Assembly (NCBI GenBank): GCA_944320285.1
Contig: CALUGX010000017.1
Coordinates: 1-33,767, forward strand
Length of the DNA stretch: 33,767 nt
Direction: 5' to 3'
Source of the DNA: an uncultured Prevotella sp.
GTDB lineage: Bacteria; Bacteroidota; Bacteroidia; Bacteroidales; Bacteroidaceae
Shown here: positions 1-33,767 of the stretch, one piece after another
How the letters are laid out: each line of letters begins with the position of its first letter
Numbering within the stretch: the stretch's first letter is position 1
Program-made: the position numbers and the translations under genes
The notes under the pieces: model-generated
Database searches by the model: none
What the model was told of the DNA's origin: nothing
Seen by the model: the letters and a program-made list of their open reading frames with translations, nothing else

Positions 1-38
1 CATTAAATGCTTAAAGACTTTCGGCACAACTGGATATG

Positions 39-76
39 AAAAGAGGGTGTACCTGAATTTTGATACACCCTCTTTT
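39..76. terminator. Hairpin terminator, 13-bp perfect stem
   Basis: Positions 39-51 and 64-76 are perfect reverse complements (13 bp) around a 12-nt loop, and the 3' arm ends in TTTT. The AAAA/TTTT ends would let it act on either strand. It probably terminates a plus-strand gene lying to the left of the window. No coding region is visible in 1-200. Confidence 0.7.
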
Positions 77-90
77 ACGTTCCCGTTTGT

Positions 91-131
91 GCTCTTTTAC
101 AACGCAAAAAGACCCGTTTTACAATTATGCC
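91..131. repeat. Intergenic TTTTACAA-type repeat copy
   Basis: Two spaced copies of a TTTTACAA core lie within about 40 nt. The same theme recurs at about 20049-20128, and more loosely at 11729-11783, always between genes. It resembles a degenerate dispersed intergenic repeat. Only the resemblance among these copies is seen here. Confidence 0.35.
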
Positions 132-205
132 ACACTCCGATATGTTTTTCAGAAAAATTTTCAATGGCTACAAAGTAAAAAATAAAGACATTTCATGAGT
201 TTTAT

Positions 206-236
206 TTTGCAATACACCTTATTTGCACTATCTTTG
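206..236 (+). promoter_or_regulatory. Bacteroidetes-type promoter for the leader and lipoprotein gene
   Basis: TTTG at 206-209, a 19-nt spacer and TATCTTTG at 229-236 match the Bacteroides consensus TTTG-N19-TAnnTTTG exactly. Transcription should start near 242. That leaves a leader of roughly 390 nt before the start codon at 636. Confidence 0.85.
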
Positions 237-242
237 CAATGG

Positions 243-635
243 TTCTCTTACAGAAGCCGCGCAAGTGGCGGAGTGAGGGTACTATATATAGGAAAGGCGT
301 TTATCTGACGCTTTGTGCTTGACTGCTTGAAACTTCGCAAACTTCTGGTATCGTCAAGAACATAGCAACGATAGATGCCCTATGTGGGTATGTACAGCCA
401 TTATTGTGCGCATTCGCTTTTAGCGGATGTGTTGATAATAGCATATACATATCGGCGTGGGCTTCTGCGTTGCTCGTTCAACGATACCGGGCAATGCGAA
501 GGCCTCAAGCAGCGGGACGGGTAACGGATGAGAACTCCCACGCTTTTTCGTATATAGCCGTTAGTAATTGATATTTTTATTCGGATTGGGAGTTTACCGG
601 ATTGTTTGTAAACCAAATATCAAAAATTAAGCACA
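243..635 (+). promoter_or_regulatory. Long structured 5' leader with two mutually exclusive stems
   Basis: The leader is rich in hairpins: 411-417 with 423-429, 349-354 with 368-373 (competing with 318-323/353-358), and 257-260 with 268-271. A large stem joins 455-461 (GCGTGGG) to 537-543 (CCCACGC), with inner arms CTTC-t-GCGTTG and CAATGC-GAAG. It is followed at once by TTTTT, like an intrinsic terminator. The segment 533-540 (AACTCCCA) can instead pair perfectly with 587-594 (TGGGAGTT). Forming one stem removes the other, as in an attenuator or riboswitch. I could not assign a known riboswitch class. A 71-codon antisense frame crosses the region but looks incidental. Confidence 0.55.
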
Positions 636-1880
636 ATGAAACAATGTTTATTATTAATGCTTTCACTATTATTCATTACCACTGCATGTAGTAATGACGA
701 CGACAGCGGGTATAGCGATAATGGTACAACACGTTCAGTCCATGTCAAAAATGCAGGTACACTTCCAGAACTTATCAGTGAAGACGAAATGTATAAAATT
801 ACCAACCTTAAAATATCAGGTGTCTTAAATGGAACAGATATTCAAATATTACGCAAAATGGCTGGAATCGACGAGCACGGAAGACAAACAGGAGGTATTC
901 TTGCCAATCTTGATATGGCCGATGCAAAAATAGTTGCTGGTGGAGAACCGTATGATGGGAACTATCAAACAGATTATGACATTATAGGAAAATATATGTT
1001 TAGTGATTGCATATCTCTAAAGTCCATAATCTTACCAAATAGCGTAACTACAATCAAATCTGGTGCATTTGCAAATTGCGATAATCTTAAATCTGTAACA
1101 TTACCCTCAAACATACGTAAACTTGCAGCGCTTTTTAATTACTATAGTGACTATGAAGATTACCCGTTAGTTTACATATTTTCATCCACGCCACCTGAAC
1201 TATCAGACTATGAACCAAATCAAAGCGGAATTCTGTATGTCCCCAAAGGTTGCCGCAAAAAATACATCAATAGCGAATGGGGCGATATTTTTGAAATAAT
1301 ATTGGAAGAAGGAGAAGTGCCTGACTCTACAGATAAAGACGAAGGAAACAATGATAAAAATGAGAATACAGATGAAAACGAAAATGAATACACAGGCAAC
1401 TCTTGCTACTTCATCTTCGAGAACAACGGGCCGCGCAGCACCGCCCTCGCCTCAGCAATGAACCCGATGTCACCGGGCATCTTCTGCCGTATCACGACAT
1501 CCGGCGAAGACTATTACACTTTCACATCAAACCAAGGGCTGACAGACAGGGTGGTACGCAATGCCATAGACAAGCAACGCACCGTGGAGCTGGGCGTCTA
1601 TAACGAGACAGGAATTATCGTAGGCTACGGCAACCTTAACAATCCCGCCACGTTCTACGCCTACGACAGCCAGTGCCCAAACTGCTACAAAAACACAAAC
1701 CTGCCACGCTACAGCCTGACGATAAACTCCGACGGCACGGCCGAATGTGGCAGCTGCCATCGCAAATATGACATGAACAACGGCGGTATCGTCTCCGCTG
1801 GTTACGATGGCGACTCCATGATGCGCTACCGCAACGCACGAACAACAGGACCACTAGGCGTGCTATCCGTAAGCAATTAG
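636..1880 (+). CDS. Chimeric surface lipoprotein: BspA-type LRR plus Rieske-like/zinc-ribbon C-terminal domain
   Basis: This 414-residue protein starts with a lipoprotein signal (lipobox ending TTAC, Cys18), so it is probably anchored in the outer membrane. Residues about 118-165 hold a short run of BspA-type leucine-rich repeats (F-x-x-C-x-x-L-K-S-I-x-L-P pattern). A DNE-rich acidic linker follows at about 227-253. The C-terminal domain, about 255-414, contains CPNC and CGSCHRKYD, a four-cysteine arrangement resembling a Rieske iron-sulphur or zinc-ribbon fold. It has one His after the second Cys pair and lacks the classic C-x-H first motif. Base composition changes sharply at the linker: AT-rich before about 1390, GC-rich after. 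This suggests the gene was assembled from two sources. Binding partner and metal are unknown. A promoter and long structured leader precede it, and it is transcribed alone. Confidence 0.75.
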   Translation: MKQCLLLMLSLLFITTACSNDDDSGYSDNGTTRSVHVKNAGTLPELISEDEMYKITNLKISGVLNGTDIQILRKMAGIDEHGRQTGGILANLDMADAKIVAGGEPYDGNYQTDYDIIGKYMFSDCISLKSIILPNSVTTIKSGAFANCDNLKSVTLPSNIRKLAALFNYYSDYEDYPLVYIFSSTPPELSDYEPNQSGILYVPKGCRKKYINSEWGDIFEIILEEGEVPDSTDKDEGNNDKNENTDENENEYTGNSCYFIFENNGPRSTALASAMNPMSPGIFCRITTSGEDYYTFTSNQGLTDRVVRNAIDKQRTVELGVYNETGIIVGYGNLNNPATFYAYDSQCPNCYKNTNLPRYSLTINSDGTAECGSCHRKYDMNNGGIVSAGYDGDSMMRYRNARTTGPLGVLSVSN

Positions 1881-1897
1881 ATGAAATAATACTATAT

Positions 1898-1940
1898 ACG
1901 TTAAAAGGCTTTGCCTATTCTGGGCAAAGCCTTTTAACGT
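1898..1940. terminator. Bidirectional terminator, 18-bp perfect stem
   Basis: Positions 1898-1915 and 1923-1940 form an 18-bp perfect stem with a 7-nt loop. A/T-rich stem ends and TTTT runs suit termination on both strands. It lies between two converging genes, the lipoprotein (plus) and the DUF3127 gene (minus). Confidence 0.85.
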
Positions 1941-1957
1941 TTTGTCAGCATTTAAAA

Positions 1958-2389
1958 TCAGAACGGCAGGTCGTCTTCGCTTCCGCCTTCTTGCTGCGGG
2001 GGGAATGGAGCAGCCTCTTGTGCCGGTGCTGCGTTAGCTGCGGGCTGTGCCGTCGGAGCAGGTGCGGGCTGATCGAACGGCATTGGTTGTACTGGAGCCT
2101 GGGCTACCGCATTGGGGTCGATGCGCTCCACCTTCCACGCACGGATGGAATTAAACCAACGGCCTTGGTACTCGTGGGCGTCAATATCGAAACTTACACG
2201 AAGCTCCTCACCAGTCTGGATGTTGAACAGTTGTATCTTATCTGAACCGAACACATTGAAGCAGCAACGGCGCGGATACTGGTCGTGCGTCTCTATAACG
2301 TAATCCTGAGTTTTCCACTGTGTGCCCGTCCTTGCCGAGACACCTTCCCTCGCGGGGAGGACAGCTATGATTTTACCTTCTATTTCCAT
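1958..2389 (-). CDS. DUF3127 SSB-like OB-fold protein
   Basis: This 143-residue protein matches the Bacteroidetes DUF3127 family, a probable single-stranded-DNA-binding OB-fold group. Residues about 1-92 are the conserved domain (EGKIIAVLP start, KTQDYVIET and WFNSIRAWKVERI segments). Residues about 95-130 are a Pro/Ala/Gln-rich linker. The protein ends EDDLPF, like the acidic tip of bacterial SSB that recruits repair and replication partners. It is divergent from dnaN, about 225 nt away, which fits a role in DNA replication or repair. The ATG at 2389 begins the conserved domain directly and has no competing upstream start. The DNA-binding function is inferred from the family and the tail. 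Confidence 0.85.
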   Translation of the reverse strand: MEIEGKIIAVLPAREGVSARTGTQWKTQDYVIETHDQYPRRCCFNVFGSDKIQLFNIQTGEELRVSFDIDAHEYQGRWFNSIRAWKVERIDPNAVAQAPVQPMPFDQPAPAPTAQPAANAAPAQEAAPFPPQQEGGSEDDLPF

Positions 2390-2471
2390 AATTGACTGTT
2401 AGTATTATTATTTTTTTGAGATTGCGAAATTAATAATTTACTTGAGAATAAAGAAATTTTTGCACATTTTT

Positions 2472-2503
2472 TTTGTTTTGCCGTTTGCTTTTTCGTATTT
2501 TTG
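2472..2503 (+). promoter_or_regulatory. Promoter upstream of dnaN
   Basis: TTTG at 2472-2475 is followed after 20 nt by TATTTTTG at 2496-2503, one base off the usual 19-nt Bacteroidetes spacing. It points toward dnaN, giving a leader of about 105 nt. Confidence 0.65.
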
Positions 2504-2615
2504 TATCCAATTTAATGATGGGCAGACAAGCAACGAGTGGCAAGGCAAATCATCTTATCTGCTCGTGAGTGTGAACTCGTCTACTGAAAAAGATTACATA
2601 ATACCATAATAATAT

Positions 2616-3737
2616 ATGAGACTTACAATATCAAGCACAGCCTTGGCAAGCCGGTTGTCGGCACTGTCAAAGGTTTTCAACAGTAAGAACACCATGCCCA
2701 TCTTGGACTGTTACCTGTTCGAGGTGAAGGACAACAAGCTGACAATCACGGCTTCAGACAGCGAGAACGTCATGACTACGGAAGTAGCCTTGGACGAGGC
2801 TGACAGCGAAGGCGTGTTCGCCGTAAGCAACCGCACTATACTCGACGCTGTAAAGGAACTGCCCGAACAGCCGTTAACATTAGACGTTGACATGACATCG
2901 TTCGCCGTGAAAGTAATATATCAAAATGGTATGTACAACTTTACGGCTCAAAGTGGCACGGAGTTTCCGCGTCTGCAACAGCTGAACGACGGTGCACCGG
3001 CGATAATAATAGACTCTAAGACACTGCTGAACGACATAACACACTCTATCTTCGCCACGGCAAACGAGGAGCTTAGGCCTGTGATGAATGGTATTTATTT
3101 CGACCTCAACCAAGACGGACTGGCTATAGTTGCAAGCGACGGCCACAAACTTGTGCGCACAAGAAACAAGGGGATAACGTCAGAAGCTCCAACGTCGTTC
3201 ATTCTTCCGAAGAAGCCGGCCAACCTGCTGAAAGGCGTATTGACAAAAAGCGAAGACGAGGTTATCATCCGCTTTGACGAGCGCAACGCCAGCATCTCTT
3301 ACGCAGATGGCACGCTTACCTGCCGTCTGATAGAAGGACGCTATCCTAACTACAACTCTGTAATACCGCAGGATAACCCTTACAAGCTGACGATAGACCG
3401 CATGGTGCTTATCGGCGTTATCCGCCGCGTGCTGCCATTCGCAAGCAGCAGCCAGCAAGTGCGCCTGCACATTGAGCCGGGCAAGGCCGTGATTTCATCT
3501 GAAGACATCGACTTCTACACAAGCGCAAAGGAAGAAATCGTCTGCGACTACACCGGCAACCCGATGGACATCGGCTTTAAGGGCACATCGCTCATGGAAA
3601 TATTAACTAACCTTGACTGCGAAGAGGTGGCGCTCGAACTGGCAGACCCAAGCCGTCCGTGTCTCATACTGCCAACACAACAGGCAGAAAACGAGGATGT
3701 CTTGATGCTTATAATGCCGATGTTGCTGAACGACTAA
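2616..3737 (+). CDS. dnaN: DNA polymerase III beta subunit (sliding clamp)
   Basis: This 373-residue protein is the ring-shaped clamp that tethers DNA polymerase III and other DNA enzymes to DNA. The typical N-terminus (MRLTISSTALASRL), the NTMPILDCYLFEV segment, the central RPVMNGIYFDL stretch and the C-terminal LILPTQQAENEDVLMLIMPM segment are all present in order. Length is normal for the family, so it looks intact. It stands between a divergent SSB-like gene and a DnaQ-type exonuclease, so replication and repair functions cluster here. The start is supported by the promoter at 2472-2503 and by family length. Confidence 0.97.
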   Translation: MRLTISSTALASRLSALSKVFNSKNTMPILDCYLFEVKDNKLTITASDSENVMTTEVALDEADSEGVFAVSNRTILDAVKELPEQPLTLDVDMTSFAVKVIYQNGMYNFTAQSGTEFPRLQQLNDGAPAIIIDSKTLLNDITHSIFATANEELRPVMNGIYFDLNQDGLAIVASDGHKLVRTRNKGITSEAPTSFILPKKPANLLKGVLTKSEDEVIIRFDERNASISYADGTLTCRLIEGRYPNYNSVIPQDNPYKLTIDRMVLIGVIRRVLPFASSSQQVRLHIEPGKAVISSEDIDFYTSAKEEIVCDYTGNPMDIGFKGTSLMEILTNLDCEEVALELADPSRPCLILPTQQAENEDVLMLIMPMLLND

Positions 3738-3752
3738 TCCCTACATAAGCAA

Positions 3753-3809
3753 ACAAGCAGACGGACTACAAGCGAACATAGCATATCGTCTTGTCTCTCG
3801 TCTGCTTGT
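3753..3809. repeat. 11-bp inverted repeat with CGTCTGCTTGT motif
   Basis: Positions 3753-3763 and 3799-3809 are perfect 11-bp reverse complements around a 35-nt loop in the dnaN-exonuclease gap. The same GTCTGCTTGT motif recurs near 8773-8806. It may be a weak terminator or a dispersed intergenic repeat. Confidence 0.45.
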
Positions 3810-3831
3810 AACTTGTCAACTCAAAATAAAT

Positions 3832-4686
3832 ATGAAACTTAATCTGACTAAGCCCCTGATTGTCTTCGACCTTGAGACAACGGGGCTTGACCTTGTTAAA
3901 GACAGGGTAATACAAATATCATATATAAAGGTGTATCCCGACGGCAACGAGGTACGCAAAAACCTTTTTATTAATCCAGGAAGGCCAATTCCAACCGAAG
4001 TAGCGCAACTCACGGGTATAACTGACGACGACGTAAAGGACGCACCAACCTTCAAAGATATTGCAACCGACTTGGAAAATATGTTCAAAGGATGCGACTT
4101 CGCAGGGTTTAACTCAAACCACTTCGACATACCGATGCTTGCCGAAGAGTTTTTACGCGCCGGCATTGACTTCGACTTTACTAAATGCCGTCTGATAGAC
4201 GTGCAGACCATCTTTCATAAAATGGAACGCCGCAACCTCGCAGCAGCATACAAGTTCTATTGCGGAAGGAAAATGGAAGACGACTTCACTGCACACAAGG
4301 CCGACCAAGACACAGAGGCTACGTACCGCGTGCTGCAAGGAGAACTCGATATGTACGCCCCCGGCAAACAGGAAGAGCCCGAACGCCAACTGAACAACGA
4401 CATGGATGAGCTGGCCGAGTTCTCGAAGGTAAACAACAACGTTGACTTTGCCGGAAGGATAATCTGGAAAGAAATGAAAGACAAGGACGGCAACACCCTG
4501 ACAGATGCAAAAGGCAATCCGCGGATGTATGAAGTGTTTAACTTCGGCAAATACAAAGGTTGGGGCGTGGCCGACGTGTTGCACAGAGACCCCGGCTATT
4601 ACAGCTGGATGTTAAGCAGCGACTTCACTTATAACACCAAGCAAGTGCTTACACGCATACGTCTGAGAGAGTTCAATAAGAACTAA
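3832..4686 (+). CDS. DnaQ-type 3'-5' exonuclease (DEDDh)
   Basis: This 284-residue protein has a DEDDh exonuclease domain in residues about 8-175: Exo I motif FDLETTG (Asp13, Glu15), Exo II around Asp99 in NHFDIPM, and Exo III His155/Asp160 in HKADQD. Such enzymes remove nucleotides from 3' ends, as the epsilon proofreading subunit does. The C-terminal 75 residues (FGKYKG, then YYSWMLSSDF) form a second small domain seen in ExoX-like and DUF3820-type proteins. It follows dnaN by 94 nt in the same direction and may assist replication or repair. Whether it is the true polymerase III epsilon subunit cannot be told from sequence alone. Confidence 0.88.
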   Translation: MKLNLTKPLIVFDLETTGLDLVKDRVIQISYIKVYPDGNEVRKNLFINPGRPIPTEVAQLTGITDDDVKDAPTFKDIATDLENMFKGCDFAGFNSNHFDIPMLAEEFLRAGIDFDFTKCRLIDVQTIFHKMERRNLAAAYKFYCGRKMEDDFTAHKADQDTEATYRVLQGELDMYAPGKQEEPERQLNNDMDELAEFSKVNNNVDFAGRIIWKEMKDKDGNTLTDAKGNPRMYEVFNFGKYKGWGVADVLHRDPGYYSWMLSSDFTYNTKQVLTRIRLREFNKN

Positions 4687-4693
4687 AAAATAA

Positions 4694-4759
4694 GAATTAA
4701 GAAAATCTGCTTTCACATAATGATGAAAACGAATTTTCTTAATTATTAGTTCTTAATTC
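4694..4759 (+). terminator. AT-rich stem-loop with two alternative pairings
   Basis: Positions 4695-4706 pair perfectly with 4733-4744 (12 bp). The overlapping 4694-4702 can instead pair with 4751-4759 (9 bp). The element lies between the exonuclease and coaBC genes. It may terminate the upstream transcript, though no strong T tract follows. Confidence 0.4.
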
Positions 4760-4774
4760 ATAATCAATTACATC

Positions 4775-5980
4775 ATGCTAAAAGGTAAGAAAATTGTTCT
4801 CGGAATAACAGGAAGCATCGCCGCTTACAAGGCGTGCCTGATAATTCGCAGCCTAATAAAACATGGGGCGGAGGTGCAAACCGTGATAACGCCGGCAGGA
4901 AAGGAATTTATCACGCCTATCACACTGTCCGCACTTACACACAAACCTGTAATAAGCGAATTTTTCTCACAACGTGACGGAACATGGAACTCACACGTAG
5001 ACATTGGGCTTTGGGCTGACGCAATGCTGATAGCCCCTTGCACGGCAAGCACTATCGGAAAGATGGCGAACGGCATAGCCGACAATATGCTCATCACCAC
5101 TTACCTTTCAATGAAAGCCCCTGTGTTTGTAGCCCCGGCGATGGACCTTGATATGTACGCCCACCCATCAACTCAGCAAAACCTTGACAAACTACGTTCA
5201 TACGGCAACATAATAATAGAGCCGCAAAGCGGTTTCCTTGCCAGCGGACTTGAGGGAAAAGGCCGTATGGAAGAACCTGAAAATATCGTTAACACGCTTG
5301 ACGGTTTCTTCTATGAAAAGAAGGAGGAACTTAAAGGCAAGAAAATAATGATAACCGCAGGACCCACATACGAAAAGATAGACCCAGTAAGGTTCATCGG
5401 TAACTATTCAAGCGGAAAGATGGGGTTTGCCATCGCCGAAGAATGCGCAAGACGCGGAGCCGAAGTGACGCTAATTAGCGGCCCGGTAAGCATAACTTGC
5501 AATAACAGCATACACCGAATAAACGTAGAATGTTGCCAAGAGATGTACAATGCGGCTACAAGTGAATTTAACGGTTGTGATGCTGCGATATTGTGCGCGG
5601 CGGTTGCCGACTTCAAACCTGAAAGCGTTTCGGACAAAAAAATAAAACGCGGCAATGACAATCTAATAATACGCTTGTGTCCCACACACGACATAGCAGC
5701 CGAACTTGGCAAAAGGAAAAGCGACAAGCAAGTGCTGATAGGTTTCGCTTTGGAAACAGACAATGAAGACACCAACGCAAAAGGCAAATTGGCGAAAAAA
5801 AACTTTGACTTCATTGTCTTAAACTCCACACGTAACGAGGGGACAACTTTCAGAACAGACGACAACCAGATAAAAATAATCTCTGACACATCCGTAAAGG
5901 AATACGAAAAGAAAAACAAACGCGAAGTGGCGTGCGACATAATCGACGAAATGTATGCCATATTACACAAAAAACAATAA
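4775..5980 (+). CDS. coaBC: CoaBC bifunctional enzyme of coenzyme A synthesis (phosphopantothenate-cysteine ligase / decarboxylase)
   Basis: This 401-residue cytosolic protein joins cysteine to 4'-phosphopantothenate and then decarboxylates the product, two steps to coenzyme A. The N-terminal FMN decarboxylase (CoaC) covers about 1-180: GITGSIAAYKA, His75 in HVDIG, and PAMDLDM at 121-127. The C-terminal ligase (CoaB) covers about 187-400: GPTYEKIDPVRFIGNYSSGKMG, AAVADFKP and KIKRG. Two residues differ from the E. coli enzyme: Asp124 replaces Asn of PxMNxxM, and Ser157 (in LASG) replaces the catalytic Cys of the ACG motif. This may be a phylum variant. The following porD and recN genes continue the same direction, and the order coaBC-DUF4835-recN is familiar in Bacteroidetes. 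Confidence 0.95.
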   Translation: MLKGKKIVLGITGSIAAYKACLIIRSLIKHGAEVQTVITPAGKEFITPITLSALTHKPVISEFFSQRDGTWNSHVDIGLWADAMLIAPCTASTIGKMANGIADNMLITTYLSMKAPVFVAPAMDLDMYAHPSTQQNLDKLRSYGNIIIEPQSGFLASGLEGKGRMEEPENIVNTLDGFFYEKKEELKGKKIMITAGPTYEKIDPVRFIGNYSSGKMGFAIAEECARRGAEVTLISGPVSITCNNSIHRINVECCQEMYNAATSEFNGCDAAILCAAVADFKPESVSDKKIKRGNDNLIIRLCPTHDIAAELGKRKSDKQVLIGFALETDNEDTNAKGKLAKKNFDFIVLNSTRNEGTTFRTDDNQIKIISDTSVKEYEKKNKREVACDIIDEMYAILHKKQ

Positions 5981-5988
5981 AACAAGCC

Positions 5989-6906
5989 ATGCAAACAATA
6001 AAGAAAAAACTCATATTGCTGGTTGTCGGTCTGTTCGCCATATCAATGAGTTTAAACGCTCAGGAGCTCCAAGCGAAAGTCACAATCAGCCACAACCAGA
6101 TACAAGGCACTGACGCGAGTGTGTTCGACAATCTGCAAGAGACTCTCGAACAGTTCATCAACGATAGACAATGGACTTCGCTCCAATTCCAAAAGAACGA
6201 AAGGATTGTTTGCAACTTCAACATTACCGTGACGAAATACGACCAATCGTCAAACTTATTTACCTGCACGGCACTGATACAGGCTAACCGGCCCGTTTAC
6301 AACTCGGCATACACTTCAACATTATACAACAATCAAGACGGAGACTTCAACTTTGAGTTCGCACAGTTCGACCAACTCAACTTCAACGAAGAAATGATTG
6401 ACAACCAACTTACGGCCTTGATTGCATATTACGCTTACCTCATAATCGGACTCGACCTTGACAGCTTCTCGCCAATGGGAGGCGAAGACATGCTGCAACG
6501 CTGCATGAACCTTGTGAACAATGCACAAAACCTCAACTTCACAGGATGGAAAGCATTTGAAAACGACCGCAACCGATTTGCAATAATCAATGATTACCTT
6601 GACGGAGCCATGCAACCTTTCCGCCAATTACAGTATGATTATTACCGCACGGGACTCGACGAAATGGCCAATAACGCCGACCGAGGACGGACAAACATAT
6701 CTACGGCGATTGAAACCCACCTGAAAAAGGTGCACGAGGACAAGCCGCTAAGTATGCTGCCGCAAATCTGGACAGACTATAAGAAAGACGAACTCTGCAA
6801 TATATATAAAGGAAAAGGAACACAAAAGGAAAAAGAGGCTGTGTATGAAGTGTTGTTCTCAATAAATGCTTCACAAAGCAACTATTGGGACAAGATAAAA
6901 GAATAA
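5989..6906 (+). CDS. porD: DUF4835 / PorD-like periplasmic protein
   Basis: I start this 305-residue protein at 5989 rather than at the upstream ATG at 5932. The later ATG begins a clean signal peptide (MQTIKKKLILLVVGLFAIS, cleavage near SLNA-Q) and leaves only 8 nt after the coaBC stop. The family (DUF4835, often annotated as type IX secretion protein PorD) is usually found between coaBC and recN. The mature protein has typical segments ELQAKVTISHNQIQGTD, GLDLDSFSPMGGE and a C-terminal NIYKGKGTQKEKEAVYEVL. It is presumably exported to the periplasm or outer membrane. The type IX secretion link comes from family annotation; other secretion genes are not in this window. Confidence 0.85.
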   Translation: MQTIKKKLILLVVGLFAISMSLNAQELQAKVTISHNQIQGTDASVFDNLQETLEQFINDRQWTSLQFQKNERIVCNFNITVTKYDQSSNLFTCTALIQANRPVYNSAYTSTLYNNQDGDFNFEFAQFDQLNFNEEMIDNQLTALIAYYAYLIIGLDLDSFSPMGGEDMLQRCMNLVNNAQNLNFTGWKAFENDRNRFAIINDYLDGAMQPFRQLQYDYYRTGLDEMANNADRGRTNISTAIETHLKKVHEDKPLSMLPQIWTDYKKDELCNIYKGKGTQKEKEAVYEVLFSINASQSNYWDKIKE

Positions 6907-6929
6907 TCACAACCGACGGGACTATCAAA

Positions 6930-8621
6930 ATGCTGAAACAACTATACATCAATAACTTCACACTGATTGACACACTCGACATCAAACTGAACCAAGGTTT
7001 TTCAGTGATTACAGGAGAGACCGGAGCCGGCAAGAGCATCATCCTCGGCGCAATCAACCTGCTGCTGGGACAGCGCGCCGACACAAAATGTATAAAACAA
7101 AACACACGCAAATGCGTCATCGAGGCTCACTTTGACATCAGCCGTTACGGTATGGAAGACTTCTTCAACAGCAACGGCATAGACTATGACGCTGACGACT
7201 GCATACTACGCCGCGAGATAAGTCCGACAGGGAAAAGCCGCGGATTTATCAACGATACGCCTGTGCCACTGTCGGCAATGAAGACGCTCGGCACCCAGCT
7301 CATCGACATTCACAGCCAGCACCAGAATTTGCTGCTGAACGAAGAGAATTTTCAGCTGAACGTCATCGACATCATCGCCGACGACAAGGCTCTGCTGGCC
7401 GAATACAAGGAACGCTTCGCCGAGCTAAAGTCTGTAAGGAAAGAAGTACAGCGGATGCGCGACGAGATTGAAGAGAACAAGAAGAACGAGGACTTCATCC
7501 GTTTTCAGCTGAATGAGCTTACCGAAGCCGGGCTGCAACCCGATATGCAGGAAGAGCTTGAGCGAGAGAGCGACATGCTAAGCCACGTGGAAGAAATAAA
7601 GACCGCACTATACAACGTGGAAAACATATTGTCAACAGACAGCAGCGGCACCAACGACAGCGGAATAACCGACCGATTGAAAGAAGCCGTGCGTTCACTC
7701 GAAAACATCAGTGACATTTATCCTGAGACAAAGACACTTGCAGAACGCATGGAGAGCTGTTACATCGAGCTGAAAGACATATTGCAGGAAGTAAGTTCCG
7801 ACGCCGCCGACATAGAGTTCGACCCGCAACGAATGGAACAAGTAAACGCTACGCTTGACAAGATTTATACACTGCAGCACAAGCACAACGTCACAACCGT
7901 AAACGAACTGCTCGCCTTGCAGACCGACATGGAAGAGAAACTAAGACACATCGACAACAGTGATGAAGAGGTTGCTGCCATGCAAGAACGTGAAAAGAAG
8001 GTGGCAGATGAATGCAACGCACTTGCCAAAAAGCTGACGGCGATACGCACAAAAGCCGCCAAGACGATAGAGAAAGAGATGCCCGAAAGACTGATTGCGT
8101 TAGGCATACCAAAGGCGCGTTTCACTGTCAACATTGAAAACAAGGAACTCGGTGCAGACGGGCACGACCGCGTAGCTTTCATGTTCAGTGCAAACACAAA
8201 CACTGCAATGCAACCCGTGGCTCAAGTGGCATCTGGAGGTGAGATAGCGAGGGTGATGCTGTCGCTGAAAGCGATGATAAGCGGGGCTGTAAAGCTGCCG
8301 ACAATCATTTTCGACGAGATAGACACAGGCGTAAGCGGAAAGATTGCCGAAAAGATGGCCGACATAATGCAAGGCATAGCTCACGCCGAACGCCAAGTCA
8401 TCAGCATAACCCATCTGCCGCAAATCGCAGCCAAAGGCTCAACCCACTACAAGGTTTACAAAGAAGAAGGCGAGAACGGTACAACATCGCGTATGCGCCA
8501 ACTCTCGGCTGAAGAGCGCGTTAAGGAAATTGCCCAGATGCTTAGCGGCTCTGAAATAACAGAGGCAGCCGTATGCAACGCAAAGGAACTGCTAAAGCAG
8601 AACAAGCCTTTGTTTCTTTGA
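6930..8621 (+). CDS. recN: DNA repair protein RecN
   Basis: This 563-residue SMC-like ATPase acts early in double-strand-break repair by tethering DNA ends. Residues 29-36 are the Walker A site GETGAGKS. A long charged coiled coil spans about 150-390. The ABC signature SGGEIARVMLSLKAM is near 434 and the Walker B/D-loop DEIDTGVSG near 461. I start at 6930 because MLKQLYINNFTLID matches the family N-terminus; the longer frame from 6885 overlaps porD. It closes the housekeeping block and is followed by a clear terminator. Confidence 0.96.
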   Translation: MLKQLYINNFTLIDTLDIKLNQGFSVITGETGAGKSIILGAINLLLGQRADTKCIKQNTRKCVIEAHFDISRYGMEDFFNSNGIDYDADDCILRREISPTGKSRGFINDTPVPLSAMKTLGTQLIDIHSQHQNLLLNEENFQLNVIDIIADDKALLAEYKERFAELKSVRKEVQRMRDEIEENKKNEDFIRFQLNELTEAGLQPDMQEELERESDMLSHVEEIKTALYNVENILSTDSSGTNDSGITDRLKEAVRSLENISDIYPETKTLAERMESCYIELKDILQEVSSDAADIEFDPQRMEQVNATLDKIYTLQHKHNVTTVNELLALQTDMEEKLRHIDNSDEEVAAMQEREKKVADECNALAKKLTAIRTKAAKTIEKEMPERLIALGIPKARFTVNIENKELGADGHDRVAFMFSANTNTAMQPVAQVASGGEIARVMLSLKAMISGAVKLPTIIFDEIDTGVSGKIAEKMADIMQGIAHAERQVISITHLPQIAAKGSTHYKVYKEEGENGTTSRMRQLSAEERVKEIAQMLSGSEITEAAVCNAKELLKQNKPLFL

Positions 8622-8640
8622 CTTTTGCATCAAAACAAAA

Positions 8641-8680
8641 CAAAGTCCGTACAGGGTGCTTGTGCGGACTTTGTTTTTCT
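8641..8680 (+). terminator. Intrinsic terminator after recN
   Basis: Positions 8641-8652 pair with 8662-8673 (12 bp with one G-U pair), followed by TTTTTCTTTC. This is a standard hairpin plus U-rich tract directly after recN. The A-rich left flank would also allow function on the minus strand for the DUF262 gene. Confidence 0.85.
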
Positions 8681-8772
8681 TTCTAAAAAAACAACCACAA
8701 TATAGAGACACAAGATCCCAAGCCTGCTAATACACCTTAATTTTAGATACAAACTTCTTATACTTGCTCGCC

Positions 8773-8817
8773 GCTCGTCTGCTTGTCTCTTGTTCGCTCG
8801 TCTGCTAAAAAACAGAC
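8773..8817. repeat. Short tandem repeat of GCTCGTCTGCT, 23-nt period
   Basis: GCTCGTCTGCT occurs at 8773-8783 and again at 8796-8806. A GTCTG/CAGAC hairpin (8800-8804 with 8813-8817) overlaps the end of the DUF262-HNH gene. The motif matches the one at 3799-3809, so it is probably a dispersed intergenic repeat. Confidence 0.45.
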
Positions 8818-9929
8818 TTTCTTCTATTGCATTCGCGGCAGAGCATCTGGCAGTTCTCTTTAACGGTGCGTCCGCCTTCTTTCCATGGAGTTATGTGGTC
8901 GCCCTCCATAAACTCATAGTCAAATTCCTTGCCACAGATAGCGCACTTGTGGCCTTGCTCCTCCCACACGGCTAACTTTATGTCGTCGGGGAAGGCGCGC
9001 AGGTCGAGCCAATGCTCGTCACCGGTCAGTACGTAGGGTATGATGCCGGTCTGACGTTGTATTTCGCTGTCGCGCATCAAGGCCGATATGCGGCGGCCAA
9101 GCGCCGCGGTGTCGAGCGTCTCGCTGCCGAACTTGTCGTAAAGCATTGCCCAGTCGAGGCCCTTCATTATTTTCTTGAACTTCCTTGGGTCGAAGTTCGT
9201 GATTGCCCAGTTTAGCACGTTCTGGAAGTAAGTCCACAGGTTGTTGGCGTTCGGGTCGTGCTGGTGCTCTGCCATATAGCCTACGGCTGTCTGCCGTTTA
9301 CCGCCTCGCGTCTCGTGGTCGGCAATCCATTCCAATGCCTTTTTCAGGTAATCCTGGCGTATAGCCGTACCGTTAACCAAGTCGCGCCCCAAGCGGTAAG
9401 CCCCGCAGTTAGACTTCGAGAAATGCCGCTTTGCGTCCGAGACGAACGGCCCTGCATACACGGCGTTGTTTATTTCCTGCTCGTTGAGCGGCTTACCGGC
9501 AATGTTGATAGTCTTGAACCACTCCAACTTTTCCGACGGCTCGCCCTCGCATACGTACACGGTGAGCTTGTAGTCAAGTATTTTCTTCTGTATGTCGCCC
9601 GGTTGGTTAAAGAAGTTCTTGAAGTCATACGAGAACGCCCCGGCCACATATTCGCACAGCGAGAGCGTGCGTTGCTGGCCGTCCATCACCTCGTATGGGC
9701 ACTCGGCGTCGTCGCCACGCTTCACCCAGTACATCACGTTCAGCGGATAGCCGTTCAGCACAGTGGTTATTACGGCCTGTTGCTCCTTCTCGTTGTAGAT
9801 GAACTCGCGCTGATATGGCGGCCTTATGTCAAGCCTTCCGCCGTAACCGCGCACTCCATTCTCGTCGTTATTCACGTATCCGTTGGCTATTTCGCCAACG
9901 GTCACTTCTATTTGCTTAATTGTCATCAT
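8805..9929 (-). CDS. DUF262-HNH nuclease-like protein (restriction or defence)
   Basis: This 374-residue protein has an N-terminal DUF262 (ParB/Srx-like) domain in about 5-150, with PPYQREFIYN at 38-47 and the hallmark DGQQR at 83-87. A C-terminal HNH endonuclease motif covers 329-371: CAIC at 329-332, DH at 344-345, an Asn near 359, a second CxxC at 364/367, then NRRKS. DUF262 proteins such as GmrSD and SspE use the DGQQR site to bind or hydrolyse nucleotides and sense DNA modification before cutting. Here the nuclease part is a simple HNH rather than the DUF1524 of GmrSD. It starts 26 nt after the methyltransferase and is probably co-transcribed with it, suggesting a restriction or defence pair. 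The target sequence is unknown. ATG codons at 9929 and 9926 are adjacent and equally possible. Confidence 0.85.
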   Translation of the reverse strand: MMTIKQIEVTVGEIANGYVNNDENGVRGYGGRLDIRPPYQREFIYNEKEQQAVITTVLNGYPLNVMYWVKRGDDAECPYEVMDGQQRTLSLCEYVAGAFSYDFKNFFNQPGDIQKKILDYKLTVYVCEGEPSEKLEWFKTINIAGKPLNEQEINNAVYAGPFVSDAKRHFSKSNCGAYRLGRDLVNGTAIRQDYLKKALEWIADHETRGGKRQTAVGYMAEHQHDPNANNLWTYFQNVLNWAITNFDPRKFKKIMKGLDWAMLYDKFGSETLDTAALGRRISALMRDSEIQRQTGIIPYVLTGDEHWLDLRAFPDDIKLAVWEEQGHKCAICGKEFDYEFMEGDHITPWKEGGRTVKENCQMLCRECNRRKSVF

Positions 9930-9955
9930 GTGTTTAAGGTTTTAAGGTTATGAGG

Positions 9956-11032
9956 TTATAGGGTTTTGGGGTGCTTGTTGCGGATAAAAACTCTACTATA
10001 TTGCCGTTTTCCATTTACGATACCACACCCTCCCCTATCGTCAGGATGAATGGTGTAACCAATTCTATTCAATACTTCCTTGGGAGTTGATGCTCGCGTG
10101 TTTCCACTCGCTTGCCATACTATTTCAAATTGATTGGGACAATATTTATCAAGGAATGTTATTGGAACTCCCATCAACCCTGAATAATCACAAGGTATGT
10201 CTTGAGTTCTGTTTACATTTATTGCATCATAATTTTCATACTTTGGATATTCTTCAGGAGAATAATGACAGACCAAATCTAATTCTTCATTTCGTTTCGG
10301 TATCTCTAAATTCGTAAACCAATGAACGCCAGAGACCCTAATCATACCTTCACGATGGTCACTTGCTGTTGCTACATCTTCATACGGAGAAAAGAAATGT
10401 GCTGCAGCTCCCTTAAAACCATATCCAAACCATACTTTATTGTTTATTATCAAAGGAAAAATATCTTTATATATGGCATTCCCTTGTTTTCCTATTATCA
10501 GAAACTTTTTATCATACTTCACAAGCTGCCCTATATACTCACGGAACAAGGAGAACGGAGGATTGGTGACAACAATATCTGCCTGTTTTAGCAATTCGAT
10601 GCACTCACGAGAGCGGAAATCTCCTGTTTCAAGCGTGGAAATCACGTTCTTGTCATTCTTCAACAAATATTGCACATCCGAAAGGTCTACTGCCCCGTCG
10701 CCGTTCAAATCTTTCACCTCGGTAATTTCCACTTTATAGGCAATTCGTTTGGGTTCTTCATCATCCCATTTGAACAGCAACGGCAGTTCATTGCCTTGTA
10801 CGGGTGAGCCGTTATAGCAGGTACAGATGAGCTTTCGCAGCTCAAGCTGGTTGAAACGCAAGGCAAAATACTTGAAAAAGTTGCTTTCGTAAGGGTCATC
10901 ACAGTTGCAAAGTACCGTCTTACCACGAAAATGCGACCAGTAATGTTGCAGCTCGCGCTCAATATCGGACATCTGCGTATAAAACTCGTCCTTCTTGGCG
11001 CGCTTTGCCAAATTAAGGTTTTTGTTTGCCAT
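9956..11032 (-). CDS. EcoRI-family adenine-N6 DNA methyltransferase
   Basis: This 358-residue protein resembles the EcoRI methylase family, which methylates adenine in DNA using S-adenosylmethionine. Visible motifs: KKDEFYTQ at 13-20, an SAM-motif-like CDDPYESNFFKYF at 44-56, and the catalytic NPPFSLFREYIGQL starting at 157. At 108-119 an insert (DLNGDGAVDLSD) matches the 12-residue EF-hand/dockerin calcium loop at every ligand position. This is unexpected in such an enzyme. The 3' half of the gene (about 10000-10660) is clearly more AT-rich than the 5' part. It heads the operon with the DUF262-HNH gene, and a strong promoter, a structured leader and a start-proximal hairpin precede it. It may protect host DNA from its neighbour. 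The recognition sequence cannot be predicted. Confidence 0.87.
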   Translation of the reverse strand: MANKNLNLAKRAKKDEFYTQMSDIERELQHYWSHFRGKTVLCNCDDPYESNFFKYFALRFNQLELRKLICTCYNGSPVQGNELPLLFKWDDEEPKRIAYKVEITEVKDLNGDGAVDLSDVQYLLKNDKNVISTLETGDFRSRECIELLKQADIVVTNPPFSLFREYIGQLVKYDKKFLIIGKQGNAIYKDIFPLIINNKVWFGYGFKGAAAHFFSPYEDVATASDHREGMIRVSGVHWFTNLEIPKRNEELDLVCHYSPEEYPKYENYDAINVNRTQDIPCDYSGLMGVPITFLDKYCPNQFEIVWQASGNTRASTPKEVLNRIGYTIHPDDRGGCGIVNGKRQYSRVFIRNKHPKTL

Positions 11033-11037
11033 AGTAA

Positions 11038-11063
11038 TGATAGTTTACAAGCATAAACTATCA
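11038..11063 (-). promoter_or_regulatory. 10-bp hairpin 5 nt upstream of the methyltransferase start
   Basis: Positions 11038-11047 and 11054-11063 are perfect 10-bp reverse complements with a 6-nt loop. In the minus-strand transcript the hairpin ends 5 nt before the ATG, where it could limit ribosome access or serve as a protein-binding site. No regulator gene is visible nearby. Confidence 0.5.
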
Positions 11064-11079
11064 ATCACTTACGCGCAAT

Positions 11080-11370
11080 AAAAAAGGTGTGAGCTTTCTT
11101 ATTGCGTTCTGCGAGGTAGCGTAGGAATGAAACCCCTTATCACCATAATAAGCACTCACACCCTATCGGTGGAGCATCGCCCATTATTGGTGATAAAGGA
11201 ACATCCTCTACGTGATTTCCTTATCTATTATCCGGCAGTTCTTATATCACTTAAAGTTTCCTACGCTTTTAGCAGAACGCGAAATAATAGCTAATGCTTC
11301 TTTATTTCTAATATGTCGTTATAAATCTTTCTTTCTATTTTTTGCTTTTATTTTTTATGTTTCGTTACTA
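11080..11370 (-). promoter_or_regulatory. Highly structured leader or small RNA with terminator-like end
   Basis: Read on the minus strand, the outer arms 11280-11272 with 11112-11104 (9 bp) and 11267-11258 with 11127-11118 (10 bp) enclose an inner pairing, 11199-11184 with 11151-11135, giving one long folded structure. An alternative stem uses 11162-11155 with 11093-11086 (GGTGTGAG/CTCACACC) plus 11152-11147 with 11103-11098. It is followed directly by six U residues (11085-11080), a typical intrinsic terminator. The two folds share 11147-11152, so they exclude each other. This is attenuator logic, or an independent RNA ending before the methyltransferase. No known riboswitch or retron fits, and there is no reverse transcriptase nearby. 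Confidence 0.55.
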
Positions 11371-11374
11371 TCTG

Positions 11375-11405
11375 CAAAGGTAAAGAATATTTCCTGAACG
11401 ACAAA
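11375..11405 (-). promoter_or_regulatory. Bacteroidetes-type promoter for the leader and methyltransferase operon
   Basis: On the minus strand, TTTG (11405-11402), a 19-nt spacer and TACCTTTG (11382-11375) match the consensus exactly. Transcription should start near 11368. It then enters the structured leader and, after about 335 nt, the methyltransferase gene. Confidence 0.85.
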
Positions 11406-11429
11406 AAAACAAACATTACTTTTATAAAT

Positions 11430-11590
11430 TATGAATGTCTGCAATTAGCAAACATCCACCGTAGGGACATAATTCATTATGTCCGCACGCCACGGAGGGG
11501 CGTATGTTAACAAGCTATGCTGCGTAATACGTTTCTGCGAAACGTGCGGACATAATGAATTATGTCCCTACAGTTGGCGGTTTGCAGTTT
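11430..11590. repeat. MITE-like palindromic element with 29-bp perfect arms
   Basis: Positions 11461-11489 and 11543-11571 are exact 29-bp reverse complements. Each arm is itself nearly palindromic (GGACATAATTCATTATGTCC). Outside the arms, GCAAAC near 11448 and GGTTTGC near 11579 extend the symmetry imperfectly. The left flank TATGAATGTCTGCAAT (11430-11445) matches the end of the element at 21061-21205 with one change. No ORF lies within. It is probably a non-autonomous mobile or REP-type repeat. Confidence 0.65.
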
Positions 11591-11702
11591 TTCGTTAAAT
11601 AAATAAAGAGCAACGGTTGGCGGTTTACGACTCTTCGCTATACAAATAAAGAACAACGGTCAACTTGTTTGCGGAGATTCATTTACAAATCGAAGAACAA
11701 CA
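11573..11702. repeat. Three degenerate 43-nt tandem repeats
   Basis: Units begin near 11573, 11616 and 11659. Each starts with a GTTGGCGGTTT-like stretch (third copy more diverged) and ends with AATAAAGAACAACG-like sequence. The array overlaps the right edge of the palindromic element and lies upstream of the B12 riboswitch promoter. Function is unknown. Confidence 0.55.
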
Positions 11703-11740
11703 TAAATTCCATTCACGCCAAACAGCCTTGCAAAAAGATA

Positions 11741-11783
11741 CCTTTTACGCGATAAAAGGGCATCTTTTACTGGCTAAAAGATG
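11741..11783. repeat. Two adjacent hairpins with TTTTA/TAAAA arms
   Basis: CCTTTTA-N5-TAAAAGG (11741-11759) and CATCTTTTA-N5-TAAAAGATG (11761-11783) are two perfect short hairpins side by side. They resemble the TTTTACAA-type repeats near 91 and 20049. They could stop transcription entering the B12 region. Confidence 0.5.
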
Positions 11784-11871
11784 GCATATTGAAAACACGT
11801 TGACTATCAACGAATTACGGGAACGGCACAAATGGAATTTAAATTTGCCGTTGCATTTCTTGCGGTTTTGC

Positions 11872-11902
11872 TTTGCGTTTATTGGAATTTTGCATACCTT
11901 TG
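11872..11902 (+). promoter_or_regulatory. Promoter of the B12 riboswitch operon
   Basis: TTTG at 11872-11875, a 19-nt spacer and TACCTTTG at 11895-11902 match the Bacteroidetes consensus exactly. The expected start near 11909 is the beginning of the riboswitch. Confidence 0.88.
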
Positions 11903-11909
11903 CACACGC

Positions 11910-12112
11910 TGATTGGTTCACGCATGAGTGATTAAAAGGGAAACGAGTGAAAATCCCGTACAGTCCCGCTGCTGTGAGCTGTCATTATCGCGACGGACAA
12001 CACGCCACTGGCACAGTTTTTTAGCCGGGAAGGCAGTCCGACGAGGACAGCGTAGTCAGAAGACCTGCCGTCAGTTATGTCTAATTCACCGCTTCGAGGA
12101 AGGTGGTGCATT
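11910..12112 (+). promoter_or_regulatory. Cobalamin (adenosylcobalamin-type) riboswitch
   Basis: Conserved cobalamin-aptamer landmarks occur in order: AAAAGGGAAACGAGTGAAAA near 11934, the AGTCCCGCTGCTGTGA core near 11960, GCCGGGAAGGCA near 12024, and the B12 box AGTCAGAAGACCTGCC at 12054-12069. A short stem pairs CACC near 12089 with GGTG near 12102, just before the btuB start at 12115, so B12 binding probably blocks translation. It sits between a consensus promoter and four B12 uptake genes, which supports the call. Confidence 0.95.
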
Positions 12113-12114
12113 AT

Positions 12115-14121
12115 ATGTTTACGATATTGACACGTTACAGACTTTCAACGTTTGCGGTTGCCGCGATGCTTGCAATATGCTCTACGGCCGACGCGCAACA
12201 CACTGACAGCATTGCGCACAGCGAGGTACTCGACGACATAACCGTGACCGACGCAGCGCGCCGAAAGCAGCTTGCCACGACAGCTCCCGTGCGCACGCTC
12301 GACAGCGAGGCCATGCTGCGGCTTGGCGTGACCGACATTGCCGACGCGCTGCACCGTCTGCCGGGCATCACCCTGCGCGACTACGGCGGCGCGGGGGGCA
12401 TGAAGACCGTGGCCGTGCGCGGCCTCGGCACGCAGCACACGGGCGTGAGCTATGACGGGATAGCCCTTAGCGACTGTCAGACGGGCGAAATCGACGTGTC
12501 GCGTTATTCGCTTGAGAACGTGGCTGACATATCGCTCACCGTTGGCGACAACGAGGACATATTCATCCCGGCACGCAACGCGGCATACGCAGCGATGCTG
12601 TCCATCAACACTATCGCCCCGCCCACGGCCGACACGCGCCCTCACCTGTCGGCACAGGTAAAGGTCGGCTCGTTCGGCTACGTCAGTCCTTTCATACGCT
12701 ACAGCCAAAACTTCTCAGACAGGTTCGCCTTCACGGTGTCGGGCGAATACGTTTATGCCGAGAACGACTATCCCTTCACGCTGTACAACGGGAACGTAGT
12801 GACACGCGAGCGGCGCACCAACAGCATGATGAACTCCGCCTACGGCGAAGCCGCCTTCATCTGGGACGCAGGGCGCAACAGCCGAATCGACGGCAAAATA
12901 TACTATTACGACAACAACCGCGAACTGCCTGGGCAGGTAAGGTATTACACAAATGTCAGCTTGGAACACCTACATGACAGAAACTTCTTTGCCCAAATGC
13001 AATACCGCACGTGGAACAGCCGTAACCTGTCTTTAAAGCTGAACGCCAAGTTTAACTGGGCTTCGTCTGAATATACCAACGGCCTTTACCAGGGCGGCAT
13101 CAACGACGCAAGCTACTGGCAGCGCGAGGCATACGCCTCAGCGTGCCTTCTATATACGCCGTCAAAAGCCTGGGCCATAGACTATTCGGCCGACTATATC
13201 TTCAACAACCTCAACAGTAGCCTTGAAACCGACACGCGCCCTTATCGCCACACAGTGCTGCAATCGGCCACGGCACGCTACGCCAACGGCAGATTTACCA
13301 TCATGGCGCGCCTGCTATGCTCGCTGTATTTCAACGCGGCAAAGGACGGTGAGAGCGCACGAGACGCCAGGAAGCTGTCGCCCTCGGCATCGCTGTCATA
13401 CCGTCTGCTGAAAGATGAAGGCCTCTATGTGCGCCTGTCATACAAAAACATCTTCCGTGCGCCCACGTTCAATGAGTCGTACTTCTTCCATTACGGCAGT
13501 ACAGACCTGCGCCCGGAAAGCACCGACCAGCTCAATCTCGGCCTGACATGGGAGCACGCCTACGGCAAAGCATCCTACTTCAGGTTGTCGGCCGACGGAT
13601 ATATAAATAAGGTAAAAGACAAAATCGTTGCCGTACCGTACAATATGTTCGTGTGGACAAACATCAACGTGGGCAAGGTCAAGGGGCACGGCATTGAGCT
13701 TACGGGCACATTGAGCCACCGCTTCAACCAGCGTTTCACGCTCTTGACAACGGCAAACTACGGCTGGCAGAAAGCCGAAAACCGCACTAACGAGGAGTCG
13801 CCCTACTACGGATACCAACTGGCTTACACCCCTGAGCACCAAGGCAGCGCAACGGTGAGCCTTGAAAACCCGTGGGCGAACGTCTCGATTCACGGCTACG
13901 CCGTAAGCAAGCGACACGCCAACAACAACCATTACGAGGGCACTGACATCAGCGGATATGCTGACTTCGGCCTCACGGTCTATCGCGACATCCGCCTGTG
14001 GACGGGCACTTTGCAGGTGCGAGGCGACATAAAGAACATCCTTGACAAGCAATACGAGATTGTGGCACGCTACCCCATGCCCGGAAGGAATTACCAAATA
14101 TCAATTAACTATAAATTCTAA
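12115..14121 (+). CDS. btuB: BtuB-type TonB-dependent outer-membrane B12 receptor
   Basis: This 668-residue protein imports cobalamin across the outer membrane using energy from TonB. A signal peptide covers about 1-27 (cleavage near STADA-Q). A probable TonB box (DDITVTD) lies at about 40-46. A plug domain follows (LRLGVTDIADALHRLPGITLR, then TVAVRGLG), then a barrel of about 550 residues ending in aromatic YKF. I prefer the ATG at 12115 to the in-frame GTG at 12103, because it gives a clean signal peptide and sits right after the riboswitch. It heads an operon with btuG, btuF and btuC, which supports B12 as substrate. Confidence 0.93.
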   Translation: MFTILTRYRLSTFAVAAMLAICSTADAQHTDSIAHSEVLDDITVTDAARRKQLATTAPVRTLDSEAMLRLGVTDIADALHRLPGITLRDYGGAGGMKTVAVRGLGTQHTGVSYDGIALSDCQTGEIDVSRYSLENVADISLTVGDNEDIFIPARNAAYAAMLSINTIAPPTADTRPHLSAQVKVGSFGYVSPFIRYSQNFSDRFAFTVSGEYVYAENDYPFTLYNGNVVTRERRTNSMMNSAYGEAAFIWDAGRNSRIDGKIYYYDNNRELPGQVRYYTNVSLEHLHDRNFFAQMQYRTWNSRNLSLKLNAKFNWASSEYTNGLYQGGINDASYWQREAYASACLLYTPSKAWAIDYSADYIFNNLNSSLETDTRPYRHTVLQSATARYANGRFTIMARLLCSLYFNAAKDGESARDARKLSPSASLSYRLLKDEGLYVRLSYKNIFRAPTFNESYFFHYGSTDLRPESTDQLNLGLTWEHAYGKASYFRLSADGYINKVKDKIVAVPYNMFVWTNINVGKVKGHGIELTGTLSHRFNQRFTLLTTANYGWQKAENRTNEESPYYGYQLAYTPEHQGSATVSLENPWANVSIHGYAVSKRHANNNHYEGTDISGYADFGLTVYRDIRLWTGTLQVRGDIKNILDKQYEIVARYPMPGRNYQISINYKF

Positions 14122-14129
14122 ACAGCAAA

Positions 14130-15248
14130 ATGAGAAAACTATTACCCCTGATTTCAGCAGCCGTAATGTGCGGTTTGGCGTTCACTTCATGCAGTGACGA
14201 CGACACGCCTGCACCTCCTACACCAACAACCGTGACCGAAGGCATCTTCGTCATAAACGAAGGAACGTACGGCAACATACCCGGAAGCCTGACTTCAATC
14301 GGCAAGGACGGCAGCATAACGCAAGACGCCTTTGCCAAGGCAAACAACGGTATGGCGCTCGGCGACACTCCAAACGATGCTCTCGTCTACGGCAGCAAGC
14401 TCTACATAGTGGCCAACGGTGACAATCTTGTATGGGTACTCGACAGGAATACGCTCAAGATAAAGGAACAGATAAAAACCACCGAACTTATGGGTAACGA
14501 CAAAGGCAAGCAGCCCCGTTGCCTGTTAGCTGCCGGACAGTATGTATTCTTGTCAACTTTCGACGGATATGTCGCAGCTATCGACACAACAACATACGAG
14601 GCCGCACACGTCTACCGGGCAGGTTCTTACCCCGAAGGCATGGCCATTAACAACGGTAACTTATACGTGGCGAACTCCGATTACGGACAAAACCAAAATC
14701 CGTCAATATCAATAATCAACCTAAATACGGGCGAGACGACCCAAGACTACACTGACGAACTTATAACAAATCCGCAGAGTATCGTCACAATCGGTAACTC
14801 AATGTATGTGCTTGACTCCGGTTGGTACGATGAGAACTGGACGCAACGCGACGCCGGAATACGCAAAATAGAGAACGGGAACGTAACGATGCTGGCTGAC
14901 GCATCGCTCATGGCAGCAAACGTAAGGGACGGACTGCTATACATCATCAACTCTCCGTTCTCGTCAACCGCGGAAACCACATATACTGTTTACGACTGCA
15001 ACACGGGGCAAACGCGCACCTTCATAACAGGCGACGACATTGAATATCCTGCCGCAATAGCCGTTGACCCTGAGAACGGTGACGTTTACATCTCGTCATA
15101 CCATGTAAACGCAGACACGGGTTATGCCGACTACTCGGCCAACGGATACGTAAACCAATATCGCGCAGACGGCACTTTCGTGACAAGTTACGAAACGGGA
15201 GTAGGTCCTACGATGCTCGTCTTCAACTATTATACAACGCATGAATAA
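14130..15248 (+). CDS. btuG: BtuG-like surface B12-binding lipoprotein (DUF5074 beta-propeller)
   Basis: This 372-residue lipoprotein (signal ending LAFTSC, Cys21) starts 8 nt after btuB. A run of propeller-like repeats follows (EGIFVINEGTYGNIPGSLT, then repeated YIVANGDNLVWVLD-like units). This matches the DUF5074/YncE-like family that includes BtuG of gut Bacteroides. BtuG is a surface lipoprotein that binds cobalamin with very high affinity and caps BtuB. Position directly after btuB and under the B12 riboswitch makes the BtuG role likely. Its last 8 nt overlap btuF. Confidence 0.87.
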   Translation: MRKLLPLISAAVMCGLAFTSCSDDDTPAPPTPTTVTEGIFVINEGTYGNIPGSLTSIGKDGSITQDAFAKANNGMALGDTPNDALVYGSKLYIVANGDNLVWVLDRNTLKIKEQIKTTELMGNDKGKQPRCLLAAGQYVFLSTFDGYVAAIDTTTYEAAHVYRAGSYPEGMAINNGNLYVANSDYGQNQNPSISIINLNTGETTQDYTDELITNPQSIVTIGNSMYVLDSGWYDENWTQRDAGIRKIENGNVTMLADASLMAANVRDGLLYIINSPFSSTAETTYTVYDCNTGQTRTFITGDDIEYPAAIAVDPENGDVYISSYHVNADTGYADYSANGYVNQYRADGTFVTSYETGVGPTMLVFNYYTTHE

Positions 15249-16383
15249 CCTAAAAATCATCATCTGTACCGCCGTGGCGCTCATCCTGCTTTGCTCATGC
15301 AATGCGGGCAGCGGCACGGCGGCTTTTTCTGGTGGCGACACCGTGCGGCTGAAATACGCCGAACTGCTAACCATCGTAAGGCATGACAGCTTCACCGTCG
15401 TAACCATCAGCGACCCGTGGAATAAAGGGAAAACACTGCACACATACGTTCTCGTGGACGAAAAGCGGTTCACTGACGGCATGGCGGCACACATCCCCGC
15501 AACAGTTACCATCGTCCGAACACCGTTGCGCCGTGCCGTTGTCACCACATCTGTACATTGCGGGCTAATGGTTGAATTAGAAAAGGGCGAAGCCATCAAG
15601 GGTGTTTGCGACCTGCGCTACATCAACCAACCCTGGATTAAGCGGCAATATGCCAATGGCAAGATAGCGGACTGTGGCAACAGCACCGCCCCGACATTAG
15701 AAAAAATAATAGAGATTAATGCCGACGCCGTGTTAATATCGCCGTTTCAGAACAGCGGAGGCTACGGCAGACTCGACGAATGGGGCAGTCCTATAATCGA
15801 AATGGCCGACTATATGGAGACATCGGCACTGGGCAGGGCTGAATGGATGAAGTTCTATGGAATGCTTTTCGGTGCGGAAAGGCAGGCCGATAGTATGTTT
15901 GAGGCAGTTGAAAAAAACTATAACCGCCTGAAAGAGACAGCAAAGAAATCACATACACGCAAGTCCGTGATACTTGACAAAGTAGAAGGCTCTGTATGGT
16001 ATGTACCAGGAGGGCACAGCACCATAGGAGGCATCATAGCCGACGCCAACGCCGGTTACGCATTCTCAAGTGACAAAAGCAGCGGCAGCCTGCAACTGAC
16101 GTTCGAGACAGTACTCGCCAAAGCAGGCTGCTCCGACGTCTGGATGTACCGTTACGACGGCATCCAACCGGCCACATACGCCTCGCTCCTAGCCGAAAAT
16201 AAAGGCTACTCTGAGTTCAAAGCGTTCAAGGAAAAAGCCGTGTACGGATGCAACACAACCTCCACTACATTCTATGAAGACACTCCATTCCGCCCGGACT
16301 TGCTCTTGCGTGACTTCATAATCATCACGCATCCTGACATTACAAGCCTCGGAAGGCCTAAATACTTTGAACCATTGAAATGA
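15241..16383 (+). CDS. btuF: Periplasmic B12-binding lipoprotein of the ABC importer (BtuF-like)
   Basis: This 380-residue lipoprotein (lipobox ILLCSC, Cys20) has the two-lobed helical-backbone binding-protein pattern: a VTIVRTPLRRAVVTTSVHC region, INADAVLISPFQNSGG and WMKFYGMLFGAE. It would carry cobalamin from the outer-membrane receptor to the permease. Its ATG lies inside the end of btuG and its TGA overlaps the btuC start (ATGA), so translation is coupled. Members of this fold also bind iron complexes; the B12 assignment rests on the riboswitch and neighbours. Confidence 0.86.
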   Translation: MNNLKIIICTAVALILLCSCNAGSGTAAFSGGDTVRLKYAELLTIVRHDSFTVVTISDPWNKGKTLHTYVLVDEKRFTDGMAAHIPATVTIVRTPLRRAVVTTSVHCGLMVELEKGEAIKGVCDLRYINQPWIKRQYANGKIADCGNSTAPTLEKIIEINADAVLISPFQNSGGYGRLDEWGSPIIEMADYMETSALGRAEWMKFYGMLFGAERQADSMFEAVEKNYNRLKETAKKSHTRKSVILDKVEGSVWYVPGGHSTIGGIIADANAGYAFSSDKSSGSLQLTFETVLAKAGCSDVWMYRYDGIQPATYASLLAENKGYSEFKAFKEKAVYGCNTTSTTFYEDTPFRPDLLLRDFIIITHPDITSLGRPKYFEPLK

Positions 16384-17393
16384 ACAAGCAGACCAAAATA
16401 AACATCGCCACAGCCACGGCCATACTGCCATTATTCGCACTCAACCTCATATACGGGGCTGTAAGCATACCTTTCAACGCCGTTGCAGACATTATATTTG
16501 GCAACGGCAGCGGCCAACCGGCATGGGACTATATAGTGCTGCAAGCCCGCCTGCCGCAGGCTGTAACGGCCATACTGTGCGGCAGCTCGCTCGCTGTCAG
16601 CGGTCTGCTGTTACAAACGGCGTTCCGCAATCCACTGGCAGGACCGTCTATATTCGGCATCAACAGCGGAGCCAGCCTTGGTGCGGCGTGCGTTTTGCTC
16701 GGCATGGGAGGAGGATTGACTCTTGGCTCTGTCACGCTCACGGGCTTCATCGCCGTCATTGCAGCATCGTTTGCAGGGGCAATGGCCGTGATGAGCTTGC
16801 TTTTGGTATTTTCACGCATAGTGAAAAACAATGTGATGCTGCTTATCATCGGCATAATGACAGGTTACGTAGCTTCGTCGGCCATAGCCTTGCTCAATTT
16901 CTTTTCCACCGAAGAAGGCGTACATTCATACATGGTGTGGGGGCTTGGCAATTTCGGAGGAGTGACGCCCGCCATGCTCCCGGCGTTCACCTTGGTCACT
17001 ATCGCAGGTCTCACGGGTGCTTTACTGCTTATCAAACCACTCAACACACTGCTTTTAGGAGAACAATACGCAGAAAATCTCGGTGTAAACACAAACAAAC
17101 TGCGCAACAAGCTGCTACTCATCACCGGACTGCTGACGGCCACGGCCACGGCTTTTTGCGGCCCGATAGCATTCATAGGGCTTGCCGTGCCGCACGTATC
17201 GCGCATAATGCTCAACACCGACAATCACAGACAACTTATTCCCTCGACGATTTTCACGGGTGCCGTGGTAGCTCTTGCGTGCAACGCCGTATGCACGCTT
17301 CCGGGTGAAAATGGTGTCATCCCGCTAAATGCGATAACCCCGGTACTGGGCGCACCGGTGATAATATATGTAATAATGAGGCGCAGACAATGA
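16380..17393 (+). CDS. btuC: BtuC-type permease subunit of the B12 ABC importer (FecCD family)
   Basis: This 337-residue multi-pass inner-membrane protein belongs to the FecCD/BtuC permease family. Typical segments are LPQAVTAILCGSSLAVSGLLLQTAFRNPLAGPSIFGINSGASLGA and, near the end, FCGPIAFIGLAVPHVSR. It forms the channel that works with an ATPase (BtuD). No ATPase gene follows here; the next gene runs in the opposite direction. The ATPase must be supplied from elsewhere if the importer works. The gene ends in a small 8-bp stem at 17379-17404. Confidence 0.9.
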   Translation: MNKQTKINIATATAILPLFALNLIYGAVSIPFNAVADIIFGNGSGQPAWDYIVLQARLPQAVTAILCGSSLAVSGLLLQTAFRNPLAGPSIFGINSGASLGAACVLLGMGGGLTLGSVTLTGFIAVIAASFAGAMAVMSLLLVFSRIVKNNVMLLIIGIMTGYVASSAIALLNFFSTEEGVHSYMVWGLGNFGGVTPAMLPAFTLVTIAGLTGALLLIKPLNTLLLGEQYAENLGVNTNKLRNKLLLITGLLTATATAFCGPIAFIGLAVPHVSRIMLNTDNHRQLIPSTIFTGAVVALACNAVCTLPGENGVIPLNAITPVLGAPVIIYVIMRRRQ

Positions 17394-17404
17394 CGCCTGC
17401 GCCT
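17379..17404 (+). terminator. 8-bp stem at the end of the B12 operon
   Basis: AGGCGCAG (17379-17386) and CTGCGCCT (17397-17404) form an 8-bp stem across the btuC stop codon. No T tract follows, so termination would be weak. It lies between convergent genes. Confidence 0.35.
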
Positions 17405-17426
17405 ATACATTGCTGTAATTTGATTG

Positions 17427-19871
17427 TCAGATAAAGAGATTCACGTTAGCTTTATCGGCGCGTTCCATATAAGTGGCCACACCACCAACGGTAACACAGT
17501 CAAGCAATTCTTCACGCTTTACGCCCATGACGTCCATCGACATCTGGCAAGCAATGAACTCAACGCCGTTCTCCACAGCCTGGTTGCGCAATTCTTCGAG
17601 CGAACTGATGCCCTTTTGTTTCATCAGATAACGCATCATGCGCGAACCAACGCCGCACATATTCATCTTTGAGAGTTTCAGTTTGCGCGAATGTCCGGGC
17701 AGTATGAAGCCGAACATTTTGGCAAAGATGTCTTTTTCAACCTTTGGCTTAAATTCTTTCTTGATAACGTTCAGCCCCCAGAAAGTGAAGAATATCGTAA
17801 CCTTCTCGCCAGTGGCTGCCGCGCCGTTGGCCAACACAAACGTGGCAAGAGCCTTGTCGAGGTCGTCGCTGAACATTATCAGCGTCTTACCTTTTGCCGG
17901 CTTCTGAGCCTCAGCCTTACGCCCGCCTCCCTTTTCAATGAGTACACTGCTTACGCCGTTGACGGTCTCTGCCGACAGGAAGGCGTTACCCGTCATGCCA
18001 CACCACGCCTCGGCATCACGTGGGAAACCGGGATCCGTTGCTTTCACAACCAACCGCCCGCCGGGAGCAACACTCTCCATTGCCTTTTTCAACTTCAATA
18101 TCGGCCCCGGACATTGCAGTCCGCAGGCGTCTATATTCACTGTTGCGGCTACCGTGGTTTTGTCGCCTGACGGCAACGGATGACACGGAGCGTCGCCGCC
18201 GGAAGCATCTTCAGGCATGGGCACATCCGCCGTAGCCGCCAGATAAGTCTTCAGTCCGCCTATCAGGTTATGTACGTCGGTGAAGCCATTGCCCCTAAGT
18301 ATGTTTGATGCAAGATAGCCTCTAAGCCCTACTCCGCAATAGACACACACCGGTTTGTCGGCTGGTATCTCCGAGAGCCTGTCGCGCAGGTCGTCAAGCG
18401 GGATGTTCACTGCGCCGTCTATTGCGCCGAGTGAGAACTCGTCTTTAGTGCGCACATCAATCAGTGCCACCTTGCTCAAGTCTGACTGGCGTAGCTCACG
18501 CCAATACAACGGCACCATCTTCCCCTTCAGAATATTACCTGCCACATATCCTGCCACGGCCACGGGGTCTTTGGCCGACGAGAACGGAGGAGCGTAAGCG
18601 TGTTCGGTCTTCATCAAATCATACACCGTTCCGCCATGCTTTATCACTTGGGCAAACTCGTCAACACGTTTGTCAACACCGTCATATCCCACAATCTGCG
18701 CCCCGTAAAGCCGCCCGCCGTCGGGCGAAAACATTATCTTGATAGACATCTGCAACGCCCCCGGATAATAACCTGCATGTGCGTTGGTGTGTATTGTGGC
18801 CGAGAGCGCAGCTATGCCCATCTGTTTCAACCGCTTGGCAGGAAGTCCGGTTGAAGCCACTGTCAAGTCGAACACCTTGGCCACGGACGTGCCTATCGAA
18901 CCTTCATACGCTATTTTGTTACCGAAAACGATATTGTCGGCTACAATGCGAGCCTGCCTGTTGGCCGGGCCTGCAAGGAAGTTAAGCCACGGACGGCCCG
19001 TTATAGGATGTGGAAACTCTATGGCATCGCCGACGGCGTAAACGCCGGCTGCCGACGTCTGCAAATATCTGTCAACATATATGCCGCGGGCTTCGCCTAT
19101 CTTCAATCCTGCGTCTTGGGCCAGCTTGGTGTCTGCACGCACGCCTATCGACATGATAACAATGTCGGCGGCAATGCGCCGCCCGGATTTCAGGCGTACT
19201 TCCACGCCGCCATCGACTTTGGCGAATGATTCCACAGCCTGTCCAAGATAGAGGCCGACGCCCTTCTGCAACAAATGGGCGTGCACGAGCGAAGCCATAG
19301 AAAAGTCGATCGGCCCCATCACTTGGTCGGCCATCTCCACTACGACGACTTTCGCTCCGGCATGGACGAGGTTCTCCGCCATCTCCAAACCGATAAACCC
19401 GCCGCCCACGATAACAGCGCGTTTTACTCCTTTCTGTTGGATGTAAGACTTAATGGCATCTGTGTCATCCACATTGCGCAGTGTGAAAATTCCCTCGGTG
19501 TCGATACCCGGCAGCGGCGGACGAACGGGCGACGCTCCCGGTGAGAGCAGCAGCTTGTCGTATGTCTCAACATATTCGCCACCATCTTTCTTCCGAACGG
19601 TAACAGTTTTTCCATACAAGTCGATTGCCGTAACTTCACTCTCCGTTCTCACATCAATGTTAAAACGACGAGAGAACGCCTCCGGCGTCTGCACAAACAG
19701 GTTGTCACGATTGGCTATGACGCCGCCTATATAATAAGGTAAGCCGCAGTTTGCGTAAGATATGTGCCCGCCTTTCTCTAACAATATTATCTCAGCCTTT
19801 TCAGTGTTACGGCGTATGCGCGCTGCCGCCGTGGCGCCCCCGGCCACTCCTCCTACTATGAGTATCTTCAT
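17427..19871 (-). CDS. Four-domain persulfide protein: CoA-disulfide reductase-rhodanese-TusA-DsrE
   Basis: This 814-residue protein joins four sulphur-handling units. Residues 1-450 are an FAD/NAD(P)H disulfide reductase with GGVAGG at 7-12 and redox Cys42 in NCGLPYYIG, as in CoA-disulfide and persulfide reductases. About 460-550 is a rhodanese domain with catalytic Cys512 in CGVGLR. About 575-650 is a TusA-type sulphur carrier (Cys583 and Cys587 in CGLQCPGP). About 665-814 is a DsrE/DsrF-like domain with Cys739 and Cys775. All expected catalytic cysteines are present. The likely role is reducing polysulfide or CoA-persulfide and passing sulphur along the chain. The gene stands alone, converging on btuC. 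Cytosolic, with no signal peptide. The function is inferred from family; the physiological acceptor is not known. Confidence 0.9.
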   Translation of the reverse strand: MKILIVGGVAGGATAAARIRRNTEKAEIILLEKGGHISYANCGLPYYIGGVIANRDNLFVQTPEAFSRRFNIDVRTESEVTAIDLYGKTVTVRKKDGGEYVETYDKLLLSPGASPVRPPLPGIDTEGIFTLRNVDDTDAIKSYIQQKGVKRAVIVGGGFIGLEMAENLVHAGAKVVVVEMADQVMGPIDFSMASLVHAHLLQKGVGLYLGQAVESFAKVDGGVEVRLKSGRRIAADIVIMSIGVRADTKLAQDAGLKIGEARGIYVDRYLQTSAAGVYAVGDAIEFPHPITGRPWLNFLAGPANRQARIVADNIVFGNKIAYEGSIGTSVAKVFDLTVASTGLPAKRLKQMGIAALSATIHTNAHAGYYPGALQMSIKIMFSPDGGRLYGAQIVGYDGVDKRVDEFAQVIKHGGTVYDLMKTEHAYAPPFSSAKDPVAVAGYVAGNILKGKMVPLYWRELRQSDLSKVALIDVRTKDEFSLGAIDGAVNIPLDDLRDRLSEIPADKPVCVYCGVGLRGYLASNILRGNGFTDVHNLIGGLKTYLAATADVPMPEDASGGDAPCHPLPSGDKTTVAATVNIDACGLQCPGPILKLKKAMESVAPGGRLVVKATDPGFPRDAEAWCGMTGNAFLSAETVNGVSSVLIEKGGGRKAEAQKPAKGKTLIMFSDDLDKALATFVLANGAAATGEKVTIFFTFWGLNVIKKEFKPKVEKDIFAKMFGFILPGHSRKLKLSKMNMCGVGSRMMRYLMKQKGISSLEELRNQAVENGVEFIACQMSMDVMGVKREELLDCVTVGGVATYMERADKANVNLFI

Positions 19872-20048
19872 CGTTAAATCTCCTTATCTATCGGTTTTGT
19901 CATTGTTTTCAACTTACAAAGTAAACAATTAATGGCAAACAAACGAAATTTAATATGCTTGACCACTGAAATTTTCCGATTTATTAATACATTTTTAACG
20001 TAAGTTCGGCAAAACAAATTCACAGTTCGCAAGCGTTTGATTTTCAAT

Positions 20049-20128
20049 CATTTACAAAAGGGGCCTAACAACAACATGATTGGGCTCCTTTTACAATGCA
20101 ATTCGGCATCTTTTACAATGCGTTTTGC
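20049..20128. repeat. Intergenic repeat with hairpin and TTTTACAATGC copies
   Basis: Within the 457-nt gap between the persulfide gene and the nitroreductase, AAAGGGGCCT near 20057 pairs imperfectly with GGGCTCCTTT near 20082. CTTTTACAATGC-type sequence occurs twice (about 20088 and 20110). It matches the theme near 91-131. The rest of the gap shows nothing else I can identify apart from the promoter element at 20289. Confidence 0.4.
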
Positions 20129-20288
20129 CACATATTGCAAAAACAGGGTACACGCCATGTTAAGTAGATATTCAAAATCAACCGATATAAAATCCAATAT
20201 CATGGCAATCGATTTTGGATACCTGCTTACTAAAATATAACAAAACGAAAAAAAAATTGAGTTTTTATGTTTTCTAAATCATTTGTGA

Positions 20289-20296
20289 TATATTTG
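20289..20296 (+). promoter_or_regulatory. Promoter -7 element of the nitroreductase gene
   Basis: TATATTTG matches the TAnnTTTG consensus. No TTTG lies at the correct upstream distance, so only half of the promoter is convincing. Confidence 0.45.
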
Positions 20297-20328
20297 CAAT
20301 ATACACTGATACTTTAAACCACAACAAT

Positions 20329-20961
20329 ATGAATAAAAACAAAATCATCACAACCGCAGCAGCCGCAATACTCGGTATGTCTGCATTTTGCGGCACAGCC
20401 GATGCACAGGAAACCGCCCTGCCCCAACCCACGCAAAGCAACGTGGAAGGCAGCTTGACAAAAGCACTGCAAGACCGCCGCTCAACCCGCACATTCACAG
20501 ACAAGGAAATAAGTGAGCAGACACTGGCCGACCTGTTATGGGCAGCTGACGGCGTTAACCGTAAGGATGGTAAACGCACAGCTCCGTCAGCCATGAACCG
20601 CCAGGACGTGACTATCTACGTGGGCAAGGCCGACGGCACATTCAGGTATGATGCAGCATCAAACAAGCTGGTAAAGATTGGCAGCAGTGACCTGCGCAAA
20701 GCTGCGGCAGGACGCAATAAGTTCATCGCCACGGCACCTGTTGTCCTCGTAATAGCGTCTGACACAGGTCTTACCGGCGGCAACAAGACTATTAGCGGAC
20801 TGAACGCAGGTGCGGTGATGCAAAACGTTTATCTCTACTGCGCCGCCAACAAACTGGCTACAGTATGTTGTTATGCCGGCGACGACACAAAAGATATGCA
20901 AAAATTCCTCGGCATTAAGGAAAACATTACGCCGTTGGTTTATATGCCTGTAGGATATTAA
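20329..20961 (+). CDS. Exported nitroreductase-family flavoprotein (SagB-type)
   Basis: This 210-residue protein carries a signal peptide (MNKNKIITTAAAAILGMSAF, cleavage near ADA-Q) and then a small nitroreductase domain: DRRSTRTFTDKEI near residues 49-61, DLLWAADGVNR, PSAMNRQ, and a C-terminal APVVLVIASD and NVYLYCAANKLATV. Such enzymes bind FMN and reduce nitro groups, quinones or similar compounds. Export is unusual, because most members are cytosolic and depend on NAD(P)H. The electron donor outside the cytosol is unclear. It is a single-gene unit, ended by a strong hairpin. Confidence 0.85.
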   Translation: MNKNKIITTAAAAILGMSAFCGTADAQETALPQPTQSNVEGSLTKALQDRRSTRTFTDKEISEQTLADLLWAADGVNRKDGKRTAPSAMNRQDVTIYVGKADGTFRYDAASNKLVKIGSSDLRKAAAGRNKFIATAPVVLVIASDTGLTGGNKTISGLNAGAVMQNVYLYCAANKLATVCCYAGDDTKDMQKFLGIKENITPLVYMPVGY

Positions 20962-21053
20962 AAGTGAAAAGGTAAAAATGAAAAGTGAAAAATCCAATAC
21001 TCATTGAATTATGACATTTGGGTTTTTCACTTTTCATTTTTACCTTTTCACTT
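20962..21053. terminator. 31-bp perfect inverted repeat terminator
   Basis: Positions 20962-20992 and 21023-21053 are exact 31-bp reverse complements around a 30-nt loop. The first arm is A-rich and the second T-rich. It lies between the nitroreductase and the convergent permease gene and would stop transcription from both sides. Confidence 0.75.
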
Positions 21054-21060
21054 ATCTTAT

Positions 21061-21205
21061 TATGAATGTCCGCAATCACCCTCTCCGCTTTTTAGTGGCT
21101 TTATCAACAAGGCAAATGTCTTTAACTCCTTAGCGACCGCAGGGAACGATTAACTACTTTAACTTCTTTAACTACTGATTAATGGGAGCTTTGCGGACAT
21201 TCATA
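21061..21205. repeat. 145-bp element with 15-bp perfect terminal inverted repeats
   Basis: TATGAATGTCCGCAA (21061-21075) is the exact reverse complement of 21191-21205. The interior is non-coding, with repeated TTTAACT/TTAACTAC units near 21155-21178. The left end matches 11430-11445 with one base change. It resembles a small non-autonomous (MITE-like) element; no target duplication was clear. Confidence 0.6.
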
Positions 21206-21209
21206 TTTC

Positions 21210-22457
21210 TTATTCGTATCTCATAGATTTTGCAGGGTGCACTTTCGACGCAAGGAAACTCGGTGCAATGAGCACAAACACACTCACAATCAACGTTGCC
21301 GCATTGAGCAACAGTAACGCCAAAAGATTGAACTCTACCGGAACAATGTCAACATAATACGTCGCGGCGTCAAGTTTAACTATGCCCGTCAGCTTCTGCA
21401 ACAATATAAGACCAAGACCTACGACATTTCCGATAAGCATACCCTTGCCGATTATGAACACAGCAAACCACAGGAAAGTCTTTCTGACGGTTGAATTGCG
21501 CGCCCCCAAAGCCTTTAACACGCCAATCATAGACGTCCGTTCAAGAATGATGATAAGCAGTCCTGAAATCATGGTGAACCCCGCCACACACAACATCAAG
21601 GCCAATATAATCCAAACATTAAGGTCTAAAAGGTCGAGCCAAGTAAAAATTTGCGGGTTGAGACGCTGTATCGTTTCCGTAGAATAAGTCTCTCCGTACT
21701 TGTCCGTCGTTCTGTTCACTTTTGCAATAAAGCTGTTTTCAACTATGTCGAGACTGTCAAAATCGCTTACGGTGACTTCCGCCCCACTCGCCTGGTCGGG
21801 TTCCCAACCGTTCAAGCGTACTGCCGTGTAAAGGTCGGTGAAACACAATAATTTGTCAAACTGTGACAAATTAGTCTGATAAATACCGGCAACAGTGAAG
21901 CGGCGCACACGCACATCGCCGTCACCAAGGAAGTAAGCAAATACCCTGTCACCTGTCTTCAGCCTCAACCTGTCGGCCATTATCTTTGAAATTAGTATCT
22001 TTCCACGGCTGACAGAATCGTTGAAAGCCAGTATCGAACCACTTCTCAGGTTGTCATGGATGAACGTTGTGTCATACTCTGCGGCCACACCCTTGAACGC
22101 CACGCCAAGGAAATCACTGTCTGTCTTAAGTATTCCCTGCTTCATTGCGTACCGTTGCACATGAGTCACACCGCCAATCGACCGCAAAGTGCGCATCATG
22201 CTGTCTGACATACATACGGGGTCGTTACTCCGCCCGTGCAATGAATTGTAACTGCCGACAGTTATATGACTGCCAAACCCTACCACTTTGTCACGTATCG
22301 TGTGCTTAAATCCGAACACGATACTCACGGATACTATCATAACCGCCAAACCAATGGCAACTCCGGCAACGGCAATCCTAATCGCCGGACGACTCACCTT
22401 CTGGCGTGAATCGTTGGCCGAGTAAATGCGTTTGGCTATGAACAATGGCAGATTCAT
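21210..22457 (-). CDS. LolC/LolE-type ABC transporter permease (FtsX/MacB family)
   Basis: This 415-residue inner-membrane protein has one N-terminal membrane segment (about 28-50), a large periplasmic domain (about 51-270) and three C-terminal segments (about 275-300, 325-350, 370-400). This is the MacB-PCD plus FtsX layout used by lipoprotein-release (LolCE) and related exporters. The IAKRIYSANDSRQKVSRPAIRIA start matches Bacteroidetes members. No ATPase is adjacent. Its ATG overlaps the stop of the aminotransferase gene by 4 nt, so the two are translationally coupled. The lipoprotein-export role is a family inference. Confidence 0.85.
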   Translation of the reverse strand: MNLPLFIAKRIYSANDSRQKVSRPAIRIAVAGVAIGLAVMIVSVSIVFGFKHTIRDKVVGFGSHITVGSYNSLHGRSNDPVCMSDSMMRTLRSIGGVTHVQRYAMKQGILKTDSDFLGVAFKGVAAEYDTTFIHDNLRSGSILAFNDSVSRGKILISKIMADRLRLKTGDRVFAYFLGDGDVRVRRFTVAGIYQTNLSQFDKLLCFTDLYTAVRLNGWEPDQASGAEVTVSDFDSLDIVENSFIAKVNRTTDKYGETYSTETIQRLNPQIFTWLDLLDLNVWIILALMLCVAGFTMISGLLIIILERTSMIGVLKALGARNSTVRKTFLWFAVFIIGKGMLIGNVVGLGLILLQKLTGIVKLDAATYYVDIVPVEFNLLALLLLNAATLIVSVFVLIAPSFLASKVHPAKSMRYE

Positions 22458-23659
22458 TCGCCATCCTCCCTTCCAGGATACATCTCAAGGGCTTTCCTTA
22501 ACACCAACAAAGAACGTGCAAGATCGTCTTTGTTCAATACATATGCTATGCGCACCTGGTTGCGCCCTGCCCCAGGAGTAGTGTAAAAACCGGAGGCCGG
22601 AGCCATCATAACCGTCTCTCCCTCATAATTGAACTCCTCCAGACACCAACGACAGAACTTTTCACTGTCGTCAACGGGCAACTTTGCCACAGTGTAAAAC
22701 GCTCCCATGGGAATTGGCGAATACACTCCAGGTATCCGGTTTAGTCCGTCAATAAGACATTTGCGGCGTTCCACGTATTCATCATACACGTTTCTGTAGT
22801 ATTCTTCGGGCGCGTCCAACGATGCCTCCGCTGCAATCTGACCGATAAGAGGCGGAGACAGACGGGCTTGGCAGAACTTCATTACGGCGCGGCGTACCTC
22901 CTCGTTTTTTGTTATCAACGCACCTATGCGTATTCCGCACTCGCTGTAACGTTTGCTTACAGAGTCTATCAACACCACATTTTGCTCGATACCCTCCAGA
23001 TGGCAGGCACTGATGTAAGGCGAACCCGTATAGATATATTCACGGTAAACTTCGTCGGAAAATAAGTAAAGGTCGTATTTCTTCACGAGATCGCGTATCT
23101 GGTGCATCTCGCGGCGCGTGTACAGGTAACCGGTAGGATTATTAGGGTTGCATATCAAGATGGCACGTGTCCTATCGTTAATCAGCTCCTCGAACTTCTC
23201 CACTTTCGGCAACGAGAAGCCTTCGTCTATCGTCGTGGCAATGGTTCGTATCTTTGCACCGGCCGAAATAGCAAAAGCCATATAATTGGCGTAAGCCGGT
23301 TCGGGCACTATAATCTCGTCACCGGGGTTAAGGCATGACATGAAGGCGAACAGCACGGCCTCACTACCGCCGCAGGTTATGATAATGTCATCAGGCGTTA
23401 CGCTTATGTTATATTTCTTGTAATAGTCAACCAGTTTCTTACGGTAACTCAAATATCCCTGCGAAGGCGAATATTCAAGTATCGTCCTGTCGATGTTTCG
23501 GATGGCGTCGAGCGCAACCTTAGGGGTCGGCAGGTCAGGCTGGCCTATATTAAGATGGTAAACCTTGATGCCGCGGGCTTTCGCCGCAGCGGCCAAAGGG
23601 GCAAGTTTCCTAATCGGAGACTCTGGCATTTCCAATCCCCTGACTGATATTTGAGGCAT
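22454..23659 (-). CDS. PLP-dependent class I aminotransferase
   Basis: This 401-residue enzyme has the features of fold-type I aspartate/aromatic aminotransferases: NIGQPDLPTP near 38, YSPSQGYLSYR, the CGGSEAVLFAF cofactor loop, NPNNPTGYLYTR, SDEVYREYIY, and the PLP lysine in SVSKRYS. It moves amino groups between amino acids and keto acids; the exact substrate cannot be told. It is upstream of and coupled to the permease, a pairing whose logic is not obvious. It is complete in length. Confidence 0.92.
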   Translation of the reverse strand: MPQISVRGLEMPESPIRKLAPLAAAAKARGIKVYHLNIGQPDLPTPKVALDAIRNIDRTILEYSPSQGYLSYRKKLVDYYKKYNISVTPDDIIITCGGSEAVLFAFMSCLNPGDEIIVPEPAYANYMAFAISAGAKIRTIATTIDEGFSLPKVEKFEELINDRTRAILICNPNNPTGYLYTRREMHQIRDLVKKYDLYLFSDEVYREYIYTGSPYISACHLEGIEQNVVLIDSVSKRYSECGIRIGALITKNEEVRRAVMKFCQARLSPPLIGQIAAEASLDAPEEYYRNVYDEYVERRKCLIDGLNRIPGVYSPIPMGAFYTVAKLPVDDSEKFCRWCLEEFNYEGETVMMAPASGFYTTPGAGRNQVRIAYVLNKDDLARSLLVLRKALEMYPGREDGE

Positions 23660-23691
23660 AACTTATAATCCTTTTCCTGTTAAAACGATTG

Positions 23692-23699
23692 CAAATTTA
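23692..23699 (-). promoter_or_regulatory. Possible promoter -7 element of the aminotransferase-permease operon
   Basis: CAAATTTA on the plus strand reads TAAATTTG on the minus strand, matching TAnnTTTG. The nearest TTTG is 24 nt away rather than 19, so this is a weak call. Confidence 0.35.
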
Positions 23700-23781
23700 C
23701 AAAAAATCAGCGTAACCGAGTAACAAAACTTTGATATTACGGCATTTTACTTTTAAAATCACAATATCACAATGCAAACCG

Positions 23782-26124
23782 TCAGTTAAAGAAGTTCCAT
23801 GAAACGCCGAAACGGAAGATGCGCCCGTTCATCGGATAATGCGGCACAAGAAAGCTGTCACCGTTACTTGCGTTGATATGGCTCATCATTACAAAAAACC
23901 TCGTATGCTTCAGGTGCATATTGGCATATACGTTAACAAACGGGTAATTGCCCACCTCCACGTTCGCCGCTCCGTTGTCCTGGACGGTGTATTGGCCAAG
24001 TGCGGGACTATAATCAAGTGCCTTGTACTTGGTGAAATACCTCATATCGGCTCCCAAATCAACTGTTAACACTTTTGCAATCTTGAAATGCAAATATAAA
24101 TTTGTATAAACATTAAGCTGCGGAACGGGTAGCACGTCCTCATTACTTGACTTCTGATAGGTTATCAGGTTTTCCCAGTAAAGCGGGCCGAACCTGAAAT
24201 CTTGAGCAAGCTGCAATGTAAGAAGGCTGAGATTGCTTGAACTTTGCTTTACTGAAACAGTGTTGCCTGAACGGGCGAAGTCTTCACCCACGGCATAACT
24301 TTGGGCGAAATACGTGTAATTCTGTAAGTTGTCATACGCCACACGTAGCCTTGTCCTCGTGCGTTTCAACGAGAATGCGCCTTCGATATGGGTACGGATC
24401 TCCTGGTCAAGACCGTCGTTGTCCCACCAAAAATGCTTAGAATGGTAATGACGGTAATAGAATGTAGGGTTGACGCGGTGGAAATAAGCGCGGGCGGCAA
24501 GCGTCACAGTGTCTTTGAAGAGCTTGAAATTAAGGTCGGCCCTGCCGTCAACCTTCAGCTGTCCTGCGTCTTCGCCAAGCAACCATGTCTCCGCCGTAAC
24601 GTCATAATGCAGCGTAGAGCCTTGTGCTTTCACCAACTGACCACCAACGCTCAGGTTGTGCTCATTGTAAGAGTTACGACGCCCCATGACTGAATCAGGC
24701 AGAGTAAAGTGGCGCAAATCCGACGTTACGAAAGCCTTTAACCCTGCCTTTGCCCACTTATTGAAACTTTCAAGTAATGCCACGGCGAAGGTGTTTTTAA
24801 GCGAATAATGCGTTGTTTTGTCGTAAATCGAGTCGCCCGCAGCACGCTCAAACATTGGATAGGTGTCGGCGTAGAAATTCTCAGGCGTCTCGTAGGCTTG
24901 GTATATTCGGGCATAATTGTCAAATTTAAGCGTGTGGATGAAACTTGTCACCGGCACATATTCGTCCTTCATCCACGTAGTATCAACCGCCTCGCCGCCG
25001 GCTACGCTCCCACCAACAGCGAGCAGACTGTCCGCCGCAGCCTTGTCCACCGTAATCCTGTCCGACTTAACGGCCGTGGTGTCGGCCGGCTCGTTACCGG
25101 CTATCGTTGCACCGTCAGGACGCCCGGCATAAGTCTTCTGCTCCTCAAAGCTGTCTTCATCAAAGTCACGCCCCTCCTCCTCTGCTTTCTTGCGCGCCTC
25201 TTCCTTTGCCTTGCGTGCAGCGTTCTCACGTTGTGACTCTATAGCAAACTTCTTTGCCTTGATTTCGTCTTCGGCCATCTTCACCTTCCGGCGGAAACCG
25301 AAGCTGTACCTATGTGAAAAAAAGATGTGCTGGTTATCGTTTCTGTTCCAGTTTTGGGCCAGGACAGTGGGTATCTCGTCGTTGCGGAAATTGTCTTCAA
25401 ATATCTCCGGGTGCGTGATGTAATTATCATCGAGTATGCCGCCGTTCTCGGCCACCTTCTCATGATTCAGCGACACGAGCAGATGGGCGTTGTAACGCTC
25501 GCCGAGATAAGAAGCGTACATGGAATAATTAAAATGTGACGTGCTTTGGTTTTGGTAATACCCACGCCCGTAGATGTAATCAAACTTAAACCCGACACCG
25601 AGCTCCTTACCGGCATTGACGCCGAACAAGGCCTTGAAATGTTCTTCGCCGTTGGTCCTGTTTCCGCAAGTGTTATATGAAATATTGGTTATCGGAGACA
25701 GCGTGTTGGTAAATTTGAACTGGCTTACGGGCGTTATGAAGTAGTCGTAAGGCTGGGTGAACATGAACTGTTCGGCCTCGCCGCGGTCGATGAAAATACG
25801 GTTGATGCGCGGTGAACCGAGGTTGCCAAGCGTGTTATATTCGCCACGCAAGCCCTCAGTGAAGATTGAGTTCATGTACATATGGGGCATGGTGTCGGGT
25901 ACGGCGGCTGTGCGCTCGCCGAAGCGTTCGTCAACCGTCCACACCTTCAGCCCTTTGGGGATTTCCCGGTTCTTTGAACCTATGGAGTCGCGCCCGGTGT
26001 TCCTCGAACTTTCCGACGATGTGAAATCACCCATGTCGGTAAGCTGATTGTAATCCTGCGCGCCCGCCGGCAACAAGAAGCACAGCAGCCCAAAGAGGAC
26101 AACGGCAAAAATCTTTATTCTCAT
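23782..26124 (-). CDS. Large putative outer-membrane porin (Porin_10 type)
   Basis: I start this 780-residue protein at 26124, where its ATG overlaps the stop of the small upstream gene (ATGA) and opens a signal peptide (MRIKIFAVVLFGLLCFL, cleavage near AGA-Q). An earlier ATG at 26145 adds 7 residues. The mature part has repeated barrel-strand patterns from about 130 on and ends in FGVSWNFFN, suggesting an outer-membrane beta-barrel. A strongly charged Lys/Glu/Ala-rich stretch at about 280-320, followed by an Asp/Ala-rich region to about 380, probably forms a large loop or extension. It resembles the Bacteroidetes putative-porin family. The transported substrate is unknown. Confidence 0.8.
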   Translation of the reverse strand: MRIKIFAVVLFGLLCFLLPAGAQDYNQLTDMGDFTSSESSRNTGRDSIGSKNREIPKGLKVWTVDERFGERTAAVPDTMPHMYMNSIFTEGLRGEYNTLGNLGSPRINRIFIDRGEAEQFMFTQPYDYFITPVSQFKFTNTLSPITNISYNTCGNRTNGEEHFKALFGVNAGKELGVGFKFDYIYGRGYYQNQSTSHFNYSMYASYLGERYNAHLLVSLNHEKVAENGGILDDNYITHPEIFEDNFRNDEIPTVLAQNWNRNDNQHIFFSHRYSFGFRRKVKMAEDEIKAKKFAIESQRENAARKAKEEARKKAEEEGRDFDEDSFEEQKTYAGRPDGATIAGNEPADTTAVKSDRITVDKAAADSLLAVGGSVAGGEAVDTTWMKDEYVPVTSFIHTLKFDNYARIYQAYETPENFYADTYPMFERAAGDSIYDKTTHYSLKNTFAVALLESFNKWAKAGLKAFVTSDLRHFTLPDSVMGRRNSYNEHNLSVGGQLVKAQGSTLHYDVTAETWLLGEDAGQLKVDGRADLNFKLFKDTVTLAARAYFHRVNPTFYYRHYHSKHFWWDNDGLDQEIRTHIEGAFSLKRTRTRLRVAYDNLQNYTYFAQSYAVGEDFARSGNTVSVKQSSSNLSLLTLQLAQDFRFGPLYWENLITYQKSSNEDVLPVPQLNVYTNLYLHFKIAKVLTVDLGADMRYFTKYKALDYSPALGQYTVQDNGAANVEVGNYPFVNVYANMHLKHTRFFVMMSHINASNGDSFLVPHYPMNGRIFRFGVSWNFFN

Positions 26125-26351
26125 TTCATAAAACGGAAAACGCATTCTACTATCTTGAACACCATTGACACGAGGATGATTATCGTGCCTGTGTCCTGAC
26201 TGCCATAAAAATAAACCAAGACACCGATCACCGCGCCTATCATGAAGATAACGTTCAATATGTTGCGTATCGCGATGTAACGGTCGCCACCGGCTTCGCG
26301 GCGATGTCTCGGCTGCCTGTTGCCAACGGGATTTTCTTGATTGGTAATCAT
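26121..26351 (-). CDS. Small membrane protein coupled to the porin
   Basis: This 76-residue protein has a positively charged N-terminus (about 1-25, including RQPRHRREAGG) and two hydrophobic segments near 31-47 and 54-71. It overlaps the porin start by 4 nt, so the two are likely made together. I do not recognise the family; it could be a small assembly or regulatory partner. Confidence 0.65.
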   Translation of the reverse strand: MITNQENPVGNRQPRHRREAGGDRYIAIRNILNVIFMIGAVIGVLVYFYGSQDTGTIIILVSMVFKIVECVFRFMK

Positions 26352-26462
26352 TTTTATCGGTTTAGGAGGCCTCGGTGCCGCTAAAAGACGCGGGATATAC
26401 CATCGGCTCCGTTATTTGTGTCCTTAATTATTTGCCAGTGCCGCCTCCGCGTTTGGCAGGTG

Positions 26463-27113
26463 TCATTTGAGCACAGTGTCCTTTATGACACCGAAAAGGT
26501 AATCCTTGCGGTCGATGGTATGGCGGCGAAACTTGGCCGAACCTCTCAACAGCTTTGTCTGCTTGCGGTTAAGAGCGTTCTTGTCGTTAATCCACTCCTC
26601 GGCCTTATAAACGTAACCGCCGTCGCGCGTGCGGTCTTCTTCATATCGGTAGGTTATGCGCCCCATAGTCACCGTCAGGTGATTGTCCTTGCAGTAGGCT
26701 ATCAACGTGTAATGAAACTTTGTCCTGTCGAGCATGAATAGCTTGTCAGTAAACACAAGCCACTCACGGATGGCCGCCACCACTATGTGATCTTTTCTGT
26801 TGACTAACGCCACTTGACTGCCCTCAAGCTGGTTTTCGGTCTTTGTCAGATCGGTGAAACATTGCAATATAATGTCATAAATCTGATCCGCAGTCTTGCC
26901 GGGCACGTCTACATCCATCGTCCACTGCACCTTGCCGTCAACCTCCGGCACGGCTCCGGCTAAGTATTTGGCGTCTTCACTCGGCGTCTCTCGCTTCTCC
27001 GCCTCGGCCTTCTGCCGTTCAAGTTCTTCCGTGCTGACGGGCTTTTCCCACACAGACTGTGCCATTGCCGACAATGGAAGAAGAAATGATATAAGTGTAA
27101 AAATAAATTTCAT
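26463..27113 (-). CDS. DUF4468 family exported protein
   Basis: This 216-residue protein has a signal peptide (about 1-18, cleavage near AMA-Q), a Glu/Arg-rich segment at about 25-45 and a conserved core from about 60 to 165 with a TBP-like alpha/beta pattern (GKVQWTMDVDVPGKTADQIYD, then LTVTMGRITYRYEE). It matches DUF4468, common in Bacteroidetes and of unknown function. It lies about 110 nt upstream of the porin pair on the same strand and may share its transcript. An envelope location is likely. Confidence 0.85.
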   Translation of the reverse strand: MKFIFTLISFLLPLSAMAQSVWEKPVSTEELERQKAEAEKRETPSEDAKYLAGAVPEVDGKVQWTMDVDVPGKTADQIYDIILQCFTDLTKTENQLEGSQVALVNRKDHIVVAAIREWLVFTDKLFMLDRTKFHYTLIAYCKDNHLTVTMGRITYRYEEDRTRDGGYVYKAEEWINDKNALNRKQTKLLRGSAKFRRHTIDRKDYLFGVIKDTVLK

Positions 27114-27132
27114 CGTGATGAATAATTTTGTG

Positions 27133-27140
27133 CAAAGTTA
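27133..27140 (-). promoter_or_regulatory. Possible promoter -7 element of the DUF4468 gene
   Basis: CAAAGTTA reads TAACTTTG on the minus strand, matching TAnnTTTG, about 20 nt upstream of the start codon. The upstream TTTG is 24 nt away rather than 19. Confidence 0.35.
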
Positions 27141-27437
27141 ATAAATTAAACCTGACATACATAACAAAAAGCATTATTTAACAACATCTTCAGTTTTCAA
27201 CCACGGTCCAAAGACATCATTACGACCATCAAAACAAGAAGCAGCCACAGTCGCGCACATTAACAAAAAGCAACATAAACAGCGCAACAGATAACAAAAT
27301 GTCAGTTGGAGTTTGTCAATGTTTTCTGCAAAAAACAGCAGAAAGAAACATACGTAACATCTGAAAAGATGTGAGACAACGTAATACATATTTTTGTTTT
27401 TTCTTTCTCATTTTCAATGGTTTATTAGAATATTTCG

Positions 27438-27445
27438 TATCTTTG
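27438..27445 (+). promoter_or_regulatory. Promoter -7 element of the fimbria-like operon
   Basis: TATCTTTG matches TAnnTTTG. A good upstream TTTG is not visible at 19 nt. A 15-nt palindrome CCGTTCTGAGAACGG lies at 27466-27480, just after the expected start site, and could be an operator. The preceding 27145-27437 holds small hairpins (for example 27323-27329 with 27338-27344) but no convincing gene. Confidence 0.5.
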
Positions 27446-27508
27446 CAACGACAATGATTAATAGTCCGTTCTGAGAACGGATATACACAGAAAAAAGAAA
27501 GATATTAG

Positions 27509-27682
27509 ATGAAGGCAAAAGTGCATATACAATGGATTCTTTCCTGTCCGGCGGGGCAAGAAACTTTTTTGTATGGCTCTTTTCGTGTCTTTCTCAGGCG
27601 GGTATTAAGCATTATCAAGACAAGTAACCTGCAAAATCGCAGGGGACTCATTACTCCCCCGAAATTCATTGTGTATCAATAA
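27509..27682 (+). CDS. 57-codon leader ORF of unknown function
   Basis: The ORF opens with ATG (MKAKVHIQWILSCPAGQ) and ends PKFIVYQ with TAA at 27680-27682. It lies within the leader of the fimbria-like operon, about 70 nt after the promoter. The peptide is basic with two short hydrophobic stretches. It may be a regulatory leader peptide or non-coding by chance. No RBS evidence is available in this phylum. Confidence 0.35.
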   Translation: MKAKVHIQWILSCPAGQETFLYGSFRVFLRRVLSIIKTSNLQNRRGLITPPKFIVYQ

Positions 27683-27710
27683 GTTACACAAAAGCGCCAC
27701 ATCGCCGTGC

Positions 27711-27752
27711 CGGGCGGCATACGAAACACTTTTTGTGTCCGTATGCCGCCTG
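27711..27752 (+). promoter_or_regulatory. Strong GC-rich hairpin in the fimbrial leader
   Basis: GGCGGCATACG (27713-27723) pairs exactly with CGTATGCCGCC (27740-27750), and ACAC pairs with GTGT inside. There is no following T tract, so it is probably a structural or regulatory stem rather than a terminator. Confidence 0.55.
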
Positions 27753-27915
27753 TGCTGTTTCTATATCCCGGCATCCCGAAGTCCTTCCTTTTCTAAAACG
27801 ACAGTTTTACACAGTTACAGACGGGATTCACAAGAAACGTTTTACCGGGTCGGGCAAACCGGTGAACTTCGTGCAGAAAATAAATTCAAAAAACAAAACG
27901 CATAGCAAAGGCAAC

Positions 27916-27931
27916 ATATATATATATATAT
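27916..27931 (+). repeat. (AT)8 repeat adjoining the start codon
   Basis: Eight AT units run from 27916 into the ATG at 27930. Slippage here would change the spacing and folding directly at the start codon and could vary expression of the surface operon. Confidence 0.75.
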
Positions 27932-29216
27932 GAGAACACTTAGAACCCTATTGACCACGCTGCTCGCCCTGCTGGTGCTGCCATTAGCGGCACAGGAACG
28001 GACGGATACGGTCTATACCTTCCGCTTCGTTCCCAGACGAGATATGTTCTATGTCCCGTGGGGCGGCAACGACAAGGAACTGACACGACTGGAGATATGC
28101 GTGATGCAATGGAAGACGCAGATTCTCGCCGGTGATATCCCCGTGCTGGTGGACGGGCATTGCACATCGGGAGACAGTGAAAACGACAATCTTGCCACGG
28201 CAAAGATACGAGCCAACCGCGTGAAGTCCGAACTCATCACCCGTCAGGGGCTGCGGGAGGAGTGCTTCACCACCCGCAACCATGCCACGGAGGGCGATTT
28301 CGTGACGGTACGCATCGCCGTGCCGAAGGAGGATACCACGGCAAAGGAGGTCGAAAGGCGACAGATGGAACAGGAGCAGGCCCGCAAGGAAGCGGAACGG
28401 CAACAGGCAGAGCAGGAACGGCTCGCCCGCGAGCGTGAGGCTGCGGAGAGGGAGCGTGAATGCGCCGAGGCGGAACGCCTTGCCGCAGAACAGGCTGCAC
28501 AGGCCCAAGAAGCGCAGCAGTCCGAAACCCCTGCCGTGACCGAGAAAAAAACATCCGCAGGGTGGTATGCCGGCATCTCCGGCGGCGTGCCTTTCGGTGT
28601 GAGTGCCTACAGCAGCTTCGGACAGGACAAGACCCGCGCCGGATGGAGCGCAGGGATATACGGTGGCTACCGCTTCAACCCCGTGCTGTCGCTCGAAGTG
28701 CAGGCCGCATGGGGGCAGACCAACCTGTCGTCGCGCGGCTGCTGCCCGGACTACAGGCTCGGCAGTGACGGCGTGCTCTACGAGGCAGCCGTGGCGGGCA
28801 TGGACGGCTGGGCATGGAGCGGACTGACGAGCCGCGTCTCCACGCAGCGATACGGGGCACAACTCAATGTGAACATCCTCGGTTTCTTCCGCCGTACAAA
28901 GGACAGCCGGTGGACGCTGGAGGTATCCCCGCTGCTGACGGCCTACGGCACGAAAGCCGAGTACCGCACCATTGACGGCGGCGCATCCGTGTTCAACGAC
29001 GGCACCCGCTGGCACTTCGGAGCGGGCGGCAACCTGCAGGCAGGCTATGCCGTCACCCGACACCTGCACATCGGCATCTACACGGGCATCACCTGGCTGT
29101 CGGGAGACCCGCTGGACGGCACGCCGGAGCGTCTGCACAAGGCAAACTACATCTGGGAGAGCGGCCTGAAGCTGGGCTGGCGTTTCGGCAAACAAGGAAA
29201 GGAGGCAAGCAAATGA
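27930..29216 (+). CDS. OmpA-like/coiled-coil/beta-barrel outer-membrane protein of the fimbria-like operon
   Basis: This 428-residue protein has a signal peptide (about 1-21, cleavage near PLAA-Q). An N-terminal OmpA-like segment follows (about 25-130; VDGHCTSGDSENDNLATAKIRANRVKSEL resembles OmpA_C peptidoglycan-binding proteins). Then comes a long Glu/Arg/Ala coiled coil (about 137-200) and a beta-barrel-like C-terminal domain from about 210. It could link the outer membrane to the cell wall and support the surface structure. Its last 4 nt overlap the next gene (ATGA), showing translational coupling. DNA here is clearly more GC-rich than the AT-rich leader before it. The OmpA call is by pattern only. 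Confidence 0.72.
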   Translation: MRTLRTLLTTLLALLVLPLAAQERTDTVYTFRFVPRRDMFYVPWGGNDKELTRLEICVMQWKTQILAGDIPVLVDGHCTSGDSENDNLATAKIRANRVKSELITRQGLREECFTTRNHATEGDFVTVRIAVPKEDTTAKEVERRQMEQEQARKEAERQQAEQERLAREREAAERERECAEAERLAAEQAAQAQEAQQSETPAVTEKKTSAGWYAGISGGVPFGVSAYSSFGQDKTRAGWSAGIYGGYRFNPVLSLEVQAAWGQTNLSSRGCCPDYRLGSDGVLYEAAVAGMDGWAWSGLTSRVSTQRYGAQLNVNILGFFRRTKDSRWTLEVSPLLTAYGTKAEYRTIDGGASVFNDGTRWHFGAGGNLQAGYAVTRHLHIGIYTGITWLSGDPLDGTPERLHKANYIWESGLKLGWRFGKQGKEASK

Positions 29217-30604
29217 AGACAATAGGATATTACTGCAATATGATTATATGTGTCCTGCTCGCGGCGGCATTCACCGCCTGCGACAAGGACGCACACGAGG
29301 GAGAATACCCTCTCGGCAGCGGCGAGGGAGCCTTTATTGTCGGTCTGCAGAGCGAAACGGAGCCAGAAGACCTCTCACTCTACTTCTTCGGCGAGGACGG
29401 CAGCGTGGCCCTGCGCCGCGACTACGCCGACCCGCGCACGCTCGCTTCGGAGTATATCCCCGTCCCGGCGGGTGCCTACACCCTCGTGGTGGTGGCGAAT
29501 GTGGCTGCCGACGACCTGCCCGAACAGACCACGGTGGCAGACCTTGCCGACCGGCTCAGAGAGAACGCGGCTGACTACCCGAACCTGCTCACCGCCGCCT
29601 CACAGGAGAGCGTGGCCGAGGGCGAGGTGAAGCGTCTGCTGCTGACACTGGAAAGCGGCACCGCCGGTATCGGCCTTTCCACGGTGCGCCTGCTACTCAC
29701 TGTTCCCGGCAAGCAGATGCCGCCGTACACCGCTACAAGGGCGGGAAGCGACGCATACACACTGCGTTGCGGGGCCGAAGCCTACCGTCCGGGCACGGAT
29801 ACCCGTGTACACCGCCGCGTGCAGCTCTGCACCGCGCAGGACGACGGCACTTATCTGGCCGAACTCTCGCTACAGCAGGGCGACTACGACCTGCGCCTGT
29901 GGGCGGACTGGACGAGCGACGGCACGACCGATGACAAGTATTACAACGCCGACGACCTTTCGGCCGTCACTGTTTTGACAGATAACTATGTAGCCAACGG
30001 CCTGACCGACGAGAAGGATGCGTATTACGCAAGCCTCTCCCTAACCCTCCCCCGTGGGGAGGGAACCCAAACCGGCGAGGGTAACCCAAGCTCCCCCACG
30101 GAGGGAGTTGAGGGGGCTGCTGTCTCTCTCACCCGTCCGTTCGCCCGCTACCGCCTCATAGCCAACGATGTGGAAGGCTATCTCAACCTGATAGCCAATG
30201 GCGAGGACTATCCTCCAGTGGAAGACTTACAGGTTCTTATCACTTACGAAGGCTTCTTCCCAACAGGATTCGATGTAGCCACAGGCAAGCCGAACGATGC
30301 GCTCAACACCGGCATCCATTATACGACCGCTCCCGTAGCGGCAACAGGCTATCCGGAAGGGGAAGCCCGTCAGATAGGGTCGGATTTCGTGCTGACCAAT
30401 GGCGAGGAATCATTTGTGACTGTCACCATACAAATGATAGACCCACGCACCGGTGGAGACATCAGCACCGTTTCGGGCATAAAAATCCCCTATAGGCGCG
30501 GACATCTCACCACCGTCACCGGGCGTTTCCTCACTGCCGGAAAGACCACCGGAGGAGTAGAGGTGGATGACGATTGGGGAAATGACATAACCATTGATTT
30601 CTAA
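29213..30604 (+). CDS. DUF6562-like fimbrillin-type lipoprotein with repeat insertion
   Basis: This 463-residue lipoprotein (lipobox AFTAC, Cys23) has a FimB/Mfa2-like N-terminal region (SLYFFGEDGSVALRRDY, then PAGAYTLVVVANV). A DUF6562-like domain follows, with LRLWADW near 229, LTRPFARYRL and the closing IPYRRGHLTTVTGRFLT. Between them, residues about 275-302 are a low-complexity Gly/Thr/Pro/Glu segment encoded by a palindromic repeat (30034-30120) inserted in frame. The gene is coupled to its upstream neighbour and followed by two related lipoprotein genes. It probably contributes to a fimbria or surface layer. The exact subunit role is not clear. Confidence 0.75.
   Translation: MKTIGYYCNMIICVLLAAAFTACDKDAHEGEYPLGSGEGAFIVGLQSETEPEDLSLYFFGEDGSVALRRDYADPRTLASEYIPVPAGAYTLVVVANVAADDLPEQTTVADLADRLRENAADYPNLLTAASQESVAEGEVKRLLLTLESGTAGIGLSTVRLLLTVPGKQMPPYTATRAGSDAYTLRCGAEAYRPGTDTRVHRRVQLCTAQDDGTYLAELSLQQGDYDLRLWADWTSDGTTDDKYYNADDLSAVTVLTDNYVANGLTDEKDAYYASLSLTLPRGEGTQTGEGNPSSPTEGVEGAAVSLTRPFARYRLIANDVEGYLNLIANGEDYPPVEDLQVLITYEGFFPTGFDVATGKPNDALNTGIHYTTAPVAATGYPEGEARQIGSDFVLTNGEESFVTVTIQMIDPRTGGDISTVSGIKIPYRRGHLTTVTGRFLTAGKTTGGVEVDDDWGNDITIDF
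30034..30120. repeat. Palindromic GC-rich repeat inserted in frame inside a coding sequence
   Basis: The stretch has a perfect 8-bp hairpin (CCCTCCCC at 30045-30052 with GGGGAGGG at 30056-30063) and a weaker CTCCC/GGGAG hairpin (30091-30095 with 30103-30107). The right part looks like a reversed copy of the left (CCCCACGGAGGG versus CCCCCGTGGGGAGG). It reads through in frame, adding about 28 residues to the lipoprotein without a stop. Confidence 0.7.
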
Positions 30605-30641
30605 TGAAACAAGTATTTACAGACAAAAAAATAACCAGATA

Positions 30642-31760
30642 ATGAAACAACTGACAGCTATATTCACCTTGCTTACTGCACTGCTGCTCGCCGCCTCTTG
30701 CAGCAAGGAGGAACTGCCGGGTGGCGAAATCACGGAGGAAACGGGACAGATGCAGACCTATACCTTCAGCGTATCTGCCGACTTGGCAATAGAAGGAGAT
30801 GCGGAAACCCGCTCGCCAGGAACACAGGAGGAACTGCCGACACGCTGCTTTATGCAAGTCTTAGGGGACGATATGGTTATACCAAGCGTACCCGACAAGG
30901 AAGGTAAATGTTTTTTCTCTATGACATTGCCGTCGAACACAACCCAGACTTTCATGTTTTGGGCAGACAATAGTGACCGCACAAGTTTGACAGACCTTAC
31001 CGCCGTACCTTACACCCAAAAGACCGTGGCTTATGCCGCAAAAGAAGTCTGCACGCCGGAGGATATACTCAGCAAAGGAACCATCAGCTTGAAGCATATC
31101 GTTACCAAGGTATCTTTGCAACATAATGGGGAAAATACATTCTCACCCAAAAAGGACGATGCCCTGAAGGTCACGCTGCCTTGCGCGACCATTTACGATG
31201 TCTCCAACCAGACCGCAACGGGAAACGGGACATACGAATTTACACATACATTTACAGAGAACAGCGAGATAACAGGAGGAACCGACTTATGCAGCCTCTA
31301 TGTGCTCGCCCCGTCCGATGCCAATGATGTGGACATATCTTTCCGCACCCACCAGTTGAGCATCAGCGATATACCCATGCCGGCTGATACCCATATTACC
31401 CTCAGCGGGGACTTTTCATCAAACAATGACAAGTGGGAGGTTTCTGAGGCCAGTAGAGCAGAAGCCTTTCAATCCTGCTTTTTTAATGAAGACGGTTCAT
31501 TAAAAGGGGAAGCTGATGCGGATTATCACCGTTTTTTTTCAGACGAAAGCACCATAGAACGATTCTTTAATGATATTTTGGGTAGGGATAAAGGTTTCTA
31601 TTATGGAAGTTTGTTTGGATATACAATTAGAATTGATGACCTCACAGGATTCTGCCTAGATATGAATGTGGATGATAATCATATTTTCATTTATTATAAC
31701 GATGAAGCTCAGAACAAGGAGCCCAAATTTGTAGTCCCCACATTCAACAAAGACTGGTAG
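30642..31760 (+). CDS. DUF6562-like fimbrillin-type lipoprotein with C-terminal extension
   Basis: I use the ATG at 30642, which begins a lipoprotein signal (ALLLAASC, Cys20), rather than the frame from 30594 that overlaps the previous gene. The 372-residue protein shares with the next gene an FMFWADNSD-like motif, LKHIVTKVSLQ and THITLSGDF near the end of the common domain. Unlike its paralogue it continues for about 105 more residues (31440-31757), coded by markedly AT-rich DNA. It probably serves as a surface or fimbrial subunit. The extension may be acquired. Confidence 0.75.
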   Translation: MKQLTAIFTLLTALLLAASCSKEELPGGEITEETGQMQTYTFSVSADLAIEGDAETRSPGTQEELPTRCFMQVLGDDMVIPSVPDKEGKCFFSMTLPSNTTQTFMFWADNSDRTSLTDLTAVPYTQKTVAYAAKEVCTPEDILSKGTISLKHIVTKVSLQHNGENTFSPKKDDALKVTLPCATIYDVSNQTATGNGTYEFTHTFTENSEITGGTDLCSLYVLAPSDANDVDISFRTHQLSISDIPMPADTHITLSGDFSSNNDKWEVSEASRAEAFQSCFFNEDGSLKGEADADYHRFFSDESTIERFFNDILGRDKGFYYGSLFGYTIRIDDLTGFCLDMNVDDNHIFIYYNDEAQNKEPKFVVPTFNKDW

Positions 31761-31830
31761 AAGGCTTTGCTTAAACAGTAACAGATTATAATATAATTCA
31801 AGTAACAAATAAATTTACAGATACAAAAAG

Positions 31831-32709
31831 ATGAACAAGAAACTTTCGACCCTGATACTTGCAGCCGCAGCGTTGTTGGTATCGTGCAGTCAAGACGAAC
31901 TGCAAAACACAGTAAACAACAACGAGGGCATGAAGCCCATGACTATCTCCGTTGCCCTTCCGGACGGGATGTCAACACGCGCCGTAGCAACCGGTGATGC
32001 GACAGATGCGCACTGCTTCCTACAGATTCTGGACGGGAACGGGACAGATTTGGACGGCGGCTATTCCGCCGTGCAGGAAATGGAAAAGACAAGCGGCGGC
32101 TACACCGCTACCGTCTATCTGAAAGAAGACGCGACTTACGACTTCCTCTTCTGGGCAACCTCGGAAAGCGACGCGAGCACACCGTCTGACCTGCGCAATG
32201 TCTCCTATACCAATGGCGAAACCTTGGTATGGGCAGGCAGGGCACTTGACCAGCAATGGAGCGCAAATGGCGTAACTTGTCAGTTGAAATATGCCGTGTC
32301 GCGCATCACGCTGCAAACGACCGGGAACTTAACTGTGGACGACTTACAAACGCTCACCCTTGCCGTACCTTCCACTTTCACCGCATACAATGTGGAGGAA
32401 ATGGCGCCGGTTGGAACCACCAAGCAGAATTATACTTACAGCTTTGGAACCATTAATATAAGTAATGCAAACCTAAGCAATCCGGTGGCTATCGGCCATT
32501 TTTATGCCCTTGTCGATGGCGAGCCGCAAACTCTGACCTTGCAATACAATGGGCCATTGGATAATGCCCCGAAAGAAATAAGCAATGTGCCTTTGGCTCC
32601 CAACACGCATGTGGTATTGAGTGGTGATGTAGCAAATTCCGGACTTACATCGGGCGACATCACCGCTACGGTGGATAATGATTGGTCAGACGATACCCAG
32701 AACTTCTAA
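31831..32709 (+). CDS. DUF6562-like fimbrillin-type lipoprotein
   Basis: This 292-residue lipoprotein (lipobox LLVSC, Cys19) has the family features YDFLFWATSES, LKYAVSRITLQ and THVVLSGDV, and ends in a short Asp-rich tail (DNDWSDDTQNF). It is a paralogue of the gene at 30642, with 70 nt between them and no terminator. Length and motif order look complete. A structural surface role is inferred from the gene cluster. Confidence 0.8.
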   Translation: MNKKLSTLILAAAALLVSCSQDELQNTVNNNEGMKPMTISVALPDGMSTRAVATGDATDAHCFLQILDGNGTDLDGGYSAVQEMEKTSGGYTATVYLKEDATYDFLFWATSESDASTPSDLRNVSYTNGETLVWAGRALDQQWSANGVTCQLKYAVSRITLQTTGNLTVDDLQTLTLAVPSTFTAYNVEEMAPVGTTKQNYTYSFGTINISNANLSNPVAIGHFYALVDGEPQTLTLQYNGPLDNAPKEISNVPLAPNTHVVLSGDVANSGLTSGDITATVDNDWSDDTQNF

Positions 32710-32752
32710 TGAGGAAAGCCATCCGGAGAATACTGTTCTATACCGCTATGAA

Positions 32753-32884
32753 ATGACCAGTGATGTCAAGATGCGGATAGAGATGGGGCTTGTCATTTGC
32801 ATGGTGCTGCTTTGTTTGGTTTTCGCAGGCTTACCGGTTCCATGCTCTGTCCGCACTGCGGACAGCCCTGCCGCCGATGAGTAG
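32753..32884 (+). CDS. Possible 43-codon small membrane peptide in coupled micro-ORFs
   Basis: A 15-codon ORF begins at 32709, overlapping the fimbrillin stop (TAATG), and ends at 32756, overlapping the ATG at 32753 (ATGA). The second ORF encodes a peptide with one hydrophobic stretch (IEMGLVICMVLLCLVFAGL). The start-stop overlaps suggest real or remnant translation, perhaps a decayed gene. No family is recognised. Confidence 0.3.
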   Translation: MTSDVKMRIEMGLVICMVLLCLVFAGLPVPCSVRTADSPAADE

Positions 32885-32919
32885 CCCTCCGGCCATTTGA
32901 ACAAGCATCGGAAAAGAAT

Positions 32920-32951
32920 GCTGTGCAGCACACCGCCTGCACAGCTTTTTT
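32920..32951 (+). terminator. Intrinsic terminator after the fimbrial genes
   Basis: GCTGTGCAG (32920-32928) pairs exactly with CTGCACAGC (32937-32945), followed by TTTTTT. This is a clear 9-bp terminator closing the fimbrillin gene set. Confidence 0.9.
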
Positions 32952-33034
32952 ATACCCGCCGTCAGCTTCTTAAAAAAAAGTATATTTTTCAGGCCACTGA
33001 CCGGCAAAAATGCAGTTGATGAAGAATAATTGCA

Positions 33035-33075
33035 GCCCGTAAAACGGATTTTATACCGCTTTACGGGCATTTTTT
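33035..33075 (+). terminator. Second hairpin with T tract, upstream of the LytTR gene
   Basis: GCCCGTAAA (33035-33043) pairs with TTTACGGGC (33060-33068), with an inner CGG/CCG, then ATTTTTTATTT. It could terminate readthrough, or act as an attenuator for the regulator starting at 33100. Confidence 0.75.
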
Positions 33076-33099
33076 ATTTGTAATCAAAACATTATCATT

Positions 33100-33426
33100 A
33101 TGGTAAAACAACATCAATTAGTGATTATCCTGCCGGAAGACATGGCGGATATTCCGGTCAGAGTCATCAACAACCCGGACAGTATGGAACTTGTACTCAC
33201 CACGCTCCCGTCGGACGGAACACCGGCGGTGCGCAGTGAGCGTATGGAACGAAAGTACGCCTTCGTATGGCACCATGAGGACTACATCAAAGTAGCTCTG
33301 GACGAGATCTGCTGGATAGAAGCATCGGGAAGCTACAGCATTATCCACCTGACGCGTAAGCGGAAGCTGACCGTATCGTGCAACCTCGCCGCCAAATTCC
33401 TTATTATTTCTGTGCCAAATTACTGA
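33100..33426 (+). pseudogene. Truncated LytTR-type DNA-binding regulator
   Basis: Residues about 50-97 match the first half of a LytTR DNA-binding domain (YAFVWHHEDYIKVALDEICWIEASGSYSIIHL, then KLTVSCNLA). The second half, with the usual RIHRSYIVN motif, is missing. After about 33390 the sequence becomes AT-rich and reads AKFLIISVPNY to a stop. The change is abrupt, suggesting an insertion or rearrangement within the gene. LytTR proteins often control surface and fimbrial genes, so the intact gene may have regulated the preceding operon. The short fragment probably cannot bind DNA normally. Confidence 0.65.
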
Positions 33427-33767
33427 ATTTGCAAAAATCCTTTATACCTTTTCCACTATAAATCCCTGTCCACATCTTTCACAGGACATTCGTCCGCTTT
33501 ATCCGTTGCAGGTAGGCGGCCATCCGTTTGCGGACTGGCTCTTTCATTTTGATTTCTTTCTTCTTCCGCCCCCATTTTCTTTTCTGTGTCATCCGTTTCT
33601 TGGATTTGTTACTATAACCCGTTGGCAGAATTATTTGCACTCTTCGTGGCAGCTGCTTACGGTTTATTACATTTTAATTGTTTTTATTTACTGTCTTGTC
33701 CTGGCAAAAGTTGACACATTTATTAACGATAAAAAATGTGTAGAACAATGCGAAAGAGTCCAACAAA
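33391..33767. other. Unassigned sequence after the LytTR break, possibly the end of a mobile element
   Basis: No confident gene is visible. A minus-strand ORF of 39 codons (33456-33575) reads MGAEEERNQNERASP onward and ends DVDRDL; it could be a protein tail cut by rearrangement. A short inverted repeat (33714-33721 with 33734-33741) lies near the right edge. The switch point at about 33390 marks a sequence junction. Identity of the inserted DNA could not be determined. Confidence 0.3.

Follow-up and report, generated by a model that had tools for sequence, protein, structure and literature searches.

Transcription-terminating riboswitches, such as the SAM-I and cobalamin classes, consist of a conserved core with kissing or pseudoknot contacts, followed by pairings that exclude one another and by a U-run a short distance 5′ of the gene. 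Other leaders with related tasks include the processive antitermination leaders of UpxY/LoaP-type NusG paralogs, which decide read-through of accessory operons, and among defense systems, type III toxin-antitoxin loci carry tandem repeats of a pseudoknot unit 5′ of the ToxN nuclease. To our knowledge, little has been learned about how bacteria switch accessory defense and surface genes on and off, particularly in gut Bacteroidota. For restriction-modification (R-M) systems, antisense RNAs transcribed from reverse promoters control EcoRI and Eco29kI (PMC3874152, PMC12707154), and these two reviews name antisense RNAs and hairpins, while in their main text the word "riboswitch" occurs 0 times. 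For the phylum as a whole, PMC2864571 gives Bacteroidales-1, Bacteroides-1, Bacteroides-2, and Bacteroid-trp as candidate structured RNAs of Bacteroidota with Rfam accessions. Here, we describe a structured leader RNA found in front of an R-M operon in an uncultured Prevotella sp. and compare it with these systems.

A structured leader in front of a type II restriction-modification operon

The window, by which we mean the whole 33,767-nt stretch of DNA that was analyzed, carries on its minus strand two adjacent genes that PADLOC identifies as the methyltransferase and restriction enzyme of a type II R-M operon (Table 1). The motif DGQQR, which we take to be that of GmrSD_N, is found in a downstream forward frame at 71 of the 72 EcoRI-type methyltransferase loci long enough to judge, and the nearest named relative of the window locus (L002, from an uncultured Prevotella assembly) encodes a methyltransferase identical to that of the window. 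The exact consensus promoter that a first-pass annotation of this DNA had proposed is present, and from its position transcription would be expected to start near 11368, ~70 nt 5′ of the conserved core. The resulting leader of ~335 nt is unusual, since the 5′ UTR is 23 nt for most mRNAs of Bacteroides thetaiotaomicron, according to PMC7366714. Upstream of the promoter, an inverted repeat (GTAGGGACATAATTCATTATGTCC and its complement, at ~11461-11484 and 11548-11571, ~63 nt apart) was noticed by eye and has the look of a small mobile element or repeat. Elsewhere in the window, a cobalamin riboswitch (11897-12086, plus strand, 98.2 bits) lies 5′ of a TonB-dependent receptor gene.

The 340-nt leader is predicted to fold with -103.3 kcal/mol versus -66.4 ± 5.0 for shuffled sequences (z = -7.34, with none of 100 shuffles as good), and this, together with the covariation of the main helices in homologs reported below, rules out chance structure. 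The nested long-range fold with long arms described at first pass is recovered, with P1, a P2 of ~10 bp in the predicted fold, and a long arm that sits between the P1 and P2 strands, as is the further hairpin close to the ATG. For the terminator-like hairpin, the pairing and the U6 run are both there, but the structure is not a local hairpin, as its two strands are separated by 44 nt that hold the 3′ strands of P4, P2, and P1. In the window and 27 homologous loci, none of the 4,227 families of Rfam 15 matched the RNA at the gathering cut-off, the only matches being two tRNAs and the cobalamin riboswitch noted above, and permissive scans of the window leader and of L182, L036, and L343 returned only weak matches far below gathering scores; a known Rfam family is therefore ruled out for the scanned sequences. 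No description of this RNA was found among the literature matches listed, and it may have been predicted earlier, for example among the thousands of candidates of PMC8040213.

Table 1. Features of the R-M operon and its leader in the window
Feature	Position	Strand	Details
Leader region of the type II M-R operon	11033-11405	minus	
Promoter, Bacteroidota type	11375-11405	minus	TTTG 11402-11405, N19, TACCTTTG (TAnnTTTG) 11375-11382
Conserved structured leader RNA, long form	11082-11297	minus	Model R1, 149.2 bits, E 8.1e-32
Conserved 5′ end, GCAUU	11293-11297	minus	Can pair with GAUGC 11174-11178 (last pair U-G), beside S5
P0	11283-11287	minus	UUAUU with AAUAA of the tail segment; alternative to S3 pairing
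P1	11272-11280 with 11104-11112	minus	GCGTTCTGC with GCAGAACGC, 9 bp
P2	11259-11266 with 11119-11126	minus	5′ strand in hairpin A loop, 3′ strand in P4 loop
S5	11167-11177	minus	Arm strand pairing with S3 (antiterminator side)
S3 + CUUAU	11148-11165	minus	Shared strand; partner is S5 or the 3′ tail
P4 pseudoknot/kissing hairpin	11133-11136 with 11113-11116	minus	GGGG with CCUC
AAUAAG + 3′ tail	11086-11103	minus	GCUCACACC; pairs with S3 (terminator side)
U6 run	11080-11085	minus	47 nt before the ATG at 11032
Start-codon hairpin	11038-11063	minus	26 nt; ends 5 nt 5′ of the ATG
Gene 1, EcoRI-type adenine DNA methyltransferase	9956-11032	minus	PF13651, E 1.7e-145; PADLOC MTase_II, E 7.4e-116
Gene 2, GmrSD_N (DUF262) + HNH protein	8805-9929	minus	PADLOC REase_II, E 1.2e-119

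Distribution of the RNA in the Bacteroidia

On sequence evidence, the leader belongs to a large RNA family across the Bacteroidia. A DNA search gave matches in 49 of 301 genomes of the window's taxonomic family, its own genome among them, and 64 of 111 loci were matched in a profile search, many of them by full-length copies directly 5′ of methyltransferases or other genes. R1, a covariance model of the long form built from 44 copies, found the RNA in 92 of 399 genomes of the family, with at most 4 copies per genome, and in 21 of 393 genomes of the order, the window's genome being included in both counts; phylum-wide, R1 matched 1 of 395 genomes, which was the window's own. The match of R1 to the window itself holds by construction, because the same sequence (L002) is among the 44 rows of the model. 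A short form of ~165 nt lies 5′ of other EcoRI-type methyltransferases, and its covariance model, R2, found the RNA in 153 of 301 genomes of the family (at most 7 per genome, window's genome included) and in 9 of 198 genomes across the phylum, of which 8 besides the window's own represent other families of the same class. By eye, the matches outside the family have the same layout. The window's genome contains two further R2 matches, G000:C126:80166-80330 (72.2 bits) and G000:C114:3279-3441 (39.7 bits), the former preceding a methyltransferase-like ORF (L301; MmeI_Mtase, E 1.3e-4, below the Pfam cut-off).

The set of 170 unique copies used for most counts below comprises forward-strand matches with E up to 0.01, including weak or truncated ones (L034, L237, L239) and excluding opposite-strand shadow matches and second loci of one place. 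Two pairs of partial copies, L084/L239 and L103/L237, retain roughly the first 77 nt and no more; the remainder is different, and these are perhaps decayed or carry another 3′ half. R1 has no match at a Rikenellaceae locus, L058, where the 300 nt 5′ of the methyltransferase keep P1, P2, and the tail/arm complementarity by eye. Against an element borne by phages or plasmids stand the lack of any match to one long-form copy in phage and plasmid collections and the outcome of exact-pattern searches of viral contigs, where four exact DNA patterns found nothing and a fifth found 6 contigs, in none of which R2 finds the RNA, although divergent copies could have escaped these searches.

Conservation and covariation of the fold

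It is clear from the alignments that the main stems covary strongly in both the long and the short form, which bears out the fold and the structured RNA that had been suspected at first pass. Over the 44 aligned long-form copies and the pseudoknotted fold, 87.7% of cells are paired versus 39-45% in slid alignments, and 39 of 60 pairs have changed on both sides; for the 25 short-form copies, the corresponding values are 89.6% versus 33-50% and 23 of 46 pairs. The 59 lower-scoring R1 matches, which include a few short-form and truncated copies, are 87.6% paired versus 39-45%, with 51 of 55 pairs doubly changed, a result that leans toward the model because the alignment was fitted to R1.

Among the individual elements in the 44 long-form copies, P0 and P1 together are paired in 98.7% of cells (double changes in 6 of 14 pairs), P2 in 98.9% (7 of 8), and P4, which crosses P2, in 99.4% (2 of 4). 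The inner stem of hairpin A, around the 5′ strand of P2, is 95.3% paired with all three pairs doubly changed (AAG/CUU to GAG/CUC), the outer stem is 70.6% paired with no double changes, and the counterpart of hairpin A in the short form is 84% paired versus 8-58% slid. Because this covarying hairpin surrounds its 5′ strand, the most fitting interpretation of P2 is a kissing helix formed by two hairpin loops. Hairpin A and P2b share bases and so exclude each other, and the supported helices thus cannot all coexist. In the long-form alignment, pairing in the outer arm helices 5-7 reaches only 60-75%. Pairing of the conserved 5′ end, GCAUU, is seen in 91.7% of long-form cells versus 22-41% slid, without covariation, and in 97.1% versus 26-60% of the short form, with 8 cells changed on both sides; a pattern test of this pairing over 237 copies gave a weak signal (longest run 5.9 versus 5.4).

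A strand with two partners

The S5:S3 pairing, formed by helices 8 and 9, is present in ~90% of long-form cells, with all 4 pairs of helix 9 doubly changed but none of the 5 in the lower stem, helix 8. The tail is like a second copy of S5, since S3 is complementary to both. Pairing of the tail with S3 is found in 85.7% of long-form cells versus 28-57% slid, and its covariation in this form is weak, as 71 of 500 shuffles reach the score and 26 of 500 reach the count of doubly changed pairs. In the short form, 96.0% of cells are paired versus 32-54%, the covariation score is reached by 0 of 500 shuffles, and one position displays a three-way change of S5, S3, and tail, with T/A/T in 20 of 25 copies and C/G/C in 5 of 25. 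The first-pass annotation had named a lack of covariation in both alternative stems as an outcome that would speak against it; instead, the main stems covary strongly and the alternative stem is conserved, its covariation being clearer in the short form and weak in the long.

For the following estimates over 170 copies, the partner of the tail was whichever stretch of the RNA's middle part matched it best, and in a few copies (e.g., L006, L191) this is not S3. On this basis, the fit of tails to their own middle part scored 24.6, compared with 14.9 for shuffled tails and 18.6 for swapped dissimilar tails, and the own tail beat the median of swapped tails in 158 of the 170. The tail duplex has -21.3 kcal/mol on average, and at least 5 U in the 8 nt after the tail occur in 163 of 170 copies, so that a stable helix would stand directly 5′ of the U-run, as in an intrinsic terminator. 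The conserved complementarity also points to two exclusive pairings, S3 with S5 or with the tail, of the kind that makes up a riboswitch expression platform. A local nested hairpin able to win was found in no copy, as the nested terminator is less stable than the free-tail fold in 170 of 170 (by 13.7 kcal/mol on average and 20.5 in the window), and a simple nested terminator/antiterminator is thereby ruled out on energy. Given that the nested state never wins, we infer that a pseudoknotted strand exchange beside the U-run is the likelier form of this competition, and termination would need either a pseudoknotted helix or folding kinetics. With the cost of the pseudoknot excluded throughout, tail pairing minus the S5:S3 hairpin amounts to -3.9 ± 4.1 kcal/mol (-0.5 in the window), the exchange favors the tail in 142 copies and does not in 28, and the balance lies within 5 kcal/mol in 99 of 170.

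A possible mechanism and its alternatives

As in riboswitches, a conserved structured domain occupies the 5′ leader of the downstream gene, and we consider it moderately probable that the RNA represents a new family of riboswitch-like terminator/antiterminator leaders that act in cis on defense and surface genes. The RNA folds into a core that P1 closes and in which the loops of two hairpins pair (P2 through P4), and its arm carries S5:S3. While S5:S3 and P0 are held, the tail would stay free and RNA polymerase would continue into the gene. Capture of S3 by the tail, for the most part as a pseudoknot that leaves the core intact, would instead create a terminator-like helix beside the U-run, and transcription would stop ~50 nt before the gene. 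The core may sense a cellular signal, whether a small molecule, a protein, or an RNA, that tips the nearly balanced exchange, and the start-codon hairpin would probably add translational control. In the window operon, the leader would set the level of the methyltransferase and restriction enzyme.

The near-zero balance in 99 of the 170 copies would also suit an attenuator without a ligand, in which a fixed ratio or folding kinetics lets one part of the transcripts stop and the other run to full length. Genes whose over-expression is costly would then be expressed at a low level or at one that differs from cell to cell. The largely accessory kind of the downstream genes is consistent with this. 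However, such a device would have no need for a conserved sequence and a kissing/pseudoknot core over 160-220 nt, and we judge it rather unlikely.

A riboswitch-like leader would also have to be weighed against control at the start codon. Among the 144 copies whose ORF starts at a distance of 35-75 nt, 118 have a stem of at least 7 bp between the U-run and the start codon, and this holds for 81 of the 89 that precede methyltransferases and for 37 of the 55 that precede other genes. The mean stem score is 21.5 versus 12.9 for mononucleotide shuffles, and in the short-form methyltransferase loci viewed by eye the hairpin overlaps the ATG. These data would fit control of translation or mRNA stability, with the start-codon hairpin as the effector and the U-run helix as a processing or pausing element. 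On the other hand, several surface-gene copies without the hairpin, among the copies viewed by eye, keep the tail and U-run, and the U-run is present in 163 of 170 copies, leaving this alternative with a small probability.

The surroundings of the RNA bear on whether it acts in cis at all. A following ORF, defined by an ATG and 100 aa or an open end, or else 60 aa, was assigned in 165 of 170 copies by a rule that misjudges the frame in a few (L025, L171, L227) and in some picks an ORF lying far off; the median distance is 53 nt, and 119 of the 165 lie 40-75 nt away. Upstream, TAnnTTTG occurs within 140 nt in 141 of 168 copies versus 7% of shuffled upstream sequences. Soon after this promoter box, a second conserved hairpin, GGGGAGAAA, with a GAGAAA loop, is found in 69 of 168 long-form copies (e.g., L120, L148, L178); the window copy has an AU-rich stretch in its place. 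With regard to a leader-peptide attenuator, counts of ATG ORFs of at least 8 codons within the leader showed no excess (148 of 170 copies versus 91% in shuffles). With its own promoter, terminator-like end, and stable fold, the RNA resembles an independent trans-acting small RNA that ends at the U-run, the gene being expressed by leaky read-through. The short and similar distance to a same-strand ORF argues for action in cis, as does the fact that unrelated downstream families each have their own copy, and a trans-acting RNA appears improbable to us.

Genes downstream of the RNA

EcoRI-type methyltransferases follow the RNA in 95 of 165 copies, 43 of which came through the protein search; among copies from RNA or DNA searches, the figure is 52 of 121. 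Pfam was run on 40 downstream proteins, three of them behind the short form, and on 10 more behind the short form, and PADLOC on 10 proteins; several of the proteins scanned with Pfam had no match. Other genes of defense type encode N6/N4 methyltransferases, a C5 methyltransferase, an MmeI-type IIG enzyme, HsdM- and Eco57I-type enzymes, HSDR_N proteins, SNF2/PLD helicases, and a DUF4268 protein (PADLOC PDC-S11), and an RNase T-type exonuclease, DprA, and a putative AbiC protein are also found. The surface and other genes encode acyltransferases, MBOAT and sulfatase-family proteins, BspA-type LRR, BACON, and Big_2 proteins, a C10 peptidase, a transglutaminase, radical SAM proteins, and lipoprotein-like products. 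No common metabolic pathway was seen among the downstream genes, while defense and surface/secretion recur. Proteins with an LLRDHTTG motif, recognized by eye, repeatedly lie behind the short RNA (L303, L305, L312, L331, L240; L303 and L240 have no Pfam match) and are a candidate for an unknown defense gene.

This range of genes qualifies what had been thought of the locus at first pass. An attenuator controlling the methyltransferase operon is supported in its structure and position, but the RNA is not specific to R-M, and the rationale offered, that R-M systems need tight control, agrees with the R-M pair in the window, although the same RNA precedes other defense genes as well as surface and secreted ones, so R-M control can be only part of the story. 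The position directly 5′ of defense genes might suggest an RNA that is itself part of a defense system, either guide-like or akin to a type III antitoxin. This is very unlikely, as the same RNA lies 5′ of lipoprotein, LRR, and acyltransferase genes and matches no Rfam family, and as the window leader contains no ToxI-like repeat array, but only one 13-nt repeat of 1.9 copies (11331-11356) outside the conserved core. With a methyltransferase as the next gene, ToxI itself was rejected. Autoregulation, with the methyltransferase binding its own leader, would account for the RNA at 58 of 80 EcoRI-type methyltransferase loci and is just as implausible, since the same RNA lies 5′ of many genes that encode no methyltransferase.

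These 80 loci are the best 80 of 173 relatives found by protein search, and the set leans toward relatives of the window gene for this reason. The 58 with the RNA comprise 36 long and 22 short forms, the latter assigned by sequence motif and alignment, with 10 of them also weak R1 matches. Of the other 22 loci, 9 have a Cro/C1-type HTH ORF upstream (5 on the same strand and 4 divergent), one has only 71 nt upstream, and L058 is by eye a further diverged RNA. The same-strand HTH ORFs, of ~66-76 aa, stand directly 5′ of the methyltransferase (L061, L062, L063, L070, L071). Among the HTH calls, those at L062 and L068 were made from their near-identity to L061 and L067, and L061 and L062 have no in-frame ATG start; an upstream ORF at L073, below the Pfam cut-off, is not counted among the 9. 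The pattern fits an RNA doing the job of a regulator where a Cro/C1-type gene otherwise sits, and it is a comparison rather than a proven replacement because several of the HTH loci are in other taxa. The apparent swap of a regulator gene for an RNA at the same methyltransferase offers a natural experiment on R-M control.

More broadly, and as a tentative idea that we think possible but doubtful, one RNA sensor class across the Bacteroidia might tie dozens of unrelated phage-defense and surface genes to a single intracellular signal, such as a metabolite of infection or stress, with a kissing-loop aptamer and a terminator based on pseudoknotted strand exchange as the link. If true, this would amount to an RNA-based defense-and-surface regulon whose switch stays constant while the cargo gene behind it can be exchanged. 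The common leader RNA provides a handle on such genes, with a single mechanism to examine and a single signal to search for, and its copies could lead to unknown defense genes downstream of them.

Comparison with known systems

Bacteroidales-1, Bacteroides-1, Bacteroides-2, and Bacteroid-trp share with the leader family the phylum and a conserved RNA structure, and none of them matched the window or the 27 loci, assuming that they are included in the 4,227 Rfam models. The antisense RNAs of EcoRI and Eco29kI are alike in placing R-M control at the level of RNA, whereas the leader is a structured RNA on the sense strand. UpxY/LoaP antitermination leaders resemble the leader family in gating read-through of accessory operons. 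Controller (C) proteins of R-M systems have their likeness in the Cro/C1-type HTH ORFs upstream of the same methyltransferase at the 9 RNA-less loci; judged from sequence, these ORFs could have a controller role and meet the same need for controlled methyltransferase and restriction enzyme levels, but a C protein acts as a protein with a DNA operator, while the leader is an RNA. Unlike riboswitches, the leader family has no known ligand, its downstream genes are mostly of defense and surface type with no pathway seen, and its terminator helix, as it reaches across the core, would be a pseudoknot. For want of a ligand, and with a terminator other than a nested hairpin, we say that the leader works like a transcriptional riboswitch rather than that it is one, and the analogy lies in the plan common to both, in which a core with kissing/pseudoknot contacts is followed by exclusive pairings and a U-run.
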